A DNA stretch of 64,000 nt, taken from positions 1-64,000 of the forward strand of contig NZ_JOCF01000027.1 in the NCBI RefSeq assembly GCF_000720635.1, given 5' to 3'. The DNA is from Streptomyces sp. NRRL WC-3742 (GTDB lineage Bacteria; Actinomycetota; Actinomycetes; Streptomycetales; Streptomycetaceae). The notes under the pieces are model-generated. The model was not told where the DNA came from. It worked only from the letters and a program-made list of their open reading frames with translations, and made no database searches. Below are positions 1-64,000 of the stretch, in pieces. The position numbers and the translations under genes are program-made. Position 1 is the first letter of the stretch, and each line of letters opens with the position of its first letter.

Positions 1-876
1 GGTGAGGGGCGGGGTGGGCTGGCGGGTGGGGGACTGGCCGAGGAGGAGGGCGCCGAGGGCGAGGGTGAGGCCGAGGAGCTGCCAGAGGGTGAGGGTCTGG
101 TGGAGGACGACGAGGCCGCCGAGGGTGGCGATGACGGGGTTGATCAGGCCGAGGAAGGAGGCCGGGCCGGCGCCGAGGCGCTCGATGCCGCGGAACCAGA
201 GGACGTAGCCGATCGCGGTGCTGAAGAGGCTGAGGTAGGCGAAGCCGGAGAGGTTGGCGGCGCTGAGTGCGGGCGGGGCGCCCTCGACGAAGGCGGCGAG
301 GGGGACGAGGACGACGGAGCCGGCGAGGAGCTGCCAGGCGGTCAGGTCCAGCAGGGTGGCGCCCTCGGGGCGGCCCCAGCGGCGGATGAGGACGGTGCCC
401 ATGGCCATCAGCGCGATCGCGCCGACCATCGCGGCGATGCCGAGGCCGTCCAGGCGGGCGTGGCCGTTGAGGACGAGCAGCGCGACCCCGCCGACCCCGA
501 CGAGTCCGGCGAACACGGCCCGCCGTCCGGGCCGTACGCCGAGGACGCCGATGGAGAACCCGGCGACGAGCAGCGGCTGGATCGCCCCGATGGTGGCGGC
601 GACGCCGCCGGGCAGGCGGTAGGCGGCGACGAAGGTGAGCGGGAAGAAGATCCCGATGTTGAGCATCCCGAGGATCGCGGCGCGCCCCCACCAGCGGCCC
701 TTGGGGAGCTTGCGTCCGAGGAGGAGTAGGAGGAGCCCGGCGGGGAGGGCGCGCAGCGCGGCGAGCAGGAGCGGGCGGCCCTCGGGGAGCAGCTGGGTGG
801 TGACCAGGTAGGTGGTGCCCCACATCGCCGGGGCGAGGGCGGCGGTGGCGGCGATGCCGAAGCGCTTGCGGTCCAT
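1..876 (-). CDS. EamA/DMT-family exporter, PecM-like, cut by the window edge
   Basis: Predicted ten-helix inner-membrane exporter of the drug/metabolite transporter superfamily. An ATG at 876 opens 292 codons without a stop down to base 1, so only a short C-terminal tail is missing. Two EamA repeats are visible (about residues 6-135 and 150-280), with WGTTYL at 19-24 and AAYRLPGG near residue 87. It is divergent from a PecS-type MarR gene. In plant pathogens and in Streptomyces coelicolor pecM is paired divergently with the urate-responsive regulator pecS, so this gene is most likely the regulated efflux partner. The substrate cannot be read from the sequence. Confidence 0.88.
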   Translation of the reverse strand, partial: MDRKRFGIAATAALAPAMWGTTYLVTTQLLPEGRPLLLAALRALPAGLLLLLLGRKLPKGRWWGRAAILGMLNIGIFFPLTFVAAYRLPGGVAATIGAIQPLLVAGFSIGVLGVRPGRRAVFAGLVGVGGVALLVLNGHARLDGLGIAAMVGAIALMAMGTVLIRRWGRPEGATLLDLTAWQLLAGSVVLVPLAAFVEGAPPALSAANLSGFAYLSLFSTAIGYVLWFRGIERLGAGPASFLGLINPVIATLGGLVVLHQTLTLWQLLGLTLALGALLLGQSPTRQPTPPLT

Positions 877-885
877 GAGATCCCC

Positions 886-965
886 CTGAACGTTGATTAT
901 CTGAACGTTGAGATATTTCTACGCCTGGAGGTCGGCGAACGTCAAGTATGTGAATGTTAAGATAT
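886..965. promoter_or_regulatory. Repeated AACGTT motif between pecM-like and pecS-like genes
   Basis: CTGAACGTTGA occurs twice with a 15-bp period (886-896 and 901-911); the second copy continues into GATAT. A third version, TGAATGTTAAGATAT, lies at 951-965, and a degenerate CGAACGTCAAG at 936-946. The core AACGTT is self-complementary. The stretch is AT-rich compared with its flanks and must hold both divergent promoters. It is the obvious candidate for the operator of the adjacent PecS/MarR protein, but I cannot tell which copy is bound. Confidence 0.55.
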
Positions 966-998
966 GTGGCGACGGCGAGCCCCGGGAGGCGGACGAAC

Positions 999-1511
999 AT
1001 GCAGCAGCGCGACACCATCGACGAGATCGTCGAGCAGTGGAACAAGGCCCGCCCCGACCTCGACACCGACGCCATAGCCGTGATCGGCCGGCTGCGCCGC
1101 CTCAACGTCCGCGTCGACAACGAGTTGCGCGCCTACTTCACCACCTGCGGCCTGGACTCCTCCGAGTTCGACGTCCTCGCCACCCTGCGCCGCTCCGGCG
1201 AACCGTACGAACTCAACGCCCGCGCCCTGCTCAAGGCCGCGATGGTCACCTCAGGCGCCATCACCAACCGCGTCGACCGCCTCGAGGCGAAGGGCCTCGT
1301 CGAGCGCAACCCCTGCCCGAACGACCGCCGCGCCGTGCTGGTCCGCCTCACTCCGGCGGGCAAGGACCTCATCGACGGGGCGATGCAGGGGCACGTCGAC
1401 AACGAGGAGCGCATCCTCGCCGCCCTGGACGCGGAGGAGCGCGCCCAGCTCAAGGGCCTGCTGCGCAAGTTGCTCATCGCCCACGGCGACACCGAGCCGC
1501 TGGCCGGCTGA
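999..1511 (+). CDS. PecS-like MarR-family regulator
   Basis: 170-aa winged-helix repressor. The start at 999 is preferred over the upstream ATG at 954 because GGGAGG (984-989) lies 9 nt before it. The N-terminal helix EQWNKARPDLDTDA followed by GRLRRL is the extra helix with conserved Trp, Arg and Asp that marks the PecS/HucR (urate-responsive) branch; the winged helix covers about residues 55-125 (AMVTSGAITNRVDRLEAKGL, then NDRRAVLVRLT). Family knowledge suggests release from DNA by urate or a related purine signal and autoregulation. The divergent PecM-like exporter supports this. The ligand is inference. Confidence 0.85.
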   Translation: MQQRDTIDEIVEQWNKARPDLDTDAIAVIGRLRRLNVRVDNELRAYFTTCGLDSSEFDVLATLRRSGEPYELNARALLKAAMVTSGAITNRVDRLEAKGLVERNPCPNDRRAVLVRLTPAGKDLIDGAMQGHVDNEERILAALDAEERAQLKGLLRKLLIAHGDTEPLAG

Positions 1512-1517
1512 GGGCGC

Positions 1518-1704
1518 GTGTCCGGCGCCGGGCGGGGGCGTCAACCCGGGCGGGGAGTCCCGGTCCTGCACCTGGTGCGACCACCTCCTCGACGGTGGCC
1601 CCCAGCCCGTCGTCGTCCACGCCGAACATCCCCCCCACCTCCGCTGCCTCACCTGTTCCGAGAAAGAGAACTCCCTCAGCGGCACCTTCGGCACGGGCAG
1701 TTGA
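1518..1704 (+). pseudogene. Small zinc-ribbon reading frame, apparently frameshifted or missing its start
   Basis: Just after the regulator a reading frame ending at TGA 1702-1704 encodes a peptide with two CxxC pairs (SCTWCDH and RCLTCSEKE) separated by 29 residues, which looks like a real small zinc-ribbon protein rather than a shadow. That frame has no ATG, GTG or TTG back into the middle of the upstream gene. A GTG at 1518 lies in a neighbouring frame and would join it if one base changed in the G-rich run at 1530-1538. It is either a frameshifted gene, a sequencing indel, or a remnant. Function unknown. Confidence 0.4.
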
Positions 1705-1717
1705 TCTCCGTGATGGG

Positions 1718-2188
1718 CTAGCTCGCGAGCGTGATCACCGGCTCGTGCGTCACCGGGAAGTTGACGGAGTTGGCGATGAAGCACGACTTGTGGGCGTCGG
1801 CGTGGAGGGCGAGGGCCTTCTCCGTCATCTCCGGGGTGGCGACCTCGACGTGGGGGTGGAGGACGGCGGAGGTGAAGTGGCCGCCGTCGGCGGTCTCGGC
1901 CATGTGGCCGACGGGGTGGTCGGTGTAGGAGGTGACGACGACGCCGTTGACGGAGCAGAGGTGGAGGTACCAGAGCAGGTGGCACTGGGAGAGGGAGGCG
2001 AGGAGGAGCTGTTCGGGGTTCCAGCGGGCCGGGTCGCCGCGGAAGGCGGGGTCGGAGGAACCGGGGATGAGGGGGAGGCCGGGGGCGGTCACGTCGTGGT
2101 CGCGGGCGTAGGAGCGGTAGTCGCTGGTGCCGGTGCCCTGGTTGCCGGTCCAGGTGATGTCGACGGTGTAGGTGTGCTGCTTGGGCAT
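1718..2188 (-). CDS. OsmC/Ohr-family protein
   Basis: 156-aa cytoplasmic protein of the OsmC fold, likely a thiol-dependent peroxidase acting on organic hydroperoxides. It has the family's central helix LLLASLSQCHLLWYLHLC with Cys69, and a second Cys at 136 in DAHKSCFIAN, matching the spacing of the redox cysteine pair; Cys78 is extra. The start at 2188 has GGAGG about 8 nt upstream. It lies 35 nt downstream of the CPT-like gene on the same strand, so it is probably the last gene of the cobalamin operon transcript. A hydrogen-peroxide role for this subfamily is also possible. Confidence 0.85.
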   Translation of the reverse strand: MPKQHTYTVDITWTGNQGTGTSDYRSYARDHDVTAPGLPLIPGSSDPAFRGDPARWNPEQLLLASLSQCHLLWYLHLCSVNGVVVTSYTDHPVGHMAETADGGHFTSAVLHPHVEVATPEMTEKALALHADAHKSCFIANSVNFPVTHEPVITLAS

Positions 2189-2223
2189 CTGCGGTCCTCC
2201 GGAGACGGGTGGGTCAGAGGTGG

Positions 2224-2754
2224 TCAGAGGTGGGCGAGGATGGCGCGGGCGCAGTCCTGAGGGGCGGCCCGGGAGGTGTCGACGGTGAGGTCGTAGGTGA
2301 CGCCCTCGTGCACCAGGTGGGCCTGGGCGGCCGCCATGCCGGTGACGCGGTCGCCGCGGGCGGCTTCGCGGGAGGCGGCCACGGCGGGCGAGCAGTGGAC
2401 GCCGACCCAGAGGACGGAAAGGCCCGCCAGCGCGTCGCGCCAGCGGGCCTGGGAGGCGGTGGTGCCGAGGAACACCTCGTCGACGAGGATGTGGGCGCCG
2501 GCGCGGGCCATGGCGGCGACGCCGAGCGTCCAGGCGGCGTCGAGGGCGGCGAACGCCGGGCCGACCGAGACGGTGCCGTCCCCGTCCTCCACCCCGCCGA
2601 TCCCCTCGCCGCCACCGACCAGCCGGGGCGGCAGGGCAGCGACGAGGGTGTCCGCGCCGAGGTGGAGCCAGGGGTCGGGCAGCAGGTCCTGGAGGCACCG
2701 CGCGATGCTGGACTTGCCCGAGCTGGAGCCCCCGTTGAGGATGATCACGTCCAT
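2224..2754 (-). CDS. Chloramphenicol phosphotransferase-like P-loop kinase
   Basis: 176-aa P-loop kinase close in size to Streptomyces venezuelae chloramphenicol 3-O-phosphotransferase (178 aa). The N-terminus starts directly with a beta strand and a Walker A motif NGGSSSGKSS (residues 7-16), followed by LHLGADTL and ILVDEVFLG (Walker B-like). CPT-like proteins are common in actinomycetes that make no chloramphenicol, and most have unknown substrates. The start is 19 nt downstream of the cobB stop on the same strand, so it may be co-transcribed with B12 genes. Resistance function is not implied. Confidence 0.8.
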   Translation of the reverse strand: MDVIILNGGSSSGKSSIARCLQDLLPDPWLHLGADTLVAALPPRLVGGGEGIGGVEDGDGTVSVGPAFAALDAAWTLGVAAMARAGAHILVDEVFLGTTASQARWRDALAGLSVLWVGVHCSPAVAASREAARGDRVTGMAAAQAHLVHEGVTYDLTVDTSRAAPQDCARAILAHL

Positions 2755-2773
2755 ACGGGAGAGCCTAGGACGC

Positions 2774-4162
2774 TTACGGGAGGGCGGCCGAGAATTTCGC
2801 CGCCGCCGCCGCGAAGGACGAGGCCACCGACGGCGCCCCCGCCCAGTGCAGGTGCAGGTAGGAGGCGTGGACGTTGCCGCCCGCGAAGCCTTCCCTCCTC
2901 GGGCCGGTGGGCAAGTGCCAGCCCCAGGCGGGGTGTTCGCCCTCGCCGGGTTCGCAGACCGTGCGGTGGAACTCGTGCCCGCGCAGCCGGGTGCCGGCGG
3001 GGGCGAGCGGGGAGTCGTGGAGGGCGACGGCCTCCCGGTAGCCGAGGGTGAGGCGCTCGGTCATGCGGGAGGCGGTGTCCAGGACCCCGCACATCGGCAG
3101 GCCGTCCAACTCGCGCCCGAGGTAGAGGAGTCCGGCGCACTCGGCGGCGATCGGGCCGCCGCGGGAAGCGAACTCCGCGATGGAGCGCCGCAGTTCGGCG
3201 TTCCCGCTCAACTCCCGTACGTACAGCTCCGGGAAGCCGCCGCCGATGACCAGCCCGGCGGTGTCCGGCGGGAGGGAGGAGGCGTGCAGCGGGTCGAAGG
3301 GCACGACCTCCGCGCCCGCCGCGCCGAGCAGTTCGGCGTTCTCGGCGTACGAGAAGGAGAACGCGGCCCCGCCCGCCACGGCGACGCGCGGACGCCCGCC
3401 CACGGCGGTGACCTCCGTCGAGGCGTCCCATGGCGAGGCGTCCAACTCGGGCGCCGTACGGGCGAGTTCGAGCAGAGCATCCAGATCGACCGAGGAAGCG
3501 ACCAGCTCCCCCATGTCGGCAACCGCCTTGAGCGCCTCCGCCGAGCGCTCCACCGCCGGGATCAGTCCGAGGTGCCGCGAGGGCGTGGCGACGGCCGTCG
3601 AGCGGCGCAGCGCGCCGAGCACCGGCACCCCGGAGCCCTCCTCCAGCGCCTCCCGCAGCAACTGCTCGTGCCGGTCGGAGGCCACCCGGTTGAGGATGAC
3701 CCCGGCGAGGCGCACCTCCGGGTCCCAGGAGGCGAAGCCGTGCACCAGCGCGGCCACCGACCGGGACTGCGAGGAGCCGTCCACGACCAGCACCACGGGC
3801 GCCCGCAGCAGCTTCGCGACGTGCGCAGTGGACGCCAACTCCCCACGCCCGGACGCCCCGTCGAAGAGGCCCATCACGCCTTCGACGATCGCGACGTCCG
3901 CCCCCGCCGCGCCGTGCAGGAAGAGCGGGGCGATCCGCTCGGGCCCGCACAGGAAGGCGTCCAGGTTGCGCCCGGGCCGCCCGGCGGCGAGCGCGTGGTA
4001 GCCCGGGTCGATGTAGTCGGGGCCGACCTTGTGCGGCGACACCGCCAGCCCCCGCGCGGCGAGCGCCGCGATCAGGCCGGTGGCTACGGTGGTCTTGCCC
4101 GCGCCCGAGGAGGGCGCGGCGATGACGAGACGGGGGATGGCGAGGCGGGGGAGGTTGCTCAA
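2774..4162 (-). CDS. cobB: Cobyrinic acid a,c-diamide synthase
   Basis: Glutamine- and ATP-dependent amidation of the a and c side chains of (hydrogeno)cobyrinate in corrin synthesis. The 462-aa protein has the two expected domains: an N-terminal dethiobiotin-synthetase-like ATPase with SSGAGKTT (18-25), KVGPDYIDPGYH (45-56) and EGVMGLFDG (94-102), and a C-terminal type-1 glutamine amidotransferase with nucleophile Cys342 in AAECAGLLYL. Length is normal. It lies 7 nt downstream of cobO in the riboswitch-led operon. Which corrin intermediate is used (aerobic or anaerobic route) cannot be decided here. Confidence 0.95.
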   Translation of the reverse strand: MSNLPRLAIPRLVIAAPSSGAGKTTVATGLIAALAARGLAVSPHKVGPDYIDPGYHALAAGRPGRNLDAFLCGPERIAPLFLHGAAGADVAIVEGVMGLFDGASGRGELASTAHVAKLLRAPVVLVVDGSSQSRSVAALVHGFASWDPEVRLAGVILNRVASDRHEQLLREALEEGSGVPVLGALRRSTAVATPSRHLGLIPAVERSAEALKAVADMGELVASSVDLDALLELARTAPELDASPWDASTEVTAVGGRPRVAVAGGAAFSFSYAENAELLGAAGAEVVPFDPLHASSLPPDTAGLVIGGGFPELYVRELSGNAELRRSIAEFASRGGPIAAECAGLLYLGRELDGLPMCGVLDTASRMTERLTLGYREAVALHDSPLAPAGTRLRGHEFHRTVCEPGEGEHPAWGWHLPTGPRREGFAGGNVHASYLHLHWAGAPSVASSFAAAAAKFSAALP

Positions 4163-4169
4163 GACAGGG

Positions 4170-4775
4170 TCACCACTCGATACCGCGCTGGCCCTTGCGG
4201 CCCGCGTCCATGGGGTGCTTGACCTTGGTCATCTCGGTGACCAGGTCGGCGAGTTCGGTCAGCGCCTCGGGCGCGTACCGGCCGGTGATGACGACGTGCT
4301 GGCTGCCCGGACGGTCCTTGAGCACCGCCACGACCTCCTCCGGGTCGATCCACCCCCAGTGCATCGGGTAGGTGAACTCGTCGAGCACGTAGAAGCGGTA
4401 GGTCTCGGCGGCGAGGTCGCGCTTGACCTGCTCCCAGCCCTCCTTGGCCGCCTCCTCGCTGGTCATCTCCTGCTCGGCGGAGCGCTGGATCCAGGACCAG
4501 CCGGAGCCCATCTTGTGCCAGTCGACGCTGCCGCCCTCGCCGGAGGCGCCGAGCACGCGCAGCGCGTTCTCCTCGCCCACCTTCCACTTGGCGGACTTCA
4601 CGAACTGGAACACCCCGACGGACCAGCCCTGGTTCCAGGCCCGCAGCGCCATGCCGAACGCGGCCGTGGACTTGCCCTTTCCGGGGCCGGTGTGCACGGC
4701 GGTGATCGGCTGCGTACGGCGCTGACGAGTCGTCAGGCCGTCGTCGGGAACGCTCTCGGGGACACCCTTGGGCAT
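4170..4775 (-). CDS. cobO: Cob(I)yrinic acid a,c-diamide adenosyltransferase, CobO/BtuR type
   Basis: Transfers the 5'-deoxyadenosyl group of ATP to the reduced cobalt of the corrin, forming the Co-C bond of adenosylcobalamin. The 201-aa protein has the CobA/CobO P-loop GPGKGKST (30-37), the FQFVKSAKW strand, the VLDEFTYPMHWGWI motif, and the C-terminal EMTKVKHPMDAG segment typical of the family. It lies 6 nt downstream of the chelatase gene and 7 nt upstream of cobB, so it is translated as part of the operon. Confidence 0.95.
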   Translation of the reverse strand: MPKGVPESVPDDGLTTRQRRTQPITAVHTGPGKGKSTAAFGMALRAWNQGWSVGVFQFVKSAKWKVGEENALRVLGASGEGGSVDWHKMGSGWSWIQRSAEQEMTSEEAAKEGWEQVKRDLAAETYRFYVLDEFTYPMHWGWIDPEEVVAVLKDRPGSQHVVITGRYAPEALTELADLVTEMTKVKHPMDAGRKGQRGIEW

Positions 4776-4781
4776 GTCGGC

Positions 4782-6866
4782 TCAGGCCGCCTTTCGCATC
4801 GAAGCCATCGAAGTGGTAGCACGGTTCTCGCGGACGAGCGAGGCCACGCCCTCGGCGCGCAGCTCGTCCAGGCTGACGGCGGTGCCGCCGAGCACCCCGG
4901 CGAGGGTGCGGGCGAGGCCCAGGCGCACCGGCCCGGACTCGCAGTCCAGCACCACGCTGGCCGTGCCCTGGGCCGCGAACAGCGAGGCGGCGCGCCGGGA
5001 CTGGGCCAGCGCGTCGCGCCCGCCGGTGGCCCGGCCGTCGGTGACGAGGACGAGCAGCGGGCGCCGGTTCGGGTCGCGCAGCCGCTCGACCCGCAGCACC
5101 TCGTGGGCGCGCAGCAGCCCGGCGGCCAGCGGGGTGCGCCCGCCGGTGGGCAGGGATTCCAGCCGGGCCGCGCCGACCTCCACGGAGGAGGTGGGCGGCA
5201 GGGCCAGCTCTGCGCCGGCGCCGCGGAAGGTGATCATGCCGATCTTGTCGCGCCGCTGGTAGGCGTCCATCAGCAGGGACAGCACCGCGCCCTTGACGGC
5301 GCTCATGCGCTGGCGCGCGGCCATCGAGCCGGAGGCATCGACGACGAAGAGCACCAGGTTGGACTCCCGCCCCTGGCGCACCTGTTCGCGGAAGTCGTCC
5401 TTGTGCAGGACCAGCGCCCGCCCGTCGCGCCCGCGTGCCACCTGGTGCGGCGCGGCGGCCTGGAGGGTGGCGGTCAGGTGCAGCCGGCTGAGCATGCCCT
5501 GGGGGCGGCGGGCGCGGATGGTGTGCCCGCCGGTGGTCTCGGCGGGGGAGCGGCGGCCCTGGGCGCCGTGGCCGGTGCCCTTCACGGCGAACAGCCGCGT
5601 ACGGTACGGGTCCGTGGCCGCCACGGGCGCCGACTCCCGTGCGGGGGCGGGGTGTTGGGCGGGCATCGCGGGAACTTCGGCCTCGGGGGCCGACTCGGGC
5701 GCCTCCGGCCCGCCGCCGTCGACGGGCTCCGGCGCACCGCCGCCCCCGTCCGGACCGCCCCCGTCGGGACCCCCGTCGGGACCCCCGTCCGGCCCGCCGT
5801 CGGGCCCCTCGCCGGGCCCGTCGCCCTCGGGCTGCGGGTCCTCGTCCCCGTCCGAGGCGTGCTCCTCCAGCGTCCGGTCGAGCTGCTCCTCGTCCAGCCC
5901 CGGCGCGTCGAACGGGTTGCGCCGCCGCCGGTGCGGCAGCGCCAGCTGCGCGGCCTTGCGGACGTCCTCCTCCAGCACCTCCGTGCGCCCCGCCCAGGCG
6001 GCCAGCGCGACGGCGGTGCGCGCCATCACGATGTCCGCGCGCAGCCCGTCCACCTCGAACGCGGCGCACACGGCGGTGATCTGACGCAGCGCCACATTCG
6101 TCAGTTCGACGGACGGCAGCAACTCCCGTGCGGAGGTGATCCGTTCGGCGAGCGCCCGCTCCTCCGCCGCGAACCGCGCCGCGAAGCCTGCCGGGTCCGC
6201 GTCGTACGCGAGCCGCCGCCGCACGACCTCGGCGCGCTCGGTGGGCTCCCGGGTGGCGGCGATCTCGACGGTGAGCCCGAACCGGTCGAGCAGCTGCGGC
6301 CGCAGCTCGCCCTCCTCGGGGTTCATCGTGCCGACGAGCAGGAACCGCGCGGCGTGCCGCACCGACACGCCCTCGCGCTCGACGTACGAGCGGCCCATCG
6401 CGGCCGCGTCCAGCAGCAGGTCGACGACGTGGTCCTGGAGCAGGTTGACCTCGTCGATGTAGAGCACACCCCGGTGCGCCTTGGCGAGCAGCCCGGGCTC
6501 GTACGCCTTGACGCCCTCGGCCAGCGCCCGCTCGAGGTCGAGCGAGCCGACGATCCGGTCCTCGGCCACGCCGACCGGCAACTCGACGAGCTGCGAAGGC
6601 CGTTCACGCGACTCCACCACCTCGTGCGGCCCGTCCGGACACTGCGGGTCGACGGCCCCCGGCTCGCAGGCGAACCGGCAGTCGTCCACGACGGTGATGG
6701 ACGGCAGCAGCCCGGCCAGCGCCCGCACCATGGTGGACTTGGCGGTGCCCTTCTCGCCGCGCACCAGCACACCGCCCACGGCCGGGGAGACCGCGTTCAG
6801 CAGCAGGCCGAGCCGCAGGTCGGCCATGCCGACGACCGCGGTGAACGGATAGCGGACGTCACTCAT
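4782..6866 (-). CDS. Cobalt/magnesium-chelatase-type AAA+/VWA subunit (ChlI-ChlD fusion)
   Basis: 694-aa fusion of the two small chelatase subunits. The N-terminal AAA+ half has Walker [10 protein letters not shown] (37-45), Walker [11 protein letters not shown] (134-143) and a Cys-rich insert at 63-76. An acidic Gly/Pro/Asp-rich linker follows (about 345-395), built of GGPD repeats that are also visible in the DNA near 5750-5820. The C-terminal von Willebrand A domain has the MIDAS motif DASGSM. In actinomycete cob operons this protein is thought to power cobalt insertion with CobN, which is not in this window. It overlaps cobQ by 4 nt. Confidence 0.9.
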
Positions 6867-8452
6867 GCGTCACTCCCAGTCGTTCCAGTGTCGTTCCCAC
6901 AGCTACGGGCCATAGCCACGGGCGATGGCGCCCCCGGCGGGAGGAACGGCAGCGAGCCCGCCGCCGGCACCCCGCCCTCGATCAGCTTCCACAGCGCGTC
7001 GGTGTCCGCGTGCTCCTCGATGAGGTCGCCGAGGCGGTCGAGCCGCGCCTCGCGGGCCGCCGCGAAGCAGATGTCCGGCGCTGGGACGAACGCGCGCCCC
7101 GCCAACTCCGCCACCTCGCGCAGGAGTTCACGGCGGAACCCGTCGTTCTCCAGCGCCCCGTGCCAGGTGGTGCCCCACACCGAGCCGACCCGGCAGCCGT
7201 CCAGGCTCTGCCCGTTGTCATCAGAGATGAACGCCGAACCCCCGTCAACGGCCACAATCCCGTGGTGGATCTCGTACCCCTCCACGCGCTGCCCGTACGC
7301 CTCGCCGACCGGCCGCGCGAGCACCTTCTCCACGCCGAACCGCACCCGCGTCGGCAGCAGCCCGAGCCCGTCCACGGCACCGGCCCCGGACTCCACCTCG
7401 TCCACGATCGAGCCCGCCAGCATCTGGTAGCCGCCGCAGACACCGAGGATCGGCAGCCCGGCCGCCGCCCGCGCCCTGAGCGCCGGCTCCAGCCCCCGCT
7501 CCCGCAGCCAGGCGAGGTCCGCCACGGTGGCCCGGGTGCCCGGCAGCACGACCAGGTCCGCGTCGGCCAGTTCCTCCGGCCGCGTGGCCCAGCGCACCAG
7601 CACGCCCGGTTCCTGGGCGAGCGCGTCCAGGTCGGTGAAGTTGGACAGCCGGGGGAAGCGCACCACGGCCACCCGCAGCACGTCGGCGCCCAGCGGGCCG
7701 CGCCCGTCGACGCTCCGGTCCACCACCGTCGAGAGGTCCAGCGAGTCCTCGGCGTCCAGCCACAGGCCCGGCAGCATCGGCAGCGTGCCGAGCACCGGAC
7801 GCCCGGTCAGCTCGTGCAGCATCTCCAGCCCGGGGGCCAGCAGCCGGGCGTCGCCGCGGAACTTGTTGACGAACCAGCCGGCCACATGCCGCTGGTCCTC
7901 GGCCGACAGCAGCGCCAGCGTCCCGTACATCGCGGCGAACACCCCGCCGCGGTCGATGTCCCCGACGACCACGACGGGCAGGGCGGCGGCCGTGGCCAGG
8001 CCCATGTTGGCGATGTCCCGGTCGCGCAGGTTGATCTCGGCGGGCGAGCCGGCGCCCTCGCAGACGACCACGTCGAAGCGCGCCCGCAGGTCCGCCAGGC
8101 ACTCCAGGGAGCGCTCCAGCAGGACGGGCTTGCGCTCCCGGTAGTCCAGCGCGCCGACCTCGGCGACGGGCCTGCCGAGCAGCACCACCTGGCTGCGCCC
8201 GTCCGCCCCGGGCTTGAGCAGCACCGGGTTCATCGCCGCCTCCGGCTCCACCCGGGCGGCCTGCGCCTGCATCGCCTGGGCGCGGCCGATCTCGGCGCCG
8301 TCCAGGGTGACGAAGGAGTTCAGCGACATGTTCTGGGCCTTGAACGGCGCGACCCGCACGCCCTGACGGACCAGCCAGCGGCAGATCCCGGCCGTGACGA
8401 CGCTCTTGCCCGCGTCCGAGGTCGTCCCGGCAACCAGCAGCGCGTTGCTCAT
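6863..8452 (-). CDS. cobQ: Cobyric acid synthase
   Basis: Amidates the b, d, e and g side chains of adenosylcobyrinic acid a,c-diamide using glutamine and ATP. The 529-aa protein is of normal length. The N-terminal ATPase domain has [11 protein letters not shown] (9-19), [10 protein letters not shown] (37-46) and [13 protein letters not shown] (130-142). The C-terminal amidotransferase has nucleophile Cys339 in [10 protein letters not shown] and a late EIHHG element. It directly abuts the cobD stop and its end overlaps the chelatase start by 4 nt (ATGA), so translation is coupled on both sides. Confidence 0.96.
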
Positions 8453-9406
8453 CTACCTACCCCTCCACAGCCGCAGGGCCAGGTGCCCCGCGACGGACGT
8501 ACCCAGCGCCAGCGCGCCCACCCGCCGCGACAGCGTGCAGGCCCGTTCGATGTCGTCCACCGTCACCGGCCGAAGTTCCTCGCCCAGGACAGGCCGGTGC
8601 TCCACCCGGGTGCCGTACCGCAGCGTCCCGCCGAGGCGCACGCCCACGGCGCCCGCGAAGGCCGACTCCGCCTGGCCCGCGTTGGGGCTCGGGTGCGAGG
8701 AGCCGTCGCGCCGCCAGACGCGCCAGGCCGTACGGGGCTCGGGCGCGGCGGCCACCGTCAGCAGCGCCGTCAGCCGGGCGCCCGGCCAGCCCGCCACGTC
8801 GTCGAGGCGGGCGGAGGCCCAGCCGAAGCGGGCGTAGCGCGGCGAGCGGTGGCCGACCATCGCGTCCAGGGTGTTGACGGCGCGGAAGGCCAGCAGGCCG
8901 GGGGTGCCGGCGAGGGCGCCCCAGGCCAGCGCGTTGACGACGGCGTCGGCGGTGTTCTCGGCCACGGACTCGACCACCGCGCGGGCGATCTGCTGCCCGT
9001 CCAGGGCGCTCGGGTCCCGCCCGCACAGGTGCGGCAGCCGTTCCCGGGCGGCGGCGAGGTCCCCGGCGGCGAGCGAGCGGCCGATGGTGCGCGCCTCCCG
9101 GGTCAGCGAGGTGCCGCCGAGCACCGTCCAGGTGGCGGCGGCGGCCAGCGCGGCCCGGCCCAGCGGCCGGCGGCCGACCGTACGGTCCAGGGCCAGCGCG
9201 CCCGCCGCGACGGTGCCCACGCACAGCGCGGTGTACGCGGCGCCCGCCGCGCGGTCGTCGCGCCACAGCCGCCGCTCGAGGCGGCCCGCGGCGCTGCCGA
9301 ACAGGGCGACGGGGTGGCCCCGGCGCGGGTCGGCGAAGCGGGAGTCGGCGGCGTAGCCCGCGACGGCGCCCAGCGCGAACGCGGCGGCGCGCGTCAGCGG
9401 ACGCAT
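8453..9406 (-). CDS. cobD: Adenosylcobinamide-phosphate synthase, CobD/CbiB
   Basis: Integral membrane enzyme that attaches the aminopropanol arm to adenosylcobyric acid. The 317-aa protein has the family motifs DPRRGHPVALFG near the N-terminus, VESVAENTADAVVNALAWG in the middle, NTLDAMVGHRSPRYARFGWASARLDD, and SPNAGQAESAFAGAVGVRLGG, with several hydrophobic helices. It is the first gene after the cobalamin riboswitch. No Shine-Dalgarno sequence is visible before the ATG at 9406; initiation may depend on leader structure or the true start may differ slightly. Confidence 0.94.
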   Translation of the reverse strand: MRPLTRAAAFALGAVAGYAADSRFADPRRGHPVALFGSAAGRLERRLWRDDRAAGAAYTALCVGTVAAGALALDRTVGRRPLGRAALAAAATWTVLGGTSLTREARTIGRSLAAGDLAAARERLPHLCGRDPSALDGQQIARAVVESVAENTADAVVNALAWGALAGTPGLLAFRAVNTLDAMVGHRSPRYARFGWASARLDDVAGWPGARLTALLTVAAAPEPRTAWRVWRRDGSSHPSPNAGQAESAFAGAVGVRLGGTLRYGTRVEHRPVLGEELRPVTVDDIERACTLSRRVGALALGTSVAGHLALRLWRGR

Positions 9407-9474
9407 GCGTTCGAAAAGTGGCGGCGAGAAGTCCGGCCGGGCGGGGCAGCCTGCATCGCGTGGGTGTCCTCACT

Positions 9475-9490
9475 CAGGGTCCGCGCCCTG
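9475..9490 (-). promoter_or_regulatory. Short hairpin between cobalamin aptamer and cobD
   Basis: On the minus strand CAGGG (9490-9486) can pair with CCCTG (9479-9475) around a 6-nt loop. It lies directly 3' of the aptamer and about 70 nt before cobD, so it is a candidate part of the expression platform. The stem is only 5 bp, so this assignment is weak. Confidence 0.3.
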
Positions 9491-9665
9491 GCTCGACGTA
9501 ACGGGGGCGAGAGTCTCCTGGCTTCCGGGTCGGACGCGCGCCCGGGCCTTCCAGCGGCTTCTGACGGCTCGCCGTGGCGATGTTCCGGGCGTGCTCCCCG
9601 GTGACAGTGGCGGGACCGCGCCGGATTCGCACCGGCTTCCTCTCCATGCCTCCGATTGGCCCCGA
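9490..9665 (-). promoter_or_regulatory. Cobalamin riboswitch
   Basis: Adenosylcobalamin-binding leader RNA upstream of cobD, read on the minus strand. The diagnostic core is present: GGAAGCCGGTGCGAATCCGG (9640-9621), then GCGCGGTCCC and the B12 box GCCACTG (9611-9605), with the 3' conserved segment GGAAGCCAGGAGACTC (9526-9511). By family behaviour it should repress the operon when B12 is abundant. Upstream extent is approximate. The open reading frames crossing it on both strands are not genes. Confidence 0.95.
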
Positions 9666-9781
9666 AATCCCACCACGCGCTCCGACGGGGAGTCAACCGA
9701 GGTCACGGAGGGTTTGGTCACACGATCGGCTCAGCCCGGTGGCCGCCCCCACCGGCCGCCGGTGAACTGGTGCACGATCCA

Positions 9782-9845
9782 CACCGACCGAGCCGGACAC
9801 CGGCCGGGCCGGACACCGACCGAGCCGGACACCGACCGAGCCGGG
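9782..9845. repeat. 16-bp tandem repeat, four copies
   Basis: CACCGACCGAGCCGGA and close variants occur four times head-to-tail (9782-9797, 9798-9813, 9814-9829, 9830-9845) between the riboswitch promoter region and the alpha/beta hydrolase start. The second copy has two G-for-A changes and the last ends in G. No protein or RNA role is apparent; it may be a slippage product or an upstream regulatory spacer. Confidence 0.85.
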
Positions 9846-9872
9846 CAGAGCCCACCAGAGCGGGGAGCACGT

Positions 9873-10988
9873 ATGCGTTGGGGAACCGCGGCCGTCGTGG
9901 CGGCCGCCGCCGTGGGTGCCGGGGCCGCCGCCGTCCTGGTGATCGGCCGCCGGGCCTCGGAGCGGATGGTCCGCCCGGAGACGGTCGTCCTGGAGTCGGG
10001 CCCGGTCCACGTACGGAGCCTCGGCGCCGGCCGGGCCACCTTCACCCGGCGCCCCGAGACCCTGATGCCCGGCCGCTGGGCCGTGGAGTGGGCGGACGGC
10101 GGCCACGCGGTGGTCGAGGAGGTCCTCCACAGCGACGAGGAGGGCGTCACCCGCCGCCTGGTCCGCGCCGACCGCGGCACCCTCGCGCCCGGCACCGAGG
10201 TCCGCTTCACCCCGCGCGTGCTGGTCGGCGACCCGACCGAGGCCCTGGGCCTGCCGTTCACCGAGACCGCCGCCGAGGGCGAACTCGGCGCCCTGCCCGC
10301 CTGGCACCTCGGCGGCAAACGCGGCACCTGGGTGATCCTCGTCCACGGCCCCGGCGCCGACCGCCAACAGGCGCTGCCCGTGCTCCCCGTCCTCGACCAC
10401 CTGGGCCTGCCCGCCCTCGCCGTCACCTACCGGGGCGACGAGGGCGCCCCCGTCTCCCCGGACGGGCTCGGCCACTTCGGCGAGACCGAGTGGCGCGACG
10501 TGGAGGCCGCGATCCGCCTCGCCCTCGACAACGGCGCCGGCAAGGTGATCCTCTACGGCTGGTCGGTCGGCGCGACCATGGTCCTCCAGGCCGCCGCCCG
10601 CTCCGCCTGGTCGCACGCCATCCGGGGCCTGGTCCTGGACTCCCCGGTGCTCGACCTCCCCGCCTCGGCCCGCCGTGACGCCCGCAGGGCCGGCCTGTCC
10701 GGCACCGCCGCCGAACTCGGCGCGCTGGCCGCCGAAGGCCGTACGGGGGTCGACCTCGCCGACTTCGCCCGGATCGCCGAGGGCACCGACCTGCGCGTTC
10801 CCACCCTGCTGCTCCAGAGCCCGGACGACACCATCGCCCCGGTCGGCCCCGCCGAGCACCTCGCCACCGTCCGCCGGGACGTGGTGAGCCTCAAGCTCTT
10901 CCCCGGCGCCGACCACGCGGCCCTGTGGAACTCCGCCCCGGAGCACTACACGGAACTCCTCCGCCGCTGGTTCACCCCCCTCCTCTAG
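9873..10988 (+). CDS. Membrane-anchored alpha/beta hydrolase
   Basis: 371-aa serine hydrolase. An N-terminal hydrophobic segment (about residues 5-25) suggests a signal anchor, with the catalytic domain on the outer face. The triad is visible: nucleophile in YGWSVGATM (GxSxG), acid in QSPDDTIAPV, and His in PGADHAALWN. An oxyanion-type HGPGADRQQA segment precedes it. The ATG at 9873 is chosen because GGGGAG lies about 9 nt upstream; the open frame extending further upstream only reads through riboswitch complement and a tandem repeat. The substrate is unknown; peptidase or esterase are both possible. Confidence 0.85.
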   Translation: MRWGTAAVVAAAAVGAGAAAVLVIGRRASERMVRPETVVLESGPVHVRSLGAGRATFTRRPETLMPGRWAVEWADGGHAVVEEVLHSDEEGVTRRLVRADRGTLAPGTEVRFTPRVLVGDPTEALGLPFTETAAEGELGALPAWHLGGKRGTWVILVHGPGADRQQALPVLPVLDHLGLPALAVTYRGDEGAPVSPDGLGHFGETEWRDVEAAIRLALDNGAGKVILYGWSVGATMVLQAAARSAWSHAIRGLVLDSPVLDLPASARRDARRAGLSGTAAELGALAAEGRTGVDLADFARIAEGTDLRVPTLLLQSPDDTIAPVGPAEHLATVRRDVVSLKLFPGADHAALWNSAPEHYTELLRRWFTPLL

Positions 10989-11026
10989 AACCCTCCTGCG
11001 GAACCCCCCTGCAGAACCCTCCCGCA
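10988..11026. repeat. 13-bp tandem repeat, three copies
   Basis: GAACCCTCCTGCG, GAACCCCCCTGCA and GAACCCTCCCGCA follow each other from the last base of the hydrolase stop codon. CCTGCGG (10995-11001) can pair with CCGCAGG (11022-11028), so the array could fold as a weak terminator. The rest of the gap to 11215 shows no further gene. Confidence 0.7.
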
Positions 11027-11215
11027 GGGCCGTCCCGCTACCCACCGTCACCGCCCGTACGACCACCGCGACAACCCGGCATGTCCCCGCCACACGTTTC
11101 CGGCCAGGCGGTTTGCCTCTGTTGCCCGATCTTGCGGAGGTGCTGTCCGCGTGTGGTCGGTCGTACGGACAACCGGATGTGACAGAAGGCCCGTGCAAGG
11201 GGAAGACTGCTCGAC

Positions 11216-12715
11216 GTGACGTCTCGGAACCCGCGCGACCGTGATGCCCCGCTCCAACCGACGATCGGTGCCGGTGCGACGGTGACCCGTCTCCCCGGCA
11301 CGGCCCACCGGCCCGCCGGTGGCAGGCCGGGCGGGGCCGCTGTACCCCGCCGGCGAGGGCCCGCCCCGGCCCCCGGGCGAGGCCGGGTTCCGGTGCCCGA
11401 GGGCTTCCCCGCACCGGCCGAGCTGGCGCCCCTGGCCCGCCGGATGCTCGTGGACGCCGTCCGCATCGCCCGCTGGGCCGGCGAGCTGGACGAGGTCGAC
11501 AAGCGCGGCGAGCTGCTCCCCGACGACGCCCGCGCCGCGGGCCGCGCCCTGGCCATGACGGTCGGCGCGGCGGCCAAGGCGTGGGGCCAGGCGCTGCTGG
11601 TCGGCCTGGTGGAGGCCCGGGACGCCGGTGCCGGCCCCGGCTGGCGCCTGCACGCCTGGGAGCACGACGACGAGGCCGTGGTGCGCGGCTGGTCGGCGAT
11701 GTTCGACGCCTGGACGCTGCTGGCCCCCGTGCCCCCCGCCGCCCTGCGCGGCGTCTTCGCCGTCCTGGCCGGCCAGGCCGTGGACCAGGCCCCGCAGCTG
11801 CTGTCCTTCCTGCACCTGGTCGCCGGCCCCGTCCCGGACAGCGAGCTGCTGGAACTGCTGCGCCGCGGCCTGGACGAGCGCCGCGTGGGCGGGGCAGCCG
11901 GCCCGGGCCTGTCGCCAGTGCCGCACGCCGCCTCGGCCGTCTCCGCCGTGCGCGGCACCTGCCGCGAGCCGCAGATCGACACCCCGGCCGCGCCCTCGGA
12001 CGTGGCCGCCGTCCTCGACTGGATGCTGGACGGCCTGGCGGCCGTCGGCGCCGTGGTGCGCCGGGACGAGGCCGCCGAGCTGTCCCCGCTGGGCCACTGG
12101 GCCGTCCGCGCCAAGCTGGAGGAGATCTGCACGGTCGCCCAGACGGCGGCCGGGCACATCGAGCAGAGCGCCTTCGAGCTGCTGAACGCCTGCGCCGACT
12201 ACTCGCCGGGCCCGGCCCGCGCCGAGTACCGCGCCTGGGTGGCCGCCCGCCCCGCCGACCGCGCGGTGGCCGAGCTGCTGGACGCCGCCCAGGGCGACGA
12301 CGCGCTGGTACGGGGCCTGGCCTTCGAGGCGCTGCGGGTGGCCGGCGGCCCGGCCGAGCAGGCGGTGCGCGCGGCGGTGGACGAGCCGGTGCTGCGCCCG
12401 TACGCCCTGCTGTGGCTGGCGGAGCGCGCCGACGAGGGCGTCTCCCCGGCGGACGTGCTGGGCGCGGAGGACGCGGCCTGGCTCTGGGTGGACACGGCGG
12501 CGGCGGTGCTGGACCACGGCGAGACGGAGCTGCTGGTCGGCCACGTCGAGGGCGCCTCGGCGGGCGACCCCGTCCGGCTGTTCGCCCGCGCCCGCCAGTC
12601 CGGGCACCCGCGCGCGGCCTCGGTGCTGACGGCGGTCTCCGGGGTGCACCCGGACCCGGGCGTGGCCCGGGCGGCCCGCCGCTCGGCCTTCAGCGTCCAC
12701 ACCGGCGGCGCCTGA
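11216..12715 (+). CDS. Conserved actinomycete protein of unknown function
   Basis: 499-aa protein that I do not recognise beyond being conserved-looking in streptomycetes. The first 65 residues are Pro/Arg/Gly-rich and probably disordered. The remainder is Ala/Leu-rich and helical, with repeated amphipathic units such as ALLWLAERADEG, VARAARRSAF and AVRAAVDEPVLRP that resemble HEAT-type repeats. There is no signal peptide, transmembrane segment or catalytic motif. GTG 11216 is chosen from GGGGAAG about 10 nt upstream. It converges on pssA across a strong terminator. A scaffold or regulatory role is a guess. Confidence 0.7.
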   Translation: MTSRNPRDRDAPLQPTIGAGATVTRLPGTAHRPAGGRPGGAAVPRRRGPAPAPGRGRVPVPEGFPAPAELAPLARRMLVDAVRIARWAGELDEVDKRGELLPDDARAAGRALAMTVGAAAKAWGQALLVGLVEARDAGAGPGWRLHAWEHDDEAVVRGWSAMFDAWTLLAPVPPAALRGVFAVLAGQAVDQAPQLLSFLHLVAGPVPDSELLELLRRGLDERRVGGAAGPGLSPVPHAASAVSAVRGTCREPQIDTPAAPSDVAAVLDWMLDGLAAVGAVVRRDEAAELSPLGHWAVRAKLEEICTVAQTAAGHIEQSAFELLNACADYSPGPARAEYRAWVAARPADRAVAELLDAAQGDDALVRGLAFEALRVAGGPAEQAVRAAVDEPVLRPYALLWLAERADEGVSPADVLGAEDAAWLWVDTAAAVLDHGETELLVGHVEGASAGDPVRLFARARQSGHPRAASVLTAVSGVHPDPGVARAARRSAFSVHTGGA

Positions 12716-12764
12716 GCACGGCCACGAGAAACGGCGGCCTGAGCACGGCCACGAGAAACGGCGG
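12711..12764. repeat. 27-bp perfect direct duplication at a gene end
   Basis: Two identical 27-bp units (12711-12737 and 12738-12764) stand head-to-tail. The first contains the TGA stop (12713-12715) of the upstream gene and the second runs into the left arm of the terminator hairpin. This looks like a recent tandem duplication in non-selected DNA. Confidence 0.9.
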
Positions 12765-12799
12765 AGGGCCCGGAACCTGATGGTTCCGGGCCCTCCGCC
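12760..12799. terminator. Bidirectional terminator hairpin between convergent genes
   Basis: Perfect 18-bp stem (12760-12777 with 12782-12799) around a TGAT tetraloop, placed between the stop of the 499-aa protein and the stop of pssA. It should serve both strands. Confidence 0.9.
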
Positions 12800-12815
12800 G
12801 TACGTACGAGCAGGC

Positions 12816-13694
12816 TCAGCCGAGCCGCGACTCCGCCCGCCGGGCGCGGACGTCGCCGACCTTCTGGCCGACCTTGCGGCGGATCACCAGCATCGGCGCC
12901 ATGGCCGCCAGGGTGATCTGCGCGAACGCGCCGACGTGCATCAGCGTGTCACCGCCGGGCAGCCCGGTCGCCCAGGCCGCCAGGCAGCCGATGGCGACGA
13001 CGACCCAGCACAGGGTCGCGGTGGCCAGCAGCCCCTGCGGCTTCGGGTACTCGATCCGGCTGACCATCAGGTACGCGGCGCCGAAGATCCCGAGCAGGCC
13101 CAGCTGGAACGGCGGGTCGAGCAGCACGATGGCGATGACCGTCATCGCGCCCATCGGGCAGGGCATGCCCTGGAACACCCCGGGCCGCATCTTGACGGCC
13201 GAGAAGCGGGCCAGCCGCAGGACCACCGCGAGCAGCACCGTCAGCGAGATCAGCGCCGACAGCTTGGTGTTGGAGTCCTTGGAGACCATGCCCCAGACGG
13301 CGACGAAGTAGGCCGGCGCGATGCCGAAGCTGATCAGGTCGGCCAGGTTGTCCAGTTCCGCCCCGAGGGCCGAGGAGCGCAGCTTGCGCGCCACCAGGCC
13401 GTCGAAGAGGTCGCACATCGAGCCGATGAGCAGCAGCGTGACCGCCGTGGCCGCGCTGTGCCGGTCCGGAGCGGCGTCCGGGTTGGTGATGTGCGGGACC
13501 AGGACCCCGGTGGTGATCGAGTAGATCGCCAGGAAGCCGCAGACGGCGTTCCCGAGGGTCAGGAAGTCCGCGGTGGACAGGTGCTGAGGAGAGCGCGGGG
13601 CGCGCAGCTCGCGGTCGCGCGCCCAGCGGCGGCGGCGCAGGGCCGTCTCCTCGTCGTCCAGGCCGACGATTGTCTCAGGATCAGTCACGGTCAA
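12816..13694 (-). CDS. pssA: CDP-diacylglycerol--serine O-phosphatidyltransferase
   Basis: Integral membrane enzyme forming phosphatidylserine from CDP-diacylglycerol and serine. The 292-aa protein carries the CDP-alcohol phosphotransferase signature D-G-x2-A-R-x8-G-x3-D-x3-D (from D98-G99 through G111, D115 and D119), followed by ISFG, with about seven to eight hydrophobic helices. The N-terminal 40 residues are charged and cytoplasmic. Its ATG at 13694 lies inside the end of psd (14-nt overlap), so the two are coupled and together supply phosphatidylethanolamine. Confidence 0.94.
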   Translation of the reverse strand: MTVTDPETIVGLDDEETALRRRRWARDRELRAPRSPQHLSTADFLTLGNAVCGFLAIYSITTGVLVPHITNPDAAPDRHSAATAVTLLLIGSMCDLFDGLVARKLRSSALGAELDNLADLISFGIAPAYFVAVWGMVSKDSNTKLSALISLTVLLAVVLRLARFSAVKMRPGVFQGMPCPMGAMTVIAIVLLDPPFQLGLLGIFGAAYLMVSRIEYPKPQGLLATATLCWVVVAIGCLAAWATGLPGGDTLMHVGAFAQITLAAMAPMLVIRRKVGQKVGDVRARRAESRLG

Positions 13695-14373
13695 GGCGCG
13701 TCACCCCGGCGGTGGTCTTCTGGCCGACCTCGACGCCGACCTCGACGCCGGCCGGCAGGTAGGTGTCGACCCGGGACCCGAACCGGATCAGACCGATCCG
13801 CTCGCCCTGCTCGACCTTGGTACCGGCGTCCACGTACGGCACGATGCGGCGGGCCACGGCCCCCGCGATCTGGACCATCTCGATGTCGCCGATTTCGGTG
13901 TCGAAGTGCCAGACGACCCGCTCGTTCTGGTCGCTGTCCTTGTTGAACGCGGGAACGAAGCCGCCCGCGACGTGCTCGACCGACGTCACCGTGCCCGGCA
14001 GGGGCGCGCGGTTGACGTGGACGTTCAGCGGGCTCATGAAGATCGCGACCCGGGTGCGCCCGTCCGGCCAGGCGTCGATGCTCTGCACCACGCCGTCCGC
14101 CGGGGAGATCACTCTGCCCGTGCCGATCTCACGCTCGGGGTCGCGGAAGAACCACAGCATGCCGGCGCTGAGCGCGCAGGCGGGTACCGCCGCCAGGGCC
14201 CACTTGCCGCTGCGCCGGGTGAGGGCGGTGGTCACGGCGGCCGTGGCGAGGGTGGGGACGAACCAGGGGGTGGCTCCGCGCGCGATGGTCACGCGGGGTC
14301 GCCGACCGGCCGCCGGGGCTGCGAGGGCATCGCGGTCCGTGACGGAGGTGTGAGGGGACGGGCTGATGGGCAT
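13681..14373 (-). CDS. psd: Phosphatidylserine decarboxylase proenzyme
   Basis: Decarboxylates phosphatidylserine to phosphatidylethanolamine using a pyruvoyl group made by self-cleavage. The 230-aa protein is the short actinobacterial/archaeal form. The cleavage site is Gly199-Ser200 in RFGSRVDTYLP, so Ser200 would become the pyruvoyl residue. FRDPER (76-81), ISPADG (89-94) and the metal/substrate motif SPLNVHVNR (114-122) are present. A hydrophobic segment at about 36-75 anchors it to the membrane. First gene of the psd-pssA operon. Confidence 0.94.
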   Translation of the reverse strand: MPISPSPHTSVTDRDALAAPAAGRRPRVTIARGATPWFVPTLATAAVTTALTRRSGKWALAAVPACALSAGMLWFFRDPEREIGTGRVISPADGVVQSIDAWPDGRTRVAIFMSPLNVHVNRAPLPGTVTSVEHVAGGFVPAFNKDSDQNERVVWHFDTEIGDIEMVQIAGAVARRIVPYVDAGTKVEQGERIGLIRFGSRVDTYLPAGVEVGVEVGQKTTAGVTRLDRD

Positions 14374-14841
14374 CGAAGACCTTTGTCGCGGGGGATCATG
14401 GCCGCTGGACGGGGGCCACCGCGGGATCGGTAATAAGAGGGACGGCTTGCTGTCCCGGTGGATGCTATCGGGAGCACACGGTGGGTGGGCAACCCGCCTG
14501 CTCGTTCATGTGTCCGGTGGGAGCACGTCCGCGCACCCACTCATACGACCGTAGCTCGACCCGGTCCGGTTCCCAAGGGACCCGACGCGGCTGGTGACTC
14601 TTGTCTCAGCGGTGGCACGAGGTGAACCCGGGCGGTCGTACGAGCGCCGGGCGCCCGGGAAACGGCCCGGCGGGCCGCGGAGAGGTGTGCGGAAGCGGCC
14701 GCGGGGCGCTCGCTGCAGCTGTGCGCCCTGCGGCCGCTTCCGGAGGGCCGTGCCCGGCTCCCGGCGGACCAGGCCGGGGCCGCTGGTGGCACGGCGCGGT
14801 GCCGGGACGGGCCCGCACGCCCGTCGACCGGCGGTTCGAGG
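14374..14841. other. 468-bp gap upstream of psd, no gene seen
   Basis: No convincing reading frame. A possible psd promoter lies on the minus strand: TTGCCC (14492-14487) and TAGCAT (14467-14462) with a 19-bp spacer. A 12-bp inverted repeat GGAAGCGGCCGC/GCGGCCGCTTCC (14691-14702 and 14730-14741) with a 27-nt loop forms a strong isolated hairpin of unknown purpose. The rest shows nothing I can support. Confidence 0.5.
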
Positions 14842-14866
14842 GGTCCCCCGCGGAGTGCGGGGGACC
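14842..14866 (-). terminator. Hairpin terminator after the acyl-CoA dehydrogenase gene
   Basis: GGTCCCCCGC (14842-14851) pairs perfectly with GCGGGGGACC (14857-14866) around a 5-nt loop, immediately downstream of the minus-strand stop codon at 14873. Confidence 0.8.
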
Positions 14867-14872
14867 GGCCGG

Positions 14873-16075
14873 TCACTCGGCGATCCGGTACTCCTCCAGG
14901 AGCCGGCGGCCGACGATCATCTTCTGGATCTCCGCAGTACCTTCACCGATGAGCAGCATCGGGGCCTCGCGGTAGAGGCGCTCGATCTCGTACTCCTTGG
15001 AGAAGCCGTAGCCGCCGTGGATGCGGAAGGCGTCCTCGACGACCTCCTTGCAGTACTCGGAGGCGAGGTACTTGGCCATGCCGGCCTCGAGGTCGTTGCG
15101 CTCGCCGCTGTCCTTCTTGCGGGCGGCCATGACCATCATCTGGTGGGCGGCCTCGACCTTGGTGGCCATCTCGGCCAGCTTGAACTGGATGGCCTGGTGC
15201 TCGGCGATCTTCTTGCCGAAGGTGGAGCGCTGCTGGGCGTAGGAGATGCCGAGCTCGAAGGCGCGGCGCGCGACGCCGCAGCCGCGGGCCGCGACGTTGA
15301 CGCGGCCGACCTCGACGCCGTCCATCATCTGGTAGAAGCCCTTGCCCGGGACGCCGCCGAGGACGCGGTTCGCCGGGATCCGGACGTCCTGGAGCACCAG
15401 CTCGGTGGTGTCGACGCCCTTGTAGCCCATCTTCTCGATCTTCCCGGGCACGGTCAGGCCGGGCACGGTCGGGTTCGGGCCGAAGCCGGCCGTCTTCTCG
15501 ATCAGGAAGGTGGTCATGTTCTTGTACGGGGAGCTGCCGCCCTCGTCGGTCTTGCACAGGACCGCGACGAGGGTGGAGGTGCCGCCGTTGGTGAGCCACA
15601 TCTTCTGGCCGTTGAGGACGTAGAAGTCGCCGTCCTTGACGCCCTTGGTGGAGATGGCCGAAACGTCGGAGCCCAGGCCCGGCTCGGACATCGAGAAGGC
15701 GCCGCGGATTTCCCCCGCCGCCATCTTCGGCAGGAAGTAGTCCTTCTGCTCCTGGGTGCCGTGGGCGTTGATCATGTGGGCCACGATGAAGTGGGTGTTC
15801 ACGATGCCGGAGACGGACATCCAGCCGCGGGCGATCTCCTCGACCACCAGGGCGTAGGTGAGCAGGGACTCGCCGAGGCCCCCGTACTCCTCGGGGATGG
15901 TGAGGCCGAAGAGGCCGAGCTGCTTCATCCCCTCGACGATGGCGGTGGGGTACTCGTCCTTGTGCTCCAGCTCGGTCGCGACCGGAATGATCTCCTTGTC
16001 GACGAAATCCCGCACGGTGGCGAGGATGTCCCGCTGGATCTCGGTGAGGCCGTCGGTCTGTGCGAGGCGTCCCAT
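14873..16075 (-). CDS. Acyl-CoA dehydrogenase, probable methylsuccinyl-CoA dehydrogenase
   Basis: 400-aa FAD flavoenzyme of the acyl-CoA dehydrogenase family. Visible motifs are IPEEYGGLG, the flavin-binding FSMSEPGLGSD and WLTNGG segments, the RIHGGYGFSKEYEIERLYRE stretch, and the catalytic-base motif GEGTAEIQ. The neighbouring ccr, mutase, lyase and MaoC genes point to methylsuccinyl-CoA to mesaconyl-CoA oxidation in the ethylmalonyl-CoA pathway. It is shorter than proteobacterial Mcd (about 550 aa), so a general short-chain acyl-CoA role remains possible. A hairpin lies in the 160-nt gap before it, so it may be partly separately expressed. Confidence 0.85.
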   Translation of the reverse strand: MGRLAQTDGLTEIQRDILATVRDFVDKEIIPVATELEHKDEYPTAIVEGMKQLGLFGLTIPEEYGGLGESLLTYALVVEEIARGWMSVSGIVNTHFIVAHMINAHGTQEQKDYFLPKMAAGEIRGAFSMSEPGLGSDVSAISTKGVKDGDFYVLNGQKMWLTNGGTSTLVAVLCKTDEGGSSPYKNMTTFLIEKTAGFGPNPTVPGLTVPGKIEKMGYKGVDTTELVLQDVRIPANRVLGGVPGKGFYQMMDGVEVGRVNVAARGCGVARRAFELGISYAQQRSTFGKKIAEHQAIQFKLAEMATKVEAAHQMMVMAARKKDSGERNDLEAGMAKYLASEYCKEVVEDAFRIHGGYGFSKEYEIERLYREAPMLLIGEGTAEIQKMIVGRRLLEEYRIAE

Positions 16076-16120
16076 CGTGCGGCTCCGGAATGTCTGAAAG
16101 AGGGCGGGGGGGGGATTTTC

Positions 16121-16158
16121 GGGGGCCCTGCCGGCGTGGCTGCGGCAGCAGGGCCCCC
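16121..16158 (-). terminator. Hairpin between the MaoC and acyl-CoA dehydrogenase genes
   Basis: On the minus strand GGGGGCCCTG (16158-16149) pairs with CAGGGCCCCC (16130-16121), extended by an inner 3-bp CCG/CGG stem, and is followed by GAAAATCCC. It would end or attenuate transcription of the ccr-MaoC operon before the acyl-CoA dehydrogenase gene. Confidence 0.65.
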
Positions 16159-16235
16159 GACCGGGTGGGGGCCGGCCGATGACGGCGGCCTGCCCCTCCG
16201 GGGTCTATGGGTCTAGGGCTCTATAGGGGAGAGGA

Positions 16236-16739
16236 CTAGGAGAGGGGCTCCGGGCGGCCGGGCTGCTCGCCGCCGCGCGCCTTGATGTACGTCTCGGTCG
16301 GCACCATCACCTTGCGGCGGAAGATGCAGACGACCGTGCCGTCCTGCTTGTACCCCTTGGTCTCGACGTAGACGATGCCCCGGTCGTCCTTGGACTTGGA
16401 GGGCCACTTGTCGAGGACGGTCGTCTCGCCGTAGATGGTGTCGCCGTGGAAGGTCGGCGCGATGTGGCGCAGCGACTCGATCTCCAGGTTGGCGATCGCC
16501 TTGCCGGAGACGTCCGGGACGGACATACCGAGCAGCAGCGAGTAGATGTAGTTGCCCACCACGACGTTCCTGCCGAAGTCCGTCGTCTTCTCCGCATAGT
16601 TGGTGTCCATGTGGAGGGGGTGGTGGTTCATGGTGAGCAGGCAGAAGAGGTGGTCGTCGTACTCGGTGACCGTCTTGCCGGGCCAGTGCTTGTAGACCGC
16701 GCCGACCTCGAACTCCTCGTAGGTGCGTCCGAACTGCAT
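16236..16739 (-). CDS. MaoC-type hotdog dehydratase, probable mesaconyl-CoA hydratase
   Basis: 167-aa single-hotdog hydratase. The MaoC/R-hydratase element is visible as MNHHPLHMDTNYAEKT with its Asp and His residues, followed by VVGNYIYSLLLGMSV and the LEIESLRHIAPTFHGDTIY strand typical of the fold. The ATG at 16739 lies 2 nt after the stop of the lyase gene. Context suggests hydration of mesaconyl-CoA to beta-methylmalyl-CoA. Rhodobacter Mch is about twice as long because it is a double hotdog; this one would need to dimerise. The substrate assignment rests on neighbours. Confidence 0.82.
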   Translation of the reverse strand: MQFGRTYEEFEVGAVYKHWPGKTVTEYDDHLFCLLTMNHHPLHMDTNYAEKTTDFGRNVVVGNYIYSLLLGMSVPDVSGKAIANLEIESLRHIAPTFHGDTIYGETTVLDKWPSKSKDDRGIVYVETKGYKQDGTVVCIFRRKVMVPTETYIKARGGEQPGRPEPLS

Positions 16740-16741
16740 GG

Positions 16742-17719
16742 TCACGCCTCCGCCTTCTTCTCGGTGTCGGGCAGTTCGAACTTGGTGGTGCGCTGCATGC
16801 CGGCGGCCCGGCCCTTGCCGGAGATGACCAGGGCCATCTTGCGGCTGGCCTCGTCGATCATCTCGTCGCCGAGCATCGCGGAGCCCTTGGCGCCGCCCGC
16901 CTCGGAGGTGCAGTAGTCGTACGCGTCGAGGATCAGCTCGGCGTGGTCGTAGTCCTCCTGCGAGGGCGAGTAGATCTCGTTCGCGGCGCCGACCTGGTCC
17001 GGGTGCAGCACCCACTTGCCGTCGAAGCCGAGGGCGGCCGAGCGGCGGGCGACCTCGCGGTAGCCCTCCGGGTTGCGGATCTGCAGGTACGGGCCGTCGA
17101 TCGCCTGGAGGTCGTTGGCGCGGGCGGCCATCAGGATGCGCATCAGGATGTAGTGGTAGGCGTCGGCGCCGTAGCCGGGCGGCTGCTCGCCGACCACCAG
17201 GGACTTCATGTTGATCGAGGCCATGAAGTCGGCCGGGCCGAAGATGATGGTCTCCAGCCGGGGCGACGCCTGGGCGATGGCGTCGACGTTGATCAGGCCC
17301 TTGGCGTTCTCGATCTGCGCCTCGATGCCGATGCGGCCGACCTCGAAGCCCATGGTCTTCTCGATCTGGGTGAGCAGGAGGTCGAGCGCCTTGACCTGCT
17401 CGGCGTCCTGGACCTTCGGCAGCATGATGCAGTCGAGGTTGGGGCCCGCGCCCTCGACCACGGTGATCACGTCGCGGTAGGTCCAGTGCGTGGTCCAGTC
17501 GTTGACGCGCACGACGCGGGTCTTGCCGCTCCAGTCGCCGTTGTTGAGGGCGTCGACGATGTGGTGGCGGGCGCTCTCCTTGACCAGCGGGGCGCAGGCG
17601 TCCTCGAGGTCGAGGAAGACCTGGTCGGCCGGCAGGCCCTGGGCCTTCTCCAGGAAGCGCGGATTGCTGCCCGGTACGGCGAGGCAGGAGCGGCGCGGGC
17701 GCAAGCGGTTGACGGTCAT
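16742..17719 (-). CDS. HpcH/HpaI-type CoA-ester lyase, probable beta-methylmalyl-CoA/malyl-CoA lyase
   Basis: 325-aa TIM-barrel lyase of the citrate lyase beta/malyl-CoA lyase group. The N-terminal CLAVPGSNPRFLEKA has the CoA/carboxylate-binding Arg, VFLDLEDACAP follows, and the Mg-binding acidic residues fall in IGIEAQIENAKGL and IIFGPADFMASI. The ATG at 17719 follows a GGAAGGAACCCTCGAAAG leader. It lies 34 nt downstream of the mutase gene. In the ethylmalonyl-CoA pathway this enzyme splits beta-methylmalyl-CoA to glyoxylate and propionyl-CoA; that substrate is inferred from context. Confidence 0.85.
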   Translation of the reverse strand: MTVNRLRPRRSCLAVPGSNPRFLEKAQGLPADQVFLDLEDACAPLVKESARHHIVDALNNGDWSGKTRVVRVNDWTTHWTYRDVITVVEGAGPNLDCIMLPKVQDAEQVKALDLLLTQIEKTMGFEVGRIGIEAQIENAKGLINVDAIAQASPRLETIIFGPADFMASINMKSLVVGEQPPGYGADAYHYILMRILMAARANDLQAIDGPYLQIRNPEGYREVARRSAALGFDGKWVLHPDQVGAANEIYSPSQEDYDHAELILDAYDYCTSEAGGAKGSAMLGDEMIDEASRKMALVISGKGRAAGMQRTTKFELPDTEKKAEA

Positions 17720-17753
17720 GTCTTTCGAGGGTTCCTTCCCAGTGGTCAGCTGG

Positions 17754-19784
17754 TCAGCTGGTGGCCGCGGTCGGTGCGGGCGTCCACGGCTGGAGCTTGT
17801 TGGCCAGCCGGATCTCGTCCACGATCCGGCCGATGATGGTCGTGATACCGAAGTCCTTCGGGGTGAACACGGCGGCGACGCCAGCGGCCTTGAGGGCCTC
17901 GCCGTCCGCTGCCGGGATGATGCCACCCACGATCACCGGAACATCCTGCACCCCGGCGCGGCGCAGCCGCTTGAGCACGTCGGGCACCAGTTCGGTGTGG
18001 GCGCCGGAGAGGATGGACAGGCCCACGCAGTGCACGTCCTCCGCGACGGCGGCGGAGACGATCTGCTCGGGCGTGAGCCGGATGCCCTGGTAGACCACCT
18101 CGAACCCGGCGTCGCGGGCCCGGACGGCGATCTGCTCGGCGCCGTTGGAGTGCCCGTCCAGGCCGGGCTTGCCGACCAGCAGGCGCAGCCGGCCGGAGCC
18201 CAGCTCCTCGGCGGTGGCGGCCACGGCGGCGCGGACCTGCTCCAGCTCCCCGCCGGGCTCGGCGGCCACGGCGACCGGGGCGCCGCCCACGCCGGTGGGG
18301 GCGCGGTACTCGCCGAACACCTCGCGCAGGGCGAAGGACCACTCGCCGGTGGTGACCCCGGCGCGGGCGCAGGCGAGGGTGGCCGGCATCAGGTTGTCGC
18401 TGGTGGCGGCGACGGCCTTGAGCTGCGCCAGCGCCTCCTGGGCGGAAGCCTCGTCGCGCCCGCCGCGCCAGGCTTCCAGGGCGGCGAGGACGGACTGCTC
18501 GGAGGCCGGGTCGACGACCATGATGGCGGTGTCGAGGTCGGCCGTGAGCGGGTTCTCCTCGGTGGTGTCGAAGCAGTTCACCCCGATGATCTTGTCCTCG
18601 CCGGACTCGATCCGGGCCCGGCGCGCGGCGTGCGAGGCGACCAGGTTGGACTTGAGGTAGCCGGACTCGACGGCCGGGATGACCCCGCCCATCTCCATGA
18701 CCTTGGCGATCTCCGCCTCGGCGCCGGCCAGCAGCTCGGCGGTCTTGGTCTCGACGACCTCGGAGCCGTTGAAGAGGTCACCGTACTCCAGCAGGTCCGA
18801 CTCGAAGGCCAGGACCTGCTGGATGCGCAGCGACCACTGCTGGTCCCAGGGCCGGGGCAGGCCCAACGCCTCGTTCCAGGCGGGGAGTTGGACGGCGCGG
18901 GCGCGAGCGTCCTTGGAGAGGGTGACGGCGAGCATCTCCAGCACGATCCGCTGGACGTTGTTCTCCGGCTGCGCCTCGGTCAGGCCGAGGGAGTTGACCT
19001 GCACGCCGTAGCGGAAGCGGCGCTGCTTGGGGTCGGTGACGCCGTAGCGCTCCCGGGTCACCTTCTCCCAGAGTCGGCCGAAGGCGCGCATCTTGCACAT
19101 CTCCTCGACGAAGCGCACCCCGGCGTTGACGAAGAAGGAGATCCGGGCGACGACCTCGCCCATCCGCTCGGCGGGCACCTGGCCGGAGTCGCGCACCGCG
19201 TCGAGCACCGAGATGGCGGTGCACATCGAGTAGGCGATCTCCTGGACGGGCGTGGCCCCGGCCTCCTGCAGGTGGTAGCTGCAGATGTTGATCGGGTTCC
19301 ACTTGGGGATGTTGCCGACCGTGTAGGCGATCATGTCGGTGATCAGGCGCACCGAGGGGCCGGGCGGGAAGACGTGCGTCCCGCGCGACAGGTACTCCTT
19401 GACGATGTCGTTCTGGGTGGTGCCGGTGAGCTTGGAGACGTCGGCGCCCTGCTCCTCGGCGACCACCTGGTAGAGCGCCAGCAGCCACATGGCGGTGGCG
19501 TTGATCGTCATCGAGGTGTTGGTCTGCTCGAGCGGGATGCCGTCGAACAGGGTGCGCATGTCCCCGACGTGGCCGACCGGGACGCCGACGCGGCCGACCT
19601 CGCCGCGGGCGAGGATGTGGTCGGAGTCGTAGCCGGTCTGGGTCGGCAGGTCGAAGGCGACGGACAGGCCCGTCTGGCCCTTCGCCAGGTTCCGCCGGTA
19701 GAGCGCGTTGGAGTCGCTCGCGGTGGAGTGCCCGGCGTAGGTGCGCATCAGCCAGGGGCGGTCGCGCTTCTGAGGCTCGGTCAT
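17754..19784 (-). CDS. meaA: Ethylmalonyl-CoA mutase, adenosylcobalamin-dependent (MeaA/Ecm)
   Basis: Isomerises ethylmalonyl-CoA to methylsuccinyl-CoA using coenzyme B12. The 676-aa protein is a single-chain mutase of the MeaA type, shorter than methylmalonyl-CoA mutase MutB (about 730 aa). The N-terminal TIM barrel has FDLPTQTGYDSDH and WNPINICSYHLQEAG. The C-terminal B12 domain has the base-off motif D543-G-H545-x2-G548, the GLSILSGAH loop and VPVIVGGIIP. It lies 10 nt downstream of ccr. The cofactor is made by the cob operon elsewhere in this window. Confidence 0.94.
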   Translation of the reverse strand: MTEPQKRDRPWLMRTYAGHSTASDSNALYRRNLAKGQTGLSVAFDLPTQTGYDSDHILARGEVGRVGVPVGHVGDMRTLFDGIPLEQTNTSMTINATAMWLLALYQVVAEEQGADVSKLTGTTQNDIVKEYLSRGTHVFPPGPSVRLITDMIAYTVGNIPKWNPINICSYHLQEAGATPVQEIAYSMCTAISVLDAVRDSGQVPAERMGEVVARISFFVNAGVRFVEEMCKMRAFGRLWEKVTRERYGVTDPKQRRFRYGVQVNSLGLTEAQPENNVQRIVLEMLAVTLSKDARARAVQLPAWNEALGLPRPWDQQWSLRIQQVLAFESDLLEYGDLFNGSEVVETKTAELLAGAEAEIAKVMEMGGVIPAVESGYLKSNLVASHAARRARIESGEDKIIGVNCFDTTEENPLTADLDTAIMVVDPASEQSVLAALEAWRGGRDEASAQEALAQLKAVAATSDNLMPATLACARAGVTTGEWSFALREVFGEYRAPTGVGGAPVAVAAEPGGELEQVRAAVAATAEELGSGRLRLLVGKPGLDGHSNGAEQIAVRARDAGFEVVYQGIRLTPEQIVSAAVAEDVHCVGLSILSGAHTELVPDVLKRLRRAGVQDVPVIVGGIIPAADGEALKAAGVAAVFTPKDFGITTIIGRIVDEIRLANKLQPWTPAPTAATS

Positions 19785-19794
19785 CGGAGGCGTC

Positions 19795-21132
19795 TCACAC
19801 GTTCCGGAAGCGGTTGATGGCGTCGATGTGCTTGGCGCGGAACTCGGGGTCTGTGACGCCCAGGCCCTCCTCGGGGGCCAGGCAGAGCACGCCGACCTTG
19901 CCCTGGTGCCTGTTCCGGTGCACGTCCAGGGCGGCCTGGCCGGTCTCCTCCAGGGAGTAGACCTTGGAGACGGTCGGGTGGATCTTGCCCTTGGCGACCA
20001 GACGGTTGGCCTCGAACGCCTCGCGGTAGTTGGCGAAGTGCGAGCCGACGATCCGCTTGAGCGACATCCACAGGTACCGGTTGTCGTACTGGTGCATGTA
20101 GCCGGAGGTGGAGGCGCAGGTGACGATGGTGCCGCCCTTGCGGGTGACGTACACCGAGGCGCCGAAGGTCTCGCGGCCCGGGTGCTCGAAGACGATGTCC
20201 ACGTCCTCGCCGCCGGTGAACTCGCGGATCCTGGAGCCCAGGCGCTTCCACTCGCGCGGGTCCTGGTTGTTCTCGTCCTTCCAGAACCGGTAGCCCTCGG
20301 CGGAGCGGTCGATGATCGCCTCGGCGCCCATGGCCCGGCAGATCTCGGCCTTCTCGGGGCTGGAGACCACGCAGATCGGGGTGGCGCCGCCGGCCAGCGC
20401 GTACTGGGTGGCGTACGAGCCGAGGCCCCCGCTGGCGCCCCAGATGAGCACGTTGTCGCCCTGCTTCATGCCCGCGCCGTTGCGCGAGACCAGCTGGCGG
20501 TACGCGGTGGAGTTGACCAGGCCCGGGGAGGCGGCCTCCTCCCAGGTGAGGTGCTTCGGCTTGGGCATCAGCTGGTTGGTCTTGACCAGGGCGATCTGGG
20601 CCAGGCCGCCGAAGTTGGTCTCGAAGCCCCAGATGCGCTGCTCCGGGTCCATCATCGTGTCGTTGTGGCCGTCCGAGGACTCCAGCTCGACGGAGAGGCA
20701 GTGGGCGACGACCTCGTCGCCCGGCTTCCAGGCGTTGACCCCGGCGCCGGTGCGCAGCACCACGCCCGCGAGGTCCGAGCCGAGCACGTGGTACGGCAGG
20801 TCGTGGCGCTTGGTCAGCGGCGAGAGCCGCCCGTAGCGCTCCAGGAAGCCGAAGGTGGAGACGGGCTCGAAGATCGAGCTCCAGACGGTGTTGTAGTTGA
20901 CCGCGCTGGCCATGACGGCCACCAGGGCCTCGCCCGGGCCCAGCTCGGGCAGGGCGACCTCGTCGAGGTGAAGGGACTTGCGAGGGTCCTTGTCGCGGCT
21001 GTCGAGGCCCGCGAACATCTGCTCCTCGTCCTTGTGGAGCGTGACCGCCCGGTAGGACTCGGGCAGTGCGATTGCCGCGAAGTCGGCCGACGTGGTGTCG
21101 GGGCTGAGGATCGCGTCGAGGATTTCCTGCAT
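19795..21132 (-). CDS. ccr: Crotonyl-CoA carboxylase/reductase
   Basis: Reductive carboxylation of crotonyl-CoA with NADPH and CO2 to ethylmalonyl-CoA; first dedicated step of the ethylmalonyl-CoA pathway and a source of polyketide extender units. The 445-aa medium-chain reductase has the CO2-binding residues described for Kitasatospora setae Ccr at identical numbers: N81 (AVNYNTVW), F170-E171 (GFETNFGG) and H365 (GSHFANY). The nucleotide-binding glycine motif is WGASGGLGSY (231-240). The ATG at 21132 follows GGAGGCAGCC; the longer open frame upstream is leader. First gene of the operon. Confidence 0.97.
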   Translation of the reverse strand: MQEILDAILSPDTTSADFAAIALPESYRAVTLHKDEEQMFAGLDSRDKDPRKSLHLDEVALPELGPGEALVAVMASAVNYNTVWSSIFEPVSTFGFLERYGRLSPLTKRHDLPYHVLGSDLAGVVLRTGAGVNAWKPGDEVVAHCLSVELESSDGHNDTMMDPEQRIWGFETNFGGLAQIALVKTNQLMPKPKHLTWEEAASPGLVNSTAYRQLVSRNGAGMKQGDNVLIWGASGGLGSYATQYALAGGATPICVVSSPEKAEICRAMGAEAIIDRSAEGYRFWKDENNQDPREWKRLGSRIREFTGGEDVDIVFEHPGRETFGASVYVTRKGGTIVTCASTSGYMHQYDNRYLWMSLKRIVGSHFANYREAFEANRLVAKGKIHPTVSKVYSLEETGQAALDVHRNRHQGKVGVLCLAPEEGLGVTDPEFRAKHIDAINRFRNV

Positions 21133-21351
21133 GGCTGCCTCCGAAGGCGTACCTGTGTGAGGGCACAGGGCGTCTGGGGGAGCCGGGAGCGGACACCGGC
21201 TTCGCTGGTACGGGTGGTGGGTGGGCTGGTCAGTTCGGTGCCCGGGGTGGATCGGGCGGGGACTGGCACTGCTCCCGGGGTGTGGGAACGCCGGACGACG
21301 GCGCGCCGAGGTGGGGAGCCGCGGCGCCGCGACTGGTGGGTAACAAGCTAG

Positions 21352-21387
21352 TGGCACCCTGTGCCAGACGTAAAGACACCGGGTGTC
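21352..21387 (-). promoter_or_regulatory. ccr leader: two adjacent palindromes, candidate operator
   Basis: TGGCAC-CCT-GTGCCA (21352-21366) and GACACC-G-GGTGTC (21375-21387) lie 220-255 nt upstream of ccr, next to AT-richer DNA suited to a promoter (TAGCTT is a candidate minus-strand -10 just 3' of the first palindrome). Candidate binders are the adjacent TetR protein or another regulator. The remainder of 21133-21449 shows no gene. Confidence 0.45.
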
Positions 21388-21449
21388 ACGAATTTGGACA
21401 GCCTGGAAAGGCGGCAAAGCGGGCGTGACGCGCGTTGAGCGCGTACGCG

Positions 21450-21483
21450 AAAGGCCCGCGCCGACGGTTCGGCGCGGGCCTTT
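21450..21483 (-). terminator. Terminator after the TetR regulator gene
   Basis: Perfect 15-bp stem AAAGGCCCGCGCCGA/TCGGCGCGGGCCTTT (21450-21464 with 21469-21483) with a 4-nt loop, ending in TTT on either strand. It separates the minus-strand tetR gene from the ccr promoter. Confidence 0.88.
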
Positions 21484-21514
21484 CGTAACGCTCTGACCTG
21501 CTGTTATTCCCGGC

Positions 21515-22435
21515 TCAGGACTCCCGGGCGCCGCTCAGTGCGGCTCGGATGCTGTCCACCACCACGTCCAGCGGAGCGTCCGTCCGGGCGACTGTGATGA
21601 GCACCTCACCTTGGGGGCTGGCACTCAGTGCGCTCTCCGCCACCGCCTCCCCGGGTGCCCCATTGGCACCCGGTGCCACCACTGAACCGCGGCGTCTGGC
21701 ACCCGGTTCGCTGGCCGCCCAGAAGGTGCGCCGGATCACCTCGAAGGAGTGGTCCAGCTGCGCCTCCACGTCACCCCGGCCGCCGGCCCGCAGCCAGCGC
21801 CGCAGCACGTGGTTGTGCGCCGCGACGACCGCCGCCGCCGACACCTCGGCCAGCATCGAGTCGTCCTCGCCGCCGCGCTGCCAGCCCGAGGGGATCGGCT
21901 CGCCGGTGTCGAAGCGGCCCAGCAGGTAGCGGGTGAACAGCCGCTCGTAGCGGGCCACCACGGCGATCTCCCGCTCGCGCAGCGCCGGGACCTGACGGAT
22001 CAGCTGGTAGCGGGCCACGGACACCCCCGGGGTGGAGGCGTACATCCGCAGCACCTCCTTGATGCCCCGGCAGACCACGTCCAGCGGGTGCTCCTCCGGC
22101 TCGGCGCTGGCCAGCAGGTCCGCCACCCGGATCAGGGTGTCGTCGTGGTCGGGGAAGATCGCCTCCTCCTTCGACCGGAAGTACCGGAAGAAGGTGCGCC
22201 GGGCGACCCCGGCGGCCGCCGCGATCTGGTCGACGGTCGTCTCCTCGTACCCCTGCGTGGCGAACAGGTCCATCGCGGCCGTGGCCAGGTCCTGGCGCAT
22301 CTGCTGGCGCTGCGCGGCCGCCCTGCGGCTGCCGGGACCGCCCTCCGGGCCGGCGCCCCCGGTCGAGGGGGCCGTCCGGTCGGTGCCGCGCGGGACTGCG
22401 GGGTGCTGCGGGGTGGCTGACTGAACCCGATCCAT
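21515..22435 (-). CDS. TetR-family regulator, likely of short-chain acyl-CoA metabolism
   Basis: 306-aa repressor, longer than usual TetR proteins. The N-terminal 40 residues are Pro/Gly-rich. The HTH lies at about residues 45-95: MRQDLATAAMDLFATQGYEE, TTVDQIAAAAGVARRTFFRY and FRSKEEAI. The C-terminal ligand domain is followed by a roughly 60-residue tail. The ATG at 22435 was chosen over a much longer upstream frame that has no coding character. It is flanked by ccr and a 3-hydroxyacyl-CoA dehydrogenase. In S. avermitilis a TetR protein near ccr (AccR) controls acyl-CoA pools; orthology is plausible but unproven. Confidence 0.85.
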   Translation of the reverse strand: MDRVQSATPQHPAVPRGTDRTAPSTGGAGPEGGPGSRRAAAQRQQMRQDLATAAMDLFATQGYEETTVDQIAAAAGVARRTFFRYFRSKEEAIFPDHDDTLIRVADLLASAEPEEHPLDVVCRGIKEVLRMYASTPGVSVARYQLIRQVPALREREIAVVARYERLFTRYLLGRFDTGEPIPSGWQRGGEDDSMLAEVSAAAVVAAHNHVLRRWLRAGGRGDVEAQLDHSFEVIRRTFWAASEPGARRRGSVVAPGANGAPGEAVAESALSASPQGEVLITVARTDAPLDVVVDSIRAALSGARES

Positions 22436-22638
22436 GTCCGGAACGCTACACGGCCCCGGCTCGGCGCCCGCGGCCCTTCCCCGGCGTACCGGCGTCACCG
22501 GGCCCGTCACCGCCGGGCGCGGCCAGCGCGAGGCGACCGAGCCCGGCGCCCAGCCCGGCCCGGCGCCGTACGCCCCCGGCCCGCCCGCGGGCGCAGGGCC
22601 GCTGCCGTGCGCCCCCGGACCGCCGGCCGGTCGGCCGG

Positions 22639-24414
22639 TCACCGGCGCGCGTGGTCGCGGAAGCCGCGGCCGGTCTTGCGGCCCAGGCAGCCCGCCGCGA
22701 CCAGGTGCTCCAGCAGCGGCGCCGCGGCCAGGCCCGGCTCGCGGAACTCCTGGTGCAGCACCCGCTCGATGGCCAGCGAGACGTCCAGCCCGACGACGTC
22801 CAGCAGCTCGAAGGGGCCCATCGGGTAGCCGCAGCCCAGCTTCATCGCGGTGTCGATGTCGTCCACCGTCGCGTAGTGCTCCTGGAGCATCCGCACCGCG
22901 TCGTTCAGGTAGGGGAACAGCAGCGCGTTGACGATGAACCCGGCCCGGTCGCCGCACTCCACCGGGTGCTTGCGCACCTTCGCCGTCAGCTCCAGCACCG
23001 TCGCGGTGACCTCCGGCGCGGTCAGCACCGTGGAGACCACCTCGACCAGCTTCATCGCCGGGGCCGGGTTGAAGAAGTGCATGCCGATCACGTCCTGCGG
23101 CCGCGAGGTGGCGGTCGCGCAGCTGATCACCGGCAGCGAGGAGGTGGTGGTGGCGAGCACCGCGCCCGGGCGGACGACCTTGTCCAGGGCGGCGAACAGC
23201 TCCCGCTTCACCGCGAGGTCCTCGGCCACCGCCTCGACCACCAGGTCCACGTCGGCCAGCTGCGCGTACCCGCCGACCGGGGTGACCAGCGCCAGCGCCG
23301 CGTCCCGCTGCTCCCCGCTCATCCGGCCCCTGGTCACCGAGCGCTCCAGCGACTTCGCCAGCTGCGCCTTCGCCCGCTCGGCCTTCTCCTGGCTGCGGGC
23401 GGCCAGCAGCACCGGGTGCCCGGCCTTGGCGAACACCTCGACGATGCCGGTCGCCATCGTCCCCGAGCCGCAGACACCGACCGTACGGACGGTGCGCCCC
23501 GGCACCTTGGGCAGCGCGGGCCCGGTCGCCGCGTCCACGGCCCTGGAGGAGCCCGGCGCCTCGTAGGTGTAGAAGCCCCGGCCGGACTTGCGGCCCAGCA
23601 GCCCCGCCGAGACCAGCTGGCCGAGGATCGGCGCGGGCGCGTGCAGCCGGTCGCGCGACTGCTCGTACATCGCCTCCAGCACGGTGCGCGCGGTGTCGAT
23701 CCCGATCAGGTCGAGCAGCGCCAGCGGGCCCATCGGCAGGCCGCAGCCCAGGCGCATCGCGGCGTCGATGTCCTCGCGCGAGGCGTACCGGGACTCGTAC
23801 ATCGCGGCGGCCTGGTTCAGGTACGCGAACAGCAGGCCGTTGACCACGAACCCGGCCCGGTCGCCGGCCGCCACCGGCTCCTTGCCGAGGTCCCGGGCGA
23901 AGGCGGCGGCGTCCTCGGCGGTCTGCGGGGAGGTCAGCACCGTACGGACGACCTCGACCAGCTTCATGCTGTGCACCGGGTTGAAGAAGTGCAGGCCCAG
24001 CACCCGCTCCGGACGGGCCGTGGCCGCGGCGATGCGGGTCACCGACAGCGCGGTGGTGCCGGTGGCCAGCACCGTCTCCGGCGGGCAGATCCGGTCCAGC
24101 TCGGCGAAGAGCTCCCGCTTCAGCTCCAGCTGCTCGGGCACCTCCTCGATCACCAGGTCCGCCCCGGCGGCGGCCGTCAGCTCGTGCCCGACCTCGATCA
24201 GGGCCAGCAGCGCGGTGCGCTCCTCGGCGGTGATCCGCTCCCGCTCCACGGCGTGGGCGGTCCTCTCCTCGATCCGGGCCAGCGCCCGGGCCGCCGAGTC
24301 CTCGCCGGCCTCGATGCCGATCACCCGGCGGCCGCTCCTGGCGATCGCGACGGCGATGCCGGCGCCCATCGTGCCGAGGCCGACGACGGCCACGGTGGGG
24401 TAGGGACGCTCCAT
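22639..24414 (-). CDS. Tandem-fused 3-hydroxyacyl-CoA dehydrogenase
   Basis: 591-aa NAD-dependent dehydrogenase made of two full 3-hydroxybutyryl-CoA dehydrogenase units. Each has a Rossmann GxGxxG (VGLGTMGAGI near residue 12, CGSGTMATGI near 322), a catalytic-His strand (LGLHFFNP and IGMHFFNP), a DRAGFVVN/DRAGFIVN segment and a GRKSGRGFY/GRKTGRGFR end. Both copies look intact. The ATG at 24414 is preferred over the one 18 nt upstream because AGGAG lies 8 nt before it. It may supply crotonyl-CoA precursors for ccr or serve beta-oxidation. Confidence 0.9.
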   Translation of the reverse strand: MERPYPTVAVVGLGTMGAGIAVAIARSGRRVIGIEAGEDSAARALARIEERTAHAVERERITAEERTALLALIEVGHELTAAAGADLVIEEVPEQLELKRELFAELDRICPPETVLATGTTALSVTRIAAATARPERVLGLHFFNPVHSMKLVEVVRTVLTSPQTAEDAAAFARDLGKEPVAAGDRAGFVVNGLLFAYLNQAAAMYESRYASREDIDAAMRLGCGLPMGPLALLDLIGIDTARTVLEAMYEQSRDRLHAPAPILGQLVSAGLLGRKSGRGFYTYEAPGSSRAVDAATGPALPKVPGRTVRTVGVCGSGTMATGIVEVFAKAGHPVLLAARSQEKAERAKAQLAKSLERSVTRGRMSGEQRDAALALVTPVGGYAQLADVDLVVEAVAEDLAVKRELFAALDKVVRPGAVLATTTSSLPVISCATATSRPQDVIGMHFFNPAPAMKLVEVVSTVLTAPEVTATVLELTAKVRKHPVECGDRAGFIVNALLFPYLNDAVRMLQEHYATVDDIDTAMKLGCGYPMGPFELLDVVGLDVSLAIERVLHQEFREPGLAAAPLLEHLVAAGCLGRKTGRGFRDHARR

Positions 24415-24789
24415 GTCCTGACTCCTAGTCATGAAGGGCCCCGCGCATGCAGCGGCGGGCGGGCCGCCGCACCCGTCGACGGACAGGCGGCGGCCGCCGC
24501 CGGAGGAGGGTCCACGCGCGGGGGGCTTGGGGAGGTGACGGGTTCCGGCGACACCGGCCGCGGCCGGTCCGCTCCGGCCGAACTGCGGGTGTGCCGTGGT
24601 GCTGCAGGTGCTCAGGCGCTCGGAGGTGAAGGAAGCGACGCTGAAAGCTGAAGCTGAAAGGGGAGTGCACCCGGCCCCGCCGCGGATCGCGGCACCGGCC
24701 GGTGAAGGCACCGTGCGAACGCCGAAAGGACACGGCGCCGCGGAACCCGCCGGTGCGGCTCCCGAAGCCCGGCGGTGATGCGTGCGGCC

Positions 24790-24818
24790 ACCATAGCGAA
24801 GCTACCGGCCAGTAGGAA
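24790..24818 (-). promoter_or_regulatory. Promoter with operator-like palindrome for the 3-hydroxyacyl-CoA dehydrogenase
   Basis: On the minus strand TTCCTA (24818-24813) and TATGGT (24795-24790) are spaced by 17 bp. The spacer overlaps the near-palindrome CTACCGGCCAGTAG (24802-24815; 12 of 14 positions symmetric), which is TetR/FadR-operator-like in size and placement. Confidence 0.45.
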
Positions 24819-24861
24819 GAGGGCGGGAGAAAACCGTTCGGGTCCGACGGCACCCGTTCGC

Positions 24862-24867
24862 TAGGGT
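24862..24867 (+). promoter_or_regulatory. Candidate -10 element for the RING-domain gene
   Basis: TAGGGT at 24862-24867 follows two copies of CCGTTCG (24834-24840 and 24853-24859). It would give a leader of about 100 nt before GTG 24975. The -35 is not clear. Confidence 0.3.
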
Positions 24868-24974
24868 GATCGACGCGGGGGCGGCTCCGCGGCGTGCTTC
24901 CTTCTCTCATCTCTCTTATGAATCGAGTGCGCCCACTCTCCGCCCCCGCTTCGTCGTATCCACCCGGGGGAGCA

Positions 24975-27674
24975 GTGAACAAGAAGACGGCCACCGCCGC
25001 GCCCGACACCGTCCTGGACGCCTACCTGCTGCGCCGTCACGCCGTACGGGTCGAACTCGGCGACCGGCCCGAGGAGCCCCAGCCCTGGACGGCCGAAGGC
25101 ATCGTCGCGCTGGAGGCCGACCTCGCCCAGCGCGGCTACGCCCTCACCCGCGACCTCCGCACGGCCCTCTCCCTGCTGCGCCCCGCCGACCTCGCCACCA
25201 AGGGCTCCCGGCTGCTGCGCAAGCTCGACGCCATGCTCGGCGCCGACCGCCGCCACAAGCCGCTCTTCCGCGACTTCCCCAGGGCCGTGCCCCGCCACGC
25301 CCACGCCACCTACTCGGCGACGATCCGCGGCTACCTGCTCTGCCAGAGCAGCCAGATCTGCTTCACCTGCCAGCGCAGCAGCCTCGACGCCGGCATCGGC
25401 GCCCTCGCCCCCTGCGCCCACCTGCTCTGCGGCGACTGCTACGAGGAGCTGGTCGCGGCCGGCGAAGGCCACAACTGCCCGTACTGCCACAGCCCGCTCG
25501 GCACCGAGGAGCGCTACCTCACCCTCGACGCCAAGTCCGCCCGCAACGTCGCCCGCGACCTCGCGCCGGGCAGCCTGATCAAGCCGCTGCGCCTGGCCGG
25601 CACGGACGCCGCGGCGGTCGCCGTCGCCGAACTCGCCACCCTGCTCGACCGGCAGACGCCGCTCAGCCCGCAGGACCGCGAGGACCTCGTCCTGCTCCTC
25701 GACCACGTCCCGGCGGACCCGGCCACCTGGCTGCCCGCCGAGATCCCCGTCCGCGAGACCCGCGCCACCGTCCTCGCCGCCCTGCTGCGCCGTGACCGCG
25801 AGGCCGCGCGCCCCCTGCTCGACGCCCACCTCACCACCGCCACCGACGTGCTACGGCTGATCTGGGCGTGGTCCGGCGCCGAGCCCGACCTGCTGGCCGA
25901 CACCGCGCGCACCTTCCGCCTGCGCAACCTGCCCCGCCCGCTGCGCCGCGACCTGCTCGCCGTCCTCGACGCGCTCCCGGTCGGCACCCTCGCCGAGGAC
26001 CTGCGCCGCCACCGCCAGGCGTGGCTGCGCGCCGGCGAACTGCTGCACCCGTACGAGCACCGGGCCCGCTTCCCGTACGCGGCGGCCGCCTTCGCCGTCC
26101 TGCGCGAGACCGACGTTCACCACCACGGCCTCGGCCCGCAGCTGCGCGAGGCCCCGGCCCCGCTGAAGGTACGCGAGACGCCCGGCGGCCACACCCGGCT
26201 CACCGTCGAGACCTTCGCCGCCCGGGCCGAGCACGCCCTCGCCCAGGGCGACATGCCCGCCGCCGTCCGGCTGCTGGCCACCCGCCCCGGCGAGCTCGTG
26301 CGCCGACTGCACCACCTGCTGCGGGTGCACACCGTCTGGTACCCCGGTGAGCCGCTGCCCGCCGAGCTCACGGACGCCCTGCCGGGTGCGCTGCGCGCCG
26401 TCGCCCCCGGGCCGCTGCTCGGCGCGTACGGGCGGCTGCGCGCCCCGCGCGAGGAGGGCGAGCGCCGGCTGTACTTCCCGCGAGGCCGCGTCGCCTCCGC
26501 ACACGCCCGCTTCGACTGGGGCACCCGCGTCCCCGCCGAGCTCAGCGAGCCCGTCTGCGCCCTGATCGAGGCCGAACTGCTGCGCCGCGCCGGGCAGCCG
26601 GAGCCCTACGACCTCGCCGTGCTCGACGCCGGGCTCGCCGACCTGGTCGTCCCCTTCGCCGAGCGTGCCAGCGCCAAGACGCTCGTCGCCCTGCCGCGCG
26701 GCAGCGTGCAGCCGCTCCCGGACGGGGAGCACCTGCGGCTGTTCGTGCACTGGATGCAGCGCCCGCACCAGCGCGTCGACCTCGACCTGTCCGTCGCCTT
26801 CTACGACGAGGACTGGCAGTTCACGGGGCTGTGCGACTACACGAACCTGGTCCTCGGGCCGCGCGCCGCCGTCCACTCCGGCGACTTCACCACCGCCCCG
26901 CCGCCGCACGGCGCCACCGAGTTCGTCGACCTCGACCTGTCCGAACTCGACGCGGAGGCCATCCGCTACGCCGTGGTCGTCGTGTTCAGCTACAACGACG
27001 TCCCCTTCGAGGACCTCACCGACGCCTTCGCCGGCTTCATGACGCTCTCCCCGACCGAGGCGGCCCGCGTCCGCAAGGGCAGCTTCCGCCCCAAGGAGCT
27101 GCGCCAGCGCCTCGACCTCGCCGGGGACGCCCGCATCTGCGTGCCGATGATCGTCGACCTCCAGCAGCGCCGCCAGACCTGGACGGACCTCAACGTCAGC
27201 GCCGCCGCCGGGTTCCACAACCTCTACAAGCACCACGAGAGGATCGGCTCCCTCGCCTCGGACGTCCTGCGGCACTTCGCCCCCGGCGCCCGCGCCACCC
27301 TCTGGGACCTCGCCTGCGCCACCGCCGCCGCGGGCAGCCCCGAGGTGCTGGTGCGCGACCGCACCGGCCGTACGCTCGACCACTACCGCCGGGGCGCCAA
27401 CGAGCCGGTGGCCGAGTTCGCCGAGCGCCTGCGCGGCCTGCACGTGAGCGACCGGCGGATCGAGCAGGCACCGGACGACATCGCCCGGCAGATCGCCGAA
27501 CGCCTCACCGGCGCACGGGCGTTCACGGCCCTGGTGCACGCCGACGTGCCCGCACCGGCCGAGGCGGGCGGCGCGCTCTACCGCCTCTACCCCGGCCCGA
27601 CCGACGCCGCCCCGGACACCGTGGAGCGACTCACCGCGGGGGACTGGACGGCCCGCTTCGCCCCGAACGGGTGA
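24975..27674 (+). CDS. MXAN_6230/SCO0854-type RING-finger protein with TerD-like domain
   Basis: 899-aa protein of a bacterial family with a eukaryote-like RING finger. The zinc ligands are complete: C129-x2-C132-x14-C147-x-H149-x2-C152-x2-C155-x12-C168-x2-C171 (C3HC4). The middle is helical. The C-terminal third contains a TerD/tellurium-resistance-like beta domain (about residues 590-690: DLDLSVAFYDEDWQF, AVHSGDFTT, FVDLDLSEL, VVVFSYNDVPFEDLTDAF). GTG 24975 is chosen for GGGGGAG just upstream; an upstream ATG is possible. Ubiquitin-ligase activity in bacteria is not established. It stands 76 nt before a glutamine-synthetase-like gene. Confidence 0.85.
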   Translation: MNKKTATAAPDTVLDAYLLRRHAVRVELGDRPEEPQPWTAEGIVALEADLAQRGYALTRDLRTALSLLRPADLATKGSRLLRKLDAMLGADRRHKPLFRDFPRAVPRHAHATYSATIRGYLLCQSSQICFTCQRSSLDAGIGALAPCAHLLCGDCYEELVAAGEGHNCPYCHSPLGTEERYLTLDAKSARNVARDLAPGSLIKPLRLAGTDAAAVAVAELATLLDRQTPLSPQDREDLVLLLDHVPADPATWLPAEIPVRETRATVLAALLRRDREAARPLLDAHLTTATDVLRLIWAWSGAEPDLLADTARTFRLRNLPRPLRRDLLAVLDALPVGTLAEDLRRHRQAWLRAGELLHPYEHRARFPYAAAAFAVLRETDVHHHGLGPQLREAPAPLKVRETPGGHTRLTVETFAARAEHALAQGDMPAAVRLLATRPGELVRRLHHLLRVHTVWYPGEPLPAELTDALPGALRAVAPGPLLGAYGRLRAPREEGERRLYFPRGRVASAHARFDWGTRVPAELSEPVCALIEAELLRRAGQPEPYDLAVLDAGLADLVVPFAERASAKTLVALPRGSVQPLPDGEHLRLFVHWMQRPHQRVDLDLSVAFYDEDWQFTGLCDYTNLVLGPRAAVHSGDFTTAPPPHGATEFVDLDLSELDAEAIRYAVVVVFSYNDVPFEDLTDAFAGFMTLSPTEAARVRKGSFRPKELRQRLDLAGDARICVPMIVDLQQRRQTWTDLNVSAAAGFHNLYKHHERIGSLASDVLRHFAPGARATLWDLACATAAAGSPEVLVRDRTGRTLDHYRRGANEPVAEFAERLRGLHVSDRRIEQAPDDIARQIAERLTGARAFTALVHADVPAPAEAGGALYRLYPGPTDAAPDTVERLTAGDWTARFAPNG

Positions 27675-27750
27675 ACGGGCGGACGGGCGTCCAACCGGAC
27701 CACCCGTAGGGGGAGTTACGACTCCCGGGTGGGCGGGGCAGCATGGTGGC

Positions 27751-29175
27751 ATGACCACGGGAGCCACCGTCCACACCGCCGAGGCCACAAAAGCCGCCGA
27801 GGCTTCCGTCGCGCTGCCCCCGCGCGCCGAGCGCGCCGCCCGGGCCGAGGCGGCGGCCGACCGGCTGCGCACCGCCGCCGTCGACGCCCTCGCCGTCACC
27901 TGGGTGGACAACGCGGGCATCACCCGGGTCAAGGCCGTCCCGCTCGGGGGCCTGCGGCACGCCGCCGAGTGGGGCGTCGGCACGGCCCCCTGCTTCGACG
28001 TGTTCCTCGCCGACGACGCGATCACCACCAGCCCCCTCATCGGCGGCCCCACCGGGGACCTGCGCCTCTACCCCGACCTCGACCGGGCCGTCCCCCTCGC
28101 CGCCCAGCCCGGCTGGGCCTGGGCCCCCGGCGAGCGCTACACCCAGGACGGCACCCCGCACCCCGGCTGCCAGCGCCTGTTCGCCCGCCGGACGACGGCG
28201 GCCGCCGCCGCGCTGGGCCTCAGCCTCAAGGCCGGCATCGAGGTCGAGTGGGTCGTCGCCCTGGACGGCCCCCCGACCGAGGAGCCGCGCTACCCGACGC
28301 ACGGCCCCGCGTACGGGATGCACCGGCTCACCGACCTCTCCGACTACCTGCGCGACGTCCTGCGCGCCCTCGGCGAGCAGGGGCTGGCGGTGCTGCAGAT
28401 CCACCCCGAGTACGCCCCGGGCCAGTTCGAGGTCTCCGTCGCCCCCGAGGGCCCGGTCGGCGCCGCCGACACCTCCGTCCTCGTCCGCCACACGATCCGC
28501 GCCGTCTCCGCCCGCCACGGCCTGCGGGTCTCCTTCGCGCCCGTCGTCGAGACCGACGGCGTCGGCAACGGCGGCCATGTGCACCTGAGCCTGTGGCGCG
28601 AGGGCCGCAACCTCGGCCACGGCGGCCCCGGCCCGCACGGGCTCACGCCCGAGGCCGAGGGCTTCCTCGCCGGCGTCCTCGACGAACTGCCCGCCCTGCT
28701 GGTGCTCGGCTGCTCCAGCCCCGCCGGGTACCTGCGCCTGGTGCCCCAGCACTGGGCCGGCGCCTACCGGTGCTGGGGCCTGGAGAACCGCGAGGCCGCG
28801 CTGCGGCTGGTCACCGGCTCCACCGGCGAGCGGGCCTCGGCCGCCAACGCCGAGGTCAAGTGCTTCGACGCCAGCGCCAACCCGTACCTCGCCGTCGGCG
28901 GCGTCATCGCGGCCGGTCTCGCGGGCCTGGCGGATGGCCGCCGCCTGCCACCGGAGTTCACCGGGGACCCGGCCGCCGCCGAGCCCGGCACGGTGCCCCG
29001 GCTGCCCACCGGTCCCGGTGAGGCGCTGGCCGCGTACGAGGCGTCGGCGGTGCTGCGCGAGGCCCTCGGCGAGCCGCTGTACCGGGCGGTGGCCGCGGTG
29101 CGCCGCGCCGAGGCCGAGCGGTACGAGGCCGCCGGCCCCGAGGAGTTGGTGGCCGCCACCCGCTGGCGTTACTGA
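27751..29175 (+). CDS. Glutamine synthetase-family ligase (GlnA-like)
   Basis: 474-aa member of the glutamine synthetase superfamily, probably ligating glutamate to an amine other than ammonia. Family landmarks are present: IEVEWVV (metal-binding Glu), YAPGQFEVSVAPE, NGGHVHLSL (ATP/glutamate-site His), ENREAALRL and the terminal EVKCFDASANPYLAVG, where Lys replaces the usual Arg. The first 35 residues are an Ala-rich extension. In S. coelicolor, paralogues GlnA3 and GlnA4 are gamma-glutamyl polyamine and ethanolamine ligases; this could be a similar enzyme. True ammonium-assimilating GlnA is less likely given the divergence. Confidence 0.82.
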   Translation: MTTGATVHTAEATKAAEASVALPPRAERAARAEAAADRLRTAAVDALAVTWVDNAGITRVKAVPLGGLRHAAEWGVGTAPCFDVFLADDAITTSPLIGGPTGDLRLYPDLDRAVPLAAQPGWAWAPGERYTQDGTPHPGCQRLFARRTTAAAAALGLSLKAGIEVEWVVALDGPPTEEPRYPTHGPAYGMHRLTDLSDYLRDVLRALGEQGLAVLQIHPEYAPGQFEVSVAPEGPVGAADTSVLVRHTIRAVSARHGLRVSFAPVVETDGVGNGGHVHLSLWREGRNLGHGGPGPHGLTPEAEGFLAGVLDELPALLVLGCSSPAGYLRLVPQHWAGAYRCWGLENREAALRLVTGSTGERASAANAEVKCFDASANPYLAVGGVIAAGLAGLADGRRLPPEFTGDPAAAEPGTVPRLPTGPGEALAAYEASAVLREALGEPLYRAVAAVRRAEAERYEAAGPEELVAATRWRY

Positions 29176-29293
29176 CGAAAAACGCCGATCGGCCACCGGC
29201 CGTACGCGCTCCAGCGGGCCCGAACGCTCACCACATCGCTCGTCGGCAAACCATCACTTTTTAACACTCATCTTTTCTGTTGCCTACTGTGAC

Positions 29294-29316
29294 CTGCGGA
29301 GTCCTGCCCTCCGCAG
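29294..29316. promoter_or_regulatory. Hairpin in the leader region of the subtilisin gene
   Basis: CTGCGGAG (29294-29301) pairs with CTCCGCAG (29309-29316), 7-nt loop, without a U-tract. It sits in the AT-rich region 29240-29400 upstream of the protease gene, which also holds TTAGAT (29335-29340) as a possible -10. It may be the terminator of the glutamine-synthetase-like gene or a leader element. Confidence 0.4.
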
Positions 29317-29446
29317 TTGGCGAAGATGTGACGATTAGATGACTACCTCTTGCGCAATTAAGCCAATCTTCATTAGCGTCCCGGTCATTCCCTGTGCACC
29401 TGCCTCGCCGCAGCTGCCGCATGACGACTCGGGAGGGCCTACCCCT

Positions 29447-30943
<1,497 letters not shown>

Positions 30944-30952
30944 CGCGCCCGC

Positions 30953-31008
30953 CGCGGTGACAACCTGACAACCGCAGTGACAACCGCAGTGACAACAGCA
31001 GTGACACC
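30953..31008. repeat. 12-bp tandem repeat after the protease gene
   Basis: GCAGTGACAACC and variants recur four to five times between the protease stop and the terminator (30953-31008), with one shortened unit. Non-coding slippage array. Confidence 0.7.
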
Positions 31009-31020
31009 TGATCACCGCTG

Positions 31021-31056
31021 AACCGGGGAGCGGGGCTTCGGCCCCGCTCCCCGGTT
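31021..31056. terminator. Bidirectional terminator with TTCG loop
   Basis: Perfect 16-bp stem AACCGGGGAGCGGGGC/GCCCCGCTCCCCGGTT (31021-31036 with 31041-31056) capped by TTCG, between convergent protease and HipA-like kinase genes. Confidence 0.92.
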
Positions 31057-31067
31057 CCGTCCTCCGT

Positions 31068-31979
31068 TCAGCCGTCCTCGTCGAAGTGGTGCTCCCAGAC
31101 CGTCTCCACCGAGGGCTTGCCGTGCAGGTCCGGCACCTCCCGCAGCCAGGCGGGCCGGCCGGCCCGGGTGCGGGCCGCCTGGCGCCGCTCGGCCTCGCGC
31201 AGCTGCTCGGGCGTGGAGAACCCCTCCGGCAGCCACTCCCCGGAGAGCACCACCCGGGCGGCCAGGTGCTCGACGTAGGCGCGGCGGACGGCGGCCACCG
31301 AGTCGAAGCCCGGCTCCCCGGCCAGCCACTCGTCGGGCACCAGCGCCAGCACCTCCTCCAGCAACTCCGCGGTCACCAGCGGCCCGAGGTCCTCGTCGGC
31401 CAGCCGGACGTCCGGGGCCGAGGCGCCCAGCGCGTGGGCGCTCAGGTCGTAGCGCCGCCCGACCGCCGCCCCGGCGGAGGCCCAGCGGTGGTGGAAGATC
31501 AGCGCGGCGCCGTTGTCGATCAGCCAGAGCCGCCCGTGCCAGACCACCAGGTTGGGGTTGTGCACGGTGCGGTCGACGTTGCCGGTGAGGGCGTCCAGCC
31601 ACACCACCCGCCCGGCCTCGGCGGAGTCCACCGCCACCAGGCCCGGCCGGTAGTCCAGGGCCCCCGGCAGCAGGTCCATCCCGAGGTTGAGCCCGGCGCT
31701 GGCCTTGAGCATGTCCTGGATCTCGGTGTCCGGCTCCTCCGCCGCCACCGCCGGGTCGAAGTCCACCAGCCGCAGCTCCGGCACCCGCAGCCCCAGGCGC
31801 CGCGCCAGCTCGCCGACGATCACCTCGGCCACCAGCGCCTTGCGCCCCTGCGCGGCCCCGGTGAACTTGACCACGTACGTGCCCAGGTCGTCGGTCTCCA
31901 CCACCCCGGGCACCGAACCCCCGGCCCGCAGTGGATCGACGTAGCGCACCGCTGTCACCTGATCGAGCACACCGGCCAC
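31068..31979 (-). CDS. HipA-like kinase family protein
   Basis: 303-aa protein of the stand-alone HipA-like kinase family found in actinomycetes. Kinase-type residues are visible: Lys38 in YVVKF, the catalytic-loop NVDRTVHNPNL (Asp136, Asn141/143) and the metal-binding LIDNGAALIF (Asp155). There is no HipB-type antitoxin gene next to it, so a toxin role is not indicated. GTG 31979 is chosen because homologous-looking sequence (AGVLDQVTAVRYV) starts there; the ribosome site is weak. It is divergent from the SRPBCC gene. Confidence 0.8.
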   Translation of the reverse strand: MAGVLDQVTAVRYVDPLRAGGSVPGVVETDDLGTYVVKFTGAAQGRKALVAEVIVGELARRLGLRVPELRLVDFDPAVAAEEPDTEIQDMLKASAGLNLGMDLLPGALDYRPGLVAVDSAEAGRVVWLDALTGNVDRTVHNPNLVVWHGRLWLIDNGAALIFHHRWASAGAAVGRRYDLSAHALGASAPDVRLADEDLGPLVTAELLEEVLALVPDEWLAGEPGFDSVAAVRRAYVEHLAARVVLSGEWLPEGFSTPEQLREAERRQAARTRAGRPAWLREVPDLHGKPSVETVWEHHFDEDG

Positions 31980-32073
31980 CCTATCCCGGCGCGTCGCGGC
32001 GGCGCCGCTGTGATTGGCTTGCCGCCAGAGCGGTACGGACAGCGGTACCCCACCACACGAGGAGTGCAAGGTC

Positions 32074-32514
32074 ATGGGACAGGTGCAGGCCACCACCGAG
32101 CGGGTCTACGACGCGGCCCCCGAGCGGGTGTACGAGGCGCTGGCCGACTACCAGGTGACCCGCCCGAAGCTGCTGCCGGCGCAGTACAGCGAGTACGAGG
32201 TGCGGGTCGGCGGCACCGGCGCCGGCACCCAGGTGCACTGGCGGCTGCAGGCCACCGAGAAGCGGGTGCGCGACTGCCTGTTCACCGTCTCGGCGCCGAA
32301 GCCGGACCAGCTGGTGGAGAAGGACGCCAACTCCACCATGGTGATCACCTGGACGGTCTCGGCCGTGGGCGAGGGCGGCTCCAAGGTCACCGTCTCCGCC
32401 ACCTGGCAGGGCGCCACGGGCATCGGCGGCTTCTTCGAGCGCACCTTCGCCCCCAAGGGCCTGAACCGCATTCACGACCAGGTGCTGGAGAACCTCGCCG
32501 CCGAGGTCCGCTGA
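32074..32514 (+). CDS. SRPBCC (START-like) family protein
   Basis: 146-aa helix-grip-fold protein, likely binding a hydrophobic ligand or acting as a polyketide-cyclase-like carrier. It starts with the family pattern ATTERVYDAAPERVYEALADY and alternates beta strands to a long C-terminal helix (FAPKGLNRIHDQVLENLAAEV). No catalytic residues are evident. The ATG at 32074 has GAGGAG about 10 nt upstream. Divergent from the HipA-like kinase, no operon partners. Confidence 0.85.
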   Translation: MGQVQATTERVYDAAPERVYEALADYQVTRPKLLPAQYSEYEVRVGGTGAGTQVHWRLQATEKRVRDCLFTVSAPKPDQLVEKDANSTMVITWTVSAVGEGGSKVTVSATWQGATGIGGFFERTFAPKGLNRIHDQVLENLAAEVR

Positions 32515-32542
32515 CCCGATCCCCGATCCCCGATCGCCGATC

Positions 32543-32590
32543 GGGACCGGGACCGGGACCGGGACCGGAACCGGAACCGGAACCGGAACC
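32543..32590. repeat. Hexanucleotide array GGGACC x4 then GGAACC x4
   Basis: Eight contiguous hexamers after the SRPBCC gene. The first four read GGGACC and the last four GGAACC, so the array spread after a single G-to-A change. It also contains GGTTCC-like self-complementary pairs and may vary in length between strains. Confidence 0.9.
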
Positions 32591-32620
32591 GGGGAATTCG
32601 CCCGGGAATTCGACTGACCC

Positions 32621-32656
32621 GTCCACCCGTACGAGTCGAAAGCCGTACGGGTGGAC
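32621..32656. terminator. Candidate terminator upstream of the first glycosyltransferase
   Basis: 12-bp stem GTCCACCCGTAC/GTACGGGTGGAC (32621-32632 with 32645-32656), 12-nt loop. It isolates the polysaccharide locus from the SRPBCC gene. Confidence 0.65.
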
Positions 32657-32719
32657 GGCCCGCCACCTCCGGGTGACGGGACCCGCCCGGCACGGGGGAG
32701 CGACCCTAGGCTCGCCGCC

Positions 32720-33880
32720 GTGCATATGACGATCCTTCACGTTTCGCAGCCGGTGGACGGCGGAGTCGCCCGCGTCGTCGCCGATCTGGTCCGCGGGCAG
32801 CGGGAGGCCGGCCACCGGGTCCTGGTCGCCTGCCCGCGCGGGGGCCGGCTGGCCGAGGAGGCGGCCTCGGTGGGCGCGCTGGTCCACGACTGGCCCGCCG
32901 ACCGCTCCCCGGGCCCCTCGACCGCCGCCGAAGCCTGGCGGCTGCGCCGGATCGTCCGGACCGCCGGGCCCGACGTGGTCCACCTGCACAGCGCCAAGGC
33001 CGGCCTGGCCGGCCGGCTGGCCGTGCGCGGCGCGGTGCCCACCGTCTTCCAGCCGCACGCCTGGTCCTTCGCCGCCGTGGACGGCGCCATGGCCGCCGCC
33101 ACCCTGCGCTGGGAGCGCTGTGCGACCCGCTGGGCGCACCGCCTGCTCTGCGTCAGCGTCCAGGAACGCGCGGACGGCGTGGCCGCCGGGGTGCACGCCG
33201 ACTGGGCGGTGGTGCCCAACGGCGTGGACGTGCGCCACTACGCGCCCGCCGACCGCCGCGCCGCGCGGATCGCCCTCGGCCTGGACCTCGACGCCCCGCT
33301 CGCCGTCTGCGTGGGCCGCCTGTGTCGGCAGAAGGGCCAGGACGTGCTGCTGGCCGCCTGGCCGGAGGCGCTGCGCCGGGTGCCGCAGGCCCGGCTGGCA
33401 CTGGTCGGCGGCGGGCCGGAGGAGCAGCGGGTCGCGGAGCTGGTCCGGGAGACGGCCGAGCCCTCCCGCGTCCGGCTGACGGGCGACGTGCCGGATCCGC
33501 GCCCCTGGCTGGCGGCGGCCGACCTGGTGGTGCTGCCCTCGCGCTGGGAGGGCATGGCGCTGGCCCCGCTGGAGGCGATGGCGGCGGCCCGCCCGGTGCT
33601 GCTGACGGACGTGCCGGGGGCGCGTGAGTGCCTGCCCCCGGCGGAGCGCGCGCAGTCGGTGGTCGCGCCGGAGGATGCGGGCGCGCTCGCCACCCGGATG
33701 GCGGAGGCGTTGTCCGATCCGATCGAGTGCGAGCGACGCGGTTCCCGGCTGCGCGAGCACGTGGTGGCGCGCCACGACGTGCGGACCGTGGTCGAACAGG
33801 TGGACGCGCTCTACCGCCACCTGCTGGGGGCCGGAGGGGTCGTGGGGCGGCGCCGGGCCCGTGTCCCGGAGCGGATCTGA
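32720..33880 (+). CDS. Glycosyltransferase family 4, probably leaderless
   Basis: 386-aa GT-B glycosyltransferase. The N-terminal ILHVSQPVDGGVARVV loop and DVVHLHSAKAG fit the acceptor domain, and the C-terminal donor domain has VGRLCRQKGQDVLL, the PSRWEGMALAPLEAMA motif (E-x7-E) and DVPGAREC. TAGGCT at 32707-32712 ends 7 nt before GTG 32720 and there is no Shine-Dalgarno, a pattern of leaderless mRNAs in streptomycetes. ATG 32726 is an alternative. It likely adds a sugar to the lipid-linked repeat unit made by the following genes. The sugar is unknown. Confidence 0.87.
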   Translation: MHMTILHVSQPVDGGVARVVADLVRGQREAGHRVLVACPRGGRLAEEAASVGALVHDWPADRSPGPSTAAEAWRLRRIVRTAGPDVVHLHSAKAGLAGRLAVRGAVPTVFQPHAWSFAAVDGAMAAATLRWERCATRWAHRLLCVSVQERADGVAAGVHADWAVVPNGVDVRHYAPADRRAARIALGLDLDAPLAVCVGRLCRQKGQDVLLAAWPEALRRVPQARLALVGGGPEEQRVAELVRETAEPSRVRLTGDVPDPRPWLAAADLVVLPSRWEGMALAPLEAMAAARPVLLTDVPGARECLPPAERAQSVVAPEDAGALATRMAEALSDPIECERRGSRLREHVVARHDVRTVVEQVDALYRHLLGAGGVVGRRRARVPERI

Positions 33881-34205
33881 TCGTTTCACCTGCTGCGAAT
33901 GCCCGCCGTGACGGCGCGGTCGTATTCGCACCCTCGACCGGATATTCGGGCGAAGTGGCAATCAGAAATACCTATTAATGGGCGGCTGGAATGAAACGGC
34001 AAGTCAACTTCCAGCCGATAACGCCCGGTTCTGTATTGTCTGATTTTGCCTGCTTCGTTTCGATTTCTCACCGGGAATTCGCGAAAGCCGCCAGCGGCAG
34101 CAGGTGCCGTCAGGACCGCGCCCACCGGGCCGGGACGGCCGCCCCCCGCCAACCGGCGCAGGGGCGCCGTCGCCCCGGGCACACAGCAGGGGAGTTCGTG
34201 CGCTG
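33881..34205. other. 325-bp AT-rich promoter region of the polysaccharide operon
   Basis: Markedly lower GC than its surroundings between about 33890 and 34085. CGGCTGGAA (33983-33991) pairs with TTCCAGCCG (34009-34017) across a 17-nt loop, either an operator or an early RNA hairpin. No gene. The promoter of the sugar-transferase operon must lie here, but I cannot fix -35/-10 with confidence. Confidence 0.5.
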
Positions 34206-35729
34206 ATGACCATTGACCACGACAGCTTGCCACGCTCAGGCGGGCCCCTGCCCGGCCCCCACCGGCCCGCCACCGGACTGCTCGACCGTCCGGACGGAGC
34301 CGTGCGGGCCCGCGCCGTCGCCCCACCGCGCCGCCACCGCCGCCCGGTCCCCTCCCGCTACGCCCTGCCGCTGACCCTGCTCCAGGTCGACGCCGTCGCC
34401 CTGTGCACCGCCACGGCCGTCGCCAACCGGGCCATCGACCCGGCCACCCGGCTCACCCCCCTCCTGGGCGTCGCCGCAGTCCTCCCACTCCTGCTCCTGC
34501 TCAACCTCACCGGCGGCCTCTACCGCACCCGGCTCACCCTCTCCGTCCTCGACGAACTGCCCGCACTCGCCGTCCGCGCCGTCGTCGCCACCGCCTTCGC
34601 CGTCACCCTCGCCGGCTGCCTGGACGGCCGCTGGCCCGACTGCGGACCGGCCACCCCCGCCCGGCTCACCGTGCTGCTCGGCGCCCAACTGCTGATCGCC
34701 GCCCTCGGCCGCGCCGTCCTCTACCACCTCGTGCGCCGCATCCGCCGCAGCCGGCCCAACCCCGTCCTGGTGCTCGGCGCCGGCCGCCTCGGCCGCCGCG
34801 TCGCCGCCGCCCTCGACGAGCACGGCGAGTACGGGCTGCGCCCCGTCGGCTTCCTCGACGCCGACCCGCCGCTGCTGCCCGGCGACACCGACCTGCCCGT
34901 CCTCGGCGGCCGCGAGGCCCTGGAACGCGAGGTCCGCCGCCACCGCGTCCACCACGTCATCGCCACCGCCGGCGCTGCCGACGAGGCCGAGACCGCCGCC
35001 ACCCTGCGCGAGGCCGCCCGGCTCGGCTGCCAGGTCTGGCTCGTCCCCGCCCTGCGCGAGTACGGCTCCCTGCCCACCGCCCCCATCGCCGGCGGCGACC
35101 ACCTGTGGGGCTTCCCCTGCCTACGCGTCGGCGCCGCCGCCATGCGCCGCCCCGGCTGGGTCGGAAAACGCGCCCTCGACATCTTCGCCGCCTCCTTCGG
35201 CCTGCTGCTCCTCGCCCCCGTCCTCGCCCTGTGCGCCCTCGCCGTCCGTTTCGACACCGGCCCCGGCGTGCTCTTCCGCCAGCAGCGCACGGGCCTGGAC
35301 GGCCGGGTCTTCACCGTCCTCAAGTTCCGCACCCTGCGCCCCAGCAACGAGCACGAGTCGGCCACCCGCTGGAACATCTCCCAGGACCACCGCATGGGCG
35401 CCGTCGGCCGCGTCATGCGCAGGAGCTCCCTGGACGAGCTGCCGCAGCTGTGGAACGTCCTGCGCGGCGACATGAGCCTGGTCGGCCCGCGCCCCGAACG
35501 CCCGTACTTCGTCATGCGGTTCAGCCAGGCGTACCCCGAGTACGCCGACCGCCACCGCGTCCCCGTCGGCCTCACGGGCCTCGCCCAGGTCAACGGCCTG
35601 CGCGGGGACACCTCCATCGAGGACCGGGCGCGCTTCGACAACCGCTACATCGAGAGCTGGAGCCTCTGGCAGGACGTCAAGATCCTGTGCCGCACCGCGG
35701 CGTTGATGCTCCACCCGGACGGGAGCTGA
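34206..35729 (+). CDS. Undecaprenyl-phosphate sugar-1-phosphate transferase (WbaP/CpsE-like)
   Basis: 507-aa polyprenyl glycosylphosphotransferase that should start a lipid-linked repeat unit by moving a hexose-1-phosphate to undecaprenyl phosphate. The N-terminal half has about four hydrophobic helices (50-165), then a nucleotide-binding-like domain (VLVLGAGRLGRR). The catalytic bacterial-sugar-transferase domain follows a further helix: KRALDIFAASFGLLLLAPV, FRQQRTGLDG, TVLKFRTL, SLDELPQLWNVLRGDMSLVG, GPRPERP and GLTGLAQVNGLRG. Length is normal. First gene of an operon with tight spacing (5 nt to the next start). Confidence 0.92.
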   Translation: MTIDHDSLPRSGGPLPGPHRPATGLLDRPDGAVRARAVAPPRRHRRPVPSRYALPLTLLQVDAVALCTATAVANRAIDPATRLTPLLGVAAVLPLLLLLNLTGGLYRTRLTLSVLDELPALAVRAVVATAFAVTLAGCLDGRWPDCGPATPARLTVLLGAQLLIAALGRAVLYHLVRRIRRSRPNPVLVLGAGRLGRRVAAALDEHGEYGLRPVGFLDADPPLLPGDTDLPVLGGREALEREVRRHRVHHVIATAGAADEAETAATLREAARLGCQVWLVPALREYGSLPTAPIAGGDHLWGFPCLRVGAAAMRRPGWVGKRALDIFAASFGLLLLAPVLALCALAVRFDTGPGVLFRQQRTGLDGRVFTVLKFRTLRPSNEHESATRWNISQDHRMGAVGRVMRRSSLDELPQLWNVLRGDMSLVGPRPERPYFVMRFSQAYPEYADRHRVPVGLTGLAQVNGLRGDTSIEDRARFDNRYIESWSLWQDVKILCRTAALMLHPDGS

Positions 35730-35734
35730 CCCGC

Positions 35735-37048
35735 GTGGCCCTGACCCTTCCCGCAGTACCGAGCCCAGCGTCGTTACGGAGGACCCTCGCGGCGGCCGCC
35801 GACCGGCCCAGCCTGCTGGCCGCCGCGACCGTACTGCTGGTCTGCGTGCCCACCGGCGAGAAGGACGTCACGGCCGCCGTCCACATCACCGCCGCCGACC
35901 TCGCCTCCCTGGCACTGGTCGCGCTCACCGCCGTCAACCTGCTGCGCGGGCGGCTGCCCGCCGTCAGCCGCGGCACCTGCGTGCTGTTCGCCGGGATCGT
36001 GGCCGCCGCCGCCGTCGCCACCGTCGGCTCGATCGACCCGGCCACCAGCGTCACCGGCTTCGTCCGGCTCACCCAGGTCTTCGTCCTCGTGCCCGCCTCG
36101 GTGCTGTGCTCGCTGCGCGACCGCACCGACCAGCGGCTCGTCCTCGGCTCCTTCGTCCTCGCCGCGCTCGTCGAGGGCGCCGTCGGCGTCCACCAGTACC
36201 TCACCCGCACCGGCGCCTCCTACACCGGCCAGCCGATCCGCGCGGTCGGCACCTTCGGCGCCCTGGACGTCATGGCGATGTCCACCGTCGTCAGCTACGG
36301 CCTGCTCGCGGCCCTCGCCCTCGCCCTCGGCGAACGGCGGCCCGGAGGGGACGCACGGCTGCGCCGGGCGATGTTCGCCGCCGCCGCCTTCCTCGCCTTC
36401 CCCCTCGCCGTCTCCTTCAGCCGGGGCAGCTGGATCGCCACGGGCCTCGCCGCCACCGCCCTGCTGCTGCGCGCCGACGCGCGCCTCCTGGTGCGCGGCG
36501 CCGTCCTCGGCCTGGCCGCCGCCGTCGTCCTCGTCGGCGGGATCGGCCTCGGCGCCTCCGGCGTCACCGCACGGATCAGCTCCATCGGCTCCGTCTCAGC
36601 CGCTCCCGACCAGTCCGTCTCCGACCGCTACGACCTGTGGTCCACCGCGGGCCGCATCTGGCAGGACCACCCCGTGCACGGCGCCGGCCCCAAAGCCTTC
36701 CAGCAACTGCGCGACTCCCACGCCCCGCTGAGGCTCTCCTCCGGCAGCGACACCTCCGACTCCACCGGCGGATTCCAGCGCGAACCGCTGCTCTCCCCGC
36801 ACAACATGTACCTCCTGGTGCTCAGCGAGCAGGGCCTGATCGGCATCACCGCCTACGCCGCCCTCTTCCTCGGCCTGCTCCTCGGCTGCCTGCGCAACCG
36901 CAGCGGCCTCGGCCTCGCCGCCCTCGCGCTGCTCGCCTGGCAGCTGATCGACTTCCTGTACGCCGACATCGGTGGCACCACCACCGTCCTGACCTCCGTC
37001 GTCTTCGGCCTCGCCGCCCGCGCGGCCGTCCGCGAGGTGACCCCGTGA
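35735..37048 (+). CDS. O-antigen ligase/polymerase-like membrane protein
   Basis: 437-aa protein with about ten to twelve hydrophobic helices. A large extracytoplasmic loop near residues 290-365 contains RYDLWSTAGRIWQDHPVHGAGP and SPHNMYLLVLSEQGLIG, the hallmark of the Wzy/WaaL (O-antigen ligase) superfamily. Start GTG 35735 has GGGAG 9 nt upstream. Probably polymerises or ligates the repeat unit outside the membrane. Its stop overlaps the next start by 4 nt (GTGA). Confidence 0.88.
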   Translation: MALTLPAVPSPASLRRTLAAAADRPSLLAAATVLLVCVPTGEKDVTAAVHITAADLASLALVALTAVNLLRGRLPAVSRGTCVLFAGIVAAAAVATVGSIDPATSVTGFVRLTQVFVLVPASVLCSLRDRTDQRLVLGSFVLAALVEGAVGVHQYLTRTGASYTGQPIRAVGTFGALDVMAMSTVVSYGLLAALALALGERRPGGDARLRRAMFAAAAFLAFPLAVSFSRGSWIATGLAATALLLRADARLLVRGAVLGLAAAVVLVGGIGLGASGVTARISSIGSVSAAPDQSVSDRYDLWSTAGRIWQDHPVHGAGPKAFQQLRDSHAPLRLSSGSDTSDSTGGFQREPLLSPHNMYLLVLSEQGLIGITAYAALFLGLLLGCLRNRSGLGLAALALLAWQLIDFLYADIGGTTTVLTSVVFGLAARAAVREVTP

Positions 37049-38802
37049 ACACCGAAGGGCCCACCGCACTCGCCGCCTCCCTGCCGGCCCCGCGCACCGC
37101 GCCCGAACCGCCCCCCGGCCCCGGCCGGGCCCCCCGCGGCGGCTTCCTCGCCAAGGCGTTCGGCGTCACCGCCGTGCTCAGCGCCGCCGGCTCCGGCCTC
37201 GGCCTGCTGCGCGACCTGCTGCTCGCCCGCTACTTCGGCGCCAACCAGGGCACCGACGCCTTCCTCGTCGCCTGGACCGTCCCGGAGACGGCCGCACCGC
37301 TGCTGATCGAGGACGCCATGTCCTTCCTCATGGTGCCCGCCTTCGCCCTCGCCCTGGTGCTGCGCGAGGAGGACCCGGACGCCCCCGACCCCGTCCGCCA
37401 GGTCGTCCGCGCCACCCTGCCCTGGCTGCTCCTCGCCCTCAGCGGCCTCTCCCTGACCGTCGCCCTCGGCGCCCCGCAACTCGTCACCCTGCTCGCCCCC
37501 GGCCTGCACGACCCGGCCCTGGCCGTCACCTGCACCCGGATCACCGCCGTCACCGTGCTGCCCTTCGGCGTCGCCGGCTACCTCGCCGCCGCCCTGCGCG
37601 CCCACCACCGCTTCACCGCGCCCGCCGGCATCTACGTCGCCTACAACCTCGGCATCCTCGCCGTCCTCCTCACCGGCCAGGCGTACCTGGGCGTGCGCTC
37701 CGCCGCCCTCGGCGTCGCCGTCGGCAGCCTCCTGATGGCGGGCCTGCTCGTCGTGCCCTTCCTGCGCCGCCTGCGCGAGGGCGGCGGCGCCGGCCGCGGC
37801 CGGCGCAAGTCGTCGGACACGCCCAAGGCACTCGTCCTGATGCCGCTCGCCCTGCTGCCGATCGCCTCCTTCACCCTGACCCGGCAGTCCCAGGTCTTCG
37901 TCGAGCGCTACCTCGGTTCGGCCCTGCCGCCCGGCACCATCTCGCACCTCAACTACGCGGCCAAGGTCTCCCAACTCGCCATGACCGCGGGCATCCTGAT
38001 CGTCACCGTCACCTTCCCCCTGGTGGCCAGGGCGCTCGCCGCCGGAGACCTCACCGCCGCCCGCGACCGGGTCGAGAAGGACCTCGGCCAGGCCGCCGCC
38101 GTCGTCCTGCTCGGCACCTCCTTCCTGATGGCCTGCGCCCCCTCCGTCGTCGCCCTGCTCTTCCAGCGCGGCGCCTTCGGCCCGCAGGACACCGAAGCCA
38201 CCGCCGAGGTCATCCGCGTCTACAGCTTCGGCCTGCCCGCCCAGGCGCTCATCGGGGTGATGATCCGCCCGTACTTCTCCCTGCGCCCGGTGGTCCGCAC
38301 AGCCGATGACCCGCGCACCGAGCCCGGCGGGCGGCGACTGCTCGACTGGTACCCCGTCGGCGCGATGCTGCTCGGCCTCGCCGTCACCGTCACCGTGGGC
38401 CTGCTCACCACCGGCCGCTTCGGCGCCCTCGGCATCGCCGCCGGCAACGCCGCCGGGATCACCACCACCGCCGCGCTGCTGCTGCACGGGCTCGTGCTGC
38501 GCGGCATCCCGCTGCGGCTGCGCCGGGTGCTCGGCGGCCACGGCCGGCTGGTGGGCGCCGCCGCCGGGGCCACCGTCCTCGGCACGGCCGCCGCCGGCCT
38601 GAGCGCCGACCCGCTGCTCGCCACCCTCCTCGGGGGCCTCACCGTGGCGCTGGCCTTCGCCGCCCTCGGGGCCGTCCTCGGCGCCCGCGAGGTGCGCGGC
38701 CCCGTCCTCGCCGCCCGGCGCGTCGTGAGCCCCCCGAGGACCCCGTCACTGAGGACCCCGCCAACCGCCGCCGACGAAGGGAAGCGTCCCCATGGACACT
38801 GA
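37045..38802 (+). CDS. MurJ/MviN-like lipid-linked oligosaccharide flippase
   Basis: 585-aa MOP-superfamily exporter with about 14 helices. FGANQGTDAFLVAWTVPE near the N-terminus, the central AALRAHHRFTAP and RQSQVFVERYLGS, and VALLFQRGAFGP are MurJ-like features. The first 35 residues are Pro-rich and cytoplasmic. Sitting between a Wzy-like protein and a deacetylase, it more likely flips the polysaccharide repeat unit than lipid II; the housekeeping MurJ should be elsewhere. It overlaps both neighbours (4 nt and 11 nt). Confidence 0.88.
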   Translation: MNTEGPTALAASLPAPRTAPEPPPGPGRAPRGGFLAKAFGVTAVLSAAGSGLGLLRDLLLARYFGANQGTDAFLVAWTVPETAAPLLIEDAMSFLMVPAFALALVLREEDPDAPDPVRQVVRATLPWLLLALSGLSLTVALGAPQLVTLLAPGLHDPALAVTCTRITAVTVLPFGVAGYLAAALRAHHRFTAPAGIYVAYNLGILAVLLTGQAYLGVRSAALGVAVGSLLMAGLLVVPFLRRLREGGGAGRGRRKSSDTPKALVLMPLALLPIASFTLTRQSQVFVERYLGSALPPGTISHLNYAAKVSQLAMTAGILIVTVTFPLVARALAAGDLTAARDRVEKDLGQAAAVVLLGTSFLMACAPSVVALLFQRGAFGPQDTEATAEVIRVYSFGLPAQALIGVMIRPYFSLRPVVRTADDPRTEPGGRRLLDWYPVGAMLLGLAVTVTVGLLTTGRFGALGIAAGNAAGITTTAALLLHGLVLRGIPLRLRRVLGGHGRLVGAAAGATVLGTAAAGLSADPLLATLLGGLTVALAFAALGAVLGAREVRGPVLAARRVVSPPRTPSLRTPPTAADEGKRPHGH

Positions 38803-39634
38803 ACGGGGAACAGTCCGTTCGGCCCGGACGGGTACCGCCGACGCCCGGAGCCCCCGGGCGCACCTGCCCCGCAGCCGCAGCCCCCTCGGCGAACCGGCCG
38901 TCTGGGGCGCCGGATCGCCGTGGATCCTGATGTACCACTCCGTCGCCGTCGAACGCGAGGACCCGTACCGGCTCACCGTCAGCCCCGAACGGTTCGCCGA
39001 ACAGATCGCCTGGCTGCACCGGCACGGGCGGCGCGGCGTCTCCGTCCGCGAACTCATCCGGGCCCGCGCCCTCGGCCGCGACGACAAGCTCGTCGGCCTG
39101 ACCTTCGACGACGGCTACGCCGACTTCGGGCGCTACGCCGTACCGATCCTGCACGCCTACGGCTTCACCGCCACCGCCTACGTCGTCGCCGACCTGCTCG
39201 GCCGCGACAACGGCTGGGACGCCGACGGCCCCCGCAAGCAGCTCCTCACCGTCGAGGAGGTCACCGAACTCGCCGCAGCCGGCTGGGAGATCGGCTCCCA
39301 CGGCCTCGGCCACAAGGCACTGCCGGGCCTGCCCGCCGAGGAGCTCGCCGTGCAGACCCGGGAGAGCCGCCGACTGCTCGAGGAGGTCGTCGACGGCCCC
39401 GTCACCGGCTTCTGCTACCCGTACGGCGCCGTCGACCTGCCCGCCACCCTGGCCGTGCGCGACGCCGGCTACGACTACGCCTGCGCCATCGAGCACTCCG
39501 CGCTCACCGGCCCCTTCGCCCTGCCGCGCTGCTACGTCGGCGACCGGGACGGGGGCCTGCGGCTGCGCGCCAAGAGGGGCCGCCAGCGCCTGCGCGACCT
39601 GATGACCGGGATGCGCCGGAGGGTCGGGCGGTGA
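38792..39634 (+). CDS. NodB-domain polysaccharide deacetylase
   Basis: 280-aa carbohydrate esterase family 4 enzyme, removing N- or O-acetyl groups from a glycan. Catalytic and metal residues are visible: Asp106-Asp107 in LTFDDGYADF, His170 and His174 in SHGLGHKAL, and the CYPYGAVD strand. There is no clear signal peptide; the first 40 residues are polar and Arg-rich, so the enzyme may act on the lipid-linked intermediate inside the cell. It overlaps the flippase gene by 11 nt and the next gene by 4 nt. Confidence 0.9.
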   Translation: MDTERGTVRSARTGTADARSPRAHLPRSRSPLGEPAVWGAGSPWILMYHSVAVEREDPYRLTVSPERFAEQIAWLHRHGRRGVSVRELIRARALGRDDKLVGLTFDDGYADFGRYAVPILHAYGFTATAYVVADLLGRDNGWDADGPRKQLLTVEEVTELAAAGWEIGSHGLGHKALPGLPAEELAVQTRESRRLLEEVVDGPVTGFCYPYGAVDLPATLAVRDAGYDYACAIEHSALTGPFALPRCYVGDRDGGLRLRAKRGRQRLRDLMTGMRRRVGR

Positions 39635-40746
39635 AGGTCCTGCACATCGTCACGGGCCTCGCCTCCGGCGGCGCCGAGCGCCAGCTCCACCTGCTGCTGC
39701 GGCACCTGCCCGCCCACCAGCGGTGCGAGGTGCTCGCCCTCACCAACCCCGGCACCGTCGCCGCCGCCCTGCGCGCCGACGGCGTGACCGTCCACCACCT
39801 CGGCATGCGCGGCAACCGCGACCTCGGCGCCCTGCCCCGGCTCGTGCGCCTCGTCCGCGACGGCCGCTACGACCTGGTCCACACCCACCTCTACCGGGCG
39901 CAGCTGTACGGCCGGCTGGCCGCCCGCCTGGCCGGGGTGCGCGCCGTGGTCTCCACCGAGCACTCGCTGCACGCCGGGGTGATCGAGGGCCGCCCCGTCA
40001 CCCGGGGCGTCAAGGGCCTCTACCTGGCGGCCGAACGCCTCGGCAGCACCACCGTGGCCGTCTCCCGGCAGGTCGCCCAGACCCTGCACTCCTGGGGCGT
40101 CCCGCCCGCCCGCGTCGAGCTGATCCCCAACGGCATCGACACCGCCCGCTTCTGCCGCCCGCCCGCCGAGCGGGCCGCCGCCCGCCGCCGCCTCAGGGCC
40201 GAACTCGGCCTGCCGCAGGGGAGTTGGGCGATCGGCGGGGTCGGACGGCTGGTGCCGGGCAAGCGCTTCGAGGTGCTGGTCGAGGCGCTCGCCGCACTCG
40301 ACCCGGCCAGCCGGCTGGTCCTGGTCGGCGAAGGCCCCGAACGTGCCGCCCTGGAACACCGGGCCGCCGAACTCGGCGTCCGGGAACGGCTGGTGCTCAC
40401 CGGCGAGCGCGACGACGTGCCCGAGCTGCTGGCCGCCCTGGACGTGCTGGCCGCGCCCTCCACGAGGGAGACCTTCGGCCTCGGCGTCCTCGAGGGCCTG
40501 GCCGCGGGCCTGCCCGTACGGCACAGCGCCTGCCCCGCCCTCGACGAACTGCCGCCCAGCGCCGCCCCGCAGGCCCGCCGCATCCCCTCCGAGCCCGCCG
40601 CGTACGCCGCCGCGCTGCGCGACCTGCGGCACGTGAACGACCACAGCGCCGACCCGCTGCCCGCCCCGCCGGCCGTCGGCCACTACGACATCGCCCGCGT
40701 CGCCGCCGACCTGGGCGCCCTCTACGACCGGCTGGCCCGCGTCTGA
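39631..40746 (+). CDS. Glycosyltransferase family 4
   Basis: 371-aa GT-B glycosyltransferase. N-terminal HIVTGLASGGAERQL loop, DLVHTHLYRAQLYG, then the donor-site motifs VGRLVPGKRFEVLVEAL, LVGEGPERAALE and PSTRETFGLGVLEGLA (E-x7-E). The GTG start overlaps the deacetylase stop. The region after the E-x7-E motif lacks the usual long C-terminal helices seen in some relatives but length is normal. Assumed to build the same repeat unit. Confidence 0.9.
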   Translation: MKVLHIVTGLASGGAERQLHLLLRHLPAHQRCEVLALTNPGTVAAALRADGVTVHHLGMRGNRDLGALPRLVRLVRDGRYDLVHTHLYRAQLYGRLAARLAGVRAVVSTEHSLHAGVIEGRPVTRGVKGLYLAAERLGSTTVAVSRQVAQTLHSWGVPPARVELIPNGIDTARFCRPPAERAAARRRLRAELGLPQGSWAIGGVGRLVPGKRFEVLVEALAALDPASRLVLVGEGPERAALEHRAAELGVRERLVLTGERDDVPELLAALDVLAAPSTRETFGLGVLEGLAAGLPVRHSACPALDELPPSAAPQARRIPSEPAAYAAALRDLRHVNDHSADPLPAPPAVGHYDIARVAADLGALYDRLARV

Positions 40747-40791
40747 CCGCCCCCGCCGGTACCGCCGATCCACAGTCAAGGAGCCACACCC

Positions 40792-41616
40792 ATGACCACA
40801 ACGCGCCGAAGCGCCCGCCGCCTGGTCCGCCGCTGGTGGCCGGTGGCGCTCGCGGTGCCGCTGGGCGCCGCGGCCGGCGCCGGGTACGCCGCCGTCTCGC
40901 ACCCCTCCTACGCCGCCAGCGCCTACGTGCTCGTCGTGGCGCAGAACCCGGGGGAGGCCGCCACCGCGACCAACTTCGCCCAGGCGTACGGTCGGCTGGC
41001 CGGCCAGCCGCAGGTGCTCGCGGTCGCGGCGGCCGAGACCGGCCACAGCCGCGCCGAGATGGAGGCCCTGGTCCACGGCACCACCTCCCCCGACGCCCCG
41101 ATGATCGAGATCACCGGCACCGGCGGCCAACCCCAGGAGGCCGCCCGGACCGCCGACGCGGTGGCCCGCTCGCTGGTCTCCTTCGCCAACGCCAGCAGCA
41201 AGGACACCAACGTCCGCCTGGTGACGCTCGCCCCGGCCGCCGAGCCGGACAAGCCGACCACCCCCTCCGGAAAGCTGGACGTCGCGGTGGGCGGCGCGGC
41301 CGGGGTGCTGATCGGCGCGCTGGTGATGATGACGCGCCGCCGCCCGGGGACGGGGGATGCGCAGGCCGTCCCGGCGGAGGAGACGCCCGAGACGCCCGAG
41401 GCCGCCGCGACCCCGAGCACCCCGCGCCCGCGCTCCGAGGAGCAGCCGGCCGGGAAGGCCGCGGCTGAGGTGAAGGCGGAACCGGAGACCGGGGCGAAGG
41501 ACGAGACGAAGGGCGACGCGAAGGGCGAGACGAAGGGCGAGGCGAAGGGCGACGCGAAGCCCGACCCGAGGACGAAGCCCGCCAAGGAGAAGTCCGCGGC
41601 GGGGAGCGCGCGATGA
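40792..41616 (+). CDS. Wzz-like chain-length/co-polymerase protein
   Basis: 274-aa membrane protein with the polysaccharide co-polymerase layout: a helix at about 15-35, an extracytoplasmic part (SYAASAYVLVVAQN, QAYGRLAGQPQVL), a Pro-containing second helix at about 163-181 (KLDVAVGGAAGVLIG), and a charged cytoplasmic tail. The tail is low complexity, with KGDAKGETKGEAK repeats matching a 12-bp DNA repeat at 41500-41560. It has no Wzc-type kinase domain and none is encoded nearby. It sits 45 nt after the glycosyltransferase and overlaps the next gene by 4 nt. Confidence 0.82.
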   Translation: MTTTRRSARRLVRRWWPVALAVPLGAAAGAGYAAVSHPSYAASAYVLVVAQNPGEAATATNFAQAYGRLAGQPQVLAVAAAETGHSRAEMEALVHGTTSPDAPMIEITGTGGQPQEAARTADAVARSLVSFANASSKDTNVRLVTLAPAAEPDKPTTPSGKLDVAVGGAAGVLIGALVMMTRRRPGTGDAQAVPAEETPETPEAAATPSTPRPRSEEQPAGKAAAEVKAEPETGAKDETKGDAKGETKGEAKGDAKPDPRTKPAKEKSAAGSAR

Positions 41617-42788
41617 GCAGCACCGAGACCCGCCGGGAGGCGGCCCGCGTGCCCGCCCCGTCCACGGCCCCCTCTCGGGCCTGGACCACCGAGCTGCGCC
41701 GCGAGGACGACGCCCTCGACACCCTCGCCGGGGAGTGGGACGACCTCGCCGCCCGCTGCCGCACGGCCACCTTCTTCCAGGCCGCCGACTGGCTGCGCTC
41801 CTGGTGGAACCACTACGGCCGCCCGGGCGCGCTGGTGGTGGTGCTGGTCCGCCGAGACGGCCTGCTGGTCGGCGCCGGCGCCTTCCAGCGGCGCGGCGGG
41901 CCGCTCGGCGGCCTCACGGGCCTCGGCGACGGCCTGGTCGACTACAGCGACGTGCTGCTCGACGACGACTGCGCCGACCGGGCCGCCTCCGAACTCGCCG
42001 CCGCCCTGCCGATCACCCGCCCCTGGCAGTTCCTGGAACTGCGCGAGGTGCACCCCGAGGCGGCCGTGCAGCGGGTGTACGCGCACTGGCGCGGGCGGCG
42101 GCGCCGCTACGAGGACTCGCTCTGCCAGTACCTCCCGGCCGTCCCGATGGACCGGCTGCTCAAGCGGGTGCCCGGCAAGACCGCCCAGCGCAGCCGGGTG
42201 AAGCTGCGCAAGATCGCCGAGGCCGGGGTGAAGGTCCGCTCCACGCCGGTGGAGGAGGTGCCGGAGGCCCTCGAGGGGCTGCTGCGGCTGCACATCCTGC
42301 AGTGGAGCGAACGCGGCGTCACCCCCGAGCACCGCACCGAGCGCTTCGCCCGCCACCTGACGGAGTCCACGATCGCCCTGGTCCGCAGCGGAAAGGCGGC
42401 CGTCCACCAGTTCCACCTCGACGGCCAGCTGGTCGCCGTGAACCTGCTGCTGCTCTGCCCGGCCCGCAGCGGGCTCTACATGTACGGCGCCCACCCGGTG
42501 CTGCGGGACCGCCTCGACATCGCGGGGCTGCTGTTCAGCGCGGCCCTGGACGAGACGGTCGGCGCGGGCATCCCGGTGTTCGGACTGCTGCGCGGCCAGG
42601 AGCCGTACAAGCAGCGCTGGCGCCCGGACCAGCTCCCCAACCAGCGCCTCCTGCTGGGCCCCGCCGGACCGGCGCCCGCCGCCACCGCCAGGGCCGCCGC
42701 GATCCGCACCCGGATCGCGGCGGTGCACCAGCTGCGCACCCGCTTCCCCCGCCTCAAGCAGGCCCTCCTGGCCCGCCGCCGCAGCTGA
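41613..42788 (+). CDS. CelD/FemAB-like GNAT acyltransferase
   Basis: 391-aa protein of the CelD/BcsL (Acetyltransf_6) family. Two GNAT-like lobes are suggested; the motifs are FFQAADWLRSWWNHYG early, a central LLRLHILQWSERG, and the QFHLDGQLVAVNLLLL strand followed by GLYMYGAHP. Members are found in exopolysaccharide loci and probably transfer acyl groups to the glycan or an intermediate; the donor is not known. Last plus-strand gene of the locus, with only 12 nt to the convergent GH26 gene. Confidence 0.85.
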   Translation: MSSTETRREAARVPAPSTAPSRAWTTELRREDDALDTLAGEWDDLAARCRTATFFQAADWLRSWWNHYGRPGALVVVLVRRDGLLVGAGAFQRRGGPLGGLTGLGDGLVDYSDVLLDDDCADRAASELAAALPITRPWQFLELREVHPEAAVQRVYAHWRGRRRRYEDSLCQYLPAVPMDRLLKRVPGKTAQRSRVKLRKIAEAGVKVRSTPVEEVPEALEGLLRLHILQWSERGVTPEHRTERFARHLTESTIALVRSGKAAVHQFHLDGQLVAVNLLLLCPARSGLYMYGAHPVLRDRLDIAGLLFSAALDETVGAGIPVFGLLRGQEPYKQRWRPDQLPNQRLLLGPAGPAPAATARAAAIRTRIAAVHQLRTRFPRLKQALLARRRS

Positions 42789-42800
42789 GGGCACCTCCGC

Positions 42801-44000
42801 TCAGCGCCGGGCGGGCTTGGAGGTCGCGGTCGCGCCGGGCGAGGTGCCCGGCGCGACCGGTGCCGTCGGCGTGGCGGGAGCACTCGGGGTGGCCGGTGCG
42901 GTCGGGGTGCTCGGCGTGCTCGGTGCGGTCGGCGCCGGGGGAGCGGTGGGGACGGTTGCGGGGGCGCCCTTGGAGCCGGTCATCAGCTGCCGGAACCGCG
43001 CGGCCGAGCGCGGGTTGCGGTCGCACTGGAAGAAGCCGTGCGGGCAGTAGTCGGTGACGGTCTGGTAAGCGGTGTCGTGGGTGCGCATCCACTCCACCAT
43101 CCGCTGCACGAAGTCCGGGTTGTCGCCGTTGCGGAACAGCCCCCACTCCGGGTACGAGACCTGCTTGCCGCGCTTCGCCGCGAACTCCACCTGGTCCTGG
43201 AGGCCGTACGGCTCGCGCACGTAGTCGTCGAAGCCGGCCCCGGCCGGCTGGTCGTAGCTGTCCATGCCGATGATGTCGACCACGTCGTCCCCGGGGTAGC
43301 ACCGCGTCCACGGGATGGCGTCCAGGCCCCGGTTGGGAGTGAAGTCGAAGCGGAACCGCTGCCCGGGCACCGAGCGCATCACCCCGACGACCCGCCGCCA
43401 GTACGCCTTCCAGGCGGAGGGGTCGGGCTTGCAGCGGTGGGTGTAGGTGACGCCGTTCATCTCCCAGCCCAGGGTGAGCACGGTGTCCGCCCCGCCGAGG
43501 GCGACGAGCCGGTGCGCGAGCCTGAGGAAGTGCCGGTCGAAGTCCCCGCGCGCGCCCTGGGCGAGCAGCCTGGCGACCTCGCCGTCCGGCACGTTCGCCT
43601 CGTTGGGCACCAGCATCGGCACGCCCAGGACCAGCTGCCGGGAGGGATCGGTCAGCCGCCACTGCGCCCACAGCCCGAGGACCACCGGATCGCCCTCGAC
43701 GTCGCTCCAGCCGTTGCCCGCCAGATAGGTGTGGCCCACCTGGAGGTTGGCGTCTCCGAGCCACTGGGCGTACCGGCCGATCTGGGGGATGTAGTTGTCC
43801 CAGGAGCCGACGAAGGCGCCGAACGGTGGCTCGTGGTTCGGCCGCTGCACGGTCGGGCGGGAGGCGGCCCCGCGCGGCTCGAAGGTGTCGGAGGAGAGGC
43901 TGTGCCGCTCCGGTGCGCTGAGCGGCGTCCCGGCCGGGACGCTGGCCGTGGCCATCAGCAGCAGGGCGGCGGCGGCCAGCGTCAGACGGCCGATGCGCAT
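42801..44000 (-). CDS. Secreted glycoside hydrolase family 26-like beta-mannanase
   Basis: 399-aa exported glycosidase. Signal peptide at 1-24 (RIGRLTLAAAALLLMATAS). The catalytic barrel shows both GH26 glutamates: acid/base Glu180 in LTLGWEMNG and nucleophile Glu285 in SYPEWGLF, plus DIIGMDSYD. The last 60 residues are a Pro/Thr/Ala-rich tail that may interact with the wall. It converges on the polysaccharide operon with a 12-nt gap. The true linkage cut is unknown; acting on the locus's own polymer is an attractive inference. Confidence 0.88.
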   Translation of the reverse strand: MRIGRLTLAAAALLLMATASVPAGTPLSAPERHSLSSDTFEPRGAASRPTVQRPNHEPPFGAFVGSWDNYIPQIGRYAQWLGDANLQVGHTYLAGNGWSDVEGDPVVLGLWAQWRLTDPSRQLVLGVPMLVPNEANVPDGEVARLLAQGARGDFDRHFLRLAHRLVALGGADTVLTLGWEMNGVTYTHRCKPDPSAWKAYWRRVVGVMRSVPGQRFRFDFTPNRGLDAIPWTRCYPGDDVVDIIGMDSYDQPAGAGFDDYVREPYGLQDQVEFAAKRGKQVSYPEWGLFRNGDNPDFVQRMVEWMRTHDTAYQTVTDYCPHGFFQCDRNPRSAARFRQLMTGSKGAPATVPTAPPAPTAPSTPSTPTAPATPSAPATPTAPVAPGTSPGATATSKPARR

Positions 44001-44378
44001 GGTCTCTCCTCCGGGCGGCGCGGTGGGGGCGGTACGGGCGACGGTGCGGACGGACCGTGATGACCCGCTCGCCGACAGTAGGGCCGGAGGGCGTCGGAAA
44101 AGCCGAATGTCACTCTAAAGTGGGCGATATTCGAACGCCGTCTGCCGCAATGCGCCGACCGGTGGACGCCGTGGGGGTCGTGTATCAGATCTGTAACGGT
44201 CCGGCGAGCCGATCCCGGGCCGAGCCGGACCGCGTCCGCGCCCGGCCCCGGCCCCGACGGCGCAGGTCGGCGGGTGGGCGCGCGGGGGCGGCGCACCCGG
44301 CCGGGCGCGCGACGGCGGGCGGCCGCGGCACCCGATTCCGAGCTGACTCGCCCGCCCGCCGAAAGGTACGCTCCGGCC
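44001..44378. other. 378-bp divergent promoter region
   Basis: No gene. An AT-richer stretch at 44095-44200 holds possible promoters of the minus-strand GH26 gene. A plus-strand promoter is CTGACT (44343-44348) and TACGCT (44367-44372) with an 18-bp spacer, ending 6 nt before GTG 44379, which implies a leaderless mRNA for the beta-propeller-like gene. Confidence 0.55.
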
Positions 44379-45320
44379 GTGTCCCGGAAGCCTCTGCGTG
44401 TACTGACCCCCCGCTCGGTCCTGCCTGCCCTGGCGGTGATGCTGGTCCTTGCGGCCGGTGCGGCGGCACACGCCAACAAGCCGGTGCCGTTCGGCGACCG
44501 GGTGGCCGGGCCGGGCAACGCGGACGCCACGCCCGTCAACTCCCAGTCGCTCAGCGCCGCAGACCTCGACCTGCGGGTGGTCGGCGGCGGCCTGGAGGCG
44601 TTCCACCGCCAGAGCGGCGCCTCCGCGTGGACGTACAGCCGCGAGGGCGCCGAGGCGCTCCACCTGGCGATGGCCGGGGAGAACGCGATCGTGGTCTGGG
44701 ACGACGGCCTCGTCACCTCGGTGCGCCCGGGCGACCACGAGGTGCGCTGGCACCGCGCCGTCCCGGGCCTGGTGGACTGGCTGCGCGGCTCCGACGAGCC
44801 GGGCGCCGACAAGCGCACCCCGGAGCAGCGCAAGCAGCTGGCCAAGGAGCGGGCCGCCGGCGCGCTGCACACCGTCCAGCGGGACGGCTCGCCCTGGCTG
44901 GCCGTTGTGACCCCGAGCCTGACCATGGGCCTGCGCGACGCGGACGGCGACCTGCGCTACAACGACAAGCCCCCGAGCGGCTGCGCCTTCGACCCGCTGC
45001 GCACCGTCCACACCGACTACGCGGTGCTGATCCCGCGCACCTGCACCAACGGCTCCGGCCAGGCCGTCTCCGGCGCCGTCACCGGCTACCGGCTGGACAG
45101 CAGCGGCTGGGCGACGGGCACCGGGCCGAGCCCGGTCGTCAAGGTGCTGGACGCGCGCCGGGTGAAGGTCTCGGACGGGCCGATCCTGCCGCCGAAGGTC
45201 ATCGACACCAAGACGGCCGCCCCCGAGACGCCCTGCGGCAACCCGGCGGCCCCGTTCGCGGCCGTCCGCCCGCTGAACTGTGTCGACCCCTCCGCCACCC
45301 CGGGCGCACTACCGCAGTAG
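44379..45320 (+). CDS. Secreted PQQ/BamB-like beta-propeller-type protein
   Basis: 313-aa exported protein. Signal peptide at about 1-30 (PRSVLPALAVMLVLAAGAAAHA). Repeats with the pattern of PQQ-type propeller blades (GGGLEAFHRQSGASAWTYSREG; WDDGLVTSVRPGDHEVRWHR) are visible, but the length allows only a partial propeller. Two Cys pairs in the C-terminal half suggest disulfides. No lipobox, so it is secreted or membrane-held rather than a lipoprotein. GTG 44379 lies 6 nt after TACGCT, consistent with leaderless initiation. Function unknown. Confidence 0.72.
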   Translation: MSRKPLRVLTPRSVLPALAVMLVLAAGAAAHANKPVPFGDRVAGPGNADATPVNSQSLSAADLDLRVVGGGLEAFHRQSGASAWTYSREGAEALHLAMAGENAIVVWDDGLVTSVRPGDHEVRWHRAVPGLVDWLRGSDEPGADKRTPEQRKQLAKERAAGALHTVQRDGSPWLAVVTPSLTMGLRDADGDLRYNDKPPSGCAFDPLRTVHTDYAVLIPRTCTNGSGQAVSGAVTGYRLDSSGWATGTGPSPVVKVLDARRVKVSDGPILPPKVIDTKTAAPETPCGNPAAPFAAVRPLNCVDPSATPGALPQ

Positions 45321-45383
45321 TGGCACTACGTCAGTAGTCCCACGGTGGAGCACTACGGAAGTAGTGCCACTACCGGCGTAGTC
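45307..45383. promoter_or_regulatory. Four iterated CACTAC-N4-GTAGTG palindromes
   Basis: Copies at 45307-45322, 45324-45339, 45351-45366 and 45368-45383; the first and third are perfect 6-bp inverted repeats and the other two miss one end base. The first overlaps the stop codon of the upstream gene. Between pairs the sequences GTAGTGGCACTAC (45317-45329) and GTAGTGCCACTAC (45361-45373) are also dyads. The array ends about 60 bp before the promoter of the ABC-F leader. It looks like an operator array for a dimeric regulator I cannot name. Confidence 0.75.
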
Positions 45384-45441
45384 ACCGCCCGGGCCGGGCG
45401 TACCCCGGGGAGGTACTTCCCGGGCGTTTCGCGCGGCCCGG

Positions 45442-45447
45442 TAGACT
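45442..45447 (+). promoter_or_regulatory. -10 element of the ABC-F leader transcript
   Basis: TAGACT, 7 nt before the ATG of the upstream ORF, so the transcript probably starts at or beside that ATG. Confidence 0.6.
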
Positions 45448-45454
45448 TGCCGTC

Positions 45455-45478
45455 ATGGCTATCTTCTCCGGGCAATAG
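45455..45478 (+). CDS. Seven-codon leader peptide (upstream ORF) of the ABC-F gene
   Basis: ATG GCT ATC TTC TCC GGG CAA TAG encodes MAIFSGQ. The ATG is placed for leaderless translation from TAGACT. It ends 87 nt before the ABC-F start. The DNA between can fold: CGGCGCT/AGCGCCG (45486-45492 with 45501-45507), or alternatively GCGGGCG from the stop-codon region (45478-45484) with CGCCCGC (45534-45540). Leaders of this kind control antibiotic-resistance ABC-F genes by drug-stalled ribosomes (for example the short leaders of lsa, vga and msr genes). Translation here is inferred. Confidence 0.55.
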   Translation: MAIFSGQ

Positions 45479-45565
45479 CGGGCGGCGGCGCTCGATCCGC
45501 AGCGCCGAACCGTCGTCGAAGCCCCCTTCCGCTCGCCCGCCACGTCCCAGGAGCAGTTCCCAGCC

Positions 45566-47164
<1,599 letters not shown>

Positions 47165-47490
47165 CGGGACGTGGACATCCGTCCACCGATAGGACCAGAA
47201 AAACTAGTCCATACGGCGTGTCCGGGAATGAAGTAGCTCCCGATTCCGTTTAAGAACTTCCCGTCGGCCCGCCACTCGATCGTGGTCGGGCCGACGCTGC
47301 TGATCAGCCCTTTCGCGGCGGACGGCGGATGCCGACTGGGGGCGTGCACTCTGAGTGAGCGCCCCGACGCGCTCGGATCACCACCGCAGGACTGCGCATT
47401 CCCGACATCGGACTTGTCGAATGGGTGGCCAGGAGACGGTGGATGGGTGATCATGGGAATCTGACCGAGCAACGCTATGAGGAGGCACGG
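47165..47490. other. 326-bp leader region of the Gbn-like gene with hairpin and GATC sites
   Basis: No gene. A hairpin GTCGGCCCG-CCAC/GTGG-CGGGCCGAC spans 47263-47295, probably the ABC-F terminator. Four GATC tetramers occur at 47278, 47302, 47376 and 47449. The AT-richer segment 47195-47260 may hold a promoter. Confidence 0.5.
47263..47295 (+). terminator. Hairpin downstream of the ABC-F gene
   Basis: GTCGGCCCG (47263-47271) pairs with CGGGCCGAC (47287-47295), extended by CCAC/GTGG, loop TCGATC. One unpaired T. About 100 nt after the ABC-F stop. Confidence 0.65.
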
Positions 47491-47724
47491 GTGGCCGAGA
47501 CTCTGAAAAAGGGCAGCCGGGTGACCGGTGCCGCGCGTGAGAAGCTCGCGGCCGATCTCAAGAAGAAGTACGACGCCGGGGCGAGCATTCGCGCCCTCGC
47601 GGACGAGACCGGCCGTTCCTACGGCTTCGTGCACCGGATGCTCAGCGAGTCCGGAGTGGTGCTCCGGGGCCGCGGCGGTGCCACGCGAGGCAAGAGCAAG
47701 GCGACTGCCGGGGCCGGTTCCTGA
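47491..47724 (+). CDS. gbn: Small HTH protein, Gbn-like GATC-binding nucleoid protein
   Basis: 77-aa basic protein with one helix-turn-helix (about residues 32-52: SIRALADETGRSYGFVHRML) and a Lys/Arg/Gly-rich tail. Size, sequence character and the neighbouring ABC-F and enoyl-CoA hydratase genes match S. coelicolor SCO1839 (Gbn), a nucleoid-associated protein recognising GATC, as I recall it. GTG 47491 is set by GAGGAGG 5-6 nt upstream; the longer frame from 47425 ignores this site. GATC sites flank the gene on both sides, which fits autoregulation. The orthology is from memory and should be aligned. Confidence 0.72.
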   Translation: MAETLKKGSRVTGAAREKLAADLKKKYDAGASIRALADETGRSYGFVHRMLSESGVVLRGRGGATRGKSKATAGAGS

Positions 47725-47966
47725 CGGATCGTCAGCCACAGCTGAATGGCGCGGCGGCAGGACGCCGGCCGAGGGCGCGGCGGTCCACCGCCGACTGATC
47801 GTCCGTCCTCGGACCGAGCGGACCGGCCGCCGATCGTCATGTCCCGATCCTTCACCCGTTCGGCTCAGTCGCCCCGCGTGGATCTTTCCCGGGCGCGGCC
47901 CTGCCGCTGAGCGCCCGCTTTTGTTACTCTCCGGTAGCCGAATCCCTCGCCACCGGAGGTTCCCGC

Positions 47967-48773
47967 ATGACCGCCCCCGCCATCGACCCGCAGGCCCCGA
48001 GCTGGGAGCGCGACGGCGTCCGCCTGGAGATCGAGGGCGAACTCGCCGTCGTCACCCTCTGTCAGCCCACGCGCCGCAACGCCCAGTCGCCCGCCCTCTG
48101 GCGTGCCCTCGTCGACGCCGGCCGTGACCTCCCCGGCAGCGTCCGGGTGGTGCTGCTGCGCGCCGAGGGCCTCTCCTTCTCCGCCGGCCTCGACCGCGCG
48201 ATGTTCACCCCCGAGGGCATCCCCGGCGAGCCCACCTTCCTCCAGCTCGCCGCCGCCGAGGACCGCGAACTCGACGACACCATCGCCTCCTACCAGGAGG
48301 CGTTCACCTGGTGGCACCGGGCCGACCTGATCTCCGTCGCCGCCGTCCAGGGCCACGCCGTGGGCGCCGGCTTCCAGCTCGCCCTGGGCTGCGACCTGCG
48401 CGTCGTCGCCGAGGACGTGCAGTTCGCCATGAAGGAGACCTCGCTCGGGCTCGTCCCCGACCTCGCCGGTACCAAGCCGCTCACCGACCTCGTCGGCTAC
48501 GCCCGGGCGCTGGAGATCTGCGCCACCGGCCGCTGGGTCGGCGCCGAGGAGGCCACCACCATCGGCCTGGCCAACCTGGCCGTCCCCGGCACCGAACTGG
48601 ACGCCGCCGCCCGCGACCTCGCCGCCGCCCTGCTGGCCGCCCCGCGTGGAGCCGTCATCGAGACCAAGGCGCTGCTCCAGGGCGCCTCCCGGCGCACCCT
48701 CGACGAGCAGCGCTCCGCCGAACGGGTGGCGCAGGCCCGTCGGCTGCGGGAGCTCGCCGGCATCGGCGACTGA
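47967..48773 (+). CDS. Enoyl-CoA hydratase/isomerase family protein
   Basis: 268-aa crotonase-fold enzyme. Oxyanion-hole strands are visible as GLSFSAGLDRAMF and VQGHAVGAGFQLALGCDLRV; LGLVPDLAGTKPL follows. The second catalytic Glu typical of hydratases is not obvious at the expected place, where the helix reads KETSLGLVPDLAGT, so isomerase or another crotonase reaction is possible. ATG 47967 has CGGAGG 8 nt upstream. Stand-alone gene bounded by a strong terminator. GATC sites crowd its promoter region. Confidence 0.87.
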   Translation: MTAPAIDPQAPSWERDGVRLEIEGELAVVTLCQPTRRNAQSPALWRALVDAGRDLPGSVRVVLLRAEGLSFSAGLDRAMFTPEGIPGEPTFLQLAAAEDRELDDTIASYQEAFTWWHRADLISVAAVQGHAVGAGFQLALGCDLRVVAEDVQFAMKETSLGLVPDLAGTKPLTDLVGYARALEICATGRWVGAEEATTIGLANLAVPGTELDAAARDLAAALLAAPRGAVIETKALLQGASRRTLDEQRSAERVAQARRLRELAGIGD

Positions 48774-48792
48774 CCGCGGTACCGCACGGGAC

Positions 48793-48829
48793 AGGGCCCG
48801 GCCCCGGGGAGCACCCGGGGCCGGGCCCT
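48793..48829 (+). terminator. Terminator after the enoyl-CoA hydratase gene
   Basis: 16-bp stem AGGGCCCGGCCCCGGG/CCCGGGGCCGGGCCCT (48793-48808 with 48814-48829), 5-nt loop. Confidence 0.88.
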
Positions 48830-48920
48830 CGCCGTTCCGGCGGGCGGGGTTCGTGGCGGAATGTCACAGTTGGGATGCTTTGCGATACAGCTGGTGCCGT
48901 TACGACGGGAGAACCACCTC

Positions 48921-49463
48921 ATGCCTGACACTCCGACGCCCGCGAGCCTGCACAAGAGCCCCGGCCACGCCCCCACCCCGGGCGCGGCGCCGTCCGCCCC
49001 CAAGCCCGGCCCCAGCGGCGCCGCCGGAGGCGACGGCGGCCGGTCCGTCGGCGAGCGCGGGCGGACGGCGCTGGCCGTGGGGGTGGTCGAGAAGATCGCC
49101 GGAATGGCCGCCCGCGAGGTCTCCGGCATCCACGCCCTCGGCTCCGGCCTCTCCCGCACCTTCGGCGCCATGCGCGACCGGGTGCCCGGTGGGAAGTCCA
49201 GCGTCGGGCGGGGCATCAAGGCCGAGGTCGGCGAGAAGCAGACCGCGATCGACATCGCGCTGGTCGTCGAGTACGGCGTGGTCATCCCCGAACTCGCCCA
49301 CCAGGTGCGGGAGAACATCATCGACGCGGTGGAACGGATGACGGGCCTCGAGGTCGTCGAGGTCAACATCGCCGTCAACGACGTTCACCTGCCCGACGAG
49401 GCGGATGTCGAGGAGGAGGAAGAGCAGGCGCTCTCCCCGGGACAGCGCCCGAGGCTCCGGTAG
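48921..49463 (+). CDS. Asp23/Gls24 family envelope stress protein
   Basis: 180-aa protein. A Pro/Gly/Ser-rich first 50 residues is followed by the Asp23 domain (about 50-155): VVEKIAGMAAREVSGIHALG, IKAEVGEKQTAIDIALVVEYG, LAHQVRENIIDAVERMTGLEVVEVNI and NDVHLP. The tail is acidic. In Staphylococcus Asp23 is tethered to the membrane by AmaP and its loss triggers cell-wall stress; here an AmaP homologue ends the same operon. ATG 48921 follows CGGGAGA about 10 nt upstream. First gene of a five-gene run. Confidence 0.92.
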   Translation: MPDTPTPASLHKSPGHAPTPGAAPSAPKPGPSGAAGGDGGRSVGERGRTALAVGVVEKIAGMAAREVSGIHALGSGLSRTFGAMRDRVPGGKSSVGRGIKAEVGEKQTAIDIALVVEYGVVIPELAHQVRENIIDAVERMTGLEVVEVNIAVNDVHLPDEADVEEEEEQALSPGQRPRLR

Positions 49464-49496
49464 ACCCGGACGGATCCACGGTACGAGGAGGAACGG

Positions 49497-49688
49497 ATGA
49501 ACCTGGCCATCGTCGGCCTGGTGGTGGGCATGGCCCTCGGTTTCGCCGGGTACTTCGGCGGGTTCGCGGCGTTCCTGCTCGTGGCGGCGCTCGGACTGGT
49601 CGGCTTCGTGCTCGGGCGGGTGCTGGAAGGGGACATCGAGCTGGGTGACCTCGGTGACCTGCTGCGCGGGCGGGACCGGCGTCGTTGA
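49497..49688 (+). CDS. Small membrane protein of the Asp23 operon
   Basis: 63-aa protein with two short hydrophobic helices (NLAIVGLVVGMALGFAGYFG and FAAFLLVAALGLVGFVLG) and a charged tail (EGDIELGDLGDLLRGRDRRR). It resembles the DUF2273-type small proteins found beside Asp23 genes. CGAGGAGGAACGG upstream gives a strong ribosome site. Its stop overlaps the next start (TTGA). Probably a membrane partner of the Asp23/AmaP complex. Confidence 0.82.
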   Translation: MNLAIVGLVVGMALGFAGYFGGFAAFLLVAALGLVGFVLGRVLEGDIELGDLGDLLRGRDRRR

Positions 49689-50041
49689 CGCCCCCGGCCG
49701 GCGGCGGAGCCGCCCTCCCGTCCCGGGCCGCCACCAGAGGCCGCCTGCGGATCGCGGACCGGGTCTACGCCCGGATCGCGGCGGCCGCCGCCCGCGAGGC
49801 CCTGGCCACCGCCTGGGTCGGCCGGGCCGCCACCGGGAAGCCGCCCACGGTCTCGGTGCACGTCCCGGGCAGCACGGTGACCGTGCGGGTCGGCGTGGAA
49901 CTGCCGTTCCCCGCGGACCTCGGCGCACTGGCCCGGGGCGTACGGGAGCGGGTGGCGGCGCAGGTCCTGGAGTTGACGGGGACACGGGTGTCGGAAGTGG
50001 TGGTCGTGGTCGAGAAGTTGATCGCCCGGGGGGCCTCGTGA
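49685..50041 (+). CDS. Second Asp23-like protein
   Basis: 118-aa protein starting at a TTG that overlaps the upstream stop codon. IADRVYARIAAAAAREALA, SVHVPGSTVTVRVGVELPFPADLGAL, and ARGVRERVAAQVLELTGTRVSEVVVVVEKL match the Asp23 domain order (helix, beta hairpin, long helix, strand) with lower similarity than the first gene. The TTG start is supported only by spacing and coupling. It probably forms mixed assemblies with the first Asp23 protein. Confidence 0.78.
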   Translation: MTPPAGGGAALPSRAATRGRLRIADRVYARIAAAAAREALATAWVGRAATGKPPTVSVHVPGSTVTVRVGVELPFPADLGALARGVRERVAAQVLELTGTRVSEVVVVVEKLIARGAS

Positions 50042-50700
50042 GCGAGGACCGCGAGGGCTCCGAGGTCCGCGAGGAGTACGACAGCCTTGAGGAGCGCGAG
50101 GCCCGCGAGGAGCGCGAGGGCCTTGAGGAGCCGAGGGCGGTGAGGGTGCGGCGGCTGCGGGCGCCGCGGACGGCCGCCGCGGCGCTGGTCGCCACCGCGC
50201 TGCTGGTCGCGGCGGGGGCGCTGCTCTACGACGTGGTGGCGGTCCGGGCCGGGCAGCCCGCCCGCCGCTGGCGGGCGCAGCTCGCGGACGAGCTGGCCAC
50301 CCGTCACCTCGACGACCTGTGGGTGCTGGTCGGCGCCGGGGCGGCTGTGCTGCTGGGCGGCTGGCTGCTCTGGCTGGCCCTCGCACCCGGACTGCGGAAG
50401 TGGCTGCAGCTGCGCCCGTACGGCGGCACCAGCGCGGCCATCGACCGCGCCGGCGTCGGCCACCTGCTGGCCGACCGGGCGGCGGGGCTGACGGGAATCG
50501 AGGACCTGCGCATCCGCGTGCGCCGGAGGCGAGTGCGCGTGCGGCTGACCGGCCCGGCCGATCCCGCGTCGGTTCAGCGGCAGTTGAGGGACGAGCTGGC
50601 GAGGGTCGGCCTGGCCCGCGAGCTGCGGCTGGACGTACGCGCCGCAGGCGGCGGCGGTGGTGTGGCTGACGGGCCGGAGCGAGAGCGGGTGGCGGTGTGA
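50038..50700 (+). CDS. DUF6286-type membrane protein of the Asp23 operon
   Basis: 220-aa protein. A very acidic and basic mixed-charge N-terminus (about residues 1-40, EERE/EEREG repeats) is followed by a helix at about 47-67, a second at about 98-118, and a C-terminal alpha/beta domain (LADRAAGLTGIEDLRIRVRRRR ...). GTG 50038 overlaps the upstream stop, and GTG 50697 of the next gene overlaps its own stop. Likely a membrane scaffold beside AmaP. No enzymatic motif. Confidence 0.8.
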   Translation: MSEDREGSEVREEYDSLEEREAREEREGLEEPRAVRVRRLRAPRTAAAALVATALLVAAGALLYDVVAVRAGQPARRWRAQLADELATRHLDDLWVLVGAGAAVLLGGWLLWLALAPGLRKWLQLRPYGGTSAAIDRAGVGHLLADRAAGLTGIEDLRIRVRRRRVRVRLTGPADPASVQRQLRDELARVGLARELRLDVRAAGGGGGVADGPERERVAV

Positions 50701-51347
50701 GGCGGGGCGCGGTGAATCGGGTGTTGCTGGGGCTGGTGGGGGCGGTGCTGTTCGGGGTGGGGGTGTTGGTGCTGGCGGGCGGGCTGAACCTGTACCGGCA
50801 TCTGGGGGTCTCGCCGCCGTCCCGGTGGCCGTTGACCTCGCCGGACCAGCCGGTGGTGAGTGAGCGCTCGCGGATGCGGTGGGTGGCGGAGGACTGGTGG
50901 TGGCCCGCCGTGATCTCCGGGCTGTCGGTGCTGGTGGCGGGCACGGCCTGGTGGCTGGTGGCGCAGCTGCGGCGCAGCGGGCTCTCCAGCATCGCCGTGC
51001 CGACGCCAGGGGCCGGGGGCCTGAAGCTGCGGGTTGCGGCGCGGGCGCTGGAGGAGGTGCTGGAGAGCGGGACGGCGGTGCTGCCGGAGGTGGAGCGGGC
51101 GGGGGTGCGACTGGTGCGGGCGCCCCGGCACCCCCGGCTGCGCGGCGCCGTACGGCTGACGCCGGGCGGGGACCCGGCGGGGTTGGTGGCGCACTTCGAG
51201 GACGGTCCCCGGGCGGACGCCCTGGCGAGCCTGGGGCTGCCGGAGCTGCCCGCCGAGCTGCGGGTGCGGGTGTTGCAGGCGGCCCCCGTCGAGCACCGGC
51301 ACCGGCGCGGGCGGCGCCGGCGCAAGCAGCACCCGCGCGTCGTCTAG
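50697..51347 (+). CDS. amaP: Alkaline shock response membrane anchor protein AmaP
   Basis: 216-aa membrane anchor with two N-terminal helices (about 8-30 and 68-90) separated by a short outside loop, then a cytoplasmic domain with an Asp23-like ending and a Arg/His-rich tail (HRHRRGRRRRKQHPR). It should recruit the Asp23 proteins encoded upstream to the membrane. Its TAG stop shares the CTAG palindrome with the TAG stop of the convergent SDR gene. No terminator fits in that shared end. Confidence 0.85.
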   Translation: MRRGAVNRVLLGLVGAVLFGVGVLVLAGGLNLYRHLGVSPPSRWPLTSPDQPVVSERSRMRWVAEDWWWPAVISGLSVLVAGTAWWLVAQLRRSGLSSIAVPTPGAGGLKLRVAARALEEVLESGTAVLPEVERAGVRLVRAPRHPRLRGAVRLTPGGDPAGLVAHFEDGPRADALASLGLPELPAELRVRVLQAAPVEHRHRRGRRRRKQHPRVV

Positions 51348-52105
51348 AGGCTGCGCAGCGCCCCGCCGTCGACCGGGATCATCACGCCGGTCAGGTACGA
51401 GGCCGCGGGCGAGAGCACGAAGGCCGCGACCTTGCCGAACTCCTCCGGGGTGCCGTACCTGCGCAGCGGGATGGCGGCGCACGCCTGGTCGCGGGCGGCG
51501 GCCGGGTCGGGGGCGAGGCCGTCGAGTTCGCGGACGCGGTCGGTGTCGATGCGGGCGGGCAGGAGGCCGATGACGCGGATGCCGCGGGGGCCGAGTTCGT
51601 CGGCGAGGGCCTTGGCGGCCATGGCGAGGCCGGGGCGCAGGCCGTTGGAGACGCCGAGGCCGGGGACGGGCTGGCGGACGGAGCTGGAGAGTACGAAGCC
51701 GATCACGCCGCCTTCGGGGAGTTCGGCGGCGGCGGTGCGGGCGATGCGCAGGGCGCCGAGGAAGACGGACTCGAAGGCGTCGCGCCAGGCGGACTCGGGG
51801 GTGGCTTCGACGGTGCCGGCCTGGGGGCCGCCGACGCTGATCAGGACGCCGTCGAAGCGGCCGAAGCGTTCGCGGGCCTCGGTGACGAGGCGTTCGGCGG
51901 TGGCGGGGTCGGCGTTGTCGGTGACCAGGCCCTGGGCGCTGCCGAGGGTGGACAGTTCGGCGACGGCGGAGTCGACGCCGGCCTGGGTGCGGCCGGTGAT
52001 CAGCACGTGTGCGCCGTCGGCGGCGAGTTCGCGGGCGGTGGCGAGGCCGAGGCCCCGGGTGGCGCCGGTGACGACGTACGCCTTGTTCCTGAGTCCGAGA
52101 TCCAT
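51344..52105 (-). CDS. SDR-family oxidoreductase with altered catalytic motif
   Basis: 253-aa Rossmann-fold short-chain dehydrogenase. TGATRGLGLATARELA (cofactor loop), ISVGG, and the C-terminal YLTGVMIPVDGGALRSL are typical. The usual YxxxK is absent: after LSSSVRQP the helix reads VSNGLRPGLAMAAKAL, so Tyr is replaced while a Lys remains. Members with SN..R in this place form a known divergent group. ATG 52105 is chosen by the MDLGL start common in the group; ATG 52114 is possible. The substrate is unknown. Confidence 0.85.
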   Translation of the reverse strand: MDLGLRNKAYVVTGATRGLGLATARELAADGAHVLITGRTQAGVDSAVAELSTLGSAQGLVTDNADPATAERLVTEARERFGRFDGVLISVGGPQAGTVEATPESAWRDAFESVFLGALRIARTAAAELPEGGVIGFVLSSSVRQPVPGLGVSNGLRPGLAMAAKALADELGPRGIRVIGLLPARIDTDRVRELDGLAPDPAAARDQACAAIPLRRYGTPEEFGKVAAFVLSPAASYLTGVMIPVDGGALRSL

Positions 52106-52188
52106 GGGGACCATCTTGCCGCCCGGGGCTGGCGTTGACGTCCGGGGGAACGTTTACGGTCGTCACTCGGGAGCACGGAAGGGCGGCC

Positions 52189-52623
52189 ATGAGGATCGGG
52201 GAACTGGCGGAGCTGGCGGGGACGACCACGCGCACGCTGCGGTACTACGAGCAGCTGGGGCTGCTGCCGGCCCGTCGGGCGGGCAACGGGTACCGGGCGT
52301 ACGACGAGGCGGACCTTCGGCTGCTGCGGGAGATTCGCGTGCTGCAGGACTTCGGCTTCGGGCTGGAGGAGACCCGCCCGTTCGTGGAGTGCCTGCGGGC
52401 GGGGCACCCGGAGGGGGATTCCTGCCCGGCCTCGCTGGAGGTGTACCGGCGCAAGCTCGCGGAGCTGGACGACTGCATCGCCCGGCTGGAGGACGTCCGG
52501 CGGCAGGTGGCCGGGCAGTTCGAGCGGGCGGTGCAGGCGCGGGACGAGCTGGCGGCCTCCGTGCAGCCGCCGTTGTGTGAACTGACCGAGGACTCGACCG
52601 AGGACTCGACCGAGGAGGAGTAG
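52189..52623 (+). CDS. MerR-family regulator
   Basis: 144-aa MerR protein. The winged HTH is clear (MRIGELAELAGTTTRTLRYYEQLGLL, GYRAYDEADLRLLREI), followed by a dimerisation helix (LEVYRRKLAELDDCIARLEDVR). Cysteines at CLRAGHPEGDSC and near the C-terminus could bind metal or sense redox state. The acidic end repeats TEDSTEDSTEEE. ATG 52189 follows GGAAGGGCGG. It lies 3 nt upstream of a thioredoxin gene, so it probably controls thiol-redox balance and its own operon. Confidence 0.88.
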   Translation: MRIGELAELAGTTTRTLRYYEQLGLLPARRAGNGYRAYDEADLRLLREIRVLQDFGFGLEETRPFVECLRAGHPEGDSCPASLEVYRRKLAELDDCIARLEDVRRQVAGQFERAVQARDELAASVQPPLCELTEDSTEDSTEEE

Positions 52624-52626
52624 ACG

Positions 52627-52956
52627 ATGGAGATCGCAGGGGTGCCGGCGGTGACGGACGCGACGTTCGCGTCGGAGGTGCTGGAGGCGGAGGGGCCGGT
52701 GCTGGTGGACTTCACCGCGGACTGGTGCCCGCCGTGCCGGATGATGGCGCCGGTGCTGGCGGACATCGCCCGGGAGGAGGCGCACCGGCTGCGCGTGGTG
52801 AGCCTGGACGTGGACGTGAACCCGGAGACGCAGGCGGCGTACGGCGTGCTGTCGATGCCGACGCTGATGGTGTTCAAGGGCGGGGAGCCCGTGCGCTCGG
52901 TGGTGGGGGCGCGGGCGAAGGCCCGGTTGCTGCGCGAGCTGGAGGAGGTCCTCTAG
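52627..52956 (+). CDS. Thioredoxin with CPPC active site
   Basis: 109-aa thioredoxin-fold protein. The active site is WCPPC (Cys34, Cys37) in place of the standard WCGPC; FTADWCPPC and the cis-Pro MPTLMVFK are otherwise typical. The change should alter redox potential toward a more oxidising or specialised role. Cytoplasmic, no signal peptide. ATG 52627 starts 3 nt after the MerR stop, so it is co-transcribed with that regulator. Confidence 0.93.
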   Translation: MEIAGVPAVTDATFASEVLEAEGPVLVDFTADWCPPCRMMAPVLADIAREEAHRLRVVSLDVDVNPETQAAYGVLSMPTLMVFKGGEPVRSVVGARAKARLLRELEEVL

Positions 52957-53008
52957 CGGCCGGTCAGGCGCCGATCGGAGTCCGGCCAGAGCCCGATCAG
53001 CCCGCCGG

Positions 53009-53812
53009 TCAGGCGTCGGCCGGGACGGCTTCGACGGACACCTCGGCCTCGGCGGCCTGCTTGGCCCGGTCCTTGGCCTCGCGGCGGGCGAGGATCAGCA
53101 CGCCGACCGGGATCATCGCGGTGAACAGCCACCACTGGATGGCGTAGGCCATGTGCGGCCCGATGTCGGAGTGGTTGGGCTCGGGGACGAGCTGGGGCTG
53201 GTCCGCGGGGGCCGGGGTGGTGCCGGCGAGTTCGAGGTAGCCGCCGAGGAGGGGGGTGCCGCTCTCCTTGGACTGCTCCTCGGTGTTGATCAGGTTGAAC
53301 TGGCGGTCGGGCAGGCCCGCGCGGTCCTTGATGCCGCTGGCGCCGTACGTCTCGTCGGCGCGCAGCCGGCCGGTGAGGGTGACCTCGCCGGCGGGGGCGG
53401 CGGGGACGGGCGGGTACTCGGTGGCGGTGGCGGCGGAGGCGACCCAGCCGCGGTTGACCAGGACGCTGCCCTTGCCGTCGGCCAGCTTGAGCGGGGTCAC
53501 CACGAAGTAGCCGATGCTGCCGCTGGAGTCGGTGCGCTTGCGGACGACGAACTCGTGTGCCGTGTCGTACTGCCCGGTGGCCGTCACCGTGCGCCAGGTG
53601 AGGTCCTTGGGGACGGTGGCGCCGGGGGCGGCGGAGAGGGTGTCGAAGGGGACGGGCGCGGCGGTGAGGGCCTTGCCGATCAGCTCGTTCCGGGCCACCC
53701 GTGCCTCGTGGCGGTGCAGCTGCCAGAATCCCAGCTTGATCGTCGCGGGGATCAGCAGCAGCGCGATCAGGACGGTGATCAGCCACTGTCGGGTCAGCAG
53801 GAATCGGTACAC
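53009..53812 (-). CDS. SURF1-family cytochrome oxidase assembly protein
   Basis: 267-aa membrane protein with helices near both ends (QWLITVLIALLLIPATIKLGFWQL at about 8-31, and AYAIQWWLFTAMIPVGVLIL near 222-241) and a large outer domain, the SURF1 topology. Motifs LGFWQLHRHE, VLVNRGWV and IQWW are conserved in the family. GTG 53812 lies 6 nt after TACCGT on the minus strand, a leaderless arrangement, and is preferred over the upstream ATG at 53851 that overlaps the next gene. Helps cytochrome c oxidase (heme aa3) assembly. Confidence 0.88.
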   Translation of the reverse strand: MYRFLLTRQWLITVLIALLLIPATIKLGFWQLHRHEARVARNELIGKALTAAPVPFDTLSAAPGATVPKDLTWRTVTATGQYDTAHEFVVRKRTDSSGSIGYFVVTPLKLADGKGSVLVNRGWVASAATATEYPPVPAAPAGEVTLTGRLRADETYGASGIKDRAGLPDRQFNLINTEEQSKESGTPLLGGYLELAGTTPAPADQPQLVPEPNHSDIGPHMAYAIQWWLFTAMIPVGVLILARREAKDRAKQAAEAEVSVEAVPADA

Positions 53813-53843
53813 ACCGGAACGGTACGCCGACCTCACACCCGGC

Positions 53844-54830
53844 TCACGCACCGGGGTGCGGGGCGACCTCGCGCAGGAGCTGGAGGAACGCGTCCTCGCC
53901 GACGATCGGGGTGCCGAGCTCGCGGGCCCTGCGGGCCTTGCCGCTCCAGCTGGTCGGCTCGTTGGTGACGAGCAGGCTGGTGAGGCGGCTCACGGAGGTC
54001 GCGATGTGCAGGCCCGCCTCGACGGCGCGGTCCTCGAGGAGCTCGCGGTCGGTGGCGGTGTCGCCGGTGAAGGCGATCCGCATGCCCTGGACGAGCGGCC
54101 TGCCGTCCTCCCAGCGCCCCGGGTTGGGGTACGGGCAGGGCGGGCGCTTCTTGGCCTGGCGGTACTGGGAGCCCGTCCAGCCGCTGCGGCCGGGGGTGGC
54201 GGGTTCGTCCTCGCCGAGGTCGGTGACCGCGACGCAGGTCTGCAGGGGCAGGGGGACGCCGCCGTCGCGGGCCAGGTGCAGGCTGGGGCGGAACGCCTCG
54301 GCGAGGACGCGGGCGTCGTCGAGGGCGTTGTGGGCGTGGCGCTGCTGGACGCCGAAGTGGGCGGCGAGCGAGGAGAGCTTGCCGTTGGGCAGCGGAAGGC
54401 GCAGGTCGCGGGAGAGGACCATGGTGCAGAGCCGCTGTTCGACGGGGGCGTGCAGGCCGGCCCGGGAGAACTCGCGGGAGATCATGTTCCAGTCGAAGAG
54501 CGCGTTGTGGGCGACCAGGACGCGGCCGCGCAGCCTGTCGGCGAACTCCTCGGCGATCTGCGGGAAGGTGGGTGCGCCGGAGAGCAGCTCCGAGGTGAGG
54601 CCGTGGATCCACACCGGGCCCGGGTCCCTCTCGGGGTTGACCAGGGTGTACCAGTGGTCGGTGACCTCGCCGTCGTGGTCCAGCTGGTAGACGCCCGCGG
54701 AGATGACGCGGTCCGAGCGGCCGAGGCCCGTGGTCTCGACGTCGACCACCGCGAAGGGTGCGGCGGAGCGCTGGGCGGGGACCGTGGCGGTCCGCTGCGC
54801 GCCGTACGTCTCGGGCTGGATCGGTTGCAT
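53844..54830 (-). CDS. DnaQ-like 3'-5' exonuclease with C-terminal BRCT domain
   Basis: 328-aa DEDDh exonuclease. Catalytic residues: Asp30 and Glu32 in VVDVETTGLG, Asp113 in AHNALFDW, and His167/Asp172 in HNALDDARV. The C-terminal 90 residues form a BRCT-like domain (RIAFTGDTATDRELLEDRAVEAG, SLLVTNEP, IVGEDAFLQLLRE). This architecture is common in actinomycetes and is likely used in DNA repair rather than as the PolIII epsilon subunit. The start has no strong ribosome site; MQPIQPETYG fits the family. Confidence 0.92.
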   Translation of the reverse strand: MQPIQPETYGAQRTATVPAQRSAAPFAVVDVETTGLGRSDRVISAGVYQLDHDGEVTDHWYTLVNPERDPGPVWIHGLTSELLSGAPTFPQIAEEFADRLRGRVLVAHNALFDWNMISREFSRAGLHAPVEQRLCTMVLSRDLRLPLPNGKLSSLAAHFGVQQRHAHNALDDARVLAEAFRPSLHLARDGGVPLPLQTCVAVTDLGEDEPATPGRSGWTGSQYRQAKKRPPCPYPNPGRWEDGRPLVQGMRIAFTGDTATDRELLEDRAVEAGLHIATSVSRLTSLLVTNEPTSWSGKARRARELGTPIVGEDAFLQLLREVAPHPGA

Positions 54831-54894
54831 GGTCCAACAGGATAAGGGGCCGGTCGAAATGATCGGGCGGACCGGCCGGAATAGAGTGGGCGGC

Positions 54895-54930
54895 GGGGGG
54901 ATTCGTACAAAAGCCGGGGGGCTTCGTACA
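54895..54930. repeat. Direct repeat upstream of the alcohol dehydrogenase gene
   Basis: GGGGGGATTCGTACA (54895-54909) and GGGGGGCTTCGTACA (54916-54930) recur with a 21-bp period, two helical turns, ending 22 nt before ATG 54953. The spacing fits tandem operator half-sites. Confidence 0.5.
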
Positions 54931-54952
54931 TCTGTTTCGTGAGGACGATTCC

Positions 54953-55996
54953 ATGCGCGCCACCGTGATCCACGGCCCGAACGACATCCGGATCGAAGAG
55001 GTCCCGGACCCGGTGATCCAGCAGCCGACCGACGTGGTCGTGCGTGTACTGAACGCCTGTATCTGCGGCAGCGACCTGTGGGCGTACCGCGGTGTGGCGC
55101 AGCGGGTCGCCGGGCAGCGGATCGGCCACGAGTTCCTCGGCGTGGTCGAGGAGGCGGGCGCCGAGGTGCGCGGTTTCGCCGCGGGCGACCTCGTGGTGGC
55201 GCCGTTCGTCTGGTCGGACGGCGTGTGTGAGTTCTGTCTCGAGGGGCTGCAGACCTCCTGCCCGCACGGCGGGTTCTGGGGTCAGGTCGGCTCGGACGGC
55301 GGTCAGGGCGAGGCCGTACGGGTGCCGTTCGCGGACGGCACGCTGGTGAAGCTGCCGAAGGAGGCGGCCGGGGACGAGAAGCTGCTGCCCGGACTGCTGG
55401 CGCTCTCGGACGTGATGGCCACCGGCCACCACGCGGCCGTCTCGGCGCGGGTGCGCGAGGGCGTCACGGTCGCGGTGGTCGGCGACGGCGCGGTGGGCCT
55501 GTGCGGGGTGCTGGCGGCGCACCGGCTGGGCGCGGGCCGGATCATCGCGCTGGGCCGGCACACGGCGCGCACGGACCTGGCCCGGCGCTTCGGGGCGACG
55601 GACGTGGTGGCCGAGCGCGGCGACGCGGCGATCGAGGCGGTGCGGGAGCTGACCGGCGGGCTGGGCGCGCACGCGGTGCTGGAGGCGGTGGGGACGGAGG
55701 AGTCGATGCGCACGGCCGTCTCGATCGCCCGCGACGGCGGCGCCGTCGGGTACGTCGGGGTGCCGCACGGCGGCAGCGCGGGCGTCGACATCGGTCAGAT
55801 GTTCGGCCGAAACGTTTCCCTCAACGGGGGCGTCGCCCCGGCCCGCGCGTACATCCCCGAGCTGCTGCCGGACGTGCTCTCGGGTGCGATCGAGCCGGGC
55901 CTGGTCTTCGACCGCACCGTGGACCTGGACGGCGTTCCGGACGGCTACCGGGCCATGGACGACCGCTCGGCACTGAAGGTCCGTATCGCGTTCTGA
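54953..55996 (+). CDS. Zinc-dependent alcohol dehydrogenase family protein
   Basis: 347-aa medium-chain dehydrogenase. The catalytic zinc ligands are in CICGSDLW and GHEFLG, the structural-zinc region has three Cys (CEFCLEGLQTSC), and the cofactor fold shows VAVVGDGAVGLCGVLAAHRLGAG. Downstream VGVPHGG is typical of the threonine/formaldehyde-dehydrogenase-like branch. GAGGACG precedes the ATG. Single-gene unit closed by a strong terminator. The substrate is not predictable. Confidence 0.92.
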   Translation: MRATVIHGPNDIRIEEVPDPVIQQPTDVVVRVLNACICGSDLWAYRGVAQRVAGQRIGHEFLGVVEEAGAEVRGFAAGDLVVAPFVWSDGVCEFCLEGLQTSCPHGGFWGQVGSDGGQGEAVRVPFADGTLVKLPKEAAGDEKLLPGLLALSDVMATGHHAAVSARVREGVTVAVVGDGAVGLCGVLAAHRLGAGRIIALGRHTARTDLARRFGATDVVAERGDAAIEAVRELTGGLGAHAVLEAVGTEESMRTAVSIARDGGAVGYVGVPHGGSAGVDIGQMFGRNVSLNGGVAPARAYIPELLPDVLSGAIEPGLVFDRTVDLDGVPDGYRAMDDRSALKVRIAF

Positions 55997-56020
55997 GGCG
56001 GCGTCGGCCGGTCCGACGTC

Positions 56021-56060
56021 GGAAGGGGTGGCACCGCCGGGCGGCGGTGCCACCCCTTCC
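56021..56060 (+). terminator. Terminator after the alcohol dehydrogenase gene
   Basis: Perfect 18-bp stem GGAAGGGGTGGCACCGCC with its complement (56021-56038 with 56043-56060), GGGC loop. Confidence 0.93.
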
Positions 56061-56161
56061 GCATGTGGAGACGGTGGTGGTTTTCGGCCATTCGGATGGT
56101 GCGCAGGGGTGAACGGCTGGCTGATCGCGGTCAACCCCTTCCGGGGTGGGCGCCACGCTCC

Positions 56162-56202
56162 TAGCATTGCGCGGCGCGCACGAGAACTGTGACGCCCCTC
56201 AC
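56162..56202 (+). promoter_or_regulatory. Promoter and Crp-like site of the DUF485/acetate symporter operon
   Basis: TAGCAT (56162-56167) is a possible -10. The 16-mer TGTGACGCCCCTCACG contains GTGA-N6-TCAC (56189-56202), a perfect match to the Crp half-site pair, 51 nt before the GTG start. It lies downstream of the candidate -10, so it would repress that promoter or activate a second one. Confidence 0.5.
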
Positions 56203-56253
56203 GTTCGATCGTTCCCCACGTGCGACGCTACGCCGAAGGAGTGAGGAGTAAGG

Positions 56254-56610
56254 GTGGATTCCCCGCCGATCACCACGTCCCCCACGGAAGTCCAACTCAT
56301 CGACGACAGCGAGGAGTTCAGGAGTCTGCGGCGCTCGTTCCGGAACTTCGCCTTCCCCGTCACCATCGCTTTCGTCCTCTGGTACCTGCTCTACGTGCTG
56401 CTCTCCTGCTACGCCCCCGGGCTGATGGGCACGAAGGTCGCCGGCCACGTCAACCTCGCGATGGTGTTCGGGCTCCTGCAGTTCGCGTCCACCTTCGCCA
56501 TCGCCGCCTGGTACGCCCGCTACGCGGACCGGCGGATCGACCCGCCCGCCGCCGCGATCCGCGAGGCGTACGGCGCGGTCGTCCACGCTCCCCGGGAGGC
56601 CGCCGAATGA
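56254..56610 (+). CDS. DUF485 membrane protein
   Basis: 118-aa protein with two transmembrane helices (about 36-54 and 65-90), the DUF485 layout, as found immediately upstream of actP-type acetate symporters. LRRSFRNFAFPVTIAFVLWYLLYVLLS and VNLAMVFGLLQFASTFAIAAWYARYA are typical. GTG 56254 has GAGGAG 6 nt upstream. Its stop overlaps the symporter start (ATGA). It may modulate or stabilise the transporter. Confidence 0.9.
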   Translation: MDSPPITTSPTEVQLIDDSEEFRSLRRSFRNFAFPVTIAFVLWYLLYVLLSCYAPGLMGTKVAGHVNLAMVFGLLQFASTFAIAAWYARYADRRIDPPAAAIREAYGAVVHAPREAAE

Positions 56611-58226
56611 CCTTGCTCGCCAGTTCCGCCACCGAGCACCGCGGCCTGACGATGTCCCTCTTCGGGCTGTTCGTGGCGGCCACCCTGGTCATCACCGTCT
56701 GGGCCGGGCGCCAGAACCGCAGCGCCGCCGACTTCTACGCCGGCGGCCGCGGCTTCACCGGCTTCCAGAACGGCCTGGCCATCTCCGGCGACTACATGTC
56801 CGCCGCGTCCTTCCTGGGCATCGCCGGCATCATCGCCCTCAACGGCTACGACGGGTTCCTCTACTCGATCGGCTTCCTGGTCGCCTGGCTGGTCGCCCTG
56901 CTGCTGATCGCCGAACCGCTGCGCAACTCCGGCCGGTTCACCATGGCCGACGTGCTCGCCTTCCGGATGCGCCAGCGGCCGGTGCGCACCGCGGCGGGCG
57001 TCTCCACCATCGTGGTGTCGATCTTCTACCTGCTCGCCCAGATGGTCGGCGCCGGGGCCCTGGTGGCCCTGCTGCTCGGCGTCACCGGGGACGGCGCCAA
57101 GCGCTGGACCATCCTCGCCGTCGGCGCCCTGATGATCATCTACGTGGTGATAGGGGGCATGAAGGGCACCACCTGGGTGCAGATCGTCAAGGCCGTGCTC
57201 CTGATCGCCGGCGCCGCCCTGATGACCGTCCTGGTGCTCGCCAAGTACCACTTCAACCCCTCCGAGCTGCTCGGCGCCGCCGCCGACGCCAGCGGAAAGG
57301 GCGCGCAGTTCCTCGAACCCGGGCTCAAGTACGGGGCGAACAACACCTCCAAACTGGACTTCATCAGCCTCGGGATCGCCCTGGTGCTCGGCACCGCGGG
57401 CCTGCCGCACATCCTCGTGCGCTTCTACACCGTGCCCACCGCCAAGACCGCCCGGAAGTCCGTGCTCTGGGCGATCGGCATCATCGGCGTCTTCTACCTG
57501 ATGACCCTGGCCCTCGGCTTCGGCGCGGCCGCGCTGGTCGGCAGGAAGGGCATGGCGGCCGTCGAGGGCAAGACCGTCTCCGGCAACACCGCGGCGCCGC
57601 TGCTCGCCGAGCAGCTCGGCGGCGGCACCGGGACCACCGGCGGGGCGGTGATGCTCGCCGTGATCTCGGCCGTCGCCTTCGCCACCATCCTGGCCGTGGT
57701 CGCCGGGCTCACCCTCGCCTCCTCCGCCTCCTTCGCCCACGACCTCTACGCCAACGTGATCCGGCGCGGCAAGGCCAGCGAGAAGGAGGAGGTGCGGTCC
57801 GCGAAGTGGGCGGCCGTGGCGATCGGCGCGGTCGCCATCGTGCTCAGCCTCTACGCGGGCAAGCTCAGTACCGCCGCCCTCGTCGCCCTGGCGTTCGCGG
57901 TGGCGGCCTCGGCGAACCTGCCGACCCTGCTCTACTCGCTGTTCTGGAAGCGCTTCAACACCGCGGGCGCGGTCAGCTCCGTCTACGCCGGGCTGATCTC
58001 CTCCGTGGTGCTGGTGATCTTCTCCCCGGTGCTCTCCGGGGGCAAGAACTCCCTGTTCCAGGGCGTGGACTTCCACTGGTTCCCGCTGGAGAACCCCGGG
58101 CTGGTCTCCATCCCGGTCGGGTTCCTGGCGGGCTGGATCGGCACCCTGCTGTCCGGCGAGCCCGCCGACGAGGCGAAGTACGCTGAACTGGAGGTCCGCT
58201 CACTGACCGGACTGGGCGCCCATTGA
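56607..58226 (+). CDS. actP: Acetate/solute:cation symporter, ActP-type
   Basis: 539-aa sodium:solute symporter family protein with about 13 helices. [32 protein letters not shown] at the start, [17 protein letters not shown], and [13 protein letters not shown] are SSS/acetate permease features. Imports acetate or other short carboxylates by cation symport. It is coupled to the DUF485 gene. A Crp-like site upstream would tie it to carbon signalling. Propionate or pyruvate use is possible. Confidence 0.92.
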
Positions 58227-58318
58227 TCGTCCCGCGTGACTATGCTGGCCCGGCCCCGCCCGTACGGCGCGGCCGGGCCGGTGCGTTCACCGGCCGCACA
58301 CTCGGGAAGGGGCGCCAC

Positions 58319-59308
58319 ATGCTGCTGGACAGCTTCGGACGACAGGCCGTCGACCTTCGGGTCTCCCTCACCGACAGGTGCAACCTGCGCTGCACCTACT
58401 GCATGCCGGAGGAGGGCCTCAGCTGGCTCGCCAAGCCCGAGCTGCTCACCGACGAGGAGATCGTCCGGCTGGTCGGGATCGCCGTGCGCGACCTGGGCGT
58501 GCGCGAGGTGCGCTTCACCGGCGGCGAGCCGATGCTGCGCCCCGGGCTGGTCGGCATCGTCGCGGCCTGCGCGGGGCTGGAGCCGAGACCGGAGCTGTCG
58601 CTGACCACCAACGGCATCGGCCTGGGCCGCACCGCCGCGGCGCTGCGCGAGGCCGGGCTGAACCGGGTCAACGTCTCCCTGGACACCCTCGACCCCGAGG
58701 TGTTCCACACCCTCACCCGCCGCCGTCGCCTCCAGGACGTGCTGGACGGGCTCGCCGCCGCCGAGGAGGCCGGGCTGACGCCGGTCAAGCTCAACGCGGT
58801 GCTGATGCGCGGCGTCAACGACCACGAGGCGCCCGACCTGCTGGCCTGGTGCCTGGAGCGCGGCTACGAGCTGCGCTTCATCGAGCAGATGCCGCTGGAC
58901 GCCCAGCACGGCTGGGACCGCTCGGCGATGATCACCGCCGAGGAGATCCTCGACCGGCTCGGCGCGCGGTTCTCGCTCACCCCGGAGCCCTCCGCCCGCC
59001 GGGGCGCGGCACCCGCCGAGCGCTGGATCGTGGACGGCGGCGCCGGGCGGGTGGGCGTGATCGCCTCCGTCACCCGGCCGTTCTGCCGCGCCTGCGACCG
59101 GACCAGGCTCACCGCGGACGGGCAGGTGCGCAACTGCCTGTTCGCCACCGAGGAGAGCGACCTGCGCGCCGCGCTGCGCTCGGGGGCCGACGACGCCGAA
59201 CTGGCGGCGCTGTGGCGGGCGGCGATGTGGGGCAAGAAGGCCGGGGCCGGGATCGACAACCCCGAGTTCCACCAGCCCGAGCGGCCGATGTCCGCGATCG
59301 GCGGCTAG
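58319..59308 (+). CDS. moaA: GTP 3',8-cyclase
   Basis: Radical SAM enzyme for the first step of molybdenum cofactor synthesis. The 329-aa protein has the N-terminal cluster motif C21-x3-C25-x2-C28 ([12 protein letters not shown]), GGEPMLRP, and the C-terminal second-cluster cysteines in [19 protein letters not shown]. It lacks the terminal GG-dipeptide environment only in part: the protein ends SAIGG, as required. ATG 58319 is preferred (GGAAGGGG upstream); TATGCT at 58241-58246 is a likely -10. Confidence 0.95.
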
Positions 59309-59318
59309 GGCTCGGCGG

Positions 59319-59534
59319 CTAGGGCTCGGCCGTTTCGGGGGTCCAGTCGGCGAAGGCGACGACCTCCTTGAGGAAGCCGCGCACGCCCAGGAACTGCGAG
59401 AGGTGCTCGCGGTGCTCGTCGCAGGCGAGCCAGGTCTTGCGGCGGTCCGGGGTGTGCAGCTTGGGGTTGTTCCACACCAGCACCCACAGGGCGTCGGCCC
59501 GGCAGCCCTTGGCGGAGCAGATCGGGGTGTCCAT
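59319..59534 (-). CDS. Small conserved zinc-ribbon-like protein
   Basis: 71-aa protein with metal-ligand-like residues CSAKGCRADALWVLVW, LACDEHREHLSQFL. The pattern C-x4-C ... C-x2-H-x3-H suggests a zinc site. The ATG at 59534 has GAGGAC 6 nt upstream and is preferred over a GTG further up. It is conserved-looking in actinomycetes, sits alone on the minus strand after moaA, and I cannot assign a function. Confidence 0.75.
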   Translation of the reverse strand: MDTPICSAKGCRADALWVLVWNNPKLHTPDRRKTWLACDEHREHLSQFLGVRGFLKEVVAFADWTPETAEP

Positions 59535-59616
59535 CGGGCCGTCCTCGGAACTCGGCGGGTGGTTCTGCACCGCCAGTCTGTCACGCGGGTTCGGCCGCCC
59601 GGGAAGCGGGCATGGC

Positions 59617-59652
59617 GACGCCGGGCAGCCACGGGGGGAGCCGCCCGGCGTC
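59617..59652 (-). terminator. Hairpin downstream of the DUF3099 gene
   Basis: GACGCCGGGC (59617-59626) pairs with GCCCGGCGTC (59643-59652), 16-nt loop. It lies about 150 nt past the minus-strand stop at 59799. The interval 59653-59798 contains an AT-rich segment (59728-59775) and no gene. Confidence 0.5.
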
Positions 59653-59798
59653 GGTCCGTCGCTCCGACGGGGGATGCGGAGCGCGTACGCAGTATGTCAC
59701 GTCGAGGGGCTCGGTTGGGGAGGTCCTGCAAGATTAATCTGAGGTTCTTTTGAGCTTTCCGGTTGCCATTTCCGAATGGAAACGTACAGAACGGTCAG

Positions 59799-60176
59799 TC
59801 AGTTCACGTCCCGTGAAGATTCGGTGGTGTTCTTCTCCGCCCCGCCTGCACCGGCCGCCGCACCCGCACCACCGCTACCACCGGGGCCCAGCATCAGCGG
59901 GGTGCCGGCCGGGATGTCGAAGGTGCTCGGCAGGCCCGGGGCCCGCTCCCGGCCCGCGTTGGCGACCAGCACCGCGAAGTACGGCAGCAGCACCGCACCC
60001 GCCAGGGCCCCGAAGGCCAGCCAGCGCTGGACGTCCCACAGCACCACGGCCAGCAGTACGCACACGGTGCGCAGCAGCATCGAGACGACGTACCGGCGCT
60101 GTCGGCCCCTGACGTCCTCGCTGAGGCTGCTGCGCGCCCCGGTGATCCGGTAGACCTCGTCGCCGCTCTTGCCCAT
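59799..60176 (-). CDS. DUF3099 membrane protein
   Basis: 125-aa protein with the DUF3099 core: YRITGARSSLSEDVRGRQRRYV, then two helices (LLRTVCVLLAVVLWDVQRWLAFG and ALAGAVLLPYFAVLVAN), ending in a Gly/Ala-rich tail. Actinomycete-specific, unknown role at the membrane. ATG 60176 is set by the conserved MGKSGDEVYRITGA beginning; the ribosome site is weak. It follows kptA on the same strand with a 117-nt gap. Confidence 0.85.
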   Translation of the reverse strand: MGKSGDEVYRITGARSSLSEDVRGRQRRYVVSMLLRTVCVLLAVVLWDVQRWLAFGALAGAVLLPYFAVLVANAGRERAPGLPSTFDIPAGTPLMLGPGGSGGAGAAAGAGGAEKNTTESSRDVN

Positions 60177-60293
60177 GTGTCCAACCACCCTCGTCCACGC
60201 GCCCACGCGCCTCGCCGCACGACCTCCTCACGGTACGCCCGGGGGGTGGCCGCGACGAGGGCGGGTGCGCCGGATGGCGTCGTACGGTCGGTG

Positions 60294-60845
60294 CTACGAG
60301 CGACGGGAGAGGTACTGCGGGGGGACGGCGTCGGTGAGCCAGACGCCGTTCTCGCTGAGGCGGAACTCGTGCCCGGCTGCCGCCATCGCGGTGGCGTTGA
60401 CCGTCAGCACCACCGGGCGGCCGTGCCGGGCGCCGACCCTGGTCGCGGTCTCGGTGTCCGCCGACAGGTGGACGTCCTGGCGGGCCATCGGGCGCAGGCC
60501 CTCGTGGAAGATCGCCGCCAGGTGGCGGTCGGCGGTGCCGTGGTAGAGCACCGGGGGCGGCACGGCGGCGGCCAGACCGAGGTCGACCGCCACCGTGTGG
60601 CCCTGGTTCGCGCGGATCGAGAGACCGTCGGCCGAGTAGCCGAAGCGGCGCTTGTTGTTGGTGGCCACGACGTGGTCCAGCTCCGCCCTGGTCAGCCGGT
60701 TGCCCTTGGCCGCCAGCGCCGCGAGCAGCACGTCGATCCGGACCCAGCCGGCCTCGTCGAGCTCGATGCCGACCCGCTCGGGTTCGTGCCGCAGGATGCG
60801 GGAGAGCATCCTGCTCGCCTTGACCATGCGCTTCTCGTCCGTCAT
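60294..60845 (-). CDS. kptA: RNA 2'-phosphotransferase, KptA/Tpt1 family
   Basis: 183-aa Tpt1-like enzyme that transfers a 2'-phosphate from RNA to NAD+. Family motifs are visible: RILRHEP (16-22), VATNNKRRFGY (60-70), VLYHGTADRHL (99-109) and RQDVHLSAD (122-130). Bacteria have no tRNA splicing that makes 2'-phosphates, so the natural substrate is unknown; RNA repair or ADP-ribosylation are discussed for the family. It lies 28 nt after tldE on the same strand, so it may be co-transcribed. Confidence 0.92.
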   Translation of the reverse strand: MTDEKRMVKASRMLSRILRHEPERVGIELDEAGWVRIDVLLAALAAKGNRLTRAELDHVVATNNKRRFGYSADGLSIRANQGHTVAVDLGLAAAVPPPVLYHGTADRHLAAIFHEGLRPMARQDVHLSADTETATRVGARHGRPVVLTVNATAMAAAGHEFRLSENGVWLTDAVPPQYLSRRS

Positions 60846-60873
60846 GTCTCTCGTATCCCCCGTTGACCAGCGG

Positions 60874-62280
60874 CTACGAAGCCTGGCTGACCGAACTCAT
60901 GTTGAAGTCCGCGACACGCACGGGTGGCATCGCGGTGCGGGTGAAGTAGTCGTTCCACTCGCGGGGCAGGCAGCGCTCGGTGCGGCCCACCTCGGTGATC
61001 CGGCCCAGGAGGTCCACCGGGGACTCGTTGAACCGGAAGTTGTTGACCGCGCCGACGACCTCGCCGTTCTCGACGAGGTAGACGCCGTCACGGGTCAGGC
61101 CCGTGAGCAGCAGCGTGGCCGGGTCCACCTCGCGGATGTACCAGAGGCAGGTGAGCAGCAGGCCGCGCTCGGTGCGGGCGATCATCTCGTCCAGCGTGGG
61201 AGCGGACGCCTGGTCGGCCGTCTCCAGCACCAGGTTGTCCACGGCCGGGCGCAGCGGCAGGCCCGTGAGGTCGGCCGCGTGGCGGCTGGTGACCAGGTCG
61301 TTGAGCACGCCCTCGCGCAGCCACTGGGTGGCGGTGATCGGCAGGCCGTCGTCGAAGACCGAGACGTCCCCGCCGCTGGAGTGGGTGAGGACGAACGGAG
61401 CGGCCTCGAGCCCCTCCTCGTGCGGGTCGGAGCGCAGGGTCAGCGGCAGCGGGCTGAGCTTCTCGCCGACGCGGGTGCCGCCGCCGGGCTTGGAGAAGAC
61501 GGTGCGGCCCTCGTGGGCGTCGCGGCCGCCCGAGGACCAGTTGAGGTAGATCATCAGGTCGGCGACGGCCGAGGGCGGCAGCAGCGTCTCGTAGCGGCCG
61601 GCCGGCAGGTCGACCCTGCGCGCGCCCCAGCCCAGGCGCTTGGTCAGCTCGGTGTGCAGGGCGGGCAGGTCGACGTCCGTGAAATCCCGGGTGGCAGCGC
61701 CGGCCCAGGCCGAGCCGGACAGGTCGGCCGTCTTGGCGTTGATCTCGACCATGCCGGTGGGCTGGTCGTGGCGCAGCCGCAGGCCCGTGGAGCTGCCGAG
61801 GTAGCTGGTGACGACCTCGTGCCGGGCGAAGCCGTACAGCAGCTCGCCCTGGGCGGCGGCGCGGGCGAAGGCTTCGCCCAGGGCCGGGCCGAAGGCGTCG
61901 AACACCGCGATGGAGGTCTCCGCCGGGGGCTCGGTGAAGCCCGGGGAGACCGGCCGGCCGGCGGCCAGCGGCTGGGCGTCCTCGGCGGGGCCCGCCGCAC
62001 GCGCGGCGTCCTCGGCGGCGCGGACCAGCGGCTCGACGTCCTCGGTGGTGACGGCCTCGCGGGAGACCACGCCGGAGGCGGTGCCCTCGGCGCCGTCGAC
62101 GGTGGCGATCACGGTGAGGCGCCGGCCCCGGGTGACGCCGTTGGTGGTCAGGGCGTTGCCGGCCCAGCGCAGGTTGGCGGTGGACTCCTCGTCGGCGATC
62201 ACCACGCAGCCGTCGGCGCGGGAGAGGCTCAGCGCCAGCTCGACGAGGTCGTGGGGCCGGGTCGTGGTCAGGTCGGTCAT
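60874..62280 (-). CDS. tldE: TldE/PmbA-type metalloprotease partner
   Basis: 468-aa non-catalytic partner of the TldD protease. It has the shared fold but no HExxxH motif. Features are GRRLTVIATVDG, SSTGLRLRHDQPTG, LPAGRYETLLPPSAVADL, the SSGGDVSVFDDG region and the C-terminal RFNESPVDLLGRITEVG. Its start shares one base with the tldD stop. TldD/TldE heterodimers thread and degrade unfolded or modified peptides, such as maturing RiPPs or the CcdA antitoxin in enteric bacteria. Confidence 0.93.
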   Translation of the reverse strand: MTDLTTTRPHDLVELALSLSRADGCVVIADEESTANLRWAGNALTTNGVTRGRRLTVIATVDGAEGTASGVVSREAVTTEDVEPLVRAAEDAARAAGPAEDAQPLAAGRPVSPGFTEPPAETSIAVFDAFGPALGEAFARAAAQGELLYGFARHEVVTSYLGSSTGLRLRHDQPTGMVEINAKTADLSGSAWAGAATRDFTDVDLPALHTELTKRLGWGARRVDLPAGRYETLLPPSAVADLMIYLNWSSGGRDAHEGRTVFSKPGGGTRVGEKLSPLPLTLRSDPHEEGLEAAPFVLTHSSGGDVSVFDDGLPITATQWLREGVLNDLVTSRHAADLTGLPLRPAVDNLVLETADQASAPTLDEMIARTERGLLLTCLWYIREVDPATLLLTGLTRDGVYLVENGEVVGAVNNFRFNESPVDLLGRITEVGRTERCLPREWNDYFTRTAMPPVRVADFNMSSVSQAS

Positions 62281-63938
62281 CAGTGACCCGCCTCCTGCTG
62301 GGTGTTGAGCACGTTGACGTTGCGGAACAGCGCCGAGGGGCAGCCGTGGCTGACGGCAGCGACCTGGCCGGGCTGCGCCTTGCCGCAGTTGAAGGCGCCG
62401 CCGAGGACGTACGTCTGCGGGCCGCCGACGGCCGTCATCGAGCCCCAGAAGTCGGTGGTGGTGGCCTGGTAGGCGAAGTCCTTGACCTGGCCCGCGAGTT
62501 CGCCGTTCTTCACGGCGTAGGCGCGCTGGCCGGTGAACTGGAAGTTGTAGCGCTGCATGTCGATGGACCAGGAGCGGTCGCCGACGATGTAGAGGCCGTT
62601 CTCCACCTGGGAGATCAGCCCGGCGGTGTCCGGGCCGCCGGCGGCGGGCTGCAGCGAGACGTTGGCCATGCGCTGGACGGGCACGTGCGCGGGGGAGTCG
62701 GCGAAGGCGCAGCCGTTGGAGCGCTCGAAGCCCTTCAACCTGGCCATGCCGCGGTCGAGTTGGTAGCCGACCAGGGTGCCGTCCCTGACGAGGTCCCAGG
62801 ACTGGGTCGCCACGCCCTCGTCGTCGTACCCGATGGTGGACAGGCCGTGCTCGGCGGTGCGGTCACCGGTGACGTGCATCAGCTCGGAGCCGTACTTCAG
62901 CGAGCCGAGCTGGTCAAAGGTGGCGAAGGAGGTGCCGGCGTAGGCGGCCTCGTAGCCGAGGGCGCGGTCCAGCTCGGTGGCGTGGCCGATGGACTCGTGG
63001 ATGGTGAGCCACAGGTTGGACGGGTCGATGACCAGGTCGTAGCGGCCGGCCTCGACACTGGGGGCCTTCATCTTCTCGGCCAGCAGGACGGGGAGCTCGG
63101 CGAGCTCGGCGTCCCAGTCCCAGCCCGTGCCCCGCAGGCCCTGTCCATCAGGGGACGACCCCCGGACCCCCGTGAGATATTCGAAGCCGCGGCCCACCGG
63201 CGGGGCCAGGGTGGACATGGTGTCGAAGGCGCCGGTGCGCTCGTCGACGGAGGTGGCCTCCAGGCCGGGGTGGAGCCGGATGCGCTGCTGGGTGGTGACC
63301 GTGCCCGCGGTGTCCGCGTAGAACTTGTTCTCCTGGACGGTCAGCAGGCTCGCCTGGACGTGGGAGACGCCCTCGGCGGCCAGCAGCCGCGAGCTCCACT
63401 CGGCGAGCAGCGCCGTCTTCTCGGCGTCCGGCACCTCGAAGGGGTTCACCTCGTAGGAGGAGACCCAGGTGACGTCCCGGTGGACGGGCTCGTCCGCCAG
63501 CTCGACCCGCTCGGTGGAGCCGGCCGCCCGGCTGATCCCGCCCGAGAGGCGGGCGACGGCGACGGCCTGCTCGGCGACCCGCACGGCCGCGCCGGGGGTG
63601 AGGTCCACACCGGCGGCGAAGCCCCAGGCGCCGTCCAGCAGCACCCGGACGGCGAAGCCGAGCTGGACGCTGTCGGAGGTGCCGGCCGGGCGGGCGTCGC
63701 GCAGCCGCCAGGAGGCGCTGCGGACCCGCTCCAGGCGGAAGTCGGCGTGGGTGACGCCGAGTTCACGGGCCCGGGTGAGGGCCGCGTCGGCGAGGGTGCG
63801 CAGGGGCAGGGCGAGGAACAGCTCGTCGACGGCGCGCCCGTCAGGGGCGCGGTCGGCCGGAGGGATCGGAGGCAATCGGGCTCCCAGGTCGCGGAGGGTG
63901 GCGGTTCGGCGCGCACAGGGCACGCCGAACCGCATCAT
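62280..63938 (-). CDS. tldD: TldD zinc metalloprotease
   Basis: 552-aa catalytic subunit of the TldD/TldE protease. The zinc site is H314-E-S-I-G-H319 (WLTIHESIGHATELD). Substrate-tunnel regions SYEVNPFEV, TTQQRIRLHPG and NGCAFADSPAHVPVQRM are family-like. The first about 36 residues (Arg/Pro-rich) are not typical and the true start is uncertain; ATG 63938 and 63935 are adjacent with a modest GGACGGGA upstream, and no start codon lies near the conserved VDELF sequence. Nothing is supported beyond it to the window end. Confidence 0.9.
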   Translation of the reverse strand: MMRFGVPCARRTATLRDLGARLPPIPPADRAPDGRAVDELFLALPLRTLADAALTRARELGVTHADFRLERVRSASWRLRDARPAGTSDSVQLGFAVRVLLDGAWGFAAGVDLTPGAAVRVAEQAVAVARLSGGISRAAGSTERVELADEPVHRDVTWVSSYEVNPFEVPDAEKTALLAEWSSRLLAAEGVSHVQASLLTVQENKFYADTAGTVTTQQRIRLHPGLEATSVDERTGAFDTMSTLAPPVGRGFEYLTGVRGSSPDGQGLRGTGWDWDAELAELPVLLAEKMKAPSVEAGRYDLVIDPSNLWLTIHESIGHATELDRALGYEAAYAGTSFATFDQLGSLKYGSELMHVTGDRTAEHGLSTIGYDDEGVATQSWDLVRDGTLVGYQLDRGMARLKGFERSNGCAFADSPAHVPVQRMANVSLQPAAGGPDTAGLISQVENGLYIVGDRSWSIDMQRYNFQFTGQRAYAVKNGELAGQVKDFAYQATTTDFWGSMTAVGGPQTYVLGGAFNCGKAQPGQVAAVSHGCPSALFRNVNVLNTQQEAGH

Positions 63939-64000
63939 TTCCCGTCCACGGGGTTTCCGGCCAGCGCATTTCGGCCGGTGTCACCCTCGCCCGGACACGG

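Follow-up and report, generated by a model that had tools for sequence, protein, structure and literature searches.

The window, a stretch of 64,000 nucleotides of Streptomyces sp. NRRL WC-3742 that was analysed at its full length, carries a gene for an ABC-F ATPase that is preceded by a very short upstream open reading frame (uORF). The leader and the genes that follow it comprise the following features:

45442..45447, + strand: -10-like element TAGACT (from the sequence; kept among Streptomycetaceae leaders)
45455..45478, + strand: uORF MAIFSGQ* (ATGGCTATCTTCTCCGGGCAATAG), probably leaderless, the A of its ATG being the putative +1
45566..47164, + strand: ABC-F ATPase of 532 aa (NCBIfam NF000355, 394 bits versus a cut-off of 380)
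47425..47724, + strand: HTH_58 protein, downstream, 48% identical across 54 aa to the product of the ORF that follows the M. vaccae relative
47967..48773, + strand: enoyl-CoA hydratase (context)

The ABC-F protein shares 67% identity with a relative from M. vaccae (L102), and its best sequence match in the PDB is PoxtA. The gene of the M. vaccae relative is followed by an ORF for an HTH protein and by two further ORFs, which we take to encode a TetR-like and an aconitase-like protein, presumably in the order of Rv1473-Rv1475c of M. tuberculosis. By way of this relative and of the neighbouring genes, the ABC-F protein is assigned by sequence to the resistance type represented by OcrA (Rv1473) and MAB_2736c (PMC9159947, PMC13041422). 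OcrA is described as counteracting linezolid and chloramphenicol in mycobacteria (PMC9159947, PMC13041422), and PoxtA as relieving linezolid stalls with a penultimate alanine (PMC8987054).

The uORF (ATG GCT ATC TTC TCC GGG CAA TAG) encodes seven residues. Its ATG is separated from TAGACT by a 7-nt spacer, and 87 nt lie between the uORF and the ATG of the ABC-F gene at 45566, exactly as had been described in an earlier note on this DNA. We infer that the uORF is probably leaderless, the mRNA starting at the A of its ATG; for WblC-activated promoters of S. coelicolor, transcription start sites are reported mostly 7-8 bp past the -10 element (PMC7157823). On both strands of the 64-kb window, the loose motif TANNNT-N5-8-[AG]TG followed by 4..15 residues occurs four times, and its strict form (TAGACT, TAGAAT or TACACT with a spacer of 6-7 nt) is found at a single site, the ABC-F leader. 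A scan for the sigma-70 consensus gave no match at the locus, and the five matches of an Rfam scan of 44500-46500 are all implausible and far below the gathering score. No prior account of this leader was found in the open-licence literature, which was searched for six uORF peptide strings as well.

Streptomyces-like leaders carry a conserved GAAAA-N4-TTGC-N4-CCC element before TAGACT (profile of 59 leaders; in L200, for example, within 26 nt), and a GAAAW-N3-6-TKGM match is present in 27/59 of these leaders and in 2/21 of those from Kitasatospora. The element resembles the box of the WblC/WhiB7 promoter, which is given as GAAAWY, 3 bp, TKGMNN, 16-19 bp and TANNNT (PMC7157823). Control by WblC was rejected, because the GAAAA-N4-TTGC box lies only 8 bp from the -10 element and not 16-19 bp. 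Boxes of this type are also seen in leaders of Amycolatopsis and Prauserella. Further upstream, four perfect tandem ACTAC-N4-GTAGT palindromes at 45308-45382 (0.11 expected in the window) overlap the end of the ORF at 44274-45320. This array was rejected as an operator of the ABC-F gene, as none of the loci fetched from other genomes contains it, whereas the same genome (G000) has similar arrays between convergent ORFs on contigs C5 and C112. The array is probably a repeat that this strain carries at gene ends.

Of 121 Streptomycetaceae genomes, all but one (120) have an ABC-F orthologue, with 82-100% identity. A uORF, defined as an ORF of 6-15 residues with TANNNT 6-8 nt before its ATG, is present in 103 of the 119 assessable leaders (102/118 plus L242; in G093 the gene lies at the start of a contig, leaving no leader to count), compared with 0.9% of shuffled regions. 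The short ORF is thus kept upstream of ABC-F orthologues, the point on which the earlier note had suggested comparing them. All of the main set of uORFs start with ATG (102/102), 98 end with TAG and 83 have exactly seven residues; TAGACT is present in 92/102 leaders and the spacer after TANNNT measures 6-7 nt in 99/102. MAILLAH, MAIFSGQ, MAVFLLD and MAVLSGH are the most frequent peptides. The 16 leaders lacking a uORF are those of all 13 gene-bearing genomes of genus g16 together with L144, in which the ATG is retained and the frame is longer, L154 and L225. Inspection by eye revealed that TAGACT or TAGAAT is still present in 13/13 of the g16 leaders. Three of these (L173, L183 and L186), in which the uORF ATG is gone and the -10 element retained, have in common a frame that begins with TTG, TTGTTGCCTCCTGCTGCATAG, and, immediately 3' of the -10 element, an inverted repeat GGAGGC/GCCTCC.

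The ABC-F gene is present in 145 of 148 genomes sampled at the class level. Outside the Streptomycetaceae, a comparable uORF was found in 16 of 64 named loci (L047-L110), including two that may be incidental (L077, 231 nt from the gene, and L079, overlapping it). From the class sample, leaders of the families f17, f18, f19 and f6 and of 14 loci of further families were examined, family names beyond the named loci being our assignment; L252-L263, from genomes already covered by earlier loci, were left out. Counts among these amount to 7/12 in f17, 9/12 in f18 (two of them distant, at 207 and 299 nt), 9/12 in f19 (the start of L303 could not be located), 0/7 in f6 (7 examined of 11) and 9/14 in the further families. 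Given these mixed counts, the presence of the uORF outside the Streptomycetaceae is patchy. The peptides there are different and unrelated, for instance M-x-T/A-PD, MMPVAD, VLRCEG and VDIQLE.

Some of the layouts bear on the possibility that the uORF is coupled to the ABC-F gene constitutively and senses nothing, either loading ribosomes by termination-reinitiation or surviving as the remnant of an ABC-F start that was itself leaderless. In a second, shorter leader type of Kitasatospora (MAECHTHV and kin), the uORF either stops 14 nt short of the ABC-F gene (five loci) or overlaps its start (three loci); these eight loci include both members of one of three duplicate pairs (L032/L135, the others being L238/L241 and L065/L287). 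In six further loci (L048, L068, L074, L075, L076 and L154), TANNNT lies 6-10 nt before the start of the ABC-F gene itself, suggesting from sequence that ABC-F may be leaderless there and a possible ancestor of the uORF. Constitutive coupling fits both layouts. However, the gap between the ORFs exceeds 50 nt in most leaders and coupling would not predict the group-specific complementarity described below, and we consider it quite unlikely. Transcription attenuation, by a terminator and antiterminator or by Rho as in lmrC, tiaA and msrD, is the usual mode described for known ABC-F leaders (PMC8546547, PMC12421871, PMC10314930). In the present case, however, a terminator scan of the window gave no intrinsic-terminator-like site within 45200-45700, and only 56-66 nt separate the ORFs in many Streptomyces leaders; this mode is very improbable here.

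RNA folding of the leader points to base pairing between the uORF and the translation start region of the ABC-F gene, including its Shine-Dalgarno (SD) sequence:

45455..45460, + strand: AUGGCU of the uORF; predicted partner (RNA folding) AGCCAU, where the ABC-F gene starts
45466..45472, + strand: CUCCGGG, uORF codons 4-6, predicted anti-SD arm (RNA folding)
45478..45485, + strand: left arm of an inner stem, its first base being the G of the uORF's UAG stop; predicted partner 45533-45540
45533..45540, + strand: right arm of the inner stem; predicted partner 45478-45485
45546..45553, + strand: CCCAGGAG, the ABC-F SD with flanking CCC, complementary to the uORF (sequence, RNA folding)
45562..45567, + strand: AGCCAT, running into the start codon of the ABC-F gene; predicted partner of the uORF start (RNA folding)

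In the predicted fold, AGCCAU, which extends into the start codon, is bound by AUGGCU, and CCC-A-GGAG by CUCC-GGG. The earlier note had described two competing stems. Two stems are indeed predicted, one of them from the stop codon, but they are nested and do not compete: the outer one is the long-range pairing of the uORF, as one arm, with the SD and start codon, and the inner one begins at the stop codon. The probability that the SD is paired is 0.99 in the free leader, 0.41 when nt 1-18 of the uORF are masked and 0.78 when nt 4-36 are masked. The fold is not unusually stable (z = -0.70; 46/200 shuffles fold at least equally well), and the case is built on comparison, not on this single fold.

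Complementarity between the uORF and the SD region of the ABC-F gene is found in Kitasatospora, in Streptosporangiaceae-type leaders, in f19 and in a paralogue of the gene (see below), in a version that differs per group. In Kitasatospora it also takes in the ABC-F start codon, and 98.4% of the cells of the AUGGCU:AGCCAU pairing are paired across 21 leaders. The MAILLAH group has the anti-SD CUCC two bases earlier, with Leu-Leu codons in place of Phe-Ser. Streptosporangiaceae-type leaders present 8-10 nt of complementarity, including 1-2 G-U pairs, in 8/9 cases (6/7 distinct ones; for example CACUCCCG:CGGGAGUG), with the anti-SD ACUCCCGA opposite UCGGGAGU. In f19, 6-9 nt are complementary in 9/9 leaders, CCGUGGC facing GCCACGG at the 5' edge of the SD, and in one leader this is extended to CUCCGUGGC facing GCCACGGAG. 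Micromonospora, Pseudonocardiaceae and one Streptomyces-like group (StrepD) show little or no pairing, and in most leaders of the group with aspartate-ending uORFs the SD is hardly paired to the uORF. When potential partners within the transcript are ranked, the SD is the best or a near-best partner of the uORF in Kitasatospora, Streptosporangiaceae-type leaders and f19, a middling one in the histidine-ending Streptomyces group and an unremarkable one elsewhere, including the paralogue.

Permutation of uORFs against SD regions over 15 groups gave -14.3 kcal/mol for the actual combinations versus -12.0 ± 0.5 kcal/mol for the permuted ones (0/20,000). Because these groups were drawn by hand, partly by peptide pattern, and 24 leaders remained ungrouped, the permutation was repeated with the latter as singletons (39 groups), yielding -13.5 kcal/mol for the own SD versus -11.8 ± 0.4 kcal/mol for permuted combinations (1/20,000; 4/20,000 without the start codons). 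Leaders with at least 25 nt between the ORFs entered these tests. What recurs among these sequences is the layout and the predicted base pairing, with peptide and SD context changing together.

Pairing probabilities and the effect of masking were calculated for leaders with sufficient room between the ORFs. Over 95 orthologue leaders, the mean probability of uORF-SD pairing is 0.50, versus 0.21 with shuffled uORF cores; it is above 0.5 in 49/95 leaders and at least 0.96 in 15/20 Kitasatospora-group leaders, and only 30/95 surpass all 20 of their own shuffles. In the 21 leaders from Kitasatospora, SD pairing drops from 0.94 to 0.68 when the start of the uORF is masked, versus 0.91 with control masks, whereas masking of the uORF in all 176 leaders lowers it from 0.84 to 0.73, hardly better than the 0.77 of control masks. 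With this mixed outcome, the masking model was rejected as a general proof of a switch.

Covarying stems, which the earlier note had proposed looking for, are found in part: compensatory changes occur in the paralogue, but covariation in Kitasatospora is not clearly above its controls. The Kitasatospora helix is nearly invariant and covariation is therefore uninformative there; RNAalifold places the CUCC arm of this group shifted by two bases. The paralogous ABC-F gene (~60% identity) is present in 20/121 genomes and has its own, MSTPRIS-like uORF in 20/20. The genome of the window itself carries this paralogue with the leaderless-type uORF MSTPRIS (contig C16, L238/L241). In an alignment of 16/20 paralogue leaders, the other four being absent from the covariation and permutation tests, 8/24 pairs are changed on both sides; the uORF:SD helix is 95% paired, with 3/9 of its pairs changed on both sides. 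Four of five covariation measures lie beyond every one of 500 shuffles, in which the relatedness of the leaders is lost, and the changes also go beyond those of slid partners; RNAalifold recovers this uORF:SD helix unprompted. The pairing probability of uORF and SD in the paralogue is 0.72 versus 0.56 for shuffled sequences, 0/9 leaders beating all of their own 20 shuffles, and masking of the uORF leaves the SD paired (0.78 to 0.83).

At the paired third codon positions of the Kitasatospora uORF, T6, C12 and G18 are invariant in 21/21 leaders and C15 in 20/21; variation in codon 3, most of which is unpaired, and at the third base of codon 7, likewise unpaired, alters the amino acid. In the same Kitasatospora ABC-F genes 24% of four-fold sites are invariant, and two paired four-fold sites would be invariant by chance in ~6% of cases; the third-position invariance is therefore only suggestive. 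Among 49 distinct seven-residue uORFs, Ala2 is present in 46, with GCA, GCC, GCT and GCG all in use, while residues 3, 6 and 7 are of 11, six and four kinds, respectively. As Ala2 is kept in Streptomyces despite this synonymous freedom, some peptide constraint is possible, and Ala2 and the predominant UAG stop (98/102) may reflect tuning at the level of the peptide or of termination in this genus.

Both features are also in line with a drug-specific stalling peptide, in which nascent MA-[VI]-... would arrest with phenicols or oxazolidinones, or at UAG, and thereby open the SD. The drugs counteracted by Rv1473/OcrA and the penultimate-alanine stalls relieved by PoxtA (PMC9159947, PMC13041422, PMC8987054) agree with such a peptide, as does MsrDL (MYLIFM), which is reported to arrest at its own stop codon with macrolides (PMC10314930). 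The variability of residues 3, 6 and 7 argues against it, however, as do the uORFs of Micromonospora (VLRCEG, VLLCEG) and Amycolatopsis (VDIQLE), which lack Ala, Ser and Thr. Moreover, alanine is common at second codons in general. We regard a stalling peptide as unlikely, and the earlier note's idea of sensing through a stalling leader peptide finds no support, the peptides being wholly different between families while the layout and, for several groups, the anti-SD pairing recur. Its choice of sensor is probably wrong, pairing taking the place of the peptide. In kind, its proposal of a short leader-ORF attenuator before an ABC-F gene was right: the conserved, probably leaderless uORF is most likely a cis-regulator.

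The reading that we favour, at slightly better than even chances, is that the leader acts as a translational attenuator of the OcrA/Rv1473-type ABC-F gene in which a leaderless uORF forms the left, anti-SD arm. It builds on the conservation of the layout, the group-specific complementarity and the compensatory changes in the paralogue; the leaderless start, the direction of regulation and the inducing signal are presumed, as follows. In the free RNA, the uORF (AUGGCU, CUCCGGG) would be folded over the SD and start codon of the ABC-F gene. A ribosome initiating at the 5'-terminal AUG would cover the uORF arm and free the SD, a 70S ribosome at the first codon presumably already covering CUCC. 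Slow ribosomes on the uORF, whether drug-bound or otherwise inhibited, would prolong the opening and yield more ABC-F protein, and ribosome rescue by the latter would close the loop. More tentatively, and less likely than not, the uORF could be a sensor of ribosome state and not a drug-specific peptide. As its AUG would form the 5' terminus of the RNA and, within Kitasatospora, would be locked into the helix that holds the ABC-F start, such a switch would read how well 70S ribosomes engage leaderless mRNA, and any treatment that shifts initiation to 70S or slows the early codons would induce ABC-F. The sensor would have been retuned in several families and in the paralogue, with the pairing kept and the peptide not.

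In regulators of the cat-86 and cmlA type, a stem hides the SD until a ribosome occupying a short leader ORF opens it. The proposed attenuator would share this principle and differ in that the uORF is itself an arm, the start is probably leaderless, the target is an ABC-F gene and several actinomycete families are involved. The msrD leader, with its hexapeptide MsrDL, likewise places a short ORF before an ABC-F gene, but is described as RBS-driven and as relying on an intrinsic terminator together with a specific peptide that stalls with macrolides (PMC10314930). Streptomyces lmrC and tiaA/are5sc also have a uORF before an ABC-F gene; these leaders are reported to be terminator-based and their ABC-F proteins to belong to the ARE5 subfamily, the uORFs of tiaA/are5sc are RBS-driven, and the peptides, MLV and MVGDDDISG, are unrelated to the one described here (PMC8546547, PMC12421871). 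Short leaderless ORFs upstream of genes, with a proposed role in cis-regulation, have been described in mycobacteria, where by contrast cysteine-rich ones are stressed (PMC4633059). The main text of that paper does not mention Rv1473, and a uORF of this kind is absent upstream of the M. vaccae relative. Of the OcrA papers, PMC13041422 contains neither 'uORF' nor 'leader', and the single 'uORF' in PMC9159947 concerns whiB7.

The mycobacterial counterpart is reported to have a share in intrinsic tolerance to linezolid and chloramphenicol (PMC9159947, PMC13041422). If true, a leaderless, SD-masking uORF would provide antibiotic producers with a compact means to tune ABC-F, and would make leaderless initiation a regulatory input.
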